This document shows, in pieces, positions 1-64,000 of a stretch of 64,000 nt of DNA. Source of the stretch: an uncultured Clostridia bacterium. Its GTDB lineage: Bacteria; Bacillota; Clostridia; Oscillospirales; Ruminococcaceae. The notes below the pieces were generated by a model. The model worked only from the letters and a program-made list of their open reading frames with translations. It had not been told where the DNA came from and made no database searches. The stretch covers positions 1 to 64,000 of the forward strand of contig CANQKY010000002.1 of assembly GCA_947624575.1 (NCBI GenBank). Reading direction: 5' to 3'. How positions within the stretch are numbered: position 1 is the stretch's first letter; every line of letters begins with the position of its first letter. The position numbers and the translations under genes were made by a program.

Positions 1-504
1 GCAGCCGGTGCCGCGGGTGCGGTAGGTCCTACCGGTCCGACCGGTCCTGCCGGTGCAGCCGGCACGACCGCAAGCGGCCTTGCCGCATACGGCGGGCTGT
101 ATAACGCCGCCGGTCAAACCGTCACCCTTGCCGCGCCGAACACTGCGGTACAGGTGGTTCTGCCGACCACAATGCCGTCCGACGGTGTGACTTACACCCC
201 GGACAACAGCATCACGATCGCAGAGGACGGCGATTACGAAATCGGCTATTCCGCCACCGGCGACGCCTCCGGTAACCGGACGCTGACCTTATCGGCACGG
301 CAAAACGGCGCCGATATTGCAGGCTCCGCAGTTACCCTTTCCTCTACCGGCACCGGCAATACACTGCCGTTCCAAAACAGTGTCATTGTCACACTGCCCG
401 CCGGTACCGTGATCGACCTCGGCGTTGCTTCCTCGGTCGCTGATGATGTGACCCTCGGCTCTGCCACCCTCACGGTCAAAAAGCTGAGCGAAGCCGCCGC
501 CTGA
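1..504 (+). CDS. Collagen-like (Gly-X-Y) surface/exosporium-type protein, 3' part only (5' end outside window)
   Basis: Frame 1 is open from base 1: AAGAAGAVGPTGPTGPAGAAGTT... (GXX repeats) followed by a beta-rich C-terminal domain resembling BclA-type C-terminal domains; stop at 502-504. Confidence 0.8.
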   Translation, partial: AAGAAGAVGPTGPTGPAGAAGTTASGLAAYGGLYNAAGQTVTLAAPNTAVQVVLPTTMPSDGVTYTPDNSITIAEDGDYEIGYSATGDASGNRTLTLSARQNGADIAGSAVTLSSTGTGNTLPFQNSVIVTLPAGTVIDLGVASSVADDVTLGSATLTVKKLSEAAA

Positions 505-524
505 CAAATCACAAATAAGCGTTT

Positions 525-552
525 GAAAGCCGCCCCGTTTGAGGCGGCTTTC
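525..552 (+). terminator. Hairpin terminator-like structure downstream of collagen-like gene
   Basis: gaaagccgcc-ccgtttga-ggcggctttc, perfect 10-bp stem. Confidence 0.55.
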
Positions 553-571
553 CGCCAAATGGAGGGAGCAA

Positions 572-1669
572 ATGAAAAAATACAAGGTCTGCGTTTATGC
601 AATCTGCAAAAACGAGTCGAAATTTGCCGACCGCTGGTTTCATTCCATGTCGGAGGCAGATCAGGTGATCGTGCTGGACACCGGCTCGACCGACGATACG
701 GCGGATAAGCTGCGCGCACTCGGCGCAACGGTAGTGTGCGAGGAAATCACGCCATGGCGTTTTGACACGGCGCGCAACCGTTCCCTTGCGCTGGTACCCG
801 AGGACGCTGATATCTGTGTCTGCACCGATCTGGACGAGGTGTTTGAATCGGGCTGGCGGGAAAAACTGGAAGCGGCATGGGCGGACGATGTATGCCTTGC
901 AAGCTACCGCTACACCTGGAATTTTAATCCGGACGGCAGCGAAGGATATGTTTTTTGGATCGAAAAAGCACACAGCCGCCACGGATTTCGCTGGACCCAC
1001 CCGGTACATGAGGTGCTGGAATGGGTAGATGACAGTCCCAAAGGAAAAACCGTATCGGCGGAGGGCGTCCGGCTTTACCACCATGCCGATCCCACAAAAT
1101 CCCGCGCACAATATCTGCCGTTATTGGAATTGTCGGTAGCGGAGGACCCCACCGACGACCGAAACATGCACTACCTCGGCAGAGAGTACCTGTTCTGCCG
1201 CCGCTGGGACGACTGCATCGAAACGCTCCTCCGCCATTTGGCGCTCCCCAAGGCAGTATGGCGGGACGAGCGAGCCGCCTCGATGCGGTATATTGCGCGC
1301 GCCTATCAGAATAAGGGAGACCGCAGTCAGGCGCTATGCTGGTATCTGCGCGCAGTGGCTCAAGCGCCGCATTTGAGAGAACCCTATCTCGATCTTGCTT
1401 CCCTGCTGTACGAAATGGAGGAATGGGAGGGTGTTTTGTATTTCACCGCCTGTGCGCTTCGGATCACCCACCGCCCGCGCAGCTATATCTCGGAAGCGGG
1501 AAGCTGGGGAAGCCTGCCCTACGACCTGCGCGCGATCGCGTTTTTCAAAACCGGACGAAACCATGAGGCACTGGCGGAGGCGGAGCTTGCGCTTCAAAAA
1601 GCGCCGCACGATCCCCGTTTACAGGAAAATGTCGCCATTCTAAAGCGGCTGTGCGAAGAAAACGGATAA
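572..1669 (+). CDS. Glycosyltransferase family 2 with C-terminal TPR-like repeats
   Basis: RBS ggaggg before ATG at 572; MKKYKVCVYAICKNESKFADRWFHSMSEADQVIVLDTGSTDDT... (GT2 N-terminus), DLDEVF, helical repeat C-terminus. Confidence 0.85.
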   Translation: MKKYKVCVYAICKNESKFADRWFHSMSEADQVIVLDTGSTDDTADKLRALGATVVCEEITPWRFDTARNRSLALVPEDADICVCTDLDEVFESGWREKLEAAWADDVCLASYRYTWNFNPDGSEGYVFWIEKAHSRHGFRWTHPVHEVLEWVDDSPKGKTVSAEGVRLYHHADPTKSRAQYLPLLELSVAEDPTDDRNMHYLGREYLFCRRWDDCIETLLRHLALPKAVWRDERAASMRYIARAYQNKGDRSQALCWYLRAVAQAPHLREPYLDLASLLYEMEEWEGVLYFTACALRITHRPRSYISEAGSWGSLPYDLRAIAFFKTGRNHEALAEAELALQKAPHDPRLQENVAILKRLCEENG

Positions 1670-1682
1670 CAAAAAGAAATAC

Positions 1683-1709
1683 AAAAAACCGGCAAAAAGC
1701 CGGTTTTTT
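1683..1709. terminator. Bidirectional rho-independent terminator between convergent genes
   Basis: aaaaaaccggc-aaaaa-gccggtttttt. Confidence 0.85.
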
Positions 1710-1710
1710 G

Positions 1711-2160
1711 TTAGAGAGTTTTTCCCATCAAAATACAATCAAACACGCCGCGGTCGAGCACCGCATCGCTCAGCACCCGATAGCCGAGCTTTTTGTAAAA
1801 GCCCACCGCTTCGGTACGGCTTTCCACCTCGATCTCGGCATAGCCGAGCTCCTTGATCCACCTTTCCGCCTCATAAATGACGCGGGTGCCGAGCTTTTTT
1901 CCGCGATATTCGGGCAGCACCACCACCCGTCCGATCTGCACCCGCTTTTGACCCGTTTCATAAAAACGGCAGGTAGCAATTGGATACCCGTTTTCCAGCA
2001 GAACAATATACCGTGTGCCCGCCCCGTCGTGCCGGTCAAATTCCTCTCGCAGCGATATGTGAAACTCCCGATTCATGCCCTGAATCCGCACGGAGTATGC
2101 CCCCGCCCGCTGCCATTCCTCCTCGGCGCGAAGAATCTCGATCCCGTCCAAGCCGCTCAC
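1711..2160 (-). CDS. GNAT family N-acetyltransferase
   Basis: RVVVLPEYRGKKLGTRVIYEAERWIKELGYAEIEVESRTEAVGFYKKLGY motif. Confidence 0.85.
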   Translation of the reverse strand: MSGLDGIEILRAEEEWQRAGAYSVRIQGMNREFHISLREEFDRHDGAGTRYIVLLENGYPIATCRFYETGQKRVQIGRVVVLPEYRGKKLGTRVIYEAERWIKELGYAEIEVESRTEAVGFYKKLGYRVLSDAVLDRGVFDCILMGKTL

Positions 2161-3392
2161 TTCCCCTCTATATGATCTGCCCTGCGAGACAGCACTGCCG
2201 CAAGATAAAGCGAAGCGAGCAGCGATTCAGCAGGCAGAGGAAGCAGTTCGATCAGCGGGAAGGCGCGCCCTTCCTCATATGCCAGTACCATCTGTTTCGC
2301 AAGCAATAGGATCGGCGTATTTTCCGCCGCCGCAAACACGGCATCGTGGAAGGCATCGTCCGAATAAACCGTGAGGGGCGAAACCTTCAGCGTGCGTGCC
2401 GCGATCTCGGCAGCCGACGTCAGAAATGCAGTGGGCGTCAGATGTCTTTCTCCGGCATACCGGCGCAGGGTACGCAGCAGCCGCACCAGCAGCAGGCGGT
2501 TTGCGGAATTGCGCTCCGCACCGGTCACGCCAAGCCGGTCGGTCAGACGAAACGCATGACGCAGCCGTTCCTCCGCCACAGCGGACAGGCTTTCTTTCTC
2601 AAAGGTATAGGCGAACCCGTCATATCTCTCGAAAGACCTCATGGTGTCCAGATAGCCCTGCCGAATATTCTGTGCGGCGACCGAGGTATCAAACAACAGG
2701 AAATTGCCAAGCCCCCAATGGGAACGGATCACCCGCAGATTGGAAAGCGTTCCCAAAAACTCCCGATCCACCTTGCCAACCGCTTCCAGATCCACCACGA
2801 TATAGGAATCGGCGCCGCAGGACTGTGCCAGCTTAGCCGGAAGATTGTCCGCAAAGCCGCCGTCGATATATTTTGTCTCACCGATCGTATGGGGCTGCAC
2901 CGCCGGAAAACAGGCGGCAGACGCCAGCAGATAATCGTGAAGCTCACCCTCGGGAATATCCTGCAGCATCATCTGTTTTTCCTTTAAGGCGGGCAGCTCG
3001 ACCGTTACGATGCCAAACTGCTTATCCGATGCGCGCACCCGCTGTTCACTGATATACTCCCGCAAAATTCCCTCGAGCGCCGACGTGCCGGCACCTCCCT
3101 GACGGAAGAACTCCCGTGCGAAGGATTCCAACACGGCGGCGGTTTTTTCCTGCGAGCTGCCCTCCTCTGGACTGTCCACATCAAAGACCATCTGGGTTTC
3201 AAGCTGCTGCCACATGGCGAGCGCCACATCAAAGTCGCCCTGCACCACCATCGCGCCGTTGAGTGCGCCGACCGATGTGCCGGTCACAATATCCGGCTCG
3301 ATCTGAAGTTCCCGCAGCGCCTGCCAGACCCCGATCTCATAAGAGCCGCGGGAACCGCCGCCGGATAGCACCAATGCCAGCTTTGCCATCAC
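2157..3392 (-). CDS. Patatin-like phospholipase family protein
   Basis: ALVLSGGGSRGSYEIGVWQAL, GTSVGALNGA (GXSXG), DGGFADNLPA (DGG). Confidence 0.9.
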   Translation of the reverse strand: MMAKLALVLSGGGSRGSYEIGVWQALRELQIEPDIVTGTSVGALNGAMVVQGDFDVALAMWQQLETQMVFDVDSPEEGSSQEKTAAVLESFAREFFRQGGAGTSALEGILREYISEQRVRASDKQFGIVTVELPALKEKQMMLQDIPEGELHDYLLASAACFPAVQPHTIGETKYIDGGFADNLPAKLAQSCGADSYIVVDLEAVGKVDREFLGTLSNLRVIRSHWGLGNFLLFDTSVAAQNIRQGYLDTMRSFERYDGFAYTFEKESLSAVAEERLRHAFRLTDRLGVTGAERNSANRLLLVRLLRTLRRYAGERHLTPTAFLTSAAEIAARTLKVSPLTVYSDDAFHDAVFAAAENTPILLLAKQMVLAYEEGRAFPLIELLPLPAESLLASLYLAAVLSRRADHIEGK

Positions 3393-4051
3393 TTATCCTC
3401 CAGTCTTGCAATCAGAAATTTGATGGGGATACCCTCCGCCGTAAACATCTTTTCATGCTCGGTGACGATGTTGTCAATCTCTTTTTCCCGCGCCAGATCA
3501 TAACTGACACGGGTCAGCACAAACCCGCAGGAGGTGAAATACTCCTGCGATTCGGTAAAAAGCCCCATATCGTCGGTCTTAAACCAAATTTCCCCGCCGG
3601 ACTTTAGAAAAGTGCGGTACTTCATCAACTGACGCGGGTGGGTCAGCCGCCGCTTTTTATGCTTGAGACGGGGCCACGGATTGCAGAAATTGATATAGAG
3701 TCTCTCCACCCCGTCCTCCGGGGAAAGCACCAGATCAATCCGCTCAATATCCTGCGCCATCAGGCGGAGGTTTTCCACCTCCCGCCCTGCCTGCGCGAAT
3801 TGCTCGGTCACGGTACGGCGGGCGACCGCCAGCACCTCGCTTTTGAGGTCCATGGCAAGGAGGTTATACTCCGAATGGCGAAGCGCAAACTCCGCCGCAA
3901 AGCTCCCCTTGCCGCAGCCCAATTCCACCGCAAGCGGGGCTTTATTCGGAAACACGCTCTGCCACTTGCCGCAGTAAAGCGGAGGAAGCGGCACAAAATA
4001 CGGACAAGCAGCCAGTTCGGGCCGCGCCCACGGCTTTCTTCTCATTCGCAT
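3389..4051 (-). CDS. trmB: tRNA (guanosine(46)-N7)-methyltransferase TrmB
   Basis: VELGCGKGSFAAEFA, YINFCNPWPRLKHKKRRLTHPRQL, WFKTDDMGLF. Confidence 0.93.
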   Translation of the reverse strand: MRMRRKPWARPELAACPYFVPLPPLYCGKWQSVFPNKAPLAVELGCGKGSFAAEFALRHSEYNLLAMDLKSEVLAVARRTVTEQFAQAGREVENLRLMAQDIERIDLVLSPEDGVERLYINFCNPWPRLKHKKRRLTHPRQLMKYRTFLKSGGEIWFKTDDMGLFTESQEYFTSCGFVLTRVSYDLAREKEIDNIVTEHEKMFTAEGIPIKFLIARLEDK

Positions 4052-4061
4052 GGGAGATCAC

Positions 4062-5081
4062 CTAAATATGCTGATAGGTCTGCGCGTCCACAAGTCCGCG
4101 GTTCCCCTCGTAAATCAGAGAAAACGCCCTGCCCGTGCCGATCGCCACGCAGTCCTGCGGATTGGACGAAACCTTGACCGGCACTGTCAATTCCTCCGCG
4201 ATCAGCCGGTCGATCCCGCGCAGCAGGGAGCCGCCGCCGGTGAGCAGAATTTCATGCTTCTGCACATCGGCGAGCAATTCGGGAGGTGTTAACTCCATGA
4301 CATTGCGGATCACCCGAACGATGTCCCGCACCGGATCCTGAAGCAGCCTGCAAAGCTCCACCTGAGAAACCGAAATCTCCTGCGGCAGACCGCTGACCAT
4401 ATTTTTCCCCCGCACCTGACCCATGGCATCGGGATCGGGCGCGAACACGGAGGCGGTCGAGCGTTTGAGTGCTTCCGCCTCACGCTGACTGATGAGCAGT
4501 GTGCTTTTTCGCTCCACATACCGCATGATCTTTTCGTCAAAGGTATTCCCCGCTGTGGTACAGTGGTCGGACAGGGCGATACCGCCCAACGAGACGACCG
4601 CCACATTGGTCGCACCGGCGCCGATATCCACCACCATAGTGCCGACCGGACGCTTGGTATTCACCCCTGCGCCGATCGCGGCGGCAAGCGGCTCCTCCAC
4701 CAGAAACACATGGCGGGCACCCGCGCCCATCGCCGCCTCGATCACGGCGCGCGCCTCCACATCGGTCACGCCGGACGGAACGCTGATCGCGATACGGGGC
4801 CTCAGCATACGGCTTCCGCACACCTTCCGCACATAGGCGCGTACCATATACTCCGCCAGCACATAGTCCGAGATCACGCCGCCCCGAAGCGGGTGGATCA
4901 CCGAAATATGCGGCGCGGCGCGGCCCAGCATCTGCTGTGCCTCCTTGCCGTGAGCGATCACCCGTTTTTTACTGTTATCCACCGCCACCACCGACGGTTC
5001 CCGCAGTACGATACCCTTACTGCCAAAATAAATGATCGTACTGTCAGTACCAAGATCAATACCGATGTCAAAATTTTCCAC
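4062..5081 (-). CDS. mreB: MreB/Mbl-family rod-shape actin homologue
   Basis: Probable GTG start at 5081 behind RBS gaaaggag; VENFDIGIDLGTDSTIIYFGSKGIVLREPSVVAVD, MVVDIGAGATNVAVVSLGGIA, ILLTGGGSLLRGIDRLI. Confidence 0.88.
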   Translation of the reverse strand: MENFDIGIDLGTDSTIIYFGSKGIVLREPSVVAVDNSKKRVIAHGKEAQQMLGRAAPHISVIHPLRGGVISDYVLAEYMVRAYVRKVCGSRMLRPRIAISVPSGVTDVEARAVIEAAMGAGARHVFLVEEPLAAAIGAGVNTKRPVGTMVVDIGAGATNVAVVSLGGIALSDHCTTAGNTFDEKIMRYVERKSTLLISQREAEALKRSTASVFAPDPDAMGQVRGKNMVSGLPQEISVSQVELCRLLQDPVRDIVRVIRNVMELTPPELLADVQKHEILLTGGGSLLRGIDRLIAEELTVPVKVSSNPQDCVAIGTGRAFSLIYEGNRGLVDAQTYQHI

Positions 5082-5132
5082 AGGCGTCGCTCCTTTCTCT
5101 ATCAGTATAACGGAAATGGGGAAAAAAGACAA

Positions 5133-5780
5133 CTACTTTTGAGTATAGGCGTAGGACAAAGCATACACCTCGCGTGCACCCGAATGGCGCAGCTCTGCCG
5201 CACAGGCTGATATGGTGTGACCGGTGGTGATCACATCGTCCACCAGCAGGATCATTTTGCCCCGCACCTGATCCGGTCGATGCACAGCAAACGCGCCGAC
5301 AAGGTTACGGCTGCGCTTTTTCCGATCCAGCGTATGCTGCGGACGGGTGAACCGCTGCTTGCCCAGCACCCCTACGCCAAGCGGAACATTGAACTGCTCT
5401 GCCACCGCCTGTGCCAACAACATGCCGTGGTCATACTGTGTCCACCATGTCTTGAACGGGTGCGCCGGCACCGGCAGGATAAGATCGGGCAACGGAAAGC
5501 GAAACCGGTGAAACGCCAGCTCCATATCCTCCGCCATGGCTTTTTCGGACACAAAGCCCTGCTCCTTTTTCCGACGCAGAATGCCCGCCGACACCCTGTC
5601 ATAGGGATAGACCGCCGCGGCGGCACGAATCTGCGCGATGGGCGGAAGCTCCCCGACATAGATCAGGTCCTTTTTGCAGCTTTCACAAAACCGCTCCGGC
5701 TGTGAGACAAGCGCACCGCACCCCATACAGGTATAGGGAAAAAGGAAATCCTTACATGTTTCAAAAACGGAAGTCTTCAT
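5133..5780 (-). CDS. comF: ComF family phosphoribosyltransferase-like protein
   Basis: N-terminal C-x2-C...C-x2-C cluster and MILLVDDVITTGHT PRPP-binding motif. Confidence 0.88.
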   Translation of the reverse strand: MKTSVFETCKDFLFPYTCMGCGALVSQPERFCESCKKDLIYVGELPPIAQIRAAAAVYPYDRVSAGILRRKKEQGFVSEKAMAEDMELAFHRFRFPLPDLILPVPAHPFKTWWTQYDHGMLLAQAVAEQFNVPLGVGVLGKQRFTRPQHTLDRKKRSRNLVGAFAVHRPDQVRGKMILLVDDVITTGHTISACAAELRHSGAREVYALSYAYTQK

Positions 5781-7993
5781 TCGCTTTTCCCCAATACCTC
5801 CTGCTGGAGCAGGTATTTCAGCCCTGTATACCGCAGGTTACGCAGGTTGTTTTTCACCATGAACTCCACCCGCTCCTTCTCCCCGACCAAGATCAGCATC
5901 TGTCTGGCACGGGTGACGGCGGTGTAAAGAAGATTGCGGAAATACAGCCGGTCGTACCCGCCGAGGATCGGCAGGATCACGGCGGGAAACTCGTTTCCCT
6001 GGCTCTTATGTACCGTGGCGGCATAGGCAAGCTCCAGCTCGCTGAGCTGTTCTATGGCATACTCCGCCGTCCGCCCGTCAAAGGAGACGGTGACTGTATT
6101 GGCGGCACGGTCGATCGAAAGAATCCTGCCAATATCGCCGTTATACACCCCGACTCCCTTTTCGTTTTCCTTCTTCCAGACAATATCGTAATTGTTCCGC
6201 ACCTGCATGACCTTATCTCCAACCCGAAAAACGGTATGCCCGTACTTCACCTGCGGCTTATTCTCCGCAGGCGGATTCAGCCGCTGCTGCAGCATGGGAT
6301 TGAGTATATCGATGCCGGTTGCCCCTTTGCGGGAGGGAGAAAGCACCTGAATATCCTCAAACGGAGAAATGCCATACCGCTGTGGAAGCCGCTTTGCTGC
6401 AAGCTCCACCACAGTCTGGTTGACCGTCTCCGGCGTGTGGCGGGTGAGAAAGAAAAAGTCCCGATCGGTCACATCTAAAACCGGATTTTCCCCTGCCACG
6501 ATATGGTGTGCATTGGTGACAATCAGGCTTTTTGCCGCCTGCCGGAATATCTCGGTCAAAGCAACCGAGGGAATGCAGTCGCTGTCCAGCATATCTTTGA
6601 GCACATTCCCCGCGCCGACCGACGGAAGCTGATCGGAATCGCCCACCAAAATCAGCCGTGCGCCGGAACGAAGCGCACGAAGCAGTGCGTCAAACAGCAT
6701 GGTGTCCATCATCGACATCTCGTCGATGATGACCGCGTCCACCTTGAGCGGGTTTCGCTCATGATGCTGGAATTGCAGCAGTCTCCCGCCGCTCTGCCGG
6801 TCCACCTCCAACAGGCGGTGAACCGTTCCGGCGTCCTTGCCGGTCACCTCGGACAGGCGTTTTGCCGCTCTGCCGGTCGGCGCCGCGATCGCCACCCGCT
6901 GTCCCTGCTGTTCGAGCAGGGCGATGATCGCACGGAGCGTGGTGGTCTTGCCGGTACCGGGACCGCCGGTCAGGATAAACACCTGATTTTCATACGCTTC
7001 CCGTATCGCCTTTTTCTGGAGCGCGGCATAATGAATCCCCTGCTCCCGCTCCAGCCGCGCAATCAGCTTGTCCATATCCTCGGCATGAAAGCTCTGCCCC
7101 AGCATGGCGGCGAGACGCTCGGCAATATACTGCTCTGCCAGCAGCAGCTCGGGGAGAAACAAAAACTCCTTTCCCCGCCGATAGCAGAGAAGCTCCCCGC
7201 TTTCGAGCATCAGATCCAGCATCATCTCGGCTTGGTCGTAATCCAGACCGGTCACCTGAAGCACCATATGAGTCACTTTGTCTCTGGGCAGGCAGGTGTG
7301 ACCGTTATTGAGATTTGCGGTGATGACATACAGCACGGCGGCGCGAAGCCGGTTGCGGCTGTTCATCGGCAATGACAGCCCCTGCGCGATCCGATCCGCC
7401 TGCGGAAAGGTCACCCCGATCTCCTCATCGCAAAGGAGATAGGGATTCTCCCGCACCGCGTCCGCCGCCAGCAGTCCCCACTTTTTCCACGCCTGTACCC
7501 CCTGTGCGGCGGAAAGCCCGAGCTGCGACAGGGAGAGCATGACGGTGCGGACCCCGAATACCCGCCTGAATGACTCCGCCAGCACTGTAGCCTTTTGGGG
7601 CGATATGCCCTTTACCTCGGTCAGCCGTTCGGGGTTTTCTTCGAGGATATGCAGGGTATCGTCGCCAAAGCGATCGACCAGACGGCGCGCCAGCACCGGT
7701 CCGATCCCTTTGACGGCACCGGAAGAAAGATACCGCAATATGGCGGACGCGGTGGCGGGCAGGCGGCGCTCGAACATCTCCGCCTTAAACTGCTGACCAT
7801 AGGTCGGGTGAGAGACATATTTGCCGGTCAGCGAAAGCTCCTCCCCCACCTCGACGCCGTGGAAGTCGCCCACCGCCGTCAGAAGCTCGGAGCCGACGGC
7901 AAGCTCGATCACGCCGAAGCCGGTTTCCGCATTGGTGTAGACCACATGATCCACCACGCCGTCCAGCTTTTGCAGCGATGCTTCATCGGTCAT
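5777..7993 (-). CDS. recD2: SF1B ATP-dependent DNA helicase RecD2
   Basis: ILTGGPGTGKTTTLRAI Walker A, VIIDEMSMMD, N-terminal HhH extension, YAATVHKSQGNEF, 738 aa. Confidence 0.92.
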   Translation of the reverse strand: MTDEASLQKLDGVVDHVVYTNAETGFGVIELAVGSELLTAVGDFHGVEVGEELSLTGKYVSHPTYGQQFKAEMFERRLPATASAILRYLSSGAVKGIGPVLARRLVDRFGDDTLHILEENPERLTEVKGISPQKATVLAESFRRVFGVRTVMLSLSQLGLSAAQGVQAWKKWGLLAADAVRENPYLLCDEEIGVTFPQADRIAQGLSLPMNSRNRLRAAVLYVITANLNNGHTCLPRDKVTHMVLQVTGLDYDQAEMMLDLMLESGELLCYRRGKEFLFLPELLLAEQYIAERLAAMLGQSFHAEDMDKLIARLEREQGIHYAALQKKAIREAYENQVFILTGGPGTGKTTTLRAIIALLEQQGQRVAIAAPTGRAAKRLSEVTGKDAGTVHRLLEVDRQSGGRLLQFQHHERNPLKVDAVIIDEMSMMDTMLFDALLRALRSGARLILVGDSDQLPSVGAGNVLKDMLDSDCIPSVALTEIFRQAAKSLIVTNAHHIVAGENPVLDVTDRDFFFLTRHTPETVNQTVVELAAKRLPQRYGISPFEDIQVLSPSRKGATGIDILNPMLQQRLNPPAENKPQVKYGHTVFRVGDKVMQVRNNYDIVWKKENEKGVGVYNGDIGRILSIDRAANTVTVSFDGRTAEYAIEQLSELELAYAATVHKSQGNEFPAVILPILGGYDRLYFRNLLYTAVTRARQMLILVGEKERVEFMVKNNLRNLRYTGLKYLLQQEVLGKSE

Positions 7994-8006
7994 GTGATCT
8001 CCCCCC

Positions 8007-8639
8007 TTAACAGTAATTCAGAATATCAAGCGGCATATCCGCCATCGGCGCCGGATAGGGCAGCTCATTTTGGCGAAAACCAAAGCCGTAGCCCGCACCG
8101 ATAAAGGCAGTACCCGCTTCCTTTGCCCCGATTGCGTCATAGGGGCTGTCCCCGATCATCACCGCCTGCTGCGGCGAACAGGAAAGCTCAGACAGGCAGC
8201 GGCGTATGATCTGCGCCTTACTCTCCCAGCCGTCCCGCACCCCGCAGAAAACATCAAAATACGCTGCGAGATCAAAGCGCTCCAGCACCGGCTCTATATA
8301 GCTTTCGAGCTTATAGGACGCCACGCCGAGCGCACAGCCTTTCTCCTTTAAAACCTGCAAAAGCTCCGCCATGCCGTCATACCGATCGGCGTGAAACATG
8401 GCGCCGGCGGCATATTCCTCACGGTAAACCCGCACCGCTTCTTCCGCCGCTTCCTCCGGTATGCCGAAAAGCCGGATAAATGAATTTTTCAGCGTGGGTC
8501 CGATGGTCCCCGCCAGAACGTCATCGGACGGCTCCGGACGCCCCAGGCGCAAAAGCGCGCCGCGAAACGCTGCAAACACGCCGGGGCTGGTATCCAGCAG
8601 CGTGCCGTCTAAATCAAAAATATATGCCTGATACCTCAT
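8007..8639 (-). CDS. HAD-superfamily hydrolase, phosphoglycolate phosphatase-like
   Basis: MRYQAYIFDLDGTLLDTS, VASYK, MIGDSPYDAIGAKEAG. Confidence 0.88.
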   Translation of the reverse strand: MRYQAYIFDLDGTLLDTSPGVFAAFRGALLRLGRPEPSDDVLAGTIGPTLKNSFIRLFGIPEEAAEEAVRVYREEYAAGAMFHADRYDGMAELLQVLKEKGCALGVASYKLESYIEPVLERFDLAAYFDVFCGVRDGWESKAQIIRRCLSELSCSPQQAVMIGDSPYDAIGAKEAGTAFIGAGYGFGFRQNELPYPAPMADMPLDILNYC

Positions 8640-8693
8640 ATCCGTCACCTCTGTACACAAGAAAGCACCCCTTCATCGGAGGAGAGGAGTGCT

Positions 8694-10394
8694 TTATTCC
8701 GATCCGGAAACAAAAATCGTGATCTCTTTACTGCCCTTAAAATCAAAGGTGGTCTCGTTTGCCAGCAGTCTTTCGCTTTCCTCGTCTAAGCGGATCACCT
8801 GACCTGCCGGAACCGTATCGGACGCTTCGTAGGAAACGGTATAGTGCCTGCTGTCGATCCCCAGTGCTTCAAGCAGCGCGATATAATCCCCCTCGTCCAT
8901 ATCCCGATAATCCGGCAGATAGACCTCCGAGCTGCCGCGGCTCACCGTAAGGGTCAGCCGCAAAACCGGCTTGAAGCGGCGCCCGACCAGCTCGCTTTGC
9001 TTACAGACCACACCCGCTTCAAAATCATTGCTGTAATCGGTGACCCAGGTGATGTCAAACAGCCCGTCATAGGCAGGATTGTTCTGTATCTCCTCCTGCG
9101 TTTTCCCCAGCAGATTGGGCATCGAGCGCATCGTCACCTCCGATTCGTCCTCTGCCGGAGCACTGGACGCCGCAAGCTCCCAGGAAGGGGTACTTTCTAA
9201 AGCGGCGGAGCTCACCTCCTGCGAGCTGCTGCCAAAGGGAAGCAAGGTGGAAATATCGGGTCGGAAAAGCAGATAGTAGCCGATCCCCACCGCCAAAATC
9301 AGTACCACGACCGAAATGCAGGCGATACCCAATGCGAGCCGAAGATTGGAATGCTTTTTTGGTTTATCGGGTTTTTCTATCCGAACCGGTATCTCGGCAG
9401 TATGCACTGTTTTTTCGGACGGCGTGCGGATCGCTCCCCCCTCGCCCGCAAGCCCGTCGATCAACACCCGCACCGATTGCGGGCGGTTTTCCGGTTGTAT
9501 CTGCAAGCCGGTCATGATGGTAGCCGCCACGGTGGAGGGGAGATCAGGCAGCAGCTTTCGGATCGGCTCCAGCGTATCCTGCCGAACCCGCTCCGCCGCC
9601 GAAGGGGGCGTGATACCGGTCAGCATACGGTAGATCAGCGCACAGACGGCATAGATGTCCGTCCACGGTCCGTGCCAGCTCGACACCAGATACTGCTCCG
9701 GCGCGGCATAACCGGCATAAAGCTGCGGATTCAGCTCGGTGCGGACAGCCCGAAGCGGACTGATGGCAAAGCCGTCCAGCTTACATTCGCCCTTGCGGTT
9801 GAGCCATACCGTCTGCGGGCTGATCCCCCGATGGTAGACACGCGCCGTATGCACCACGGCAAGCGCCTCCAAAATCGGCAGGATCATCTTTTTGACTGTC
9901 TCCCATGGCAGGCTTCCCTGCCGTTTTTGCAGATACTCCGAGAGCGGCACGCCCTCCACATACTCATAAACGGCATAGACGGTGCCGTTTTGCCGAAACA
10001 GCTCATACACCTGCACGACGGCATTGAAGGTGCGGAGCTTGGAGAGACAGAGGAACAGCTCGGCAAAATCGCTCATCAGTGCCTTATAATGCGCCTCTCT
10101 GCCGGGCAGGGGATTGACCTGCCGTCCGTCCTCCGCGCGACCGGAGAGAGTGGTCGGCAGATACTCCCGCACCGATACCGTGGCGTCGATTTTAAGATCG
10201 TAGGCGATATAGGTGATGCTTTCACTGTTGGCGCGCAGCACCCGCCCGATCAAATAACGCTGGTTTAAAATGGTGCGGGGCGGAAGATAATAGCCGGACG
10301 CCGCCTTTCCCTCCTGATAACCGCAATAGGGACACTTGTCGGCCGAGGCATCGTATTCCCGCATACAGTTAAGACATCTGCGCTGCTCGTCCAT
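8694..10394 (-). CDS. Zinc-ribbon / degenerate protein kinase / TM / PASTA-like protein (predicted pseudokinase)
   Basis: MDEQRRCLNCMREYDASADKCPYCGY zinc ribbon; kinase fold with VSVREYLP, HRGISPQTVWL, KLDGFAIS, YAAPEQY; TM LALGIACISVVVLILAVGIGYYLLF; C-terminal PASTA-like MPNLLGKTQEEIQ...YLPDYRDMDEGDYIALLEALGI. Confidence 0.85.
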   Translation of the reverse strand: MDEQRRCLNCMREYDASADKCPYCGYQEGKAASGYYLPPRTILNQRYLIGRVLRANSESITYIAYDLKIDATVSVREYLPTTLSGRAEDGRQVNPLPGREAHYKALMSDFAELFLCLSKLRTFNAVVQVYELFRQNGTVYAVYEYVEGVPLSEYLQKRQGSLPWETVKKMILPILEALAVVHTARVYHRGISPQTVWLNRKGECKLDGFAISPLRAVRTELNPQLYAGYAAPEQYLVSSWHGPWTDIYAVCALIYRMLTGITPPSAAERVRQDTLEPIRKLLPDLPSTVAATIMTGLQIQPENRPQSVRVLIDGLAGEGGAIRTPSEKTVHTAEIPVRIEKPDKPKKHSNLRLALGIACISVVVLILAVGIGYYLLFRPDISTLLPFGSSSQEVSSAALESTPSWELAASSAPAEDESEVTMRSMPNLLGKTQEEIQNNPAYDGLFDITWVTDYSNDFEAGVVCKQSELVGRRFKPVLRLTLTVSRGSSEVYLPDYRDMDEGDYIALLEALGIDSRHYTVSYEASDTVPAGQVIRLDEESERLLANETTFDFKGSKEITIFVSGSE

Positions 10395-10481
10395 CTGCGT
10401 CCCTCCTTTTCCTATATGCACATATAGTTATTATACTTCCGCCAAAACGGTTCGTCAAGAATCGTAACAGGGTTGTAACCG

Positions 10482-10506
10482 AAAAAAGCCTGCTCGAAAG
10501 CAGGCA
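10482..10506 (-). terminator. Rho-independent terminator downstream of his operon and repeat copy A
   Basis: Minus strand gcctgc-tttcga-gcaggc followed by T-run. Confidence 0.8.
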
Positions 10507-10508
10507 TT

Positions 10509-10752
10509 TCAGTCTGTCGAAAAAGCAATCCATAACGGAAATATTTATAATCTGTCACGGAGGCGGGCATGTACCGCCGTAGTGACACCTTGAGAGAAAA
10601 CTGGTGCAGGCGGTGTCAGAATTGGCGCAAGCCAAACCGGTTTTCGACGAAAAGGGGGAATCGGGGGAAAAACACAGAGCAAGGCGAGTAAAACGAGCCG
10701 CTGCGATTGCGTTTGTCCCTCGAAGCGTGGCGATTTTGTCGACACGCTCAGC
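10509..10752 (-). repeat. Dispersed 3'UTR repeat element, copy A (244 bp)
   Basis: About 89% identical by eye, without indels, to the reverse complement of 48585-48828; starts at the hisE stop codon and ends just before the terminator. Confidence 0.9.
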
Positions 10753-11071
10753 TTTCCCGATCCACCTGATGGAAGGTTTTGAGATTTCCGATCTTCTGCC
10801 GGCGGCGTTCCAGCTCCGCCAGCACATCGCGAAGCGTGACGCCCGTTTCCGCCATCATCACCAGCATATGGTAAATGAGATCGCTGATCTCCCCGACCAG
10901 CTCCGGCTTTTCCCCGTTTTTGGCTGCAATGATCATCTCGGCGGATTCCTCTCCGCATTTTTTGAGTATCTTATCCAGCCCCTGCTCGAACAGATAACGG
11001 GTATAGGAGCCCTCCTCCCCGTGTTCCTTCCGATCCAATACGACCCGGTACAATCCTTCCAATGTGTCCAT
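10748..11071 (-). CDS. hisE: Phosphoribosyl-ATP diphosphatase
   Basis: LYRVVLDRKEHGEEGSYTRYLFEQGLDKILKKCGEESAEMIIAAKN. Confidence 0.93.
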   Translation of the reverse strand: MDTLEGLYRVVLDRKEHGEEGSYTRYLFEQGLDKILKKCGEESAEMIIAAKNGEKPELVGEISDLIYHMLVMMAETGVTLRDVLAELERRRQKIGNLKTFHQVDRES

Positions 11072-11074
11072 ACG

Positions 11075-11401
11075 CTAATCCTTTCTGTAAATCGGTTTGA
11101 AAAAACAGCTGTGTGCGCCGGTGTGACAGGCGGGACCCGTCTGCTCCACCACCACCAGCAGGGTGTCCGCATCGCAGTCCGCCGTGATCGAGATGACCCG
11201 CTGGAAATGCCCCGAGGTAGCGCCCTTATTCCACAGCTCCTGACGGGAACGGCTCCAAAACCAGGTATAACCGGTCTCAAGGGTGCGGGAAAGGCTTTCC
11301 GCATTCATATAGGCGAGCATCAGCACCTCGCCGGTGCCCTTTTCCTGCACAATGGCAGGGATCAGCTCCGCCTTTTGAAAGAGATAGGATAGATCGTTCA
11401 T
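11075..11401 (-). CDS. hisI: Phosphoribosyl-AMP cyclohydrolase
   Basis: [63 protein letters not shown]. Confidence 0.95.
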
Positions 11402-12177
11402 GCCGTCACCTCCCGACATTTCCGCACCGGAATACCAGCTGCGGCAAGATGCGTTTTGACCTCGCCCACCGTCAGCTCCTGAAAATGAAAGAGCGAGGCG
11501 GCAAGCGCCGCGTCAGCATCGGTCTTTTGAAATACCTCGGAGAAGTCCTCCAGCTTTCCGCAGCCGCCCGATGCGATCACCGGAATCCGAACCGCACCGC
11601 AGACCGCGCGGAGCATCGGCAGATCGAAGCCCTCTCTGGTGCCGTCGGCGTCCATCGAATTGAGACAAATCTCGCCCGCACCCAGCGACTCGGCCTTTTT
11701 CACCCATTCAATCAGATCAATGCCGGTATTCTCTCTGCCGCCTTTGACAAATACATCATAGCCGCCGTTTTCCCGTTTCTTGGCGTCCACCCCCAGCACG
11801 ATGCACTGACTACCAAACAGGTCGGCGCCCTGCCGGATCAGCTCCGGATTTTTGACCGCCGCACTGTTGACCGATATTTTATCCGCGCCCGCGCGAAGGG
11901 CGGCACGCATATCCTCCACCGAGGCAATACCGCCCCCGACCGTGAGCGGAATAAACACCTGCTTTGCCGTTTCCCGCACCACATCGAGAAACACGCCCCG
12001 TCCCTCATAGGAAGCGGTGATGTCGTAGAACACCAGCTCGTCGGCGCCCTGCCGGTCATATTCGGCAGCCAAAGCCACCGGATCGCCCACATCACGGACG
12101 CCCAAAAACTGCACGCCTTTTACCACCTTGCCGTCCCGCACGTCTAAGCAGGGGATCACCCGTTTTGCTAACATCAA
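11398..12177 (-). CDS. hisF: Imidazole glycerol phosphate synthase subunit HisF
   Basis: [33 protein letters not shown]. Confidence 0.96.
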
Positions 12178-12185
12178 AGCCCTCC

Positions 12186-12902
12186 TTACCGATGAGCGGC
12201 GGCAAGCGCTTCACCGAGAGACAGCGTTCCCTGATAAAGCGATTTGCCGCAGATCGCGCCGTAAAGTCCCATATCCCGCAGGCGGCGGATATGACCGATG
12301 TCCCGTATGCCGCCCGAAGCGATCACGCGTAAGCTCACCCGCCGGCTCAGCGCGGCAAGCTGCTCGAAATTCGGTCCGGACAGCGTGCCGTCCTTTGAGA
12401 TGTCGGTAAAAATGATGCAGTCGGCACCGATATGCTCCATCTCCGAAGCAAGAGTGAGATAATCCACCTCGCTGCCGGAGAGCCAGCCCTCGGTGGCGAC
12501 AAGTCCGTTTTTGGCGTCGATACCGATCGTGATATGACCGGCGTACTCCCGTACCGCCTGCCGCACCAGCGCGGGCTGTTTGATTGCGGCTGAGCCGAGA
12601 ATGACCCGATCGATCCCGTGGGAGAGATAGTCCTCGATCACATCACAGCTGCGAATGCCGCCCCCAAGCTCGATTTTGGCGGAGGTGTGCTTTGCGACCT
12701 CCAGAATCAAATCGTGGTTGACCGTATCCCCGCTTTTGGCGCCGTCGAGATCCACCATATGCAGATAACCGGCGCCTTTTGCGGCAAACTCCCGCGCGGT
12801 GTCCACCGCATTTTCCGCCACCTGACCGGCGGTGGAAAAATCCCCCTGCACAAGCCGGACCGGTTTGCCGTCCTTTAAGTCGATAGCCGGTAAAACAATC
12901 AT
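12186..12902 (-). CDS. hisA: ProFAR isomerase HisA
   Basis: [36 protein letters not shown]. Confidence 0.95.
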
Positions 12903-13507
12903 TTGATCAACTCCCCGAAGCGGCGGAGGATTGAGAGCCCCACCGCGCCCGATTTTTCAGGGTGAAACTGAGCGCCGAAAATATGCCCGTGCTGAACCAG
13001 CGCCGTGACCTGCCCGCCGTAATCGCAGACCGCAGCCAGATACTGCGGCTGTGTGACCGCCATATAGGAATGGACAAAATATACGCTGTCCCCCTCGGCG
13101 ATATCGGCAAGAAGCGGGCAGTCCGGCTTCTTGATCTGCAATTCGTTCCAGCCCATATGCGGCACCTTCAGTCCCGCAGGCTTCATCAGCCGTACCTGAC
13201 CGGGAATCAGGTCGAGCCCCTCGGTGAAGCCGAACTCCTCACTGCCGGAAAAAAGCATCTGCATACCGAGACAAATTCCCAAAAGCGGCTTTTGGATTGC
13301 TTCCTCCCGAATGCAGTCCACAAGGTCTGCTTCCCGCAGCATACGCATCGCGTCGGGAAAAGCGCCCACACCGGGCAGAATCAGCCCATCGGCGCGGCGG
13401 AGGGTATCGGCGTCCCCCGTCACGACAAAATCCTCCCCCAAATAGGAAAGCGCATTCTGCACGCTGAACAGATTGCCTGCGCCGTAATCCACGATTGCGA
13501 TCATCAC
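12899..13507 (-). CDS. hisH: Imidazole glycerol phosphate synthase glutamine amidotransferase HisH
   Basis: [40 protein letters not shown]. Confidence 0.95.
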
Positions 13508-14079
13508 AGCACTCCCTTGGTGGACTGCACGCCGTCTGCCGGTGCGACAGCCTGCCGCAACGCCCTTGCAAGCCCCTTGAAAAGCGCCTCCGCCTTATGG
13601 TGATCGTTCCTGCCGTAGAGCGTTTTGGCGTGGAGCGTGATCCCCGCCTGAAACGCAAAGGCACGGAAAAATTCCTCTACCATCTGCAAATCAAAGCCGC
13701 CGACCGCATCGGAAAGAAAGGAGGTCTCAAAGACCAGATAGGGGCGGTTACTGATATCCAGTGTGACAAAAGCGAGTGCTTCGTCCATCGGGAGAAAGGC
13801 AGAGCCGTATCGCGCGACACCGGATTTATCCCCCAATGCCTCGGCAAACGCCTGCCCCAGCACGATGCCGGTGTCCTCAACGGTGTGATGACAGTCCACC
13901 TCCAGATCGCCCTTGGCTTCGACCGTCAGGTCAAAGCCGCCGTGGAGCGCAAAGGCAGAAAGCATATGGTCAAAAAAGCCGATGCCGGTATGAATCTCAG
14001 CTTTTCCGCTGCCGTCCAGATTGAGGGTGAGTTCAATATCGGTTTCCCGCGTGACGCGGCTGCGATGTGAGCATCTCAT
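13504..14079 (-). CDS. hisB: Imidazoleglycerol-phosphate dehydratase
   Basis: [50 protein letters not shown]. Confidence 0.95.
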
Positions 14080-15125
14080 AGCGTTTCCTCCTTCTCAAAT
14101 TCCTCGATTGCCGCCGCGATCCGTGTGTTGTCCTCCGGCTCGGCAGCGGTGATCCGCAGGGCATTCCCCATCAGCCGTACTGCGATCGACCGGTCGAGCA
14201 GAGCCTGATGAAGCTGCTTTGCAAGCGGCGTTTCGGCATAGACAAAATTGGTGACGGAAGGATAAACCTTGGAAAAGACCGTCAGCCCATCGAGCTTTTG
14301 CTGTAAATCCTCCCGACAGCGGATCAAATACTCCGTTCTCTGCCGCAGCAGCGTTTTATGGCGGTATACCGCCGCGCCGATCGCCTGTGACAATCCGTTT
14401 ACATTATAGGGAGATTTTGCGCTTTGCAATGCGCGGGTGATCCTTTCATTGGAAACGGCAAAGCCCAGCCGAAGGGAAGCCAATCCAACCGCCTTGGAGG
14501 CGGTGCGGAGAATCACCAGATTGTCATAGGAGGACGCTTCCTCCAACAGGCTCTGATCCCAGAAGTCCATATACGCCTCGTCCAACACCACCAGCGCGTC
14601 CGTTTCTTCTACGATTCGCCTGACCGCCTCCCGCTTCAATCCGAGAGAGGTGGGATTACAGGGATTGGAAAACAAAAGCATCTGCGCCTTTTCCTCCCGA
14701 CAGCGGCGGATCACCGCATCGGGATCGATGGAAAGAGAGGTGGATTTTTCCTCCACCACGCTTTTGTCCTCATACAAACCTGCATAGAAGCGGTACATCG
14801 AGAACTCCGGCGTCAAGGTAAGGAGCTTGTCACCTGCGTTCAGGAAGCAGGAGGTGAGCAGTGCCAGCAATTCGTCCGAGCCGTTTGCCGCCGTCACCGA
14901 CCCGACGGGAATGCCGTAATAATCGGCAAAGGCGCGGCAAAGCTCGGTGGCATAGGGATCGGGATAGCGGTTATAAGAAAGCTGTCGTGCCGCCAGCGCG
15001 ATTTCCTCCTGCCATTCCGCCGGAAGTGGCAGGCAGGATTCATTTGCGTCGCACCGCAGTGCGTAGCTGCCGGTGATCGGGTCGTATGGCGTTAAGTCGC
15101 GCAGCTTTTCGGGAAGAGCGTACAT
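14076..15125 (-). CDS. hisC: Histidinol-phosphate aminotransferase
   Basis: PLP aminotransferase class I/II fold ([37 protein letters not shown]) inside the his operon. Confidence 0.93.
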
Positions 15126-16417
15126 TATGATTCCTCCCCGAAGCGAATGGCAATCGCGTGGGCGTGTGCGGTCAGCCGCTCCCTTTGTGCGATACAGATG
15201 ATATCGTCCTTTGCCTCCCGCAGCGCCTGCTCGGTATAATAAATGTAGCCCGATTTTTTCACAAAGGAGTCCACCGACAACGGCGAGAAAAACCGTGCCG
15301 TGCCGCTGGTGGGCAGCACATGGTTCGGTCCGGCGTAGTAATCGCCCAGCGGCTCCGGCGCGTACTGCCCTAAGAATACCGAGCCCGCGTTATCCAGCCT
15401 GCCGAGGTACTCCATCGGATTGCGAAGCATAACCTCCAGATGCTCCGGCGCCAGGCGGTTTGCCATCTCCACCGCCTCGTCAATATCGCGGCAGAGAATG
15501 ATCGCGCCAAAATCACGCAGCGACCGGCGAATGATGTCCTGCCGCTCCAGAGTGCTCACCTGCTTTGTGAGCTCCGCCGCCGTTTCCTCCGCCACCTGTC
15601 TGCTGGTAGTCAGCATGATAGCGGAAGCCAGCACGTCATGCTCCGCCTGAGACATCAGATCGGCTGCCGCATAGGCGGGGTTCGCCGTATCGTCCGCCAG
15701 AACCAGTATCTCGCTCGGTCCGGCGATCATGTCGATATCCACCGTGCCATAGAGCAGCTTTTTCGCGGTCGCCACATAGATATTGCCGGGACCGACAATC
15801 TTATCCACCTTCGGCAGTATTTCGGTGCCGTAGGCAAGCGCGGCAACCGCCTGTGCGCCGCCCAGCAGAAACACGCGATCCACGCCGCAGAGTGCCGCCG
15901 CCACCAGAATATCGGGATTGGCGCCGCCGCCCTTTACCGGCGGGGTCACCATGATAAGCTCTTTCACGCCAGCGATCTTCGCGGGAATGGCGTTCATCAA
16001 AACAGACGAGGGATAAGCCGCCGTGCCGCCCGGCACATACAGCCCCACTCGTTTTAAGCCCCGCACCCGCTGTCCTAAGATGACACCGTTTTCCTGCGGG
16101 TCGATAAAGCTCTCCTGCTTCTGCCGCCGGTGAAAGGCGGCGATCTTCTCCTGCGCGTTCAAAAGCGCGTTGACAAAATCGGGATCGGCTTTCGTCAGCG
16201 CGTCGTTGATTTCATCGCGCGGCACCTCAAAGGACGCAGGACAGCCACCGTCAAACCGCTCGGTGTACTCCCGCACTGCCGCATCGCCGCGCAAACGCAC
16301 CTGCTCCAATATCTCGGTGACAGCCTCGGTCACCTTTTTGTCCACTTCACTGCCGCGGCGGGACAGCTCGGACAAAAACCGCTCCGCCTTTTCACCGGCT
16401 TCGATGATGGAAATCAT
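15125..16417 (-). CDS. hisD: Histidinol dehydrogenase
   Basis: YVPGGTAAYPSSVLMNAIPAKIAGV, GPGNIYVATAKKLLYG, DMIAGPSEILVLAD, GPNHVLPTSGTARF. Confidence 0.96.
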   Translation of the reverse strand: MISIIEAGEKAERFLSELSRRGSEVDKKVTEAVTEILEQVRLRGDAAVREYTERFDGGCPASFEVPRDEINDALTKADPDFVNALLNAQEKIAAFHRRQKQESFIDPQENGVILGQRVRGLKRVGLYVPGGTAAYPSSVLMNAIPAKIAGVKELIMVTPPVKGGGANPDILVAAALCGVDRVFLLGGAQAVAALAYGTEILPKVDKIVGPGNIYVATAKKLLYGTVDIDMIAGPSEILVLADDTANPAYAAADLMSQAEHDVLASAIMLTTSRQVAEETAAELTKQVSTLERQDIIRRSLRDFGAIILCRDIDEAVEMANRLAPEHLEVMLRNPMEYLGRLDNAGSVFLGQYAPEPLGDYYAGPNHVLPTSGTARFFSPLSVDSFVKKSGYIYYTEQALREAKDDIICIAQRERLTAHAHAIAIRFGEES

Positions 16418-17067
16418 ATTCTTTCCTCCTGTTTTCCGACCGTTTCCTCGATCTGCCCGATCAGCTTTTCGATCTCCTGCTGTCGGAGCTTGAGACTCGC
16501 TTCATTGACGATCATGCGGGCGGAGACCGGCGCGACCTCCTCGATCACGGCAAGCCCGTTTTCCTTTAGCGTGGAACCGGTCTCCACAATATCCACGATC
16601 GCATCGGAAAGCCCCAGCAGGGGCGCCAATTCCACCGAGCCTTCAATCTTCACGATGGACACGTCCATTCCCTTTTCCGCAAAAAAGCGGGAAGCCACAT
16701 TGGGATATTTGGTGGCTATCACCCTGCGGTGATAGCCGTCATAAAAATCTTTCCCCACAGGTCCTGCCAGCGCAAACCGGCATTTGCCGAAGCCGAGATC
16801 GACCACCTCAAAAAAGGAACCGCCGTACTCCATGATGGTATCCTTCCCGACCACCCCGATATCGCAGACGCCGTGCTGCACATAGGTAATCACATCGGCA
16901 GCCTTGGCAAGGACTGCTTCCAGCCCCGCATCGGGGATCGGCAGGATCAGCCGCCGCCCTTTTTGCTTGAGCTCGCCGCAGTCGTACCCAATTCGCTCAA
17001 AAAGCGAAACGGTGTCCCGCTCCAGCCGACCTTTGGTCAGCGCAATTCGGATCGGTTTCATAAGCAC
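16414..17067 (-). CDS. hisG: ATP phosphoribosyltransferase, short form HisG
   Basis: IRIALTKGRLERDTVSLFERIG, DIGVVGKDTIMEYG, VDIVETGSTLKENGL; 217 aa short form. Confidence 0.95.
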   Translation of the reverse strand: MLMKPIRIALTKGRLERDTVSLFERIGYDCGELKQKGRRLILPIPDAGLEAVLAKAADVITYVQHGVCDIGVVGKDTIMEYGGSFFEVVDLGFGKCRFALAGPVGKDFYDGYHRRVIATKYPNVASRFFAEKGMDVSIVKIEGSVELAPLLGLSDAIVDIVETGSTLKENGLAVIEEVAPVSARMIVNEASLKLRQQEIEKLIGQIEETVGKQEERI

Positions 17068-18260
17068 TCCCCCTCCGCCAAAGTCTCGGTCACGATCCCG
17101 TCCGGCGTGACAAAATCCAGACGCGGGATCCCCCGCTCTGCGGCATAAGCCTCGGCTTCCTCCTTGGTGGTGTAAACCGAGTATTCCGCACAGAGCTTCT
17201 GATCCGCCAAACGGCGGCGGTGACGCAGCGCCTGCGTCTCACAGCCCTGCGCGGCGCAGACCAGCACCGACGGATCGGGCAATGACACGATGCCTTTTTG
17301 CAAAAGTGCTGCCGCCAGCGCGTCCGGACGGACACCAAAACCGACAGCCGGAAGATCGGCGCCGAAACGGGAGAGCAGGCGGTCGTACCGTCCGCCCGAA
17401 AGCACCGTCTCACCGTGTCCCGCCAGATAGCCCCTAAAGACGATACCGGTATAATAGGAGGGACGGTTGACAAGCCCCAAATCCACCGTGATATGCCTTG
17501 GCTCGGTCAACGCGGAAAGTGCCTGATACTGCCGCCGCAATTCCTCGATCAGCCGGTCGATATCGGGATCGGCAAACAAGCGGGAGGCGCGATCCAGCAC
17601 CTCCGCCCCGCCGAACAGGCGTGGCATCTGCCGAAGCGAAAGGAGCATCGGATCGTTCCCCAATCCGGCAAGGCGGTCGCTTAAGGCGGGATAATTTTTG
17701 CTTTCGATCAATCCGCGCAGTTCCTCGCTTATCTCATCGCTCAGCGAAAGCTTTTTCATCAGCGTGTGAAAAATACCGATATGGCTCAGCTCCAGCCGGA
17801 AATCGGCGGCGTCGCTGCACTGAAGCACCTCCAACGCCATGGCGAGAACCTCCAGATCGGCGCGGCGGGAATCCGCCCCGATCACCTCGATTCCGGTCTG
17901 CACCACCTCGTTGCTATGCCCGCTGAGTGCCGGATTGGCGTTATATACGCTTTGATTGTAATAAAGCCGGATCGGCAGGCTGTGATTTTTCAGCCTGGTC
18001 GCCGCAAGGCGGGCGATCGGCATGGTGGAATCGGGACGGAGTGTGATCAGCCTGCCCTTGCCGTCGGTGAGCTTATACATCTGCTCCTGCGGCATGGCAT
18101 CGAATACATCGAGAAACTCGATCCCGGGCGTCACCACCTCGGTAAACCCGTATCCCTCAAACAGTCGCGCAAGCTGAGCTTCAACCTGCCGTCTGGCGGC
18201 ACATTCTTCAAACAGAAAATCCTTTGTGCCCTCCGGCGTGATCATGCGGTATTTTGACAT
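17058..18260 (-). CDS. hisZ: ATP phosphoribosyltransferase regulatory subunit HisZ
   Basis: HisRS-like (TPEGTKDFLFEECAARRQVEAQLARLFEGYGFTEVVTPGIEFLDVF), next to short-form hisG. Confidence 0.92.
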   Translation of the reverse strand: MSKYRMITPEGTKDFLFEECAARRQVEAQLARLFEGYGFTEVVTPGIEFLDVFDAMPQEQMYKLTDGKGRLITLRPDSTMPIARLAATRLKNHSLPIRLYYNQSVYNANPALSGHSNEVVQTGIEVIGADSRRADLEVLAMALEVLQCSDAADFRLELSHIGIFHTLMKKLSLSDEISEELRGLIESKNYPALSDRLAGLGNDPMLLSLRQMPRLFGGAEVLDRASRLFADPDIDRLIEELRRQYQALSALTEPRHITVDLGLVNRPSYYTGIVFRGYLAGHGETVLSGGRYDRLLSRFGADLPAVGFGVRPDALAAALLQKGIVSLPDPSVLVCAAQGCETQALRHRRRLADQKLCAEYSVYTTKEEAEAYAAERGIPRLDFVTPDGIVTETLAEGECL

Positions 18261-18332
18261 AGATACCCTCTTTTCACTTTATCGTGCTACCATGATAACA
18301 TGATATTGCGGAAAAGTCAACCCGTTTCCCCA

Positions 18333-18373
18333 AAAAAATTCCTGCAAAAGCGAATGCCGTTGCAGGAATTTTC
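18333..18373 (-). terminator. Rho-independent terminator downstream of pfkA
   Basis: Minus strand aaaattcctgcaa...ttgcaggaatttttt. Confidence 0.75.
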
Positions 18374-18387
18374 TTTGAAAAAAGACT

Positions 18388-19353
18388 TTACAGGGCGATG
18401 CAGTGCGCCACTTCAAACAGATTCATATCCAGCTCTTTCTTCATTTGGAGTGCTTCCTGAATATCGTAATCGACCAGCTTGTCGTTCTTAAGCCCGACCA
18501 CGCGGTTGCCGATCCCCTTCGACAGCAATTCCACCGCATGGAAGCCCATGATAGAGGCAACCAGACGGTCGCGCTGTGTCGGCGAGCCGCCGCGCTGCAC
18601 ATGACCCAGAATGGTCGCACGGGACTCGACGCCGGTGCGCTCTTCGATCTCCTTAGCCAGGCGGTCCACATCGCCGATGCCCTCCGCCACCAGAACAATA
18701 TTGTGGCTCTTGCCCTTGTTCTGCGCGATGAGAATCTTTTCCACCAGCTTATCCATGCTGAACTCCAGCTCCGGCACGATCACATAGGTGCCGCCGCAGG
18801 TGATGCTGGTATTGAGTGCGATATGACCGGCATGGCGACCCATGACCTCAACCACGCTGCAGCGGTTGTGGGAAGCGGAGGTGTCACGCAGCTTGTCGAT
18901 CATTTCCATGGCGGTATTGAGTGCAGTATCATAGCCGATCGTATAATCGGTACTGGCGATATCGTTATCGATCGTGCCGGGGAGTCCCACGCAGGGCACG
19001 CCGTGCGCCGACAGGTCTGCCGCGCCACGATAGGAGCCGTCACCGCCGATGACCACAACGCCGTCCAGACCGCGATACTGGCAGATGCGAACCGCCTGCT
19101 GCACGCCCGCTTCCTCCTTAAACTCGGGACAGCGCGCCGTACCCAGCACCGTGCCGCCTTTGCGCAGGTAATCCATCACATCTGTGGTACTCATCTCGTA
19201 CATGTCGCCGTTGATCAAACCGGTATAACCGCGGCGAATGCCCATGACTTCAATACCGAGGCGGTTTGCATAGCGAACTACGGCGCGTACCGCGGCGTTC
19301 ATACCGGGGGCGTCACCGCCGCTTGTCAATACACCAATGCGTTTTACTTCCAT
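18388..19353 (-). CDS. pfkA: ATP-dependent 6-phosphofructokinase
   Basis: KRIGVLTSGGDAPGMNAAVRAVVR, GGDGSYRGA, PGTIDNDIASTDYTIGYDTA. Confidence 0.97.
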   Translation of the reverse strand: MEVKRIGVLTSGGDAPGMNAAVRAVVRYANRLGIEVMGIRRGYTGLINGDMYEMSTTDVMDYLRKGGTVLGTARCPEFKEEAGVQQAVRICQYRGLDGVVVIGGDGSYRGAADLSAHGVPCVGLPGTIDNDIASTDYTIGYDTALNTAMEMIDKLRDTSASHNRCSVVEVMGRHAGHIALNTSITCGGTYVIVPELEFSMDKLVEKILIAQNKGKSHNIVLVAEGIGDVDRLAKEIEERTGVESRATILGHVQRGGSPTQRDRLVASIMGFHAVELLSKGIGNRVVGLKNDKLVDYDIQEALQMKKELDMNLFEVAHCIAL

Positions 19354-19451
19354 GATGAAATCCTCCTCCCAAAAGATGACTGACTATGCAGTCTCATTAC
19401 CTATATTTTACCGCAATATGACCCAATCTGTCAACTACCTTTTCAGCGATA

Positions 19452-22400
19452 TCACTTGACAGCGACCGAATCCTTCCCGAGCTGTGCCGAAAGCGCCGCC
19501 AAAAGCGGGTCGGTCACCGTCACCCCCTCGATACCGAACGGCGACACATACCGCTTTTGATCCGCAAAATAGAGGATCACCTTGGTTTTGCCGGAATAAC
19601 GCCGCAGCACGGTCATCAAAGCGGGCAGCGCCGGATCGTCCTGCCCCCGCACCCGCAAAAAGAGCTTTGCCGGTGTTTTGCGGGCGGCAAGTGCTTCGGG
19701 TGAAAGCAGCTCCCCTGCCAGTATGACCGGCTGTTCCTCCTCTTTCAGCGAAAGCGTTCCCCGCACGGCAAGCACGCTCCCCCTTTGCAGGCGGCGCGCT
19801 TCCTTTTGATAGAGGGAGGAAAAGACAAGCACCTCTATCTGACCGGTACGGTCCTCCAGCTTGACAAACGCCATTTGATCCCCCGAACGGGTCTTGGTCG
19901 TTTTGATCTCCTGCAAAACGCCCAGCAGCAGGTGTTTGGTTTTATCGCCAAAGCGGGGGTCGCCGCTCTCCGCGCCGTCGATCAGCGCAGAGACCGTTTC
20001 CACTCCGGCTAAGCGGGAAACCTGCTCATACCGGTCCAGTGGGTGTCCCGACAGGAAAAAGCCGGTCATCTCCTGCTCCATTTCCATTTTTTCCTGCTCG
20101 GAAAAATCGGAGAGGGTGGGTATCTGCGCGCCTTCCTCCGGTGACAGATCGCCAAACAGGTTAAACTGACCCTCCTGATTCTGCTTGTGAAGCTGTGCAA
20201 GCTGCTCAAAAATAACAGGGTATGCCGCCAGCATCTCCCTTCGGTTATGGGGGAAGCTGTCCATGGCGCCACAACGGATCAGGCTTTCCATCATTCGTTT
20301 ATTGCTTTCCTTGCCGTAAAGCCGTTCACAGAAATCGTTGAGGTCGCGAAAAGCTCCGTTTTTCTCCCGCTCTGCCATGATCGCGGCGATCATGCCGTCC
20401 CCGAGATTTTTCACCGCGCCGAGCCCGAACCGGATTCCTTTCCCCTCCACGGTAAACTCATAATGAGAAAGGTTGATGTCGGGCGGCAGCACCGGACAGC
20501 CGTTTGCCGCCGCAGCCGCAATATATTCGGTCGCCTTGCCGCTGCCCCGCACGCTGGTGAGCAGCGCCGCGAAGTATGCCGCCGGTGCGTACCGTTTGAG
20601 GTAGGCGGTCTGGTACGCCACCGTGGCATAGCAGACCGCGTGCGCCTTATTGAACGCATAGGACGCAAAGGAGACCATTTCGTCAAAGATTCGGTTGGCA
20701 ATATCCTCTGGAATGCCGTTCGCCACACAGCCCGGGCAGTCCACCGTGCCGTCCGGATTGATCTTGCCGTGAACGAAATAGGTGCGTTCCTCGGTCATAA
20801 CCGTCTTTTTCTTTTTCGCCATCGCACGGCGGACCAGATCGGCTCTGCCATAGGAGTATCCCGCCAGCGCACGGCAGATCTGCATGACCTGCTCCTGATA
20901 GACGATACAGCCGTAGGTCACCTCCAAAATCGGCTTCAAAGCAGGGTGGAGATACCGAATCCGATCGGGGTGATGCCGGTTTTCGATATAGCGGGGGATC
21001 GAATCCATCGGTCCCGGGCGGTAGAGCGCGATCACCGCGATGAGATCCTCCAGACTTTCGGGTTTCAGCTGCTGCAGCACCCGCTTCATGCCGGCGGATT
21101 CAAACTGGAACACGCCGTCGCTGTCCCCCTGCGCCATCATGCGGAACACACCCGCATCGTCCGGCGGAATCTTTGCGATCGAAAAATCGGGATCGGTCTT
21201 TCGTATAATCTGCTCCGCATCGTGAATGACGGTGAGATTCCGCAGACCGAGGCAGTCGATCTTCAGCAGTCCCAGCTCCTCCAGCGCGGTCATGGTATAC
21301 TGGGTGACGACCGCATCGTCGTTTTTGGCAAGCGGCACATACCGGTCCGCCTCCCGATCGGTGATGACCACCCCCGCCGCGTGGGTGGAGGCGTGCCGCG
21401 GCATTCCCTCCAGACGGCGGGCGGTATCGATCAGGGTGTGTATAGCAGGGTCGGTCTGATAGAGCGCACGCAGGTCCTGCCGCTCCCGCAGAGCACCGTC
21501 GATCGTGGCGTTGAGCTGACGGGGGATCATTTTCGCAATCCTGTCCACCTCCTGATAGGACATACCCAGCGCCCGCCCGACATCACGCACCGCCTGCCGT
21601 GCCGCCATGGTGCCGAAGGTCACGATCTGCATCACATGATCGCTGCCGTACCGGCGAATGATATAGTCGATCACTTCCCCTCGCCGCTCATAGCAGAAAT
21701 CAATATCAAAGTCCGGCATACTGATTCGCTCAGGATTCAAAAACCGCTCAAAGAGCAGCCGGTATTTCATCGGGTCCACATCGGTGATCCCGATTGCATA
21801 CGCCACGATGCTCGCCGCACCGCTCCCCCGCCCGGGTCCCACCGGTATGCCGGCAGAACGGGCGAAATCAATAATGTCGTGAACGATCAGATAATAGTCC
21901 ACATACCCCATACGGGTGATGACCGAAAGCTCATACGAGAGCCTTTCTTCCGCCTCTTTGTCCGGCGTGCCGTACCGCCGCTTCATACCGGCTGCCGCCA
22001 GCGCGCGGAGATAGCTTTCGTTGTCCTGTCCGTCCGGTGCGGTGAATTTGGGCAGCTTCATCTCACCGAAGGTAAACTCCACCCGACAGCGTTCGGCAAT
22101 CTTCGCGGTGTTCTCGACCGCGTTCGGATAATCGGCAAAAAGGGCGCTCATCTCCTCCTCCGATTTGAGGTAAAACTCCTCGGTGGAAAGCTCCAGATTG
22201 CCCTCCTGCCCCACCACCTGATTGGTCTGGATCGCCATCAGCACCCGCTGGGTGTGGGCGTCCTCCCGCCTGAGATAGTGGACGTCGTTGGTCGCCGCCA
22301 TCGGAATACCGGTTTGACGGGAAACCTCCCGCAGCAGCGGCAGCACCCGCTTTTCCTCCGGTATGCCGTGATCTTGAATCTCGATATAATAATGATCCTG

Positions 22401-22898
22401 CCCGAATATGTCGGCATACCGCTTTGCGAGCTCCACCGCACCGGCAAGGTCGCCGTTTTGCAAAAGGCGTGGCAACTGCCCGACCATACAGCCCGAAAGG
22501 GCAATCAGACCTTTCGCGTGTGCGCGCAGCAGCTCTTCGTCCACCCGAGGGCGGTGATAAAATCCGTCGATAAAACCGGCGGAGACCAGCTTCATCAGAT
22601 TGTGATAGCCTGTTTCATTCTCGCAGAGAAGGGTCAGGTGGTAGGGGCTGTTATCCAGCTTATGCACCTTGTCAAACCGCGTACGGGGCGCAACATATAC
22701 CTCACACCCGATGATTGGGCGAATCCCCTCCGCCTTACAGGCTTTATAAAAGTCGATCACGCCGTACATAACGCCGTGGTCGGTGATTGCAAGCGCCGAT
22801 TGCCCCTGCTCTTTGGCGCATTTCGCCATCTCTTTGATCCGGCAGGCGCCGTCGAGCAGGCTGTATTCACTGTGAACATGAAGATGCACAAATGCCAT
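19452..22898 (-). CDS. dnaE: DNA polymerase III subunit alpha
   Basis: FVHLHVHSEYSLLDGACRIKEM (PHP), PVGPGRGSGAASIVAYAIGITDVDP, PDFDIDFCYERR; 1148 aa. Confidence 0.97.
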   Translation of the reverse strand: MAFVHLHVHSEYSLLDGACRIKEMAKCAKEQGQSALAITDHGVMYGVIDFYKACKAEGIRPIIGCEVYVAPRTRFDKVHKLDNSPYHLTLLCENETGYHNLMKLVSAGFIDGFYHRPRVDEELLRAHAKGLIALSGCMVGQLPRLLQNGDLAGAVELAKRYADIFGQDHYYIEIQDHGIPEEKRVLPLLREVSRQTGIPMAATNDVHYLRREDAHTQRVLMAIQTNQVVGQEGNLELSTEEFYLKSEEEMSALFADYPNAVENTAKIAERCRVEFTFGEMKLPKFTAPDGQDNESYLRALAAAGMKRRYGTPDKEAEERLSYELSVITRMGYVDYYLIVHDIIDFARSAGIPVGPGRGSGAASIVAYAIGITDVDPMKYRLLFERFLNPERISMPDFDIDFCYERRGEVIDYIIRRYGSDHVMQIVTFGTMAARQAVRDVGRALGMSYQEVDRIAKMIPRQLNATIDGALRERQDLRALYQTDPAIHTLIDTARRLEGMPRHASTHAAGVVITDREADRYVPLAKNDDAVVTQYTMTALEELGLLKIDCLGLRNLTVIHDAEQIIRKTDPDFSIAKIPPDDAGVFRMMAQGDSDGVFQFESAGMKRVLQQLKPESLEDLIAVIALYRPGPMDSIPRYIENRHHPDRIRYLHPALKPILEVTYGCIVYQEQVMQICRALAGYSYGRADLVRRAMAKKKKTVMTEERTYFVHGKINPDGTVDCPGCVANGIPEDIANRIFDEMVSFASYAFNKAHAVCYATVAYQTAYLKRYAPAAYFAALLTSVRGSGKATEYIAAAAANGCPVLPPDINLSHYEFTVEGKGIRFGLGAVKNLGDGMIAAIMAEREKNGAFRDLNDFCERLYGKESNKRMMESLIRCGAMDSFPHNRREMLAAYPVIFEQLAQLHKQNQEGQFNLFGDLSPEEGAQIPTLSDFSEQEKMEMEQEMTGFFLSGHPLDRYEQVSRLAGVETVSALIDGAESGDPRFGDKTKHLLLGVLQEIKTTKTRSGDQMAFVKLEDRTGQIEVLVFSSLYQKEARRLQRGSVLAVRGTLSLKEEEQPVILAGELLSPEALAARKTPAKLFLRVRGQDDPALPALMTVLRRYSGKTKVILYFADQKRYVSPFGIEGVTVTDPLLAALSAQLGKDSVAVK

Positions 22899-22901
22899 GG
22901 C

Positions 22902-23822
22902 TCACTTTCCCTCCTTTCGCAGTCGGTCGGCGATCTGCGAGAGCTTTTTCAGCCGATGATGCACGCCGCTGCGGGAGATCGGGACAGGCAAAAGCTCCTG
23001 CAATTCCCGCAAAGACAGATCGGTATGCCGCAGCCGCAGCATGGCAAGCTCCCGCAATTCATCGGGCAGCTCGGACAGACCGATCGTTTTGTCGATCAGC
23101 CGGATATCCTCGATCTCCCGATGAGACGCCGTCACCGTTTTGGTGAGATTTGCAGTTTCGCAATTGGTCTGACGGTTGGTGTGGTTTCGCACATCTTTGA
23201 TGATCTTTACCTCCATCAGCTCCAGCGCCTGCTTCGATGCGCCGAGCAGGGTGAGGATTTCCTCGATCGCAGTGCTGTCCTTTTGATAGAGCAGTTCGGT
23301 ATTCTTGCGGGAGGTGTGTTTGCATTCCACCCCGTTTTCGGCAAGATAGGTGCGAAAATGCTCCGCCAGAGCGAAGGAGCTTAACGCAAATTCCAGATGA
23401 TAATCCCGCTGTGGATCGGAAACACTGCCGCAGACCAGAAACGCGCCGCGGATAAAGGAAACGGCACAGCAGCCACGGGGCATCAATTCCAGACAGAGCC
23501 GTGCCGGATCGGACGGATTGAAATCAAAACAGCGCCGGATCATTTCGAGGTCCCGTTCACTCTGCACCGACACGGTATACATTTTCTTTTCTTCCCGCAG
23601 ATGCAGGTCGGTGGTCTCGACCGAAAGGATCAAATCGGTCAACGCGGACAGGCAGTCCACATAGCGGTTCATCACATCGCGGTGCTCGGTTTGAAGGAGG
23701 ACCCTGCCGTCGTCAAAGGCGCGGCTGAACAGCAGCATACCGTATGCCAGTGCCTTTTCGCAGTCGGGGCAGGCAGAGGGTACTTTGCAAAGCTCCTGCT
23801 TGACCTGATGGGAAAAAGACAT
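22902..23822 (-). CDS. whiA: DNA-binding protein WhiA
   Basis: MSFSHQVKQELCKV, CCAVSFIRGAFLVCGSVSDPQRDYHLEF, NRQTNCETANLTKTV, SRSGVHHRLKKLSQIAD. Confidence 0.95.
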   Translation of the reverse strand: MSFSHQVKQELCKVPSACPDCEKALAYGMLLFSRAFDDGRVLLQTEHRDVMNRYVDCLSALTDLILSVETTDLHLREEKKMYTVSVQSERDLEMIRRCFDFNPSDPARLCLELMPRGCCAVSFIRGAFLVCGSVSDPQRDYHLEFALSSFALAEHFRTYLAENGVECKHTSRKNTELLYQKDSTAIEEILTLLGASKQALELMEVKIIKDVRNHTNRQTNCETANLTKTVTASHREIEDIRLIDKTIGLSELPDELRELAMLRLRHTDLSLRELQELLPVPISRSGVHHRLKKLSQIADRLRKEGK

Positions 23823-23876
23823 ACCGTTCCCTCCAATCTTTCTAAATAACAAAAAACCGCATACCGCGGTTTTCGG

Positions 23877-24785
23877 TTATGGCAGTATCCGCACTTCACA
23901 TTCCAGATGATAACCGGTCTGCTCCGCCACCGTTTTCTGCACATGGCGGATCAGCGCGAGCATATCCGCGCAGGTGGCGTGACCGGTATTCACAAGAAAG
24001 CCGCTGTGCTTTTCGCTGACCATTGCATCGCCCACCGACACGCCCTTCAGCCCGCACTGCTCGATCAGCGCGGCGGCGTAATTCCCCTTTGGACGGCGGA
24101 ATGTACTGCCCGCACTGGGGAACTCCAGCGGCTGTTTTGCCTTCCGCCTTGCCATCAGTTCGTCCATACGGGCGCGGATCGCCGCCGGTTCCCCCTCTTT
24201 GAGAGAAAGGGTGACGGTGGTGATGCAGTCTTTGCGGTCGCTGTATGCGCTGTGCCGATAGGACAACTCGAGCGCGTCACCCGAAAGAGAACCCGCTTCC
24301 CCCCGCTCGTCCAGATGGGTGCAGGAGATCATAACGTCTTTCATCTCGCCGCCGTAAGCACCCGCGTTCATATACGCCGCACCGCCGATACTGCCCGGAA
24401 TCCCCCAGGCAAACTCCAGTCCGGTCAGCCCATGCAATAACGCAAACCGGCAGACTGAGGAAAGCGATGCGCCTGCCTGACAGCAGAGGGTATGCCCGTC
24501 TAAAAGCGTGATCTGCGAAAAATCATGCCCCAGCAGAATAACCACACCGTCGATCCCGTCGTCCGAGATCAAAAGGTTCGAGCCGTTTCCGATCAGATAA
24601 AAGGGCAGTCCTTCGGCATGACAGACGCGCAGCAGACCGGCGATCTGTCCCTCGGACGCGGGCTTTACCAATACGGCTGCCCGACCGCCGATCTTGAAAG
24701 TCGTATAAGGTGCAAGCGGCTCATCGCAAAGGCAGGTAATATGCTCCGCCTTGGCATAGCGAACGACCGATGTGACATCTATCAT
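23877..24785 (-). CDS. murB: UDP-N-acetylmuramate dehydrogenase
   Basis: APYTTFKIGGRAAVLVKP, LIGNGSNLLISD, GIPGSIGGAAYMNAGAYGGEM. Confidence 0.95.
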   Translation of the reverse strand: MIDVTSVVRYAKAEHITCLCDEPLAPYTTFKIGGRAAVLVKPASEGQIAGLLRVCHAEGLPFYLIGNGSNLLISDDGIDGVVILLGHDFSQITLLDGHTLCCQAGASLSSVCRFALLHGLTGLEFAWGIPGSIGGAAYMNAGAYGGEMKDVMISCTHLDERGEAGSLSGDALELSYRHSAYSDRKDCITTVTLSLKEGEPAAIRARMDELMARRKAKQPLEFPSAGSTFRRPKGNYAAALIEQCGLKGVSVGDAMVSEKHSGFLVNTGHATCADMLALIRHVQKTVAEQTGYHLECEVRILP

Positions 24786-24811
24786 AGGAAAACACTCCGA
24801 TCAAAACGGTA

Positions 24812-25543
24812 TTATCGCGCCCGCCAATCGTCCCCATGCTTGGCGGCAAGATAGGAAAACAGGCGATCCGCCGAAGCGTTGAGGATCAATTCCTCTGGAA
24901 AGTCGATCTCCTTTAGCATTTCGAGCGCACCCGACACCTCACCGATCGCCATACAAAAATGCGCGTCCGAATCCACGGCGACCGGAACGCGGTACTCCTT
25001 ACAAAGCCGTGCGATCTCCACGCAGTTTTTCCTGCTTTCGGGACGGACAGAAAGAGAACCGGCGTTGATCTCCACGATCTTCCCCGCTTCCCCAAACACC
25101 GGTATCACCCGCCGGTAATCGTAGGCAAAAGCGGGTGTGCCGCTATGTCCGATCAAATCAATGAGGGGATTTTCCGCGACCTTCAAATACGCCCGTGTCG
25201 TTTCCTCCATTGTGCGGGCGGTGCAGACCCGCCGGTGCATGGAAGCCACCACCCAATCCAAATCGGACAAAACGGAATCGGGCAGGTCAAGCCGCCCGTC
25301 CGCGTCCAAAATATTCACTTCCGCTCCCCGCAACAGGGTTACGCCCTCCCACTCGCGGGGCAGTGCGTCCAAATTCATAAAATGCCAGATATGCGGCGCG
25401 TCCTGCATATCGGGCGCATGATCGGTGCTCGCAATGGCGCGCAGACCAATCTTCGCGGCATGATGCAGATTCTCCAGCACCGTACTGTACGCATGGGTGG
25501 ACGCAACAGTATGGGTGTGGAGATCCGCCTCAATAGAATACAT
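24812..25543 (-). CDS. PHP-domain phosphatase/phosphoesterase (YcdX-like)
   Basis: EADLHTHTVASTHAYST, STDHAPDM, DLIGHSG, VAVDSDAHFCMAIG. Confidence 0.85.
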   Translation of the reverse strand: MYSIEADLHTHTVASTHAYSTVLENLHHAAKIGLRAIASTDHAPDMQDAPHIWHFMNLDALPREWEGVTLLRGAEVNILDADGRLDLPDSVLSDLDWVVASMHRRVCTARTMEETTRAYLKVAENPLIDLIGHSGTPAFAYDYRRVIPVFGEAGKIVEINAGSLSVRPESRKNCVEIARLCKEYRVPVAVDSDAHFCMAIGEVSGALEMLKEIDFPEELILNASADRLFSYLAAKHGDDWRAR

Positions 25544-25554
25544 ATGCCGTCACC

Positions 25555-26517
25555 TCAGAGTAAATCCCAATCCTTGGTATCAAGTGCCGCTTCGTCCGTC
25601 TCCATACCGAGGTGCTTCATCAGCTCGACCGCGGCGTTATACCCCATTCGCTTCTGGCGGTTATTCATCGCGGCGACCTCCAGCAGAATACCGAGATTCC
25701 GCCCCGGCTTGACCGGCAGGGTGAGCGAGGGTATCTTGACACCCAAAATCTCCTCATACTCGGTATCGATCCCCATACGGTCATACACCTTATCGGGGTC
25801 CCACAGCTCCATCTGCACGATCAAATCCACCTTTTCGGTCAGCTTGACCGCGCCGATCCCGAACAGACGGCGGGCATTGATGATGCCGATGCCGCGCAGC
25901 TCCAGAAAGTGCCGGATATTCTCCGGCGATGCACCGACAATCTGTCGGGCGGAGATACGCTTTAACTCCACCGCGTCGTCCGCGATCAGGCGGTGGCCGC
26001 GCTTGACAAGCTCGATCGCCGTTTCGCTTTTACCGATCCCGCTGTCACCCAGCAGCAAAATTCCTTCGCCGTAAATCTCGACCAGAACGCCGTGACGGGT
26101 GATCCGAGGCGCCAGTTCCAGATTGAGATACTGGATTGCGTTAAACATAAACGCAGTCGTATGATCCTCGGTACGAAGCAATGGAATCTCATGCTCCTTT
26201 GCCGCCGCCAGCAGAGCCGGAAAGGGTGTGAGCCCATTGGTCACGACCAAAGCCGGTATCTTGGACGCCAAAAGCGAGTGGATCCGTGCCTGACGGGTCG
26301 GCTGAGGGAGACTGGTGAGATAGGAAAACTCCATATTCCCAAGGATTTGAATCCGGCTCGGCTCAAAGTCCTGATAAAAGCCGGACAGATGCAGCCCGGG
26401 ACGGTTGACCTCCGCCGTGGAGATCATGATATTCTCCGCATCGGCAGGAAGATAAAGTGCTTCCAGACTGCATTCCTTGATAAATTTTTTCAGCGGTACC
26501 GTATAATTACTGCTCAT
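25555..26517 (-). CDS. hprK: HPr kinase/phosphorylase
   Basis: LLLGDSGIGKSETAIELVKRGHRLIADDAVEL, ELRGIGIINARRLFGIGAV. Confidence 0.95.
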   Translation of the reverse strand: MSSNYTVPLKKFIKECSLEALYLPADAENIMISTAEVNRPGLHLSGFYQDFEPSRIQILGNMEFSYLTSLPQPTRQARIHSLLASKIPALVVTNGLTPFPALLAAAKEHEIPLLRTEDHTTAFMFNAIQYLNLELAPRITRHGVLVEIYGEGILLLGDSGIGKSETAIELVKRGHRLIADDAVELKRISARQIVGASPENIRHFLELRGIGIINARRLFGIGAVKLTEKVDLIVQMELWDPDKVYDRMGIDTEYEEILGVKIPSLTLPVKPGRNLGILLEVAAMNNRQKRMGYNAAVELMKHLGMETDEAALDTKDWDLL

Positions 26518-26532
26518 GCTGTTATTCCTTTA

Positions 26533-27720
26533 TTACCCGAAAATGGAGAGAAGCACACCGGCTGCGACCGCAGAACCGATCACGCCTGCCACATTCGGAC
26601 CCATGGCGTGCATCAGCAGGAAGTTGGTGGGATTTGCTTCCTGTCCCACCTTCTGCGACACACGCGCCGCCATCGGGACGGCGGACACGCCTGCCGAGCC
26701 GATCAGCGGATTTACCTTTCCTTTGGTCAACAGATACATCAGCTTGCCGAGCAGCACGCCGCAGGCAGTACCGATGCAGAATGCAATCAAACCGAGTGCG
26801 ATAATCTTCAAAGTATCGACCGTCAGGAAATATTCGGAGGTGGCGGTCGCGCCCACTGTGACGCCCAGCATGATGGTGATGATATTCATCAATTCGTTCT
26901 GCGCGGTTTTCACCAGCCGATCCACTACGCCGCTTTCTTTCATCAGATTACCCAGCATCAACACGCCGACCAGCGAGCAGGCGGACGGCACCAGCAATGA
27001 CACGATGATGGTGACCATGATCGGGAAAATCAGCTTCTCGGTACGGGAGACCGGACGAAGCTGTCCCATGACCACGCTCCGCTCCTTTTTGGTCGTCAGA
27101 GCCTTCATGATCGGCGGCTGGATCACCGGAACCAGCGCCATATAGGAGTATGCCGCCACCGCGATGGAACCGAGCATGGCTGGCGCAAGCGATTTTGCAA
27201 CATAGATCGCGGTCGGACCGTCCGCGCCGCCGATGATGGCGATCGCGCCCGCCTGTGCGCCGGTAAAGCCCAGCGCCATGGCTCCCAGGAATGTAAAGAA
27301 GATACCGCCCTGCGCCGCCGCGCCCAGCAGAAAGCTGCGGGGATTGGCGATCAGCGGTCCGAAATCGGTCATGGTGCCGATTCCAAGGAAGATAAGGGGT
27401 GGGAAAATACCCAGCTTAACGCCTAAATAGAGGATATCCAGCAAACCGCCGTCATGGAGCACCGTGCCGTAATCAATGCTCTCCCCCACAAAGAAATCCA
27501 TATGGAAAATCTCGGTAAAGGGCAGATTGGTCAGCAGCATACCGAATGCGATCGGCAATAAGAGCAGCGGCTCATACTGGCGGGCAATGGCAAGATAGAT
27601 CAGCAAAAATGAGATCAGGATCATCAGCAGCTTCTGCCACTGAAACCCGTCCGCGAAAAAGCCCATCAGACCGGAGCTTTCCACCAGACCGCTTATGGTT
27701 TCTCGTAATATTTCAATCAT
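26533..27720 (-). CDS. Sodium ion-translocating decarboxylase beta subunit
   Basis: PPLIFLGIGTMTDFGPLIANPRSFLLGAAAQGGIF, AIIGGADGPTAIYVA, multiple TM segments. Confidence 0.93.
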   Translation of the reverse strand: MIEILRETISGLVESSGLMGFFADGFQWQKLLMILISFLLIYLAIARQYEPLLLLPIAFGMLLTNLPFTEIFHMDFFVGESIDYGTVLHDGGLLDILYLGVKLGIFPPLIFLGIGTMTDFGPLIANPRSFLLGAAAQGGIFFTFLGAMALGFTGAQAGAIAIIGGADGPTAIYVAKSLAPAMLGSIAVAAYSYMALVPVIQPPIMKALTTKKERSVVMGQLRPVSRTEKLIFPIMVTIIVSLLVPSACSLVGVLMLGNLMKESGVVDRLVKTAQNELMNIITIMLGVTVGATATSEYFLTVDTLKIIALGLIAFCIGTACGVLLGKLMYLLTKGKVNPLIGSAGVSAVPMAARVSQKVGQEANPTNFLLMHAMGPNVAGVIGSAVAAGVLLSIFG

Positions 27721-27744
27721 CGAAGTCGTCCTTTCTCACGGTCC

Positions 27745-28767
27745 TTAAAAGGGACGGGTATTCTCTTGCACACCTGCCGCACTCCAGAGTGAGCGCGGGT
27801 CTGCCGTTTTCCGGACCCGTTTGATCCGATAGCTTTTACCGGAACCGGCGGTCATACAGGAAATCGCCGCCATGATCGCCGCCACCACCTCGTTCGGGAT
27901 ACCGGACGAAATGGGTGCCGGAGCGGGTGAAGCCGCCGGCTTTGCCGCCAAAGCGGGCGCTGCCGGAGCCGCAGAAGGAGTAGAGCGTACACGCGGCTTT
28001 GCCGCACGGTTGTGTGCCGCTTCCCCAATCTTGCCGAACAGTGTCACTGCCAGAACCAGCAGGAGCAGTGCGAAAAAGACAACCAGAAGTCCTACCAGCA
28101 CCACCGTCAGCGTAGCGCCCCAGCCTGCCGCGTGCAGACCGCCTTCCCAGTTGACCGTGCCGCCCGACATGGAAAGCCCATAGGGATAACCTGCCGTTAC
28201 ATCGACCGATTGATAGGCGTCGCCGTACTCGACCGCGTTCTCCAGCTTTTCGTAGGTTTGAGTGTAAACAGTATTCTGCTCATTGGGGTCCGTATAGACC
28301 TGCTGAAGCTGCTCAATATAGTAGTTATTGCAAAACAGCTTATTGAAAAGCTCCTCGGTCAGATGTGACTCCTCCATGGCTTCCTGAAGTGCCTCCTCGG
28401 AGCCGTACTGCTGCAAAAACGAGCTTCTCAGGTCATTTTGCACATAGGCAAGCGCGTCCTTTTCAGACACACCGGCGTCCAGCGCCATCTGACGGATCAC
28501 GGCTGCGGATATCGCACCTTCCACCGCCTGATCCAGTATCTCCTGCGCGTTTTCCTCGGTGATCTCGTCCTCGTCTATGCCGAGCGAATAGATGCTGCTG
28601 GAAATATGATAGGCAAACTCGGCGGCGTCCACCTCGTAATCACCGATGGTGAGAACCGCGCTCGAGCCTGCCGCCAAAACAGGCAGCACCGACACGGCAG
28701 CCATGCAAACCGCGCAGAGCAAACCGATCAAACGCTTTGGGAAAAAAGACATAGCGTAAAACCTCAC
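27745..28767 (-). CDS. Secreted SurA_N-like domain fused to TM plus OadG/decarboxylase gamma-like C-terminus
   Basis: Signal peptide; VLTIGDYEVDAAEFAYH... chaperone-like helical region; TM LTVVLVGLLVVFFALLLLVLAVTLF; Ala/Pro linker; IPNEVVAAIMAAISCM...YRIKRVRKT...LWSAAGVQENTRPF, a terminal signature typical of OadG-like subunits. Confidence 0.75.
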   Translation of the reverse strand: MRFYAMSFFPKRLIGLLCAVCMAAVSVLPVLAAGSSAVLTIGDYEVDAAEFAYHISSSIYSLGIDEDEITEENAQEILDQAVEGAISAAVIRQMALDAGVSEKDALAYVQNDLRSSFLQQYGSEEALQEAMEESHLTEELFNKLFCNNYYIEQLQQVYTDPNEQNTVYTQTYEKLENAVEYGDAYQSVDVTAGYPYGLSMSGGTVNWEGGLHAAGWGATLTVVLVGLLVVFFALLLLVLAVTLFGKIGEAAHNRAAKPRVRSTPSAAPAAPALAAKPAASPAPAPISSGIPNEVVAAIMAAISCMTAGSGKSYRIKRVRKTADPRSLWSAAGVQENTRPF

Positions 28768-28769
28768 TT

Positions 28770-29747
28770 TTAATCGTTTGCCTTTGCGATAAACTTCGCA
28801 TAGGCCTGACGCAGCTCCTCCGCCGTCGTCTCAGGACAGGTGGGGTTGCAGTGCGCCCACACGCCGGTTTCGCTCGAAGCGTTGAACTTCTGCTTATCCG
28901 CGCTCCGCATCGGCGGGAAAAACTCAATATGAAAATGATAATACGGCTCGGTATCCTCACCGTTGACCGGCGCATTGTGCATACACATCATATAGGGGAA
29001 CTGGTAATCGAACAGGCTGTCCAGCATACCGGCGGTGTCCCGAATCGTCTTTGCCAACGCGCGGCGCTCTTCCTCGTTAAACTCGGCGATGTTCTGCTTA
29101 TGCGCGTTGCTCATGATATACACGCCATAGGGGTACTCGGTGAAAAACGGGAGGAATACGGTGAAATGCTCGTTGCGGAAGATGACCCGCTTTTCAAACT
29201 CCACCTCCGCTTTGAGCATATCGCAGAAAATGCAGCGGTCATGCTCGGCACGGTACTCCTTTGCGGAGGCGACCTCCAGCTCGATCTTCTTGGGGATCAC
29301 CGAATAGCCGTAAATCTGCCCGTGCGGGTGGGGCATGGTCACACCGACCACCGCGCCGCGGTTTTCAAAGATAAAGACATACTTGATCTTCTCGTCGGCG
29401 CTGATCGCCCGAAACCGCTCCGCCCAGAGATTAACGAGCTTTGTCACATGATCGACCGAAAGCTCCGGCACCGTGATGGTATGTCCAGAGGAATAGAGGA
29501 TCACTTCGCACTTGCCGTATGCGGGGCGAACCTTAAAAAAGTCATTCGCGACATCGTCCGGCTCGGGCGGGTCCTGCGACAGCGCGGGAAAATCGTTATC
29601 ATACTCATACACATCGTACTCGTCCGGCACTTTACCGGAGCCGGGACAAAACGGACACCAGTCCTTCGGCATCTGCGGCCGGTTCTGCCGGTGCGATGCG
29701 ATCATGACCCAATCCTTTGTCAACGGGTGCCATCTCAATTCTGCCAT
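28770..29747 (-). CDS. galT: Galactose-1-phosphate uridylyltransferase
   Basis: MAELRWHPLTKDWVMIASHRQNRPQ, WCPFCPGS, MPHPHGQIYGYSVIPKK. Confidence 0.95.
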   Translation of the reverse strand: MAELRWHPLTKDWVMIASHRQNRPQMPKDWCPFCPGSGKVPDEYDVYEYDNDFPALSQDPPEPDDVANDFFKVRPAYGKCEVILYSSGHTITVPELSVDHVTKLVNLWAERFRAISADEKIKYVFIFENRGAVVGVTMPHPHGQIYGYSVIPKKIELEVASAKEYRAEHDRCIFCDMLKAEVEFEKRVIFRNEHFTVFLPFFTEYPYGVYIMSNAHKQNIAEFNEEERRALAKTIRDTAGMLDSLFDYQFPYMMCMHNAPVNGEDTEPYYHFHIEFFPPMRSADKQKFNASSETGVWAHCNPTCPETTAEELRQAYAKFIAKAND

Positions 29748-29775
29748 AAGTCAATTCCTCCTGTTATGTATTGTT

Positions 29776-31056
29776 TCAGATGATCTGCACGCCGCCCACC
29801 GGACGGATCTGCAGGATATGACAGCTTCCCTTTCCGAACGCCGCTTCCATCTCGGAGCGGAACGTCGGAAGAAGCGCATTCGGCACAAAGCTCTGGGTTG
29901 TTCCGGCAAAGCCGCCGCCGTGTACCCGCCATGCGCCCTTTCCGCTGAGCAGACGCTCCGCCAGATAAAGCGAAAGAGAAAGCCCCTGCTCCGCCGGATT
30001 TACATTGGCGTACACATTTTGCAAATACTGATAGGACGACCGACCCGATTCCACCACCAGCGACAAAAACCGCGGAAAATCGCCCCGCTCCAGCGCATCT
30101 ACCTGCGCGGTCACGCGGTCGTTCTCATCAAAAAAGTGGAAGGCGCGCAGCACGGCGCGATCACCAAGCTCCGCCCGCAGACGGGCAATGTTGTTTTTAA
30201 GCGCATCACGGCTGGTTTCCCGCAGCACCTGACAGCCGAGCTTTTTGGCGACCGCCTGCATCTCCACGGGAACCGCCGCATAATCGTCGGTTAAATCGGC
30301 ATGGTTGCCGCCGGTGTCGACGATGCAAAGCGCATAGCCCGCATTGGCAAGATCAAAGTTCACCTGCCGGATCAAGGGGTTTTGCACATCGGCAAAATCA
30401 ATCGTGACGATGCCGCCGACCGAGGACGCCATCTGATCGAGCAGTCCGCAAGGCTTCCCGAAATAGTGGTTTTCCACCTTCTGCGCCGCCTTTGCCAGCT
30501 CGACCGGATCAACCTGTCCCTCAAAAAACAGGGTGTTGACAATGGTGCCGAGCAAAATTTCAAACGCGGCGGAAGAAGATACGCCGGAGCCTTTGAGCAC
30601 ATTCGAGGTGGTATAGGCGTCAAACCCGCCGACCTGACAGCCCTTTTCCGCAAACTGTGCGGCAGTTCCGCGCAGCAGCGAAATGGATTTCCCATACTCC
30701 TCGGGGTGTACCGCCAAATCGGTGAGATCGATATCGTCCAGATCGTAGCCTGCCGACTTGACCCGCATTCTGCCGATATCGTTTCGGGCAACAACCCCGA
30801 TCACATCAAGGTCCACACTGCCCGCCAGCACCTTGCCGCAGTTATGGTCGGTATGGTTTCCGCCGATCTCGGTGCGCCCCGGCGCCGAGAAAATACTAAG
30901 ACCCTCGGTCACGCCGAAGAAATCCACAAACTCGTCCACCGCGTCGTAATAGCGCGCCTTCTGCGCCTCAAGGTGCGCCGCGCCGTACAGCCGAATCAGC
31001 GTTTCGTCCAGCGCGCCGCCCATGATTTTTTCTTTCAATTCGGCATCTGTATACAT
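29776..31056 (-). CDS. galK: Galactokinase
   Basis: APGRTEIGGNHTDHNCGKVLA, KGSGVSSSAAFEILLG, GGGFAGTTQSFV; start chosen from RBS aggggg. Confidence 0.93.
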   Translation of the reverse strand: MYTDAELKEKIMGGALDETLIRLYGAAHLEAQKARYYDAVDEFVDFFGVTEGLSIFSAPGRTEIGGNHTDHNCGKVLAGSVDLDVIGVVARNDIGRMRVKSAGYDLDDIDLTDLAVHPEEYGKSISLLRGTAAQFAEKGCQVGGFDAYTTSNVLKGSGVSSSAAFEILLGTIVNTLFFEGQVDPVELAKAAQKVENHYFGKPCGLLDQMASSVGGIVTIDFADVQNPLIRQVNFDLANAGYALCIVDTGGNHADLTDDYAAVPVEMQAVAKKLGCQVLRETSRDALKNNIARLRAELGDRAVLRAFHFFDENDRVTAQVDALERGDFPRFLSLVVESGRSSYQYLQNVYANVNPAEQGLSLSLYLAERLLSGKGAWRVHGGGFAGTTQSFVPNALLPTFRSEMEAAFGKGSCHILQIRPVGGVQII

Positions 31057-31222
31057 CATAAGCCCCCTGTCCCTGGTTTTCACTTGGAAGATACCGCATA
31101 ATCCCAGTATTCGGTATACATACTCATATTTTACCATAGCGGACTTCAAATTGCAAGGGTTTTGCGGCAAGATCTCCCTCCGAAAAAGTGGGAGGAAATC
31201 GGCAAAAACCGCAAAAAAACAG

Positions 31223-31251
31223 TTGCAACTTTTTGTAAGTTATGGTATACT
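31223..31251 (+). promoter_or_regulatory. Sigma-A promoter for tRNA-Thr
   Basis: TTGCAA - 17 bp - TATACT. Confidence 0.75.
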
Positions 31252-31262
31252 GCTTTTGTTGT

Positions 31263-31338
31263 GCTACTGTGGCTCAGGTGGTAGAGCAGCTCACTCGTAA
31301 TGAGCAGGTCGCCGGTTCGAGTCCGGCCAGTAGCTCCA
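31263..31338 (+). tRNA. tRNA-Thr (anticodon CGU), CCA encoded
   Basis: GCTACTG...GCTCA-CTCGTAA-TGAGC...GTTCGAGTC...CAGTAGCTCCA; cloverleaf folds by hand. Confidence 0.95.
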
Positions 31339-31371
31339 AAAATCGGCAGGGTATAAGCCCTGCCGATTTTT
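31338..31371 (+). terminator. Terminator after tRNA-Thr
   Basis: aaaatcggcaggg-tataag-ccctgccgattttt. Confidence 0.85.
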
Positions 31372-31449
31372 GTGTCTATTGCTTTTGTTTGGTCGGAATA
31401 TTTTAAGCCGGTGTTTCGCAGAATAAAGAGTATCCTGTCGAAAAGAGTG

Positions 31450-31683
31450 ATGCCGATGTACAGCATGGTATTTTGTGCGCGACAGTGCCGCTACCAGACA
31501 AACGGATACTGCACCCTGCCTGCGGCAGCCGAGCTGACCGACGACCCCGATTGTTGTCACTGCAAGCCTGCCGTTACTGCTCCAGCGCCGCGATCGCCTG
31601 TTTCAGATAGCTTACCGGAATCAGTCGCAAGCCGATATCCTCCACCGAACGGGACATCTGACGCGGGATCAGGCATCGGGTAA
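31450..31683 (+). CDS. Possible small Cys-rich protein (CxxxCxYQxxGYCxL...CxHC)
   Basis: MPMYSMVFCARQCRYQTNGYCTLPAAAELTDDPDCCHCKP..., resembling short Cys-motif proteins of Clostridia; 3' end overlaps radA antisense, so uncertain. Confidence 0.4.
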   Translation: MPMYSMVFCARQCRYQTNGYCTLPAAAELTDDPDCCHCKPAVTAPAPRSPVSDSLPESVASRYPPPNGTSDAGSGIG

Positions 31684-32926
31684 AGCCCAACCGCTTTGCC
31701 TCCCGCAGACGCTGTTCGAGATGGGACACGGGGCGAATCTCCCCTGCCAGACCGATCTCCCCGAATGCGAGCAGATCGTCCGGCACCGGACGGTCGCAAA
31801 GAGAGGACACCAGCGACAGCGCCACCGAAAGGTCGGCAGACGGGTCATCGAGCTTAAAGCCGCCCACCACATTCACATAAGCGTCCATTGCGCCAAAGAA
31901 ATAGCCGGCGCGTTTTTCCAGCACTGCCAGCAGCAGCGCCGCCCTGTTATAGTCAAAGCCGGTCGCCATTCTGCGCGGGTTCCCGAAGCTCGTTTTGGTG
32001 ACCAGAGCTTGTACCTCCAATATGAGCGGACGGCTGCCCTCCATCACGCAGGCGGCACAGGTGCCGGATACCCCTTGCGGTCTGCCGTCCAACAGCATCT
32101 GAGACGGATTTGGCACCTGCTCCAAGCCGCTGTTTTTCATCTCAAACACGCCGATTTCGTTGGTGGAGCCGTACCGGTTCTTGACCGCGCGGAGGATCCG
32201 GTAGGAAAAATTCCGATCCCCCTCGAAATACAGCACCACGTCGACCGCGTGTTCGAGCACCTTCGGACCGGCAATCGCGCCGTCCTTATTCACATGACCG
32301 ACCAGCATGATCGAAATATCCATCGACTTTGCCAGCCGCATCAGCAGATTGGTACACTCCCGCACCTGAGTGATGCTTCCGGCTGTGGAGGAAATCCCAC
32401 TCAGGCTCATGGTTTGGATCGAGTCGATCATCACAAGCTCCGGCTTTGTCTGCTCGATGGTGGCAATGATCGCGTCCATGTCGTTTGCGGTGAGGATCGA
32501 CAGGCTGTCCGAGGTGACGCCAAGCCGCTCGGCACGCAGCTTTAACTGCCTGCCCGATTCCTCCCCCGATACATAGAGAATGTTCAGATCGTTTTTGAGG
32601 TATTCGCAGATCTGGAGAAGGAGCGTGGATTTGCCGATCCCCGGATCACCGCCAAGCAGAATCAGCGAGCCGCGGACGATCCCGCCGCCCAGTACGCGGT
32701 CGAGCTCCTCCACATTGGTTTTGCAGCGCACCTCCGCCTTTGTCCCGATCTCGGCAAGCGACAGGCAGGCTGCTGCCTGTCTGATGCCGCCGCCCATGAC
32801 GGCGGACGGCGCCGGAAGCTGTTCCTCAAACGAGTTCCACGCGCCGCAGGAGGGACAGCGTCCGTTCCATTTCGGTGACTCGAACCCGCACTCATTGCAG
32901 ATATAAACAGGTTTTCCTTTTGCCAT
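31574..32926 (-). CDS. radA: DNA repair protein RadA
   Basis: CNECGFESPKWNGRCPSCGAWNSF, LLGGDPGIGKSTLLLQ, KNRYGSTNEIGVFEM. Confidence 0.96.
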   Translation of the reverse strand: MAKGKPVYICNECGFESPKWNGRCPSCGAWNSFEEQLPAPSAVMGGGIRQAAACLSLAEIGTKAEVRCKTNVEELDRVLGGGIVRGSLILLGGDPGIGKSTLLLQICEYLKNDLNILYVSGEESGRQLKLRAERLGVTSDSLSILTANDMDAIIATIEQTKPELVMIDSIQTMSLSGISSTAGSITQVRECTNLLMRLAKSMDISIMLVGHVNKDGAIAGPKVLEHAVDVVLYFEGDRNFSYRILRAVKNRYGSTNEIGVFEMKNSGLEQVPNPSQMLLDGRPQGVSGTCAACVMEGSRPLILEVQALVTKTSFGNPRRMATGFDYNRAALLLAVLEKRAGYFFGAMDAYVNVVGGFKLDDPSADLSVALSLVSSLCDRPVPDDLLAFGEIGLAGEIRPVSHLEQRLREAKRLGFTRCLIPRQMSRSVEDIGLRLIPVSYLKQAIAALEQ

Positions 32927-32938
32927 ATCCTTTCCTTT

Positions 32939-33664
32939 CTATTCGGCTTCCTCCCAAAATGTCACAATACCCCGATAAAGCGCCATGGCGACCTTTTTCT
33001 GATACGCTTCGGTTTTCAAAAGTGCTTCCTCCTCCCGATTGGAGAGAAAGCCGCACTCCGCCAGCACGGTCGGCGTTTTGCTGTGATAAAGCAGATAGAT
33101 AGACTTTCCGGCAGGCTTGATCTGCCGTGTATTATCCGGCTGGAGCAGCGAGACAAAGGCAGTTTGCAAACACGATGCCAGCCGCTCACTTTCTGGATTA
33201 TTCGGGCTGTAAAACATCTGGGCACCGTGGTATTGCTCCTCGGTATAGAGATTCTGATGAATACACAGCACGATCGCCTCGGGGTGCGCCTGCATCAGCG
33301 CAAGGCGATGGTGCATATCGGAACGCTTTTTGCCGCCGATACTGTCAATCCCGCTGTCGGCAAGATCGCCGTCCGTCTCGCGGGTCATATAGACAGTACA
33401 GCCGGATATCCGAAGCAGATCCCGCAGGATCAGGGAAATCTGCAAATTGATCTCCTTTTCGACCGTGCCGGAAATACCGGTGGCGCCCCCGTCCACACCG
33501 CCATGCCCGGGATCCAGAATCACGGACGGACAGACAGGCGTTACGGCGGCGGAGCCTGCGCGCACCGCCCGAAAGCAGGCGGTCAGGCAAAGTGAGACGA
33601 TCAGCAGAACAAGACCGATACAGACCGGCAGATACAAACGAACGGTACGGGAAAACCGCATCAT
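32939..33664 (-). CDS. N-acetylmuramoyl-L-alanine amidase (CwlD-like)
   Basis: VILDPGHGGVDGGATG, EKEINLQISL, CIHQNLY, VLAECGFLSNREEEALL. Confidence 0.9.
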   Translation of the reverse strand: MMRFSRTVRLYLPVCIGLVLLIVSLCLTACFRAVRAGSAAVTPVCPSVILDPGHGGVDGGATGISGTVEKEINLQISLILRDLLRISGCTVYMTRETDGDLADSGIDSIGGKKRSDMHHRLALMQAHPEAIVLCIHQNLYTEEQYHGAQMFYSPNNPESERLASCLQTAFVSLLQPDNTRQIKPAGKSIYLLYHSKTPTVLAECGFLSNREEEALLKTEAYQKKVAMALYRGIVTFWEEAE

Positions 33665-33718
33665 GATCCCTCCCCACCACATCTCTATGCGGTGAACGGG
33701 AAGGGTTATACGCCAAAA

Positions 33719-34303
33719 TCAGTCGATTTTCTTTTTATAAACCAGCCGGTCGCCAAGCTGTATCCCCCGATAGCCGAAGCGAAAACCGATTCCGTAGGTC
33801 AAAAGCGGAAGGAGGATCGAAAGGAGACAGCAGACCGATAATAGCGGCCAGGAAACGGCGGTGAGATCGGTAAACGGTGTGGTCGTGTATTCGGTCGGAA
33901 GAGCCGGTATCTGCATATTATAAAGCTGGAGCAGCTGCGGGCAGAGCAGGCGAAACCACACCAAAATCTGCGCGGGCAGCACTGACAGCTTTGCCAGCAC
34001 CATAATGACCGACAGCAGAAAATAGAATCCCGCAACGGGCAGGGCGGCAACAAAGCCGCGGTTGGGATCGGGAGCGATATGCCCGAAATTTGCCAGATTG
34101 CGGTCCTTATCACCATGCTTCCAGATCGCGGCATAGAGCAGCGACACATACAGCCCGACATCGCAGAGCAACACGATCAGCCGCGACCACCAAAGCGTGG
34201 TGAAATAAGCACTCCCCAAATTGAGAAGCTGACAAAAAAGCGACGCCACAAATCCCTGTATCACACACTTGAGCATCAGCCTTGGCATACTCAGCCGTTT
34301 CAT
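33719..34303 (-). CDS. Conserved membrane protein of unknown function
   Basis: Several predicted TM segments; no family recognised. Confidence 0.6.
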   Translation of the reverse strand: MKRLSMPRLMLKCVIQGFVASLFCQLLNLGSAYFTTLWWSRLIVLLCDVGLYVSLLYAAIWKHGDKDRNLANFGHIAPDPNRGFVAALPVAGFYFLLSVIMVLAKLSVLPAQILVWFRLLCPQLLQLYNMQIPALPTEYTTTPFTDLTAVSWPLLSVCCLLSILLPLLTYGIGFRFGYRGIQLGDRLVYKKKID

Positions 34304-34391
34304 TCGATCTCCTTCCTTTCTCAAAACATCTCGTTACAAGCAGTATAACAAAAAAACCGGCGAAAAGCAATGCTTTCCGCCAGTGTCCCTG

Positions 34392-35315
34392 TTATGCGCC
34401 CTTTTTCTCTTTCCAGAAGGACCAGATCGGTCCTGCGAGGAATACCGAGGAATAAAAACCGAAGAGCAGTCCGATCAAAAGCGGGAACGCAAAATAGAGG
34501 ATCGACTGCACGCCGCAGATCAGCGCAACGATGCAGATCACCACCATGGCGAGCGCCGTTGTAATAGTGGTATTGATCGAACGGGAAAGGCACTGATTGA
34601 CGCTTTTGTTGACCAGTTCGGGGTAGTTGAGCCGTTTGCCCATTGCCTGCCGGTTCTCACGAATCCGGTCAAAGATGATGATGGTGTTATTGACTGAATA
34701 ACCGAAGATGGTCAGCACCACTGCCATAAAGTTTGCGTCCAGCGCGAAGTTGCAGATCACGAAGGTGGCATACACCATGCCCACATCATGAATCAGGCAG
34801 ATGATCGCCGTCACACCCGCCGACCAACCGCTGATCCGCTTGAAGCGGACGGCGATATAGATAATCAGCAGTACGGCGGCAAAGATCACCGCGCAGACCG
34901 ATTTCAGCATGAAGTCCCGTCCCATCGTCGCGTCCACATTACTGATGTCCACCGCTTCGACCTGAAGATCACCGAAATGCTCCTGCAAGGCGGCGGTGAG
35001 TGCCGTATGACGCTCGGTTGAGAGACTTTCGTTGCTGCTGGAGGAAACGATGAAGTTATTCAGTCCGGTCAGCTGTGACGAGGAAGCACGGACGGTGACG
35101 CTTTCACCCAGCGATTCCTCCGCGACATCTTTGACCTCACCGAGATCGACCGTGTCCCCCTGATACGAATAGGTCAGAATATAACCGCCGGTAAATTCGA
35201 TATCTACCGCAACGCCGCGCACGAACGAGATCACAGCGGCAAGCAGAAGCAGCACGATACTGATGCAGATGAAAATCTTCCGTTTTCCCACGAAATCAAA
35301 GCGATACTCTCTCAT
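34392..35315 (-). CDS. secF: Protein translocase subunit SecF
   Basis: GVAVDIEFTGGYILTYSY, CLIHDVGMVYATF, NNTIIIFDRIRENR. Confidence 0.95.
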   Translation of the reverse strand: MREYRFDFVGKRKIFICISIVLLLLAAVISFVRGVAVDIEFTGGYILTYSYQGDTVDLGEVKDVAEESLGESVTVRASSSQLTGLNNFIVSSSSNESLSTERHTALTAALQEHFGDLQVEAVDISNVDATMGRDFMLKSVCAVIFAAVLLIIYIAVRFKRISGWSAGVTAIICLIHDVGMVYATFVICNFALDANFMAVVLTIFGYSVNNTIIIFDRIRENRQAMGKRLNYPELVNKSVNQCLSRSINTTITTALAMVVICIVALICGVQSILYFAFPLLIGLLFGFYSSVFLAGPIWSFWKEKKGA

Positions 35316-36703
35316 GCCTTTTCACCTCCATACAGCCAGGGCTTCCGCAACGCCTTATACTGCGACAGCGAGCGCAGCATCAGGCGGGAAGCGGTCACGC
35401 CCATGATGAAGTTTAAGATCACGCCGACCATCAGCGTATAACCGAACGAATAAATCGCACCGGTCGTCGTCTGCCCGAACCAGCGGAACACAAAGCTCAG
35501 CACGCGGGCAAAGATGCTGGAGGAAGGTCCGAACGCACCCATTAGGATAATGGCGATCAGAATGGTGGTGAGGTTGCCGTCCAGAATGGCGGTCAACGCC
35601 CGCTGGAAGCCGGAGGTCAGCGCACCGTCGATCGACTTGCCGTGATGCAGTTCCTCACGGATACGCTCCGAGGTGATGACATTGGCGTCCACGCCCATAC
35701 CGACCGCCAGCACGATACCGGCGATACCGGGCAGGGTCAGGGTAAAGCTGTTAAACACAGGGAAAAATCCGGTCAGCGCCGCCACCGTTCCGGCAACCTG
35801 TCCGACCAGCGCGATACAGGCGACCACACCGGGCAGACGGTACACAAAGATCATAAACAGGCAGATGGCGACAAAGGCGATCAGTCCGGCGATCAGCATC
35901 GCGTCACGAGCGCCCGCGCCAAGCGAGGGGTCCACCGTGCTGTAACCGCTGATCTCCAGCGCAAACGGAAGCGCACCGGCATTGATCTTATCCGCCAGAT
36001 CCTGCACCTCGTCCGCCGTGAAGTTACCGGTGATCTGGGCTTTTCCGTCAGAAATCTGCTCATTTACATTTGGAGCGGAGATCAGCGTTTCGTCCATCCA
36101 GATCCCGATCTGCTGATTGATTAAGCGACCTGTCGCATCGGCAAATTTCTGACCGCCCTCCGAAGTAAGCTCCAAAGAAACAGCGTATTCCTGTGCTTTT
36201 GTCGTCTGATTCTCCTGCACCACCGCGGTGGCGGAAACGACATCGGTTCCGCTGAGAATGACCTCACCGGAATAATCGCTTCCCTCACGGAAGGTGAGGT
36301 TCGCCATGGCGCCCAGCTCCTGAATCGCGGACTCGGGATCGAAGTTTTCCTCGTCCTCCTTCCACGGGAACCGGACGATGATACGGTTCCGGTCCGAATC
36401 GGTATACACCTCGTAATCGGTGATGTTCGCCGACACCAGACGGGTCTTGATGATCGTCTCGGCAGAGTTCATCTGCTCGTCCGTCACATCGGTCACCGAC
36501 TCGGGCGGCGTAAAGGTCGCGTCCACGCCGCCGCGGATATCAATTCCCCAGCGGACATTGCTTCCACCTTTGATATATGTGGTGGTCAGATCGCCCCAGC
36601 GCGTTGAAATTCCGAAGAATGCCAAAAGCGCGAAGGCAACGATCAGCAGCGCCACAATAGGAAAAGTGGACTTTCTTGCTCTTTTCATCTGCTGTTCCTC
36701 CAA
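35312..36703 (-). CDS. secD: Protein translocase subunit SecD
   Basis: WGIDIRGGVDATFTP, LTLPGIAGIVLAVGMGVDANVITSERIREEL. Confidence 0.95.
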   Translation of the reverse strand: MEEQQMKRARKSTFPIVALLIVAFALLAFFGISTRWGDLTTTYIKGGSNVRWGIDIRGGVDATFTPPESVTDVTDEQMNSAETIIKTRLVSANITDYEVYTDSDRNRIIVRFPWKEDEENFDPESAIQELGAMANLTFREGSDYSGEVILSGTDVVSATAVVQENQTTKAQEYAVSLELTSEGGQKFADATGRLINQQIGIWMDETLISAPNVNEQISDGKAQITGNFTADEVQDLADKINAGALPFALEISGYSTVDPSLGAGARDAMLIAGLIAFVAICLFMIFVYRLPGVVACIALVGQVAGTVAALTGFFPVFNSFTLTLPGIAGIVLAVGMGVDANVITSERIREELHHGKSIDGALTSGFQRALTAILDGNLTTILIAIILMGAFGPSSSIFARVLSFVFRWFGQTTTGAIYSFGYTLMVGVILNFIMGVTASRLMLRSLSQYKALRKPWLYGGEKA

Positions 36704-36827
36704 AGCTCAGTCTGTATCGCGCCCATTGCCGGCACAATACAATCAAAGAGTATTATATGCCGAAAAAACGGGTTTGTCAAGCAAATTAAGACAGCGCTGC
36801 CAAATCAGGCAATGCCTGTCTTTTTCC

Positions 36828-38258
36828 CTAAACCGAAAGCTCCGCGCTTTCACCCAAAAGGTCGCGGTTTGCCTCCAAAATCGGGCGGATATGCTCCGAG
36901 AGAAACTCCTCCACCTGCTCGGCAGAGCGCCCGACATAACGGGACGGCTCTAAGATCGCGCCGAAATCGTCCTCATTAAGCCCGAACGCCGGATCGGCTG
37001 CCAGACGGGAGAGCAGATCGTTTTCCCGTCCCTCCTCCTTGACCGCCTTCCCTGCGGCGATCGAATGAAGGCGAATCTTTTCATGCAGCTCCTGACGGTC
37101 GCCGCCCTTTTTGACCGCTTCCATCATGATGTTCTCGGTCGCCATGAAGGGCAGCTCTTTGCGCAATCTGGCTTCCACCACCTTGGGGTAGACCACCAGC
37201 CCGTCGCAGACATTGAGCATGATATTGAGGATCGCATCGACCGCCAAAAAGCCCTCCGCCACCGACAGCCGCTTATTCGCACTGTCGTCCAGCGTCCGCT
37301 CGAACCACTGTGTTGCCGCAGTGAACATGGGATTGAGGGTATCGATCATCACATATCGTGCCAGCGCACAGATTCGCTCCGCCCGCATCGGGTTGCGCTT
37401 ATAGGGCATGGCGGACGAACCGATCTGGTTTTGCTCGAACGGTTCCTCCATCTCCTTGAAGTGCTGGAGGATACGCAGGTCGTTTGCAAACTTGCTTGCC
37501 GACTGGGCGATCCCCGCCAGCGTGCAGAGCACCTGCGCGTCAACCTTGCGGGAGTAGGTCTGCCCTGACACCGGTACGACCGAGGAAAAGCCCATTTCCT
37601 CGGCGATCAGGCGCTCGCATTCCTTGACCTTTTCGGTATCACCGTCGAACAGCTCCATAAAGCTCGCCTGAGTGCCGGTGGTGCCTTTTGAACCAAGCAG
37701 CTGCAATTTGCCGATCCGGTACTCCACCTCTTCCAGATCCATCAGCAGCTCATTTATCCAGAGGGTGGCGCGCTTGCCGACCGTGGTGGGCTGTGCGGGC
37801 TGAAGGTGGGTATAGGCAAGCGCCGGCATCGCCTTATATTTCTCGGCAAAGCCTGCCAGCTTGTCCAATACATTGATCAGCTTCCGGCGCACCAGCTGCA
37901 ATGCGTCGCGCATAATGATAATGTCGGTATTGTCCCCGACATAGCAGGAGGTAGCACCCCAGTGAATGATCCCTTTGGCGGAGGGACACTGCACGCCGAA
38001 AGCATAGACGTGCGCCATCACATCATGCCGCACTTCCTTTTCCCGCGCCTCGGCAACATCGTAGTTGATGTCGTCCAGATGCGCCGCCATCTCGGCGAGC
38101 TGTTCCTCGGTGATCGGCAAGCCGAGCTTTTTTTCGGCGCGTGCCAATGCAAGCCAGAGCCGGCGGAAGGTGGAAAATTTCTTATCCGGCGAAAAGAGAT
38201 ACTGCATCTCCTTGTCGGCGTACCGCGTGGAAAAGGGGCTTTCATAACTGTCTTTCAA
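36828..38258 (-). CDS. purB: Adenylosuccinate lyase
   Basis: IHWGATSCYVGDNTD, THLQPAQPTTVGKRA, GSSAMPYKRNPMRAERI. Confidence 0.95.
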   Translation of the reverse strand: MKDSYESPFSTRYADKEMQYLFSPDKKFSTFRRLWLALARAEKKLGLPITEEQLAEMAAHLDDINYDVAEAREKEVRHDVMAHVYAFGVQCPSAKGIIHWGATSCYVGDNTDIIIMRDALQLVRRKLINVLDKLAGFAEKYKAMPALAYTHLQPAQPTTVGKRATLWINELLMDLEEVEYRIGKLQLLGSKGTTGTQASFMELFDGDTEKVKECERLIAEEMGFSSVVPVSGQTYSRKVDAQVLCTLAGIAQSASKFANDLRILQHFKEMEEPFEQNQIGSSAMPYKRNPMRAERICALARYVMIDTLNPMFTAATQWFERTLDDSANKRLSVAEGFLAVDAILNIMLNVCDGLVVYPKVVEARLRKELPFMATENIMMEAVKKGGDRQELHEKIRLHSIAAGKAVKEEGRENDLLSRLAADPAFGLNEDDFGAILEPSRYVGRSAEQVEEFLSEHIRPILEANRDLLGESAELSV

Positions 38259-38315
38259 AACTGATCCGTCCTTTCATACTTTCCTTATAAACCATAGTGA
38301 TGACACCTAATTGTC

Positions 38316-38825
38316 TTACTCTGCTGCCGCTTTATTCTTTTGTTTTACTTTATGCTCCATTCGTTTCCATTTCCAACACACCAATACCCAGCACAGCGTA
38401 TTCATCACAGCAAAAAGAATACCTGCCAGTATCAGTATAAAAAAGATGGAAAAAATTTTTTCTCCCAACGGGCTGTCGGACCCTATGAATGCTATATTGA
38501 TTGCCACAGGCAGAATGAGCGTCAAACAGGCAAACAGTTCGATACGCCACTCCGGCATTTTGAGAAGCCACACCCATGTATTCTCCCGACGTGTGTGAAA
38601 ATAACGATATGCTATGGCTTCTTTCTCAAGCCGGTTTCGGTATGCCAAATACCAGGCTGCCAACACCGGTATGCCCAAAACCAAAGCCATACCCAGCGGA
38701 GTCGTCTCGCCGCCCACCGCATTTGCCAGGGATATTGTGACGATCCCGAAAAGCGGAGCAATCACAAGGATCATGAGAAGGTATAGTAAGCCGTAGCCCA
38801 AGCTTCTAAAATATTGCCGTAACAT
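38316..38825 (-). CDS. Hypothetical membrane protein (SdpI-like layout)
   Basis: Four or five predicted TM segments. Confidence 0.5.
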   Translation of the reverse strand: MLRQYFRSLGYGLLYLLMILVIAPLFGIVTISLANAVGGETTPLGMALVLGIPVLAAWYLAYRNRLEKEAIAYRYFHTRRENTWVWLLKMPEWRIELFACLTLILPVAINIAFIGSDSPLGEKIFSIFFILILAGILFAVMNTLCWVLVCWKWKRMEHKVKQKNKAAAE

Positions 38826-38831
38826 GTCCGG

Positions 38832-39959
38832 TTACCTTTCTACTTCCAGTATGGTGCCGTTTTTCTCATTTGCATTTTGAAAATCGCCTGTCCCGATATA
38901 AAAGTGCTCTGCAGTACAGGCAAACGACATCGGCGGCAGTTCATAAGTGAAGTGTATCAGCTCCCGAAATTCGTCCAGCTCTCCCGTGGTATTCTGATAG
39001 ATTACCGTCTGATACCCCTCTTCCGTCTCCGTCGCAGTCAGCACATACAGCGTGTTGTCATCTACCAGCAGATCATAAACCACGGCTTCCTTCGGGAAAA
39101 TAATGGGCGTCAATTCACTCATATCGGAGGTGCTAAACAGGTATCCGGTGGTAAAAAAGACTTTGTCCGCAAAATTCACTTTCGCACCGACCGGCACATT
39201 CCACAACTCCTTTGCGCCGATCCGGCTGAGCCAATCGCTGTGAAATACAAACGCCCCATTCTCATACCGGTACAGATCAAAGGTCAGCTTGTCTGTCACA
39301 AGATTCTCATACCACAGCGTTGCATAGAGTGTGTCATTTTGAAGAAAGAAATCATGCGTGCGGATACATTCTCCGTCTGTCGTGGAGATTGGACTGCCAT
39401 CTTTCACCATTGGCAGTCGCTCAAAATGTTCCCCGTCCTTTGAGCAGATGACCGATGTTTTTCCGCGATCCGCGCCGATTCCCGCAAAGAGCATGCCGTC
39501 ATACCGGATCAGATCAAAATTGTGCTGTCCGTCCAAAATCCCCGATTTGGTCACCCACTTGGAATCCACAAGCTGATAATAAGTGCCTGTGTCCGGCTCA
39601 CCGACCGGATCGGTACCGGGTATCGTCAGTGTTCCGTCCAACAGAAGAAAACGATTGATCTCCTCGTCCGGAAGGGAAGTCTCCTGCTGCCAGTCCCCGA
39701 TATGATCCAGCGCGCAGGACAAAACCGCAACAGAACCGACATTCTTGTCATAATCCCCCGACCCGACATACAGCCTGTTGTCAAATATGGTCATATCCCA
39801 CGCGCATCTGGCTCTTTCCGCAGAATAAACCGTACCGGCGGGACACCCGATTTCCCGATAGGAAGCAGGGTGGGAAACATTGCTGCATGACGTCATAACA
39901 ACAAAGACCGCAGCAAAAATCGCCGTGAAACAGATTCGTGCCCGTTTACGAGGAAGCAT
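38832..39959 (-). CDS. Putative lipoprotein, beta-propeller-like
   Basis: Lipobox-like VVMTSCSN after signal peptide; repeated Trp/Asp/Gly beta segments. Confidence 0.55.
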   Translation of the reverse strand: MLPRKRARICFTAIFAAVFVVMTSCSNVSHPASYREIGCPAGTVYSAERARCAWDMTIFDNRLYVGSGDYDKNVGSVAVLSCALDHIGDWQQETSLPDEEINRFLLLDGTLTIPGTDPVGEPDTGTYYQLVDSKWVTKSGILDGQHNFDLIRYDGMLFAGIGADRGKTSVICSKDGEHFERLPMVKDGSPISTTDGECIRTHDFFLQNDTLYATLWYENLVTDKLTFDLYRYENGAFVFHSDWLSRIGAKELWNVPVGAKVNFADKVFFTTGYLFSTSDMSELTPIIFPKEAVVYDLLVDDNTLYVLTATETEEGYQTVIYQNTTGELDEFRELIHFTYELPPMSFACTAEHFYIGTGDFQNANEKNGTILEVER

Positions 39960-40032
39960 GGTTTTTCAACCCCTTAGCAGTCATACAACATCGGTATGGG
40001 TAACAGTATACCATATTTTTACGCTGCTGACA

Positions 40033-40073
40033 AGAAAAATCCGCCTTCCGATCCCAAAAGGATCGGAAGGCGG
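40033..40073 (-). terminator. Terminator downstream of ribU
   Basis: ccgccttccgatcc-caaaa-ggatcggaaggcgg with T-run on minus strand. Confidence 0.85.
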
Positions 40074-40079
40074 AGCCGG

Positions 40080-40715
40080 TTATACCCGTTTCCCCTTCAA
40101 AATGGGAGAGAGCGGCTTATAAATCAAAAAGGTGACTGCCACGCTGATAAGCGCCTTGACAAGGGTAAAGGGCATATTGAACATCACAAGGCATTTGAGC
40201 AGGGTATCGGCGTGGGGGTTGATCGCCTGATACATACCGAGGATCGCCTCCATCGGCATGATGAGGGTATAAGCGGGATAGACCACAAAATAGTTGATCG
40301 GCACGCTGATGAGAGCCATCGCCGCCGCACCTGCCAACGCACCCAGCAGCGCGCCGCCGCGGGACTGCCGGACGCGGTAGACCCAGCCTGCGGGCAGCAC
40401 GAAGCATACGCCGAGCAGGAAATTGGCAAGCTCCCCTACCCCACCCGAATAGGTGGTGAGAAGATTGATGAGATTTTTCACAAGGCAGACGGCGACACCC
40501 GGCAGCGGTCCAAACAGAAAAGCGGTGAGCAGAGCGGGCAGCTCGGACAAATCCATTTTGATGAAGCTTGGCACCAGCGGCACCGGAAACTCCAGAAACA
40601 TCAGCACCGTTGCGACTGCCGACATCATAGCGGTCACGACCAGCACACGGATCATGGGCGGACGGTTTGCGGATTTTTGATTGTTCACAAAAAACACCTC
40701 CAAAATTTTTGCCAT
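40080..40715 (-). CDS. ribU: ECF transporter S component, riboflavin (RibU)
   Basis: FPVPLVPSFIKMDLSELPALLTAFLFGPLPGVAVCLVKNLINLL (RibU signature); downstream of an FMN riboswitch. Confidence 0.9.
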   Translation of the reverse strand: MAKILEVFFVNNQKSANRPPMIRVLVVTAMMSAVATVLMFLEFPVPLVPSFIKMDLSELPALLTAFLFGPLPGVAVCLVKNLINLLTTYSGGVGELANFLLGVCFVLPAGWVYRVRQSRGGALLGALAGAAAMALISVPINYFVVYPAYTLIMPMEAILGMYQAINPHADTLLKCLVMFNMPFTLVKALISVAVTFLIYKPLSPILKGKRV

Positions 40716-40732
40716 TTTCTAAAATCCGCAGG

Positions 40733-40765
40733 AAAGAAAAACCGCCCGCAAAATCTGCGGGCGGT
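40733..40765 (-). terminator. FMN riboswitch expression-platform terminator
   Basis: accgcccgca-gatttt-tgcgggcggt followed by tttttcttt on minus strand. Confidence 0.85.
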
Positions 40766-40792
40766 CATAAGATTCGGCATTTTGCTGCTTCT

Positions 40793-40902
40793 TCCTTCCG
40801 GACTATACCGTCGGTTCCGGATTCGCACCGGATCAGCCGTATGGCTCGCGGACTCGCGGTCAATGCCGCATCACCGCCGGTGGAGAATTTCACTCCGCCC
40901 TG
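40793..40902 (-). ncRNA. FMN riboswitch (RFN element)
   Basis: Minus strand gggcggagtgaaattctccaccggcggtgatgcggc...cgcgagtccgcgagcc...gatccggtgcgaatccggaaccgacggtatagtccgg matches RFN conserved blocks. Confidence 0.95.
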
Positions 40903-40936
40903 AAACAGATTTTATCTATGACATATTCAGTATATT

Positions 40937-42253
40937 CTATTTATCCTCATCTGTCAAGTCCCAATCGACCTGCTCCAGTTCCGCCAGCGTCGGCAGAATG
41001 GTATAGCCCTCATCATTCACCGGCAGCGCCTGCTCTTCCTGATCAACAACCGGCTTCACCGGAACAAACGGCTCTTCTGCGATCGCTTCCTCAATCACCG
41101 ATGCTTCCGGTTCGGGCAGCGGCTCCAGCACGACCTCTTCTTCGGCGGCAGGCTCCGCCGGTTGTTCGGCAGTCTGCGGACGAACCGACAGCTCCTCCAA
41201 AATCGAATCGACATCGACCTCCGGTTCAGGTTTTGGTTCCGGTTTCTCCGGTTCTACGGCAGCCTCCCTGGCGGTCATCAGAGTGGGCGTTGTCATCTCC
41301 TGCGCCTCGCTCCAATCCTCCGTGGAGAAAGAGTTTTCCTCCCCCTCCACATAATCGGGCAGTACCTCGGTATTTCGGGTGGACGGGGCGTACACCTTCA
41401 CCCCGTCGCGCTCGGCAAGGGTCAGATACCAGATCAAAAGCAGGATCGCCATCACGCAAAGACCCGCATTGACGGCATGCGGCGCCAGCAGCACCTGTTT
41501 CAGATCGTCCGAGCCGAGCAGCCCGATCAGCAGGCGGGGCAGGTTAGACACCGCGCCGAACAGGGCGGTGATCGCCGCGGAAGAAACAAACAAACGGTGA
41601 AAGCCCGCGCTGTCTGCACCGCAGAGCAGTGCGACTAAGAAAAACAGGCAGAGCGTTCCGCCGCAGGAGGTGACGATATCCAGCACCCGCTCCGATACGC
41701 CCGCAACGGTTTTATATGCCATAAACTCCTGCAAAAGGCGGACACAGCTCCAAAGCGGAACGATGAGCAGATAGACGCCCACCTTTTTTTCAAAAATGCC
41801 GCCCCGAAAAAGCCGGAAGGCTGTGACGATCAGCAAAAAGCCGGAAATAGTACCCAATGCGCCGGAGAAAAGCGGCAGATACTGCTGCCAGCCGTTGAGA
41901 AGGTCAAAGATAGACGCATAGGTGATAATCAGTCCGGCAATCAGCAGGGCGATACCCGCCAGAACGCCGCTTTTGGCGGGATTGGCAAAAAGCCCGACCT
42001 TTCGCTGGAAAAGCGGAAGGATAAACAAAAGAAGCGCCAATCCCAGCATCAGCCCGTTAAACACAAAGACTAAGGGGCTTTCGGGGAAATAAAAACCGGT
42101 TTTCGCGTCTACCGCAGTCATCAAAAGATAGACCCGAAAGGGGATTGCTGTGAGAAATCCGAGGAAAAGGATAGTCAGCGCCGCCAAAAAAAGCGGCTGT
42201 GCCTGATTGCCGGTGACCGGCGTATCGGAAGACGATTGATATTGCATAATCAC
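40937..42253 (-). CDS. Polytopic membrane protein with long acidic, Pro/Glu-rich cytoplasmic tail
   Basis: About 10 hydrophobic segments then EEEVVLEPLPEPEASVIEEAIAEEPFVPVKPVVDQEE tail; no family recognised. Confidence 0.6.
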   Translation of the reverse strand: MIMQYQSSSDTPVTGNQAQPLFLAALTILFLGFLTAIPFRVYLLMTAVDAKTGFYFPESPLVFVFNGLMLGLALLLFILPLFQRKVGLFANPAKSGVLAGIALLIAGLIITYASIFDLLNGWQQYLPLFSGALGTISGFLLIVTAFRLFRGGIFEKKVGVYLLIVPLWSCVRLLQEFMAYKTVAGVSERVLDIVTSCGGTLCLFFLVALLCGADSAGFHRLFVSSAAITALFGAVSNLPRLLIGLLGSDDLKQVLLAPHAVNAGLCVMAILLLIWYLTLAERDGVKVYAPSTRNTEVLPDYVEGEENSFSTEDWSEAQEMTTPTLMTAREAAVEPEKPEPKPEPEVDVDSILEELSVRPQTAEQPAEPAAEEEVVLEPLPEPEASVIEEAIAEEPFVPVKPVVDQEEQALPVNDEGYTILPTLAELEQVDWDLTDEDK

Positions 42254-42272
42254 ACCTCTTACTTATCCTGAA

Positions 42273-43628
42273 TCACCGCTCTGCCAGCGGAACATAAACG
42301 GTATGCGCGGCGATCGGCTTATAAGCCGGACGAATGATCCTGCCGCCGGTGGTGAGCTCCTCGATCCGGTGAGCGCACCAGCCTGCCATGCGAGAGACGG
42401 CAAACAGGGGGGTCAAAAGATCCTGCGGAATGCCGAGCATGCGGTAAACCAGTCCGGAGTAGAGGTCCACATTGGCACAGACCGTCTTATCCTGTCCCTT
42501 TTCCTGCCGCAGTACCTGCGGCGTCAGCCGCTCCACCGATTGGAGCAGCCGAAATTCCGGCTCGTACTCGGTACCCTCCGCCAGCTTCCACGCATTCTCT
42601 TTCAGCAAAACGGCGCGGGGATCGGACTTGGTGTAAACCGCATGACCCATGCCGTAGATCAGTCCGGTGCGGTCGCCCGCTTCCTTTCGGACCAGCTTTG
42701 TCAAAAACGCGGCGACCTCGTCCTCGTTCGACCAGTCCTTTACATTTTCTTCGATCGTGGCGATCATCTCGGCTACCTTGATATTCGCGCCGCCGTGCCG
42801 CCGCCCTTTGAGTGAGCCGATTGCCGCAGCATAGGCGGAATAGGAATCGGTCGCAACCGAGGACAAAACCCGACAGGCAAAGGTGGAATTGTTGCCGCCG
42901 CCATGCTCCGCGTGGAGCATCAGGCAGATGTCAAGCAGCCTTGCCTCCTCCTCGGTGAACTGCCGGTCGGCACGGAGGGTGGAAAGGATATGCTCCGCCG
43001 TGCTTTCCTCGGGACGGATCGGGTGGAAAAACATGCTTTCATTGTCAAAATACCGCCGCTTGACCTGATAGGCGCTCACCATAATGACCGGCAGACGGGC
43101 GATCATCTGCACCGCCTTGCGAATCTCCGCCTCTAGAGACTGATCCTCAGGATCCTCCTTATCGAAGGAATAGAGCGCCAAAACCGCGCGCGCCATTTTA
43201 TTCATGACATTTGCCGACGGCGCCTTTACCATCATGTTGTCCACAAAAAAGTCAGGCAAAGCGCGGTAATGCCCCAATAGCTCACGAAAGCGGGAAAGCT
43301 CCTCACGGTCGGGCAGCCGTCCGAACAGAAGCAGGTATGCCGTTTCCTCATAGCCGAACCGCCGTTCCGCCACGCAGCCCGCCACCAGATCGCGAATGTC
43401 CACACCCCGATAGCTCAATTCGCCGTCGATCGGCTCCTTTTCTCCCTCGTTGATGAGATAGCCGTGCACGTTGCAGATCGCGGTCAGTCCGGCGGGAACG
43501 CCGGTGCCGTCCTCGTTCCGCAGTCCGCGCAGCACCTTATATTTTTGATAGTCCTTCGGCTCGAAGGAAGCATAGTCTTTATAACAGCCGCAAAGCTCTT
43601 CAAGATAACCGTTCGGGTCAAATGCCAT
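42273..43628 (-). CDS. Citrate synthase
   Basis: ELSYRGVDIRDLVAG, LMLHAEHGGGNNSTFACRV, GRRHGGANIKV, GMGHAVYTKSDPRA. Confidence 0.95.
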   Translation of the reverse strand: MAFDPNGYLEELCGCYKDYASFEPKDYQKYKVLRGLRNEDGTGVPAGLTAICNVHGYLINEGEKEPIDGELSYRGVDIRDLVAGCVAERRFGYEETAYLLLFGRLPDREELSRFRELLGHYRALPDFFVDNMMVKAPSANVMNKMARAVLALYSFDKEDPEDQSLEAEIRKAVQMIARLPVIMVSAYQVKRRYFDNESMFFHPIRPEESTAEHILSTLRADRQFTEEEARLLDICLMLHAEHGGGNNSTFACRVLSSVATDSYSAYAAAIGSLKGRRHGGANIKVAEMIATIEENVKDWSNEDEVAAFLTKLVRKEAGDRTGLIYGMGHAVYTKSDPRAVLLKENAWKLAEGTEYEPEFRLLQSVERLTPQVLRQEKGQDKTVCANVDLYSGLVYRMLGIPQDLLTPLFAVSRMAGWCAHRIEELTTGGRIIRPAYKPIAAHTVYVPLAER

Positions 43629-43629
43629 G

Positions 43630-44409
43630 CTAACACTCCTTTATCTGAAACAGGCGGCAGGTGTTCTCCCTTGCCGCATCGACCAGCTCCTGCGGGGTAC
43701 AGCCGTGCAGCTCTGCCAGCACAGCCGCCGACGCCGCAATCATAGACGAATCACACCGCTTGCCGCGATAGGGTACCGGCGCCATATAGGGCGCATCGGT
43801 CTCCAGCAGCAGGCGGGAAAGCGGTACGGCTGCCGCCGCACGCCGCGCCTTTTTGGCGTTCGGGAAGGTCACAGCGCCGGTAAAGCCGATGGCATACCCC
43901 ATCTGCAAAAGCTCCTTTGCCGTTTCCGCGCTCCCCGAAAAGCAGTGAACCACACCGGTCACCTGCGGGAATGCCCGCAAGATCGCAAGGGTGTCGGCAA
44001 TCGCGTCCCGCGCATGAATGATAACCGGCAGTTTCAGTTCTGCCGCCAGCGCCATCTGTGCGGAAAACACCTGTTGCTGTTTTTCCTTATCATACGGCTC
44101 CCAATGGTAGTCAAGCCCGATCTCACCGATCGCCACGCATTTCGGGTGTGCCGCCAGTGCGCGAAGCTTCGTGAGATAGTCCGGCGTGAGAGTATCCAGC
44201 TCGCCCGGGTGAATCCCGACGGCGGCATAGATATAATCAAAACGCTCGGCATAGGAAAGCCCGATGCGGGACGCTTCCAGCGTACAGCCCGCGTTGATGA
44301 TCCCGCAGACGCCGGAAGCCGACAGACTGCCAAACAGCGCTTCCCGATCCGAATCAAAGTCCGCGCTGTCATAGTGGGCGTGGGAATCAAAGATACCGGT
44401 CAATCCCAT
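43630..44409 (-). CDS. TatD family metal-dependent hydrolase
   Basis: IFDSHAHYDSADFD, AIGEIGLDYHWEPYDKEKQQQVF, LLLETDAPYMAPVPYRGKR. Confidence 0.95.
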   Translation of the reverse strand: MGLTGIFDSHAHYDSADFDSDREALFGSLSASGVCGIINAGCTLEASRIGLSYAERFDYIYAAVGIHPGELDTLTPDYLTKLRALAAHPKCVAIGEIGLDYHWEPYDKEKQQQVFSAQMALAAELKLPVIIHARDAIADTLAILRAFPQVTGVVHCFSGSAETAKELLQMGYAIGFTGAVTFPNAKKARRAAAAVPLSRLLLETDAPYMAPVPYRGKRCDSSMIAASAAVLAELHGCTPQELVDAARENTCRLFQIKEC

Positions 44410-44414
44410 CGCCG

Positions 44415-46328
44415 TTACCGAATTTTACTGCCCTGCGGGATCGCATCGTCCACAAAGATGACGCGGACGTCCCCATTCGGACAGTCGGCGGCAAGGATCA
44501 TGCCGTTGCTCTCCACACCGCAGAGCTTTGCGGGCGCAAGATTGGAAACCAGCACGACCTTTTTCCCAATCAGGTCCTCCGGCGCATACCATGTAGAGAT
44601 ACCGGATACCACCTGACGACCGCCCTGCCCGTCGTCCAGTTGCAGGCAAAGCAGTTTTTTGGATTTCTTGACCTTTTCGCAGGCGGTCACTTTTGCCACG
44701 GTCAGCTCCACCTTGGCAAAATCGTCGATCGTGATAGAAGCGATCCCCTCCGGCGTTTCCGTTGACTTTGCCATGGCGGCTTCGATCTCCTTCATTTTTT
44801 CCTTTTCGTCAATGCGGGAGAACAGCGGTACGGGGGTTCCGACCCGCTCCCCCGACCGAATCCCGCCGAAAGCGGACAGCGACGCATAGGAAGCGGGTGC
44901 ATTGCCGATCTGCTCCAAAATTGCGGCGGCAGACTGCGGCATAAAGGGGGTCAGCAGTACGCCGAGATACCGGATCGACTCCAGCAGCACATACAGCACC
45001 GTTTGCAGCCGCGCCTTTCCTTCCTCGGTTTTGGCGAGCGTCCATGGTGTGGTTTCGTCAATATACTTATTGCTCCGGCGTGCCAGCGCGAAGATCGCGC
45101 TCAGCGCGTCCGACACATGATAGGTCAGCATCTGCCGATCCACCTCGGCGACCGTTTCCGCCGCGAGAGTACGCAGCTCATCGTCCAGCGGTTGATACGC
45201 CTGCGGTGTGGGGATCACGCCGCCAAAATACTTCTGCACCATCGACACGGTGCGGTTGACGAGATTGCCGAGGGTATTGGCAAGATCGGCGTTATACCGC
45301 TCGATGATCGTTTCATAGGTGATACTGCCGTCCTGCGCGAAAGGCATCTCGCTGAGCATATAGTACCGAATCCCGTCCAGCCCGAACTGCTCCGCCAGAT
45401 CGTCGGCATACAGCACATTGCCACGGGATTTGCTCATTTTATCGGTGCCGAACAGCATCCACGGGTGCCCGAACACCTGCTTCGGCAGCGGCAGATCGAG
45501 CGCCATCAGCATGATCGGCCAATAAATGGTGTGGAACCGCAGAATGTCCTTCCCGATCACATGGACGTCGGCGGGCCAGTATTTTTTGAAATTCTCACTG
45601 CTGCCGTCCGGATCATAGCCCAGCGCGGTGATATAGTTGGTCAGCGCGTCGATCCAGACATAGACGATATGCTTCGGGTCGAAGTCCACCGGTATCCCCC
45701 ATTGGAAAGAGCTGCGGGACACACAGAGGTCCTGCAGACCGGGCTTTAGGAAATTATTGACCATTTCCCGCTTCCGAGACTCCGGCACGATAAAATCGGG
45801 GTGGGACTCGATATATTCGGTCAGCCTGTCCTGATACTTGCTCATACGGAAGAAGTAGGCTTCCTCCCGCGTTTTCTTGACCTCCCGTCCGCAGTCGGGA
45901 CATTTGCCGTCCACAAGCTGCGTTTCGGTCCAGAACGACTCGCAGGGCGTGCAGTACCAGCCCTCATAGGCGCCTTTATAGATGTCCCCCTGCTCATAGA
46001 GCTTTTTGAAAATCTTCTGCACCACCCGCTCATGTGCCTCATCGGTGGTGCGAATAAAGTAATCGTAGGAAACATTCATCGTATCCCAGATGCGGCGAAT
46101 GTCCCCCGCGATCCGGTCAACATATTCTTTCGGCGTGATCTTCTCCTGCGCGGCGATCTCCTCGATCTTCTGTCCATGCTCATCGGTGCCGGTGCAGAAA
46201 AAGACGTCCTCCCCCTTCATGCGATGGTAACGGGCGAGCGCATCGGTGAGCACGATCTCATAGGTGTTCCCGATATGCGGCTTCCGCGAGGTATAGGTGA
46301 TTGCGGTAGTGATGTAATACGGTTTCAT
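44415..46328 (-). CDS. metG: Methionyl-tRNA synthetase
   Basis: YYITTAITYTSRKPHIGNTYEIVLTDALARYHRMKG, GTDKMSKSRGN, C-terminal OB-fold tRNA-binding domain. Confidence 0.97.
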   Translation of the reverse strand: MKPYYITTAITYTSRKPHIGNTYEIVLTDALARYHRMKGEDVFFCTGTDEHGQKIEEIAAQEKITPKEYVDRIAGDIRRIWDTMNVSYDYFIRTTDEAHERVVQKIFKKLYEQGDIYKGAYEGWYCTPCESFWTETQLVDGKCPDCGREVKKTREEAYFFRMSKYQDRLTEYIESHPDFIVPESRKREMVNNFLKPGLQDLCVSRSSFQWGIPVDFDPKHIVYVWIDALTNYITALGYDPDGSSENFKKYWPADVHVIGKDILRFHTIYWPIMLMALDLPLPKQVFGHPWMLFGTDKMSKSRGNVLYADDLAEQFGLDGIRYYMLSEMPFAQDGSITYETIIERYNADLANTLGNLVNRTVSMVQKYFGGVIPTPQAYQPLDDELRTLAAETVAEVDRQMLTYHVSDALSAIFALARRSNKYIDETTPWTLAKTEEGKARLQTVLYVLLESIRYLGVLLTPFMPQSAAAILEQIGNAPASYASLSAFGGIRSGERVGTPVPLFSRIDEKEKMKEIEAAMAKSTETPEGIASITIDDFAKVELTVAKVTACEKVKKSKKLLCLQLDDGQGGRQVVSGISTWYAPEDLIGKKVVLVSNLAPAKLCGVESNGMILAADCPNGDVRVIFVDDAIPQGSKIR

Positions 46329-46460
46329 CTTCCATTCTCCTTCCGCACGCCACGACTGGCAAAAATATACTACCAACATAATATCCTACCGCAAATGCGG
46401 CATAAAGTCAAGAAATCCCTTCCCGCAAACCGGAAATTTTGAGAAGTGCAAAGAAAAAAC

Positions 46461-46490
46461 TTGCACTTTTTTGATGATTTGTGATATACT
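46461..46490 (+). promoter_or_regulatory. Sigma-A promoter for nucleotidyltransferase/NahK-like operon
   Basis: TTGCAC - 18 bp - TATACT. Confidence 0.7.
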
Positions 46491-46511
46491 GAGATGTTTC
46501 ATGACGATAGA

Positions 46512-47447
46512 ATGAAGGTGTGTGACAAAGTGACACTGTTGATTCTTGCTGCCGGTATGGGGAGCCGTTACGGCGGCTTAAAGCAATTAGACCCCATTCA
46601 TTCGAGCGGTTCTTTTATCATTGACTATTCGATTTACGACGCGATCAAAGCGGGCTTTGACCATGTTGTTTTCTTAATTCGGGAGGAGCATCTGGAGCTT
46701 TTCCGTGAAACGGTAGGCAAACGGATCGAGCCTCATGTGCGGGTGACCTATGCGTTCCAGAAGATGGACGACGTGCCGGCATTTGTGACCATTCCCGCCG
46801 ACCGGCAAAAGCCGTGGGGCACCGCTCACGCGGTCTACTGCTGCCGTGAGGTGATCGACGACGCCTTTGCCGTTATCAACTCGGACGATTTCTACGGACG
46901 GGACACCTTTAAAAAGCTGGCGGAATTTTTATCCGCCGACAAAGATGACAAGCCGCCCCACCCGTTTTGCATGGTGGGCTTCCGCCTGAAAAACACCCTG
47001 ACCGAAAACGGCAGTGTGTCCCGCGGCATCTGCGAAACGACCGCAGACGGCTATCTGACCAAGGCGGTGGAGCGAACCAAAATTCAGGAAAACGACGGAA
47101 TCATTCAGTATTTTGAGGACGGCGTGTGGCATGATTTAGACAGGGAGAGCATCGCTTCGATGAACTGCTGGGGCTTTACGCCCGCATTCCTTTCCGCACT
47201 GGAAGAACAGGTGGAAGCATTTTTTGCCGCCAATGCGAGTAAACTGGAAAAAGCCGAATACTATCTCCCCTTTGCGGTGCAGGAGCTGATCGAACGGAAG
47301 GAAGCCGAGGTAACGGTGCTTTCCACCGATGCGAAATGGCACGGCGTAACCTATCTGGACGACAAGCCGGCGGTCATGTCGGCGATCGCCGACATGATTG
47401 AGAAGGGAGAGTACCCCGAAAATCTCTGGTCGGAAGGAGAAGGCTGA
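46512..47447 (+). CDS. Sugar-1-phosphate nucleotidyltransferase family protein
   Basis: LLILAAGMGSRYGGLKQLDPI, PWGTAHAVYCC, INSDDFYGRDTF. Confidence 0.88.
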   Translation: MKVCDKVTLLILAAGMGSRYGGLKQLDPIHSSGSFIIDYSIYDAIKAGFDHVVFLIREEHLELFRETVGKRIEPHVRVTYAFQKMDDVPAFVTIPADRQKPWGTAHAVYCCREVIDDAFAVINSDDFYGRDTFKKLAEFLSADKDDKPPHPFCMVGFRLKNTLTENGSVSRGICETTADGYLTKAVERTKIQENDGIIQYFEDGVWHDLDRESIASMNCWGFTPAFLSALEEQVEAFFAANASKLEKAEYYLPFAVQELIERKEAEVTVLSTDAKWHGVTYLDDKPAVMSAIADMIEKGEYPENLWSEGEG

Positions 47448-47448
47448 T

Positions 47449-48555
47449 ATGACCTCGATCATACAAAATATTGTGCGCCAATTCAGATTTCAGGGTGAAT
47501 TTATCTTCATCGAGCGGTTTGGAAACGGACACATCAACGGCACTTTTGCCGTTTATTTCAAAACCAGGACCAATCACCCTGTCCGGTATATTTTACAGAT
47601 CATCAACACCAATGTGTTTAAGCGTCCGGATCAGGTCATGTCCAATGTGAACGAGGTGACCCGCTTCCTCAAGGCGAAGATCACCGAGGCGGGCGGCGAC
47701 CCGATGCGGGAAACGCTCAGCCCGATCCTGACTCAGGACGGCAAGCTGTACTACGAGGACAAAAACGGCTCCTTCTGGCGGGCGTACACCTTTATCGACG
47801 ATGCCGCCTGCTACGAGACGATCACCTCCCCCGAACTGTTTTACAAGGTGGGCAAGGCGTTCGGTAAATTTCAGAATATGCTTGCCGATTTTCCGGTCGA
47901 CAAGCTCTATGACACCATTCCCCGTTTCCACGACACCGTCAAGCGGTATGAGGACTTAGAAGCCGCGATCGCCGCCGACCCGAAAAAGCGCGCCGCTTCG
48001 GTCAAAGATGAGATCGAATTTGTGCGGGAGCGGAAAGCGGACTGCGGTGTGGTGCTGGAACTGATCGAAAAGGGCGAGGTGCTTCGACGGGTCACCCACA
48101 ACGACACCAAGCTCAACAATGTGATGATCGACAACAAAACCGGCGACGGCATCTGCGTCATTGATTTGGACACCGTTATGCAGGGTAGCGCCCTTTACGA
48201 TTTCGGGGACAGTGTCCGGTTCGGCGCTTCCTCGGCGGCGGAAGATGAGCCGGACATCTCCAAGGTCTATATGGACATCAGCCTGTTTGACGAGTACACA
48301 AGGGGCTTTCTCAAAGAGGTCAGGCATTCGCTGACCCAAGGTGAGATCGACCACCTCGCCTTTTCCGCCAAGCTGATGACGCTGGAATGCGGCATTCGTT
48401 TTCTGACCGATTACCTCAACGGCGACCTCTATTTCAAAACCACCCGCCCGCGGCAGAATCTGGACCGTGCCCGCACCCAGTTCAAGCTGGTGGCGGATAT
48501 GGAAAGCAAGATGGACAAAATGAACGCGATCGTGCACCGCTATGCCGGTATGTAG
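47449..48555 (+). CDS. APH-fold phosphotransferase, N-acetylhexosamine 1-kinase (NahK)-like
   Basis: FGNGHINGTFAVYF, VTHNDTKLNNVMIDNKTGDGICVIDLDTVMQGSALYDFGDSVRFG. Confidence 0.85.
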   Translation: MTSIIQNIVRQFRFQGEFIFIERFGNGHINGTFAVYFKTRTNHPVRYILQIINTNVFKRPDQVMSNVNEVTRFLKAKITEAGGDPMRETLSPILTQDGKLYYEDKNGSFWRAYTFIDDAACYETITSPELFYKVGKAFGKFQNMLADFPVDKLYDTIPRFHDTVKRYEDLEAAIAADPKKRAASVKDEIEFVRERKADCGVVLELIEKGEVLRRVTHNDTKLNNVMIDNKTGDGICVIDLDTVMQGSALYDFGDSVRFGASSAAEDEPDISKVYMDISLFDEYTRGFLKEVRHSLTQGEIDHLAFSAKLMTLECGIRFLTDYLNGDLYFKTTRPRQNLDRARTQFKLVADMESKMDKMNAIVHRYAGM

Positions 48556-48860
48556 CAAACAAGCCCGAAGCCGTTTGGCTTCGGGCTGAGCGTCTCGGCA
48601 AAGCCGAGACGCTTCGAGGGACAAACAAAATCGCTGCGGCTCATTTTACTCGCCTTGCTCTGTGTTTTTCCCCCGATTCCCCCTTTTCGTCGAAAACCGG
48701 CTTGGCTTATGCCAATTCTGACACCGCCTGCGCCGGTTTTCTCTAGGGGTGTCACTGCGGCGGCACATGTCCGCCTCCGTGACGGATTATAAATTTTTCC
48801 GTTACTGATTGCTTTTTTGACAGACTGAGCCCGAAGCCATTTGGCTTCGGGCTTGTTTGC
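48555..48860 (+). repeat. MITE-like element, copy B: 244-bp core (48585-48828) framed by terminal inverted hairpins
   Basis: Left gcaaacaagcccgaagccgtttggcttcgggctgag and right ctgagcccgaagccatttggcttcgggcttgtttgc are near-perfect inverted copies; core is about 89% identical to 10509-10752. Confidence 0.85.
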
Positions 48861-48923
48861 GTATATCAAGTTGAAATACTTCGTTGGGAATCGCAAGAGG
48901 GAAAAGCGGTTTTGAATCCCTCC

Positions 48924-48963
48924 ACCGCGCTTTGCGCGGTCCCCCTCCCTTTGACAAGGGAGG
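48924..48963. repeat. Double-hairpin intergenic repeat (ACCGCGC-TTT-GCGCGGT / CCTCCCTT-TGA-CAAGGGAGG)
   Basis: Two adjacent perfect stems between convergent genes; resembles abundant palindromic repeats in related gut Firmicutes (recall, not searched). Confidence 0.65.
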
Positions 48964-48998
48964 TTTTGACAAAGACAATAGCTTTCGGGCAAACCCAG

Positions 48999-49040
48999 TT
49001 TGTCCCTTGAAAGCGTGGCGACAAAAAGTCGACACGCTTC
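48999..49040 (-). repeat. Partial copy C of the 3'UTR element (terminal hairpin plus agggacaaac)
   Basis: Minus strand gaagcgtgtcgac-tttttg-tcgccacgctttcaagggacaaa directly after the typA stop; compare copy A gagcgtgtcgacaaaatcgccacgcttcgagggacaaac. Confidence 0.75.
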
Positions 49041-50861
49041 TTATTTTTTCGCGGCGCGCTGCTTTGCACGCTGCACATTGTCGAGAATCTGCTTGCGGAT
49101 CCGGTAATTCTTCGGCGTAACCTCCAGAATTTCGTCCTCCGCCAGAAATTCGATGCACTCCTCCAGGCTCATCTGACGGTAGGGTATCAGCCGCAGCGCA
49201 TCGTCCGAGCCGGAAGCGCGGGTGTTGGTCAGATGCTTCTTTTTGCAGACATTGACATTGATATCCTCCGACTTTGGGGAGCTGCCCACCACCATGCCCT
49301 CATAGACGGGGGTGGACGGTCCGATGAACAGCGTACCACGCTCTTGTGCGTTGAATAAGCCGTAAGGCACCGCCGTTCCCGTTTCAAACGCGACCAGCGA
49401 GCCGTTTGCTCGGGTGGGAATATCCCCCTTATACGGCTCGTACTTTTCAAACACCGCGTTTAATATCCCCTCTCCTCTGGTATCGGTCAGAAACTCACTG
49501 CGATACCCGAACAAGCCGCGGGACGGGATCAAAAACTCCATTCTCATACGGGAGCCCTGCGGGTCCATTTGAACAAGCTCCGCTTTCCTCCCGCCCATCT
49601 TCTCCATGACCGAGCCGACGCACTCCTCCGGCACATCAATGACAAGCCGCTCCACCGGCTCGCATTTCACACCGTCTATCTTCTTATACAGCACTCTGGG
49701 GGTGCTGACCGAAAACTCATACCCCTCACGGCGCATCGTTTCGATCAGAATGGACAGGTGCATCTCGCCCCGTCCGCTGACATGATAGGCGTCCGAGCCG
49801 TCCTCCGCCTTGACGCGAAGGGAAACGTCTTTGAGCAGCTCCCGTTCCAGTCTGTCCTTGATCTGGCGGGAGGTGACAAACTTCCCGTCCTGTCCGGCAA
49901 AGGGACTGTCGTTCACCCGAAAGGTCATCTCCACCGTCGGTTCGCTGATCCGCACAAAGGGGAGCGGCTCAGGGTGATCGGGGTCGCAGACGGTATCGCC
50001 AATGGTGATATCCGCAATGCCCGAAACGCACACGATATCGCCCACCTGCGCGGTCTCAGCAGGCGTGCGCTGCAGCCCCTCGATCTGATACATACTGACC
50101 ACCTTGCCCTTATAGGCAGGGCGGCTTTGGTGGTAATCGGTCACGATGATCTCCTGATTCTGCCGGATCGTTCCCCGCTCCACCCTGCCGATCGCGATAC
50201 GACCCACATAGTCGTTATAGTCGATCGAGGAAACCAGCAGCTGAAGCGGACCCGTTTCGTCCCCCTCCGGCGCCGGAATATAATCCAAAATAGTGTCGAA
50301 CAGCGGTGTGAGGTCGGTCCCCTTTACATTGGGATCGCGGGAGGCAACGCCCTCCCTGCCCGAGCAGTAGATCATCGGGCTTTCGAGCTGTTCCTCATTG
50401 GCGTCCAGATCGAGCAGCAGTTCCAGCACCTCGTCCTCGATCTCGCCCAAACGGGCGTCGGGACGGTCAATCTTATTGATCACCACAATGACCCGATGTC
50501 CCAGTTCCAGCGCCTTTTGCAGCACAAAGCGAGTCTGTGGCATCGAGCCCTCCGCCGCGTCCACCAGCAGCACCACGCCGTTTACCATCTTCAGCACCCG
50601 TTCCACTTCGCCGCCGAAATCGGCGTGCCCCGGGGTGTCGACCACATTGATCTTCACCCCTTTATAATGGATCGCCGTGTTTTTGGATAAAATCGTAATA
50701 CCGCGCTCCCGCTCCAGATCGCCCGAGTCCATCACCCGTTCGGCAACCTCCTGATTTTCACGGAAGGTGCCGCTCTGCTTGAGCATCTCGTCCACCAGGG
50801 TGGTCTTTCCGTGATCCACATGAGCGATGATCGCAATATTCCGCAAATCTTTCCTAACCAT
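49041..50861 (-). CDS. typA: Translational GTPase TypA/BipA
   Basis: [49 protein letters not shown]-like region, C-terminal [15 protein letters not shown]. Confidence 0.97.
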
Positions 50862-51024
50862 GCTCAGACCTCCGAGTCCATATCGTCTACTCATCAGTAT
50901 ATACCCTTTTTCCCCCATTTCCTACCCTGTTTTTTCATTTTTTACCGTTATGACAGAATCGGTCGGATTTTTTTGTTTTCCTTCGTTCAATCTGTCCAGC
51001 ATTTTTAAAAATTCGATTTTCTAC

Positions 51025-51053
51025 TGGACAACCCTTCAATAAAATGTTATACT
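51025..51053 (+). promoter_or_regulatory. Sigma-A promoter for BY-kinase module
   Basis: TGGACA - 17 bp - TATACT. Confidence 0.7.
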
Positions 51054-51122
51054 GTTGCAGGTATGTCTATGCTGCGGTTCGCCGCAGCCGCAATCACAAG
51101 TCTATTTTACGGGAGATTCAAT

Positions 51123-51890
51123 ATGAACGAACAAATTCAGCTGCAGACCATACTGGTTCTGCTCAGGAAAATTTGGCTTTATCTTCTGATATCCGCCGTT
51201 GTATTCGCGGGCGCCGGTTATGTTTACTCCAAGTATTTTGTCACGCCGGTCTATCAAAGCTCCGCCAAAATGGTGGTGAACGCGGGTGTGAGCAAAAACG
51301 GCAGCGATGCGATCACTTACAATGAGATTGCCGCCGCCACCCGTCTGGTCGATATGTATGCACAGGTCGTCAAAAGCGAACAGGTGCTGGGACCGACCAG
51401 TGAGCAGTTAAACGAGCAGTACGGCTATCACCTCAGCTTCGGCTCGCTCTACAACCGCGTCACGGTCACGCCGGTGGAAAACACGCCGGTCATGGAAATC
51501 TCGGTGGTGGATTCCGACCCGAACCGCGCCAAGCAGATTATCGACTCGATCATCGAGGTGTCTCCGCCCCTGATCGTGGAAATTCTCGAAGCAAGCAGCG
51601 CCAAGATCATCTCACACCCCCATGTGAACAGCGTTCCGGTCTCCCCCAACACTCCCCGCAACATGATGCTGTTTGCCTTGGTCGGCATGGTGCTCTGCTT
51701 TGCCATCTGCCTGATCCGTCAGCTTTTGGACAACACCGTGAAAGCGGCGGAGGACATCACCGGACGGATCGACCTGCCGGTGCTCGGCGTCATTCCGGAG
51801 ACGGAAGCCTCCGCCAAGCACAGCAGCTACGATTACAATTACGGTTACGATCATGACCAAAAAGGAGGGAACGATCATGCCGCTGTTTAA
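51123..51890 (+). CDS. CpsC/CapA/Wzz-type chain-length/kinase-activator protein
   Basis: Two TM segments flanking YQSSAKMVVNAG...NAVP-like Wzz domain; PVLGVIPE C-terminal motif. Confidence 0.88.
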   Translation: MNEQIQLQTILVLLRKIWLYLLISAVVFAGAGYVYSKYFVTPVYQSSAKMVVNAGVSKNGSDAITYNEIAAATRLVDMYAQVVKSEQVLGPTSEQLNEQYGYHLSFGSLYNRVTVTPVENTPVMEISVVDSDPNRAKQIIDSIIEVSPPLIVEILEASSAKIISHPHVNSVPVSPNTPRNMMLFALVGMVLCFAICLIRQLLDNTVKAAEDITGRIDLPVLGVIPETEASAKHSSYDYNYGYDHDQKGGNDHAAV

Positions 51891-52662
51891 GCGCAGGACG
51901 AAAAAGCTCCATAACGCCAACGAATTTACCCTCAACAACGACAACGCTCCCTTCGCATTCCGCGAGGCATTCAACAGCCTTCGCACCAACCTGAAATTCA
52001 TCTCCTTCAACAACCAGTACAAAACGATCCTTCTGACCAGCGCAATCCCCAGCGAGGGGAAAAGCTCGACCGCGCTGAACCTCAGCATGTCTCTCGCACA
52101 GGACGGCAAAAAGGTGATCCTGATCGAAGCGGACATGAGAAAGCCGATGATCCACGAGTACCTGCACATCGCCGCACAGAATAACTACGGTCTTTCCTCG
52201 GTGCTCAGCGGACTTGCCACGCCTGCCGAATGTATCGGGCGGCACCCGAGACTCGGCATCGATCTGATGATGGCGGGCGCCATTCCGCCCAATCCGGCGG
52301 AGATGCTCAGCTCCCAGCAGATGAAAAATCTGCTGGATAAGCTCAAGGAAAGCTACGACTATGTGATCATCGACTCCGCACCGGTCAATATCGTGACCGA
52401 CGCCGTGATCCTCAGCCAGTGGTGCGATGCGGTTCTGATGGTGGTCAAACAGAACTATGCGACCGTCAACGAGGTGCGCGCCGCGGTAGACGCGCTGCAA
52501 GCCGTGAACGCCAATCTGGTGGGAGCGGTGCTGACCCAGTATATCGCCAGCAAAGCGAAAGGCGGCAGATACTACTATCATTACAGTCACTATCGCTATT
52601 ACGGCTATGGCAGCTACAACACCTACGGAGGTTACGGCAACCGGAAACCGAAAAAGTCATGA
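51877..52662 (+). CDS. CpsD/CapB-type bacterial tyrosine kinase
   Basis: EAFNSLRTNLKFI, LLTSAIPSEGKSSTALNLSMSLAQDGKKVILIEADMRKP, YVIIDSAPV; Tyr-rich tail YYYHYSHYRYYGYGSYNTYGGYG. Confidence 0.92.
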   Translation: MPLFKRRTKKLHNANEFTLNNDNAPFAFREAFNSLRTNLKFISFNNQYKTILLTSAIPSEGKSSTALNLSMSLAQDGKKVILIEADMRKPMIHEYLHIAAQNNYGLSSVLSGLATPAECIGRHPRLGIDLMMAGAIPPNPAEMLSSQQMKNLLDKLKESYDYVIIDSAPVNIVTDAVILSQWCDAVLMVVKQNYATVNEVRAAVDALQAVNANLVGAVLTQYIASKAKGGRYYYHYSHYRYYGYGSYNTYGGYGNRKPKKS

Positions 52663-53417
52663 ATGCCGACCTGCACACGCATATTCTTCCCGATATGGAC
52701 GACGGGGCGACCTCGATAGAGGACGCCCTGACCCTTTTGCGGCGGGAACTGGCAGGCGGGATCGACACCGTTGCTTTAACCTCCCATTTTTGCACCGACT
52801 GGGATTCCGTGGACGAATATGTAACACGGCGCGACCGTTCGTTTCGCCAGTTACAGCAGGCGGTGCAGGAAGCGGGACTGCCGATCAAGCTGATTCCGGC
52901 GGCGGAGGTCATGTACTCCTCAGCATTATCCGATACCGATCTGACCCCGCTTTGCTATGCGGGTACGAGAACTCTGTTGATCGAGCTGCTCCCCAATGCT
53001 TATCCGGCGGGCTTCGAGCGGTTTCTGTTCCAAATGGGCACCAAGGGCTACACCGTTTTGATCGCGCATATCGATCGATATCCCTACCTGCTCGAAAGCC
53101 CTCGGCTGCTTTGCCAATGGGTGAAGCAGGGCTGTTGGTGCCATGTGAACGCAAGCGCATTGCTCTATCACCGGAGAACGCTTGCCTTTACCGCTGCCGC
53201 CGTCCGCCACGGACTGGTACATCTGATCGCCAGCGACACCCACAGCATTGAAAAACGTCCGCCCCTTTTGCAGGAAGCCTATGCCCTGCTTCAAAAACAC
53301 TGCGGCGACAAACGGGTGGCAGAGCTGCAAAAAAATCCAGAGCGGCTCCTTTCCTCCCAAAAGCTGCTGGCACCTCCCCCGAGCGAGATCAAAAAACTGT
53401 TTGGCATATACCGATAA
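52659..53417 (+). CDS. CpsB/CapC-type PHP-domain protein tyrosine phosphatase
   Basis: MNADLHTHILPDMDDGATSIEDAL, TSHFCTDWDS, LIASDTHSIEKRPPLL. Confidence 0.9.
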   Translation: MNADLHTHILPDMDDGATSIEDALTLLRRELAGGIDTVALTSHFCTDWDSVDEYVTRRDRSFRQLQQAVQEAGLPIKLIPAAEVMYSSALSDTDLTPLCYAGTRTLLIELLPNAYPAGFERFLFQMGTKGYTVLIAHIDRYPYLLESPRLLCQWVKQGCWCHVNASALLYHRRTLAFTAAAVRHGLVHLIASDTHSIEKRPPLLQEAYALLQKHCGDKRVAELQKNPERLLSSQKLLAPPPSEIKKLFGIYR

Positions 53418-53418
53418 A

Positions 53419-53448
53419 GCGGAAGATAGCTTGTCTTCCGCTTTTTTT
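53419..53448 (+). terminator. Terminator after BY-kinase module
   Basis: gcggaaga-...-tcttccgc followed by ttttttt. Confidence 0.85.
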
Positions 53449-53450
53449 AT

Positions 53451-53479
53451 TTGACAAGGTGGATTTTGACTGGTATAAT
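53451..53479 (+). promoter_or_regulatory. Consensus sigma-A promoter of MarR-ABC operon
   Basis: TTGACA - 17 bp - TATAAT. Confidence 0.9.
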
Positions 53480-53500
53480 TAGTTAGATAGCTAACTAATT
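53477..53500. promoter_or_regulatory. Predicted MarR operator (perfect palindrome overlapping -10)
   Basis: AATTAGTTAG-ATAG-CTAACTAATT, 10-bp perfect inverted repeat. Confidence 0.85.
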
Positions 53501-53523
53501 ATTTCGACGAAAGGGGCTTTTAC

Positions 53524-53961
53524 ATGAACGAGCCGAATACCTCCAAGCTGATCTTGGACCTTGCGCGGTATTTTGAAAGAGAGGTGCGAAAGGAAGCCGA
53601 TCCGCTCGGTATGCGGCACTCCTACCGCCGCCTGCTCCCCATTCTCGCCCGCAACGATGGGGTCAGCCAGTACTTTCTGGTGCAGGAAACCGGTCTCCGC
53701 GCGCCCACCATCAGCGTCACACTACGAAGCATGGAGGAGCGCGGGTTGATTACCCGCACCCAAAATCCCGATGACAAGCGGGAAATCCTCATCTCGCTGA
53801 CCGATGAGGGGCGTATGCTGGATCAAGCCGTCCGCCGACTGATCCGCCGAAACGAACAGAAGATCGAATCCGCACTGGACGATGCGGATCGCGCCGAGCT
53901 CTGCCGGCTTCTGATCAAAATGAAAACGGCGCTCGGTGTGCCGGAAAGGGTGAAAGAATGA
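53524..53961 (+). CDS. MarR family transcriptional regulator
   Basis: RNDGVSQYFLVQETGLRAPTISVTLRSMEERGLITRTQNPDDKREILISLTDEG. Confidence 0.93.
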   Translation: MNEPNTSKLILDLARYFEREVRKEADPLGMRHSYRRLLPILARNDGVSQYFLVQETGLRAPTISVTLRSMEERGLITRTQNPDDKREILISLTDEGRMLDQAVRRLIRRNEQKIESALDDADRAELCRLLIKMKTALGVPERVKE

Positions 53962-55685
53962 AGCTGATACAGTTTATCAAGCCCTACCGGAAGCTATTTA
54001 TATTGGTGCCGCTGTGCATGGTGGTCGAGATCATGGCGGAGCTGTTTCAGCCGATGCTGATGTCGAGGATCGTGGACGAGGGCGTGCTTGCCTACAATCT
54101 TCCGCTGGTGATCCGCACCGGACTGCTGATGCTGGGGCTTGCCCTGATCGGCGGGCTGGGCGGCGCTACAGCAGGCGTGATCGGCAGCGTTGCTTCCCAG
54201 AGCTTCGGCAAGGACCTGCGGGACGCCACCTTTCATAAGGTGATGCAGCTTTCCTTTGAGCAGACCGACCGGTTTACCACCGGTTCGCTGGTCACAAGGC
54301 TGACCAACGACATCACGGCGGTGCAGGACTTATCCAACACCGTCACCCGCGGCATGGTACGCACCCTGTTCCAGTTTTTCGGCGGAATCGTTATGATGCT
54401 GAGCCTCAATGTGCGGTTTGGGCTGGTGCTGGTCTGCTCCCTGCCGATCCAGATTCTGCTGATCGTACTGCTTTTATGGAAAGCAAGCCCGCTGTACCTG
54501 CTGGTGCAGACCAGACTGGATCGGGTCAACTCGGTGGTGCAGGAAAATGTGACCGGCGCACGGGTGGTCAAAGCCTATGTGCGGGAGGATTACGAGACGA
54601 GCCGGTTTCGCAAAGCGAATCTGGCATTGACCGACACCAACCTGAAGGTGCAGAAGCTGATGGCGACCCTAAACCCCATTCTGATGGTCGTGATGAACAT
54701 CTCGGTGATCGCGATCATTTTGATCGGCGGCTTTCAGACCGAGGCAAGGCAGATGCAGGTCGGGCAGGTCATGGCGGCGATCACCTATATCACCCAGATT
54801 TTGATGTCGATGATGTCGGTCGGCATGATGTTCCAGAACTTTACCCGTGCCTATGCCTCCGCTTCCCGTATTCGGGAGGTGCTGAACACCGATCCGGTCA
54901 TTCGCAGCGGCGAAAGGCAGCTTACTTCGGGACGGGGCGTCATCGAATTTCGCGATGTCTCCTTCCACTATCCCGGCTTTCAAAACCGCCCCGTTTTGCA
55001 AGACATCAGCTTCACGGTCAAGTCGGGCGAAACGGTTGCAATACTCGGCGCGACCGGTTCGGGCAAGACCTCGCTGTTACAGCTGATCCCCCGCTTTTAC
55101 GACGTCAACACCGGCAGCATCACCCTCGACGGTGCGGATATCCGCTCCTATACGCTGGAAAGCCTGCGAAGCCATATCGGATTTGTGCTCCAGAAAAGCG
55201 AGCTGTTTTCGGGCACTGTGCGGGAAAATCTCCTTTGGGGGAACAGCGACGCGACCGATGAGGAAATCCGCCATGCCGCGCAAATCGCCCAGGCGGAGGA
55301 GTTTATCTTAGGCTTTCACAGCGGATACGATTCTGTCATCTCGGAAAAGGGCGCTTCCCTTTCGGGCGGGCAGAAACAGCGGCTTGCGATTGCCCGTGCG
55401 ATCCTCAAAAAGCCGGATATTCTGGTATTTGACGATGCGACCTCGGCGCTCGACCTCGGCACCGAGGCAAAGCTGCGCGCCGCTTTGCGGGAGGAAATGA
55501 AGAATGTGACGATCCTGATGGTCGCACAGCGGATCGCCAGCATTCGGCACGCCGACCGAATTTTAGTGCTGGAAAACGGCGAGATCGCCGCTTCCGGCAC
55601 TCATGACGAACTATTAAGAACAAGCGAGATTTACCGTGACATCTATGACTCGCAGATGCGGGAGGAGGTGACCGAAAATGGCTGA
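53958..55685 (+). CDS. ABC transporter, fused permease/ATPase (half-exporter)
   Basis: TM domain plus ILGATGSGKTSLLQLIPRFYD, LSGGQKQRLAIARA, FDDATSALD. Confidence 0.95.
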   Translation: MKLIQFIKPYRKLFILVPLCMVVEIMAELFQPMLMSRIVDEGVLAYNLPLVIRTGLLMLGLALIGGLGGATAGVIGSVASQSFGKDLRDATFHKVMQLSFEQTDRFTTGSLVTRLTNDITAVQDLSNTVTRGMVRTLFQFFGGIVMMLSLNVRFGLVLVCSLPIQILLIVLLLWKASPLYLLVQTRLDRVNSVVQENVTGARVVKAYVREDYETSRFRKANLALTDTNLKVQKLMATLNPILMVVMNISVIAIILIGGFQTEARQMQVGQVMAAITYITQILMSMMSVGMMFQNFTRAYASASRIREVLNTDPVIRSGERQLTSGRGVIEFRDVSFHYPGFQNRPVLQDISFTVKSGETVAILGATGSGKTSLLQLIPRFYDVNTGSITLDGADIRSYTLESLRSHIGFVLQKSELFSGTVRENLLWGNSDATDEEIRHAAQIAQAEEFILGFHSGYDSVISEKGASLSGGQKQRLAIARAILKKPDILVFDDATSALDLGTEAKLRAALREEMKNVTILMVAQRIASIRHADRILVLENGEIAASGTHDELLRTSEIYRDIYDSQMREEVTENG

Positions 55686-57519
55686 TACCAATCCGCCCCG
55701 TGTACCGATCGGTCCGGGTCGCCGCGGCGGTCCGCCCGGTGCGGTGACGGTCGAAAAGGCGCAGAATGTAAAGGGTACTGCCAAACGGCTTTTGATCTAC
55801 CTCGGAAAGAGCAAACGGTTGCTCTTTATCCTGCTGGGCGTTGTACTGATCGTCACCCTGTTGGGGCTTCTCGCCCCCGTTTTGCAGCAGCGGGCGATCG
55901 ACGTGATCGCCGCCTGTGTCCAGACCAATCTGCCGCTTCAGGTGGAGCGTCTGCTCCGGCTTTTGGTTTTACTGCTGATCTCCTACCTGCTTTCCTCCTT
56001 CTGCACCTTTATTCAGGGGATCGCGGCGGCAAATCTCTCCCAGAACACCGTCCGCACCATGCGGGACGATCTCTTTATCCGGTTAAGCCGTCTCCCGATC
56101 AAATATCTTGACACCCACCCCCATGGCGACATCATGAGCCGCATGACAAACGATGTGGAGAGTATATCCAACACCGTTTCCACCTCGATTGCCTCGCTGA
56201 TCTCGGGGAGCCTGACCGTAGTGGGGACCCTCATCATCATGCTGATTTACAGCCCGCTTCTGACCCTCATCAGCATGATCACGGTGCTGCTCACCGTTTT
56301 GGTGACCACCCGTATGTCCCGCTATATGCGGAAGTACTTCCCGAAGCAGCAGAAATATCTCGGCATCTTAAACGGACACATTGAGGAAATGGTGATCGGC
56401 TACCGGACGGTGGTCGCCTTCGGACGGGAGGAGGAAGCGGAGCACCAATTCGGCAGCATCAACAAAAAGCTCAAAAAATACGGCATCAGGGCGCAGGCAC
56501 TGGGCGGCACCATGGGTCCGCTGATGATGTTTATCAGCAATCTGGGCTTCCTCATCATCGCCGCATTCGGCGGCTGGTTTGCCATTGAGGGGTGGATCAG
56601 CGTCGGCACCATCGCCGCGTTTATCCAATACTCCAAGCAGTTCACCCGTCCGCTGCACGAGCTTGCCAATCAGTACGCCCAAATTCAGACCGCCATTGCG
56701 GGCGCGGAACGGGTATTCGCCGTCATGGACGAAAAATCGGAGATCGACGAGGGCAATGTCCCCCACACTGCCGAAGATGTAATCGGCAACATCGATTTTT
56801 CCCATATCCATTTCTCCTACAAGGAGGGCGAGCCGGTCCTGAAGGATTTCGATTTGCAGGTGAAGCCGGGCGAAACGGTTGCTCTGGTCGGCGCGACCGG
56901 CTCGGGCAAAACCACCGTCGTCAATCTGTTGACCCGCTTTTATGAGGTGGATCAGGGCGTGATCCGGCTGGACGATATTCCGATTCGGGAGATCAAAAAG
57001 GACGAGCTGCGCAAAAGCATTGCGATCGTGTTACAGGACACCGTGATTTTTGCCGATACCATTGCCAATAATATTCGGTACGGCAGAGAGGACGCGACCG
57101 ACGAGGCAGTGGTCCGTGCGGCACGTTTGGCGCGTGTTGACCGCTTTGCCGAGCGAATGAACGAGGGCTATGATACCATGCTGACCGAGGGCGGCGGCAA
57201 TCTAAGCCAGGGGCAGCGTCAGCTGATCGCCATTGCCCGTGCGGTACTGGCGGACCCGAAAATCCTGATTTTGGACGAAGCGACCTCCAACATCGACACC
57301 CGCACCGAGGTGTATATCCAGGAGGCGATGATCGCCCTGATGAAAGGGCGCACCAGCCTGATCATCGCGCACCGGCTTTCCACCATTCGGGACGCCGACC
57401 GGATCATCGTACTGGAGGACGGTAAGATTGCCGAAGCGGGCAGCCATGAGCAGCTTCTCGCGCAAAAGGGCTGTTATTACCGGCTTTATCAAAACCAGTT
57501 CGCGGGCTTTGCAACCTGA
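55678..57519 (+). CDS. ABC transporter, fused permease/ATPase (half-exporter partner)
   Basis: TM domain plus LVGATGSGKTTVVNLLTRFYEVD, LSQGQRQLIAIARA, LDEATSNIDTRTE. Confidence 0.95.
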   Translation: MADTNPPRVPIGPGRRGGPPGAVTVEKAQNVKGTAKRLLIYLGKSKRLLFILLGVVLIVTLLGLLAPVLQQRAIDVIAACVQTNLPLQVERLLRLLVLLLISYLLSSFCTFIQGIAAANLSQNTVRTMRDDLFIRLSRLPIKYLDTHPHGDIMSRMTNDVESISNTVSTSIASLISGSLTVVGTLIIMLIYSPLLTLISMITVLLTVLVTTRMSRYMRKYFPKQQKYLGILNGHIEEMVIGYRTVVAFGREEEAEHQFGSINKKLKKYGIRAQALGGTMGPLMMFISNLGFLIIAAFGGWFAIEGWISVGTIAAFIQYSKQFTRPLHELANQYAQIQTAIAGAERVFAVMDEKSEIDEGNVPHTAEDVIGNIDFSHIHFSYKEGEPVLKDFDLQVKPGETVALVGATGSGKTTVVNLLTRFYEVDQGVIRLDDIPIREIKKDELRKSIAIVLQDTVIFADTIANNIRYGREDATDEAVVRAARLARVDRFAERMNEGYDTMLTEGGGNLSQGQRQLIAIARAVLADPKILILDEATSNIDTRTEVYIQEAMIALMKGRTSLIIAHRLSTIRDADRIIVLEDGKIAEAGSHEQLLAQKGCYYRLYQNQFAGFAT

Positions 57520-57520
57520 A
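57498..57520 (+). repeat. 23-bp direct repeat, copy 1 (3' end of second ABC gene)
   Basis: gttcgcgggctttgcaacctgaa, identical to 58555-58577. Confidence 0.97.
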
Positions 57521-57642
57521 TGAAAGAGCCTGTCGCGCTCTGCGTTTTTTACGCTCGTGCGACAGCCCCAATTTCACAACCGAGGTAAAGATTTTGCCTG
57601 TCTGCATCTGTTATACTGATGGCAGAAAGGAGGCAGCACCCC

Positions 57643-58539
57643 ATGCAGGAATGGATCAAAGCCGCACAGCGGCTGATTGATTGGATCGACGAACACGCAG
57701 CGGAAAATCCGTCTCTATCTGAGATATCACAGCAGATTGGATATTCTCCTTACTACTGTTCGGTGCAGTTCCATCGAATCTGCGGAATGACCATTCGGGA
57801 CTACACCGCAAAACGACGGCTGGCCATGGCAGCCCTTGCTTTGCGGGATACCGATACGCCGATTGTGGAAATCGCGTTGGAATATGGGTTCTCGTCACAA
57901 ACGGCGCTGACAAGAGCCTTTCGCGCCGCATACCGAATTTCCCCATCAGGTTATCGAAAGCACCCGACTCCCATTCCCATTCTCTGCCGCAAGGTCGTAC
58001 TGACCCCCTTTCTAATAAATCGAAATGGAGATGTAGACATGAGCCATTTATCTATTCCCACGGTGCGGGTGGAGTATATCCCCGCGCATAAGTACCTCGG
58101 CGTCTATCGGCGCAGTGAGACAAAGGACGGTCCGATCTGGCCGGGGCATGACTGCGATCTGCTGACCGGAATCGTGACCAGTCTGCCGGAAACAGACCGG
58201 ATCGTGACCGCCCATACCGCCGGTTGGGTCAATCGTAACGGTAAACGGAGCTATTTCTACGGCGCTGGTATCGCTTCGGAGCAGACCGGTATCACAATAC
58301 CCGAAGGATTCGAGCTGCGTGGTGAGTTTCCAGGCAGTTACTATCTGGTGTTCTCTCACCCGCCTTTTGCCTATCTGGAAGATAACGATGAGGTCATGCG
58401 TCGGGTAGAAGAAACGGCGTGGAACTTTGACCCGACGGAGATGGGCTTTGCGTGGAACGAAGAGGAATGCCAGTGCTACCAGCGGCATTATCCAGAGGGA
58501 CTGGGATACCAGGTTCTGCGACCGGTCAAGAAGCTGTAA
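57643..58539 (+). CDS. AraC family regulator with GyrI-like/effector-binding domain
   Basis: Two HTH: NPSLSEISQQIGYSPYYCSVQFHRICGMTIRDYTAKRRL and TPIVEIALEYGFSSQTALTRAFRAAYRISPSGYRK; C-terminal VEYIPAHKYLGVYRR... Confidence 0.92.
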   Translation: MQEWIKAAQRLIDWIDEHAAENPSLSEISQQIGYSPYYCSVQFHRICGMTIRDYTAKRRLAMAALALRDTDTPIVEIALEYGFSSQTALTRAFRAAYRISPSGYRKHPTPIPILCRKVVLTPFLINRNGDVDMSHLSIPTVRVEYIPAHKYLGVYRRSETKDGPIWPGHDCDLLTGIVTSLPETDRIVTAHTAGWVNRNGKRSYFYGAGIASEQTGITIPEGFELRGEFPGSYYLVFSHPPFAYLEDNDEVMRRVEETAWNFDPTEMGFAWNEEECQCYQRHYPEGLGYQVLRPVKKL

Positions 58540-58554
58540 CAAAAGAAGAAATCC

Positions 58555-58577
58555 GTTCGCGGGCTTTGCAACCTGAA
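58555..58577 (+). repeat. 23-bp direct repeat, copy 2
   Basis: gttcgcgggctttgcaacctgaa, identical to 57498-57520. Confidence 0.97.
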
Positions 58578-58593
58578 AAAATCCACAAAAAGA

Positions 58594-58618
58594 GGGCGTT
58601 CTCATGATGAGAACGCCC
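58594..58618. terminator. Terminator between convergent AraC and GH3 genes
   Basis: gggcgttctcat-g-atgagaacgccc with T-rich flank on minus strand. Confidence 0.85.
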
Positions 58619-58627
58619 TTCTTTGTG

Positions 58628-61348
58628 TCACGGTATGATCTCGCAGGAGCGGATACGAAGTCCGGCTTCCGCGGCGAAAAAGCGGAGATAGACCGTGCCG
58701 TTTGCAAACAGCTCAAACTCCACCGTTTTCCCTTTTCGCTCTCGCCCGCTGAGGGTAACGCTTCCGAGCAGCTCGGTACCCTGAAAGATCGACAGCGGCA
58801 GTTGAGCAAGATCATCGGGGCTTTCACTTTGCAAAACCATTTTCAGCAGATGCCTTCCCCGCTTTTGCAGGGTGACCGCAAAGACAACGCTTTCCCCTTT
58901 TTCGCTTCCAAATCCGCCAAGGTCAAGAACCGCCGGTGTGACGCCGTTCGATTTGGCATGGCGAATCTGATCCTCACTGTCCCCAAAGGCGGCGGCAACG
59001 GTGATCTTTTTCCTCCCCTGCATCGAAGGAGAACGCATCAGAAACCGGCAGATATTTTCGGCGGCGCGCAGGTACTCCCCTCTGGTGACGCTGCCTGATG
59101 CCAGCGCCTTTTTGGAGTTATCCCGATGGGTGTTCAGCCCTGCCGAAACGGTGACCATGTAAAGATCGTTCTGGGCGCGGATCATGGCGGCGATATTGGT
59201 TCTGCTGCCGGCCTTGCCGGCATCGTTCCCCTTTGCCCACCAATCGGTCATCACCAGACCGGTATAGCCCCATTCCTTTCGCAAAATGGTGGTGAGCAGG
59301 TCATAATTGCTGGCAGACCACCAGCCGTTGACGGGATTGTAGCTTGTCATGACCGAGTAAGCGCCGCCCTCTTTTACCGCGATCTCAAAGCCTTTTAAGT
59401 ACAGCTCGCGAAGCGCGCGTTCGGACAGGACGGATTCGGCGTCATGCCGGTGATGCTCCTGATTGTTGCAGGCAAAATGCTTGACCGTACCGGTCACGCC
59501 ATGAGGGTGCATACCCGAAAGCTCCGCCGCCGCCATTTTTCCGGTGAGGAGCGGGTCCTCGGAGTAATACTCAAAATTCCGTCCGCACAGCGGGTGCCGG
59601 TGAAGATTCATACCGGGACCGAGCAGAGTGTCGATCTGGTTTTGACGCAATTCCAGGGCGGTATAGCCGTAGAGCTCTTTCACCAATTCGGTATCAAAGC
59701 TGCACGCCTGACAGGTGGCGCTCGGAAGCGAAAAGGCAATCGTACCGCAGTCCAGCCGAATACCGCTCGGACCGTCGGTACAGCAGGCGATCGGAATACC
59801 GAACTCCTGCAAGCGTTTGGTCACGCCGCCAAACGCACCGGCGGAACCGGGCGTGACCTTGGGCGAGCACATACCCTCGCCTCGTACTAAGCAGGTCAAA
59901 TCCTTATCTGAAAGCTGATCCACAAATGCCGAAAGGGGTACCTTCCCTGCCGCCACATCGCGCAGGCGGTAGCCGAGATCGCCGGTAGAAGGACGGGCGG
60001 CAGGCAGATGTCCGACACGGCGAGACATGGGATCAACCGTTTGAAGCGGTGCAGGCTCATATGCCTTTTGATAACCGCCCGCCTTTTTCTCGCCCGTTTT
60101 CAGACGGTCGAAAGCCGTCACCGGAGCGCAGGCTTCCTCCAACACCTCCAGCACGGTTTCGGGGAATGTCACGCTTCCCGCATAACCGGCACTTTTCACA
60201 TCGGCGCCGATATAAAAGCGGTACTCCCCTGCCTCCAGCACCCAGCAGGAGCGATGACCGGTTGCGCCGCTGTCATCATAAGACGCACACGCAGAAAGCG
60301 GACAGCTCATCTCGATCACACTGCTCTCGCCCGATTTCAGCGTTTTGGTTTTCAGAAAGGCGACCAGCACCCGCGACGCCTTGCCGAGCTTTCCCTGCGG
60401 CGCCTCACAATAGACCTGCACCGTCTCTTTGGAAGCGGCGCTGCCGGTATTGGTGACCCGCGCCGAAAAGTGCAGGCGCTCCCCCTGCCGTGTTGCAGAA
60501 AGGTCGTCGATCTCAAAAGTGGTATAGGTAAGCCCGTAGCCGAACGGATATGCCACCCGATCGGGCGCAAATGTCTCAAAATAACGGTAGCCGAGATAGA
60601 TATCCTCCCGATAGATATTCCGTTTTGGATCGCCGTATTGCCCTGTGGCAGGATAATCGTCCATGCTTTTGGCGATCGTATCGGCGAGCTTTCCGGTCGG
60701 CGGCGTTTTGCCGGTCAGGATATCCGCTGTACTGCGGCTCCCCTCCTGTCCGCCCTGCCAGACATAGAGCACGGCACCGGGGTGATATTCCCCCACCCAG
60801 CTCATATCCATGATATTGCCGGTATTGAGTACCACGGCGACCCGTTCAAACGCCTTGCAGACGGCTTTGAGCATTTCCCGCTCCCCGTCGGTCAGGTAAT
60901 AGCCCCCTGCCACGGCGGCAAGATCGCGGCTCTCCCCCGCTAAGCGGGCAAGCAGAATGACAGCGCCGTCGTTTTCTTCTGCCGCCTGCCCTACCAGATC
61001 GGCGGTCAGCGGCATCTCGGTCTGCGACCACGGCTCGGTCGCCCAGCCGACCCCCTTATGATAGGGGTGCGTTTTTACCCACCCCTCATAAACCGCCTTC
61101 AGCTTCTGATCCACTGTCACACTGCCGGAATCCTCCAGTGCTTCCACGATAGTCGGCACCCGTTTGGTATGCACCATACCGCCCGAACCGGTCCCGCTTT
61201 TGTGATAGTGAAGCTGGCTGCGCCCAAACACGGCGATCCGGCTCCCCTGTTCAAAGGGAAGCGTTTGATTTTCATTTTGCAGCAGCACACTGCCCGCCGC
61301 CGCCAGCTCTCTTGCCTTTGCGGCATATGCCTTACGGTCAAGCTCCAT
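58628..61348 (-). CDS. Glycoside hydrolase family 3 with circularly permuted domain order
   Basis: N-terminal half carries the GH3 C-terminal domain (LLQNENQTLPFEQGSRIAVFG, FGYGLTYTTFEI, Fn3-like); C-terminal half carries the TIM barrel (GPGMNLHRHPLCGRNFEYYSEDP, KHFACNNQEHHRH, GLVMTDWWA). Confidence 0.9.
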   Translation of the reverse strand: MELDRKAYAAKARELAAAGSVLLQNENQTLPFEQGSRIAVFGRSQLHYHKSGTGSGGMVHTKRVPTIVEALEDSGSVTVDQKLKAVYEGWVKTHPYHKGVGWATEPWSQTEMPLTADLVGQAAEENDGAVILLARLAGESRDLAAVAGGYYLTDGEREMLKAVCKAFERVAVVLNTGNIMDMSWVGEYHPGAVLYVWQGGQEGSRSTADILTGKTPPTGKLADTIAKSMDDYPATGQYGDPKRNIYREDIYLGYRYFETFAPDRVAYPFGYGLTYTTFEIDDLSATRQGERLHFSARVTNTGSAASKETVQVYCEAPQGKLGKASRVLVAFLKTKTLKSGESSVIEMSCPLSACASYDDSGATGHRSCWVLEAGEYRFYIGADVKSAGYAGSVTFPETVLEVLEEACAPVTAFDRLKTGEKKAGGYQKAYEPAPLQTVDPMSRRVGHLPAARPSTGDLGYRLRDVAAGKVPLSAFVDQLSDKDLTCLVRGEGMCSPKVTPGSAGAFGGVTKRLQEFGIPIACCTDGPSGIRLDCGTIAFSLPSATCQACSFDTELVKELYGYTALELRQNQIDTLLGPGMNLHRHPLCGRNFEYYSEDPLLTGKMAAAELSGMHPHGVTGTVKHFACNNQEHHRHDAESVLSERALRELYLKGFEIAVKEGGAYSVMTSYNPVNGWWSASNYDLLTTILRKEWGYTGLVMTDWWAKGNDAGKAGSRTNIAAMIRAQNDLYMVTVSAGLNTHRDNSKKALASGSVTRGEYLRAAENICRFLMRSPSMQGRKKITVAAAFGDSEDQIRHAKSNGVTPAVLDLGGFGSEKGESVVFAVTLQKRGRHLLKMVLQSESPDDLAQLPLSIFQGTELLGSVTLSGRERKGKTVEFELFANGTVYLRFFAAEAGLRIRSCEIIP

Positions 61349-61398
61349 TTCTTTCCCACCAATCGAAAAACGGCGCAGATAGCCTGCGCCGTTTTATA

Positions 61399-62028
61399 TT
61401 ACTCACTTGCAGGCGTATTCCGTTTCGTCACAAAATGGTCTACCGCCTTTGCGACCACGCCGCCCAAAATACCGCAAACCAGTGTTTCCACCAGACCCTG
61501 CACACCGACCAGCAGTATCACAAACATAAAGGGATTTGCCGCGCCAAACTTTTCCACCAAGCCCTGCACATACTCCGAATGATAGAAGAAAAGGCAGATA
61601 TAGCCCATAAAAAAGCAGGTGTTGAAAAAGGGTGCGCCAATCGACCCCACAAGATAGCTCCAACTGCCGCGTTTATCAAACCTCCGCAGTCCGCGATAGA
61701 GCAGTCCGCAGCACAGCCCCATCAAAAGCCGCATACCCACGCAGAGCAGAAAGGTTTGAACCGGACTGATCGCAAAAAATGCGCCGGTCATCGCGGAAGC
61801 GCCGGTCATCGCATCGTAAAAGCTGATCAGCCCGAACACACCGCCCAACAGCATACCGGCAAGCGGACCGAGCGTAACGGCGCCGATTGCGATCGGCAGC
61901 GTTAAAAAGCTCATCTTCAGCGGACCGACCGGCACCATGCCCAGTCCGATCAGATTCATGACCAGCTCAATGGCAATCAGCAGTGCCAGTTGGGTCATCT
62001 TCAAGAGATTGTTCCTACGGTTTGACAT
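61399..62028 (-). CDS. ECF transporter S component, probable pantothenate type
   Basis: Six-TM S-component pattern (LTLPIAIGAVTLGPLAGMLLGGVFGLISF); next to coaX. Confidence 0.75.
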   Translation of the reverse strand: MSNRRNNLLKMTQLALLIAIELVMNLIGLGMVPVGPLKMSFLTLPIAIGAVTLGPLAGMLLGGVFGLISFYDAMTGASAMTGAFFAISPVQTFLLCVGMRLLMGLCCGLLYRGLRRFDKRGSWSYLVGSIGAPFFNTCFFMGYICLFFYHSEYVQGLVEKFGAANPFMFVILLVGVQGLVETLVCGILGGVVAKAVDHFVTKRNTPASE

Positions 62029-62079
62029 AATCGTTTCCTCCTGCTGCCGTTCCTTTCGGATACAGCGCGTTATTCGGCA

Positions 62080-62847
62080 CTATCTGCTTTGGTTTTTCTC
62101 AAAGATCGCCGCCAGCCCGCGGGAAAGCAGATGCGGCTCGAACCGATAGGGACGGCGCAGATAGGGCAGCAGAACCTCGCCCTGCCTGCCGGTCAGCAAA
62201 AGTGCCGGTGGGCGGGAAAAAAGCTCCCCCATGCGATCCGCCATACCGTCGAGCAGTGCGGCAGTACCGACCAGCGCACCGACCCGAAGCGCCTGTGCCG
62301 TATCGGTCCCATATGGCTGTGATACCGGCTGCAGACCCACCTCGGGCAGATTTGCCGTATCCCGATGCAGTGCCCGCAAGCCGCTTTCCACCCCGACCGA
62401 AACGGAGGTGCCGATCAGGCTTCCCTGTTCATCCAACGCCACGATTGTGGTCGCGGTGCCGAGAGAAACGATCACGCAGGGCAGCTCGCCCAGTTTTGCC
62501 GCACCGACCGCCTGCGCTACTAGGTCACTCCCCAGCATGGCGGCATGATGCACCTTGAGATTCAGTCCCGTCCGAACGCCGGCTGACACGAAAAGCGGCG
62601 CAAAGCCGCAGACCGTTTCCACCGCGCGGGCAAGCAGATCGGTTTTTGCCGGCACCACGCTCGAAAGTATGCTACCGGTGATCTGATCCGCCGTGATCCC
62701 ATGCAGGGAAAGTTCTGCCAAAAGAGCCGCCGCTGCATCGTCCGCCGTCCGAAAACCGGAGGAAAAAGCCATGGTGACCCGCAGCGCGTCTCCGTCAAAC
62801 AGCGCAAGAGATACCGCGGTGTTCCCGAGATTTGCCGTCAGCAGCAT
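62080..62847 (-). CDS. coaX: Type III pantothenate kinase
   Basis: LLTANLGNTAVSLALFDGD, LNLKVHHAAMLGSDLVAQAVGA, VSLGTATTIVALDEQGSLIG. Confidence 0.9.
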   Translation of the reverse strand: MLLTANLGNTAVSLALFDGDALRVTMAFSSGFRTADDAAAALLAELSLHGITADQITGSILSSVVPAKTDLLARAVETVCGFAPLFVSAGVRTGLNLKVHHAAMLGSDLVAQAVGAAKLGELPCVIVSLGTATTIVALDEQGSLIGTSVSVGVESGLRALHRDTANLPEVGLQPVSQPYGTDTAQALRVGALVGTAALLDGMADRMGELFSRPPALLLTGRQGEVLLPYLRRPYRFEPHLLSRGLAAIFEKNQSR

Positions 62848-62900
62848 GGGCTTCCCCTCCAATCCAAATAATGCCGTAGGTACAGTATACCAAACTTGCA

Positions 62901-62950
62901 GGAAAAAAGCAAGTAAACACGGGGTCGCCGTATCCAAACGGCAACCCCGT
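62901..62950 (-). terminator. Strong rho-independent terminator of candidate ncRNA
   Basis: cacggggtcgccgt-atccaa-acggcaaccccgtg then minus-strand tttacttgctttttt. Confidence 0.85.
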
Positions 62951-63605
62951 GAGTGAATCGTTGCTTATTCAGTTTTTGGGAATCATAATAACCTGACGCT
63001 TAAACTCACCTGTTCGGTGGTCTCACTCCCTTGATCTTATTCTGTTCTGATTATCAAACGTACCTTACGCATCGTCATACCTTCTTTACAGGAGACTTCC
63101 GTAAACTATAATCAGCACATGGGACGATCCTCGTTTTTCTGAAGAATGATCGGAATTAAGATAACCTGTTCATGGGACGATACCCGACTTTCTTAGATTT
63201 TTGATGAAAGACCGTTTCGCTAAATCATCGGAGGATACCCGACCTTTCTGAAAATTCGGGTTCTTTATGATCTCGTTACAAAAACAACTGTGTGCATGGT
63301 ATGGTTGACCGCCGCATCTATATCAATGTTGACCGCTCCTCGGTCACTCGGAAAGATAAACGGCTTAAACGGCGATCGGCTGTGGTACAGAAGGGAAAGC
63401 TGCCGCCCTTTTTAAATCGGGATATCATATCCCCTTAAGCGGTGTGCCGGATAACAATGACCGGCAGACGTGAGCTTCCTTTTACAGGGCTTTGCTTAAC
63501 CGAGCTTTTTGTGCGAGATCACAAAAAACGAAAGAGAAAATGATGCTTCTTTACTGTCCATTGGACTCGCCACCTTTCTAAAGCATTTTTGTTTGGATCT
63601 TTCCT
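62901..63605 (-). ncRNA. Candidate large structured non-coding RNA of about 700 nt, family unassigned
   Basis: No ORF of 60 aa or more in the supplied track; own consensus promoter and terminator; many hairpins, e.g. tgccgg-ataacaatga-ccggca, gggatat-c-atatccc, tgaccg-ctcct-cggtca, cccga...tcggg, ctgattat...ataatcag; triplicated motif. Confidence 0.65.
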
Positions 63606-63611
63606 TGGTTA

Positions 63612-63640
63612 TACTATAACAGACCCGAAAGCGTTTGTCA
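63612..63640 (-). promoter_or_regulatory. Consensus sigma-A promoter of candidate ncRNA
   Basis: Minus strand TTGACA (63640-63635) - 17 bp - TATAGT (63617-63612); A/T-rich tract upstream. Confidence 0.85.
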
Positions 63641-63644
63641 ATAC

Positions 63645-63667
63645 TTTTTTTCAAAATTTTTGAAAAA
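63645..63667. repeat. A/T-rich perfect inverted repeat between divergent promoters
   Basis: ttttttcaaaa-t-ttttgaaaaaa. Confidence 0.8.
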
Positions 63668-63699
63668 ATTTATTTATTTTTTACAACACCCGAAAAACG

Positions 63700-63729
63700 G
63701 TTGACTTTGCGCCTTTGGCAGGGTACAAT
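63700..63729 (+). promoter_or_regulatory. Sigma-A promoter for DUF1292 gene
   Basis: TTGACT - 18 bp - TACAAT; RBS aggagg before ATG 63755. Confidence 0.75.
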
Positions 63730-63754
63730 CTAAATGAAAAAGGAGGAGATACCG

Positions 63755-64000
63755 ATGAGTGAACAGGACACTGCGTTTAACCCCGATCTGATCACGCTGG
63801 TCGACGAGGAGGAAAATGAGCAGGCGTTTGAACTGTTGTCCACCATGGAGGAAGCGGGTGTGACCTATGTGGCACTGATTCCCTATTATGACAATCCTGC
63901 CGACTCGCTCACTGAGGACGCCGAGCTGGTGGTTTTAAAACAGGTGGAGGCAGACGGCGAGGAGATGCTTGCCTCGATCGACGACGATGCGGAATATGAC
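63755..64000 (+). CDS. DUF1292-family (YrzB-like) acidic protein, 5' part (continues beyond window)
   Basis: MSEQDTAFNPDLITLVDEEENEQAFELLSTMEEAGVTYVALIPYY...ELVVLKQVEADGEEMLASIDDDAEYD. Confidence 0.8.
   Translation, partial: MSEQDTAFNPDLITLVDEEENEQAFELLSTMEEAGVTYVALIPYYDNPADSLTEDAELVVLKQVEADGEEMLASIDDDAEYD

Follow-up and report, generated by a model that had tools for sequence, protein, structure and literature searches.

The 64,000-nucleotide stretch of DNA analysed here (the window), from an uncultured Clostridia bacterium, carries at 8694..10394 a gene whose product is built like a membrane-bound cell-wall sensing kinase and has lost the catalytic motifs of one. The question raised by this locus is whether the protein is an active kinase, a decaying copy or a dead kinase kept for another role. 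The gene lies on the minus strand, as do all features given below, runs from an ATG at 10394 to a stop codon at 8694 and encodes 566 aa. A ribosome-binding site that is a good match (AAGGAGGG, about 10408-10401) precedes the ATG.

The original prediction of a membrane-tethered zinc-ribbon protein with a PASTA-like ectodomain was borne out by Pfam, the transmembrane prediction and conserved cysteines, and the ectodomain consists of two true PASTA repeats. The C4 zinc ribbon (aa 7-24, CLNCM...CPYC, with C7, C10, C21 and C24; 10323..10376) is followed by a kinase-fold domain (aa 44-318; 9441..10265) recognized by Pfam (PF00069, 66.6 bits against a cut-off of 31.7), AlphaFold2 and Foldseek. A transmembrane helix (aa 351-377; 9264..9344) separates the kinase part from PASTA repeat 1 (aa 423-487; 8934..9128; Pfam, AlphaFold2 and ectodomain-profile alignment) and PASTA repeat 2 (aa 488-566; 8697..8933; PF03793 match at 491-536 and AlphaFold2). 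The PF03793 score was 36.5 bits against a cut-off of 23.2, and the family profile aligns with the PASTA ectodomain structures solved for PknB and for Stk1-type kinases of S. aureus. Five Lys/Arg residues before the helix and none after it place the kinase side inside. The AlphaFold2 model, built on a 30-sequence family alignment, had a mean pLDDT of 85; kinase-domain blocks were mostly above 90, and only the linker (319-348) and the stalk (382-419) were of low confidence. The best solved structural relative in Foldseek was the type VI secretion kinase PpkA (TM 0.82 by target length), with PknB/Stk1 kinases next; PpkA was also the best solved kinase by sequence (9.5e-25). The kinase-transmembrane-PASTA order of PASTA Ser/Thr kinases is present, and the score for the corresponding model NF033483 was 135.6 against a 450-bit cut-off.

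An alignment with 13 intact zinc-ribbon kinases, drawn from the host genome and related ones, set the register of the catalytic motifs. At the position of the Gly-rich loop (aa 54-59, RANSES, 10218..10235; family consensus NGEG/DGEG) the protein reads LRANSES in place of LGxGGFG, the first two P-loop glycines being replaced and acidic residue 58 occupying the place of the aromatic residue at the P-loop tip. The VAIK motif has become VSVR, with Ala changed to Ser74 and Lys to Arg76 (10167..10169), and VSVREYLP corresponds to the (A)IKEYxP β3 strand of PpkA-like kinases (AIK-EYMP in PpkA). Leu113 (10056..10058) replaces the αC Glu. The catalytic loop is HRGISPQT (9810..9833), in which Gly190 stands for the HRD Asp and Thr195 for the catalytic Asn, and the former DFG is now GFA (Gly208-Phe209-Ala210, 9765..9773); Asp207 is the residue preceding the former DFG and lies outside the motif itself. 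All the motifs described earlier as degraded were thus seen, with the register of the VAIK motif and the reading of the DFG motif as LDGFA amended as above. The expectation that motifs of the fold, such as APEQY, are kept held in the same alignment: APEQY is retained at the end of the activation segment (9690..9704; Glu233 in 115/115 orthologues), together with H188, R189, G228, E233 of the APE motif, D246 in helix F and R304. The activation-loop segment comprises 17-19 residues, without a long insertion. A pseudokinase is defined as a kinase homologue in which at least one of the β3 Lys, HRD Asp and DFG Asp is missing (PMC12599244); here all three are replaced relative to the intact paralogues (R76, G190 and G208), and by this sequence definition the 566-aa protein is a pseudokinase.

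Residue counts from 116 orthologues, each with the members aligned at that position as denominator, extended the losses to the whole family. The HRD Asp was found in 0/115 (Gly in 90, Ala in 23, Leu in 1 and His in 1) and the αC Glu in 0/114 (Leu in 91, Met in 9 and Val in 8; L/M/V in 108/114). The VAIK Ala persists in 1/113, its substitutes including L, V, T, W, R and E, and the β3 position holds Arg in 70/113 and Lys in 39/113 members, that is, a basic residue in 109/113. The DFG Asp occurs in 12/115, the family having mostly GF[CAS]. Further members from the unbiased genome search lack the HRD Asp without exception, with HLG and HGG in the related family f24. The helix-F Asp (D246) is present in 115/115 orthologues and, like H188, the APE Glu and R304, is invariant or nearly so; because these residues of the fold are kept while the catalytic ones are gone, the fold appears to have been conserved and the chemistry not. 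The four zinc-ribbon cysteines occur in 110/111 orthologues having that region, and the zinc ribbon, kinase fold, single transmembrane helix and PASTA part in 30/30 orthologues aligned at full length. Residues rare or absent in the intact paralogues are specific to the family, namely N56, E58, L113, G190, G208, R215 (97%), T216, K104 (96%) and W164 (89%), and these constraints concentrate in the pocket and the activation segment. A subgroup (e.g., L174, L176, L178, L180 and L181) keeps the DFG Asp (as in LIDFQI) and is without the HRD Asp, αC Glu and Gly loop; the 12 counted orthologues with a DFG Asp likewise lack these three features.

In a tree computed with the catalytic columns removed, 62/62 sampled family members were separated from the 13 intact paralogues by a branch with 100/100 support. 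The pseudokinase family is thereby shown, at the level of sequence, to have a single origin beside the intact zinc-ribbon (KEYxP) kinase lineage. By descent, as judged from REYLP, APEQY, GPWTDIY and the fold, the pseudokinase belongs to the KEYxP/PpkA-like kinases, an assignment of lineage and not of activity. It has the zinc ribbon, KEYxP-type β3 strand, GYxPxEQY and GPWTDxY in common with the intact Clostridia zinc-ribbon kinases, which, unlike it, keep the Gly loop, β3 Lys, αC Glu, HRD, Asn and DFG, are often in tandem and, in the host genome, lie in a cluster together with genes for FHA and PP2C proteins. PpkA (PDB 5hnv, 5x1r) likewise has KEYMP and a GPWTDIYA helix but is catalytically complete, and its solved part is without a zinc ribbon or PASTA. 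Against the nearest orthologue (77% identical), ω was 0.165 overall and, by part, 0.14 for the N-lobe, 0.12 for the C-lobe, 0.10 for each of PASTA1 and PASTA2 and 0.40-0.49 for the stalk and transmembrane helix. These codon-based estimates show purifying selection on every folded domain.

The order-level search covered 197 well-completed genomes, with a full-length match above 420 bits taken as presence; presence and absence were scored from genome searches, the wide pattern scan being left aside since its patterns favour the pseudokinase family. The host's family (f1) had the gene in 21/21 genomes, f24 in 19/20 and f23 in 1/1, and the best matches in the other families of the order reached at most 363 bits. 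The single f24 exception (G168) has a 160-aa N-terminal piece, explained by a contig break or truncation. Among 243 genomes of the class, no match above 420 bits was obtained in any other family, and 11/11 of the next-best matches examined keep the Lys, Glu, HRD, Asn and DFG. By these searches the gene is near-universal in two related families of Oscillospirales-type Clostridia, and probably in a third; named records carrying it include Ruminococcus flavefaciens, Ruthenibacterium, Anaerotruncus and Massilioclostridium. The family appears old and vertically inherited. In a relative with a 1.2-Mb, 100%-complete genome (G004), the orthologue (L078 8548-9690) has lost the ectodomain and stops right after the transmembrane helix with tandem stop codons, while the PrkC of the same genome keeps its PASTA repeats. 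The retention of the zinc ribbon, pseudokinase domain and transmembrane helix in this orthologue suggests that the cytoplasmic part has a role of its own.

Intact kinases occur in the window's genome as well, and intact and dead paralogues can be compared side by side within the same genomes. As had been supposed, the gene lies apart from the prkC-prpC pair: an intact prpC-prkC pair was located on another contig (C23), after rsmB and rlmN. A search for intact paralogues and phosphatases, also proposed earlier, found in addition contig C16 (L015 3616-11990), which carries two intact zinc-ribbon kinases, an FHA protein, two PP2C phosphatases and a zinc-ribbon DUF805 protein; one of the kinases has a transmembrane helix and four PASTA repeats, and the other a weak match to a solute-binding-protein-like ectodomain. 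In single-sequence searches, PrkC was detected in nearly all f1 genomes searched and intact zinc-ribbon kinases above 100 bits in 5/37 genomes. Two closely similar kinases in frames of 1775 and 1943 aa were also observed on contig C7 (L004 19642-20478 and L005 25033-25866); their frames carry repeated 'DVSGFNTSNVTDMSxMF' units, and the contig has several FHA and PP2C genes.

The gene adjoins the his operon, as originally noted, and this position carries no meaning. An intrinsic-terminator-like hairpin closing the operon (10488..10505; 0.4 expected by chance) and a sigma-70-like promoter (TTGACG-N17-TATAAT, 11/12, 10430..10458; 0.3 expected by chance) lie in between, and relatives often have yebC instead; a functional link to the his operon was rejected on these grounds. 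The his neighbour was seen only in the window's genome; the contig of a congener, too short on that side, shares the HAD gene. The pseudokinase gene is followed downstream at short intervals by same-strand genes for a HAD hydrolase, recD2, comF, an MreB/Mbl protein, trmB and a patatin. In ten genomes of three families yebC lies upstream on the same strand, adjacent in nine and about 4 kb away in one, and several of these have rsmF and obgE before the pseudokinase gene and an ssb/rpsF block after it. The yebC-adjacent location looks like the ancestral site; the gene directly follows yebC at L064, L072, L073, L074, L077, L080, L061 and L065. No conserved operon partner was found among the relatives' loci compared: neighbours vary, and those common to some relatives are housekeeping or local (yebC, rsmF, obgE, ssb/rpsF, an AMP-ligase and a sugar isomerase-like protein). 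Gene order thus does not tie the pseudokinase genetically to PrkC, to any phosphatase or to enzymes of the cell wall.

Several explanations of these data were weighed. A decaying pseudogene or private degenerate copy, which degraded motifs alone would allow, is refuted by the single origin, open frames and near-universal presence, and the losses common to 116 orthologues together with the ω of 0.165 exclude chance or recent decay. It is very improbable that an active kinase was misread through its motif register, with catalytic residues relocated as in WNK. The β3 Lys in 39/113 members, the DFG Asp in 12/115 and K104, conserved in 96%, would suit such an enzyme, but the catalytic base is missing in 115/115; the original prediction had allowed for catalytic residues placed elsewhere, and the columns flanking the motifs align to the intact paralogues, with no new conserved Asp in the catalytic loop. 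An atypical enzyme whose remodelled pocket keeps or has gained AMPylation, glutamylation or another phosphotransfer is unlikely. Its precedents are SelO and SidJ (PMC12599244), the pocket residues N56, E58, G190, G208, R215 and K104 are themselves conserved, and the β3 residue is basic in 109/113 orthologues; against it, no member has an acid at the HRD position and most have none at DFG, the Ala of VAIK, a residue that packs against adenine, has given way to L, V, T, W, R or E, and the acidic residue of the P-loop tip would be expected to repel phosphates. We infer from the alignment columns that the pseudokinase performs no phosphotransfer.

A non-catalytic protein might still work without any kinase. 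EssB/YukC, which recruits secretion parts, offers an analogy for a kinase-independent scaffold. In such a cell-wall scaffold, the pseudokinase domain and zinc ribbon would recruit division or elongation proteins, and PASTA would only place the protein at the septum or growing wall. Consistent with this, the pseudokinase gene has no kinase or phosphatase gene linked to it, it heads, in the window, a same-strand run from its own promoter with the HAD, recD2, comF and MreB/Mbl genes, and PASTA domains are adequate for the localisation of PknB (PMC6428115). The MreB neighbour is not, however, common to relatives, and no other observation singles out a particular wall protein, which leaves this explanation doubtful.

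A conserved dead kinase of single origin in nearly every complete genome of two families is most likely a non-enzymatic receptor or scaffold, and the 'signalling scaffold' of the original prediction appears to be the best-supported class of mechanism. We consider it rather likely that the protein is a non-catalytic peptidoglycan receptor or scaffold, probably acting by forming N-lobe dimers with PrkC or with a second copy of itself, with a predicted P-loop salt bridge plugging the ATP site. The PASTA part would bind or localise to peptidoglycan or lipid II, muropeptide binding being assumed from PASTA homology, and a signal would run via the single transmembrane helix to a closed pseudokinase domain. 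An acid at position 58 occurs in 111/112 members and is paired with a basic residue 76 in 108/112; this pairing of alignment columns suggests a swapped salt bridge closing the ATP site, in which E/D58 at the P-loop tip would pair with β3 R/K76, replacing the lost αC Glu. Conserved surfaces, namely the N-lobe back, the activation segment with R215/T216 and the zinc ribbon, may dock a partner. The likeliest partner would be PrkC or a second copy of the pseudokinase, in an N-lobe back-to-back contact as in PknB and the MviN pseudokinase. The identity of the partner is a guess; should the partner be a kinase, PrkC is favoured, since it occurs in nearly all of these genomes and few of them have an intact zinc-ribbon kinase.

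Residues R46 and D/E131, which we take to correspond to the R10-D76 back-to-back contact of PknB, form a basic-acidic pair in 98/112 members; position 69, presumably PknB L33, is not kept hydrophobic in the family. The 46/131 pair is also common among the intact paralogues, so that dimerisation is plausible and not family-specific; PknB D76 and L33 mutant structures were among the Foldseek matches. Function does not always depend on PASTA repeats, as in C. difficile PrkC (PMC9674922). A more specific version is put forward tentatively: the protein may be a near-universal co-receptor with a PrkC-type ectodomain that gates PrkC (or the wall machinery) allosterically via heterodimers, its ATP site closed by the swapped P-loop salt bridge. 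If true, this would make it a bacterial counterpart of receptor pseudokinases. Entire families of common gut Clostridia carry this pseudokinase as a fixed component, with the ectodomain type of the main cell-wall sensing kinase; its fixed presence, single origin and shared ectodomain open the role of a dead kinase in bacterial wall signalling to direct test. An automatic pipeline that labelled it an active PASTA kinase would be wrong here.

A literature search of open-access papers found no description of a zinc-ribbon or Ruminococcus PASTA pseudokinase. Comparison with 7 of the 42 published bSTK families, by their descriptions in a review (PMC12599244), set the pseudokinase family apart from all seven, and it is apparently undescribed. 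Active PrkC/Stk1/PknB kinases have the same kinase-transmembrane-PASTA order but no zinc ribbon. The DYD and ActPs2 families have the change of β3 Lys to Arg and a membrane location in common with the pseudokinase, and DYD is also without the αC Glu and occurs in Firmicutes; DYD differs in retaining HRD- and/or DFG-type acids and in its DYD motif (GFA here, mostly GF[CAS] in the family), and ActPs2 in its HRN and long activation-loop insertion (HRG and a 17-19-residue segment here). The HRG, single transmembrane helix, zinc ribbon and PASTA part separate the protein from DLHK (HRD kept, no transmembrane helix), CP1 (no transmembrane helix, COG3899), GLW (GLW motif) and ActPs1 (actinobacterial, often with a PQQ domain), the last judged by taxon and architecture only. 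The MviN pseudokinase of mycobacteria (ActPs3) is likewise a bacterial membrane pseudokinase, with cell-wall control and a back-to-back dimer (PMC12599244), but it is an actinobacterial fusion to a lipid II flippase with VALT and a lost HRD loop, and no zinc ribbon or PASTA is reported for it, whereas the present protein has VSVR, HRG and no flippase part. Bacterial pseudokinases are largely uncharacterised (PMC12599244); for control of the cell wall, the closest precedent that has been worked out is the MviN pseudokinase (PMC12599244, PMC11898655).
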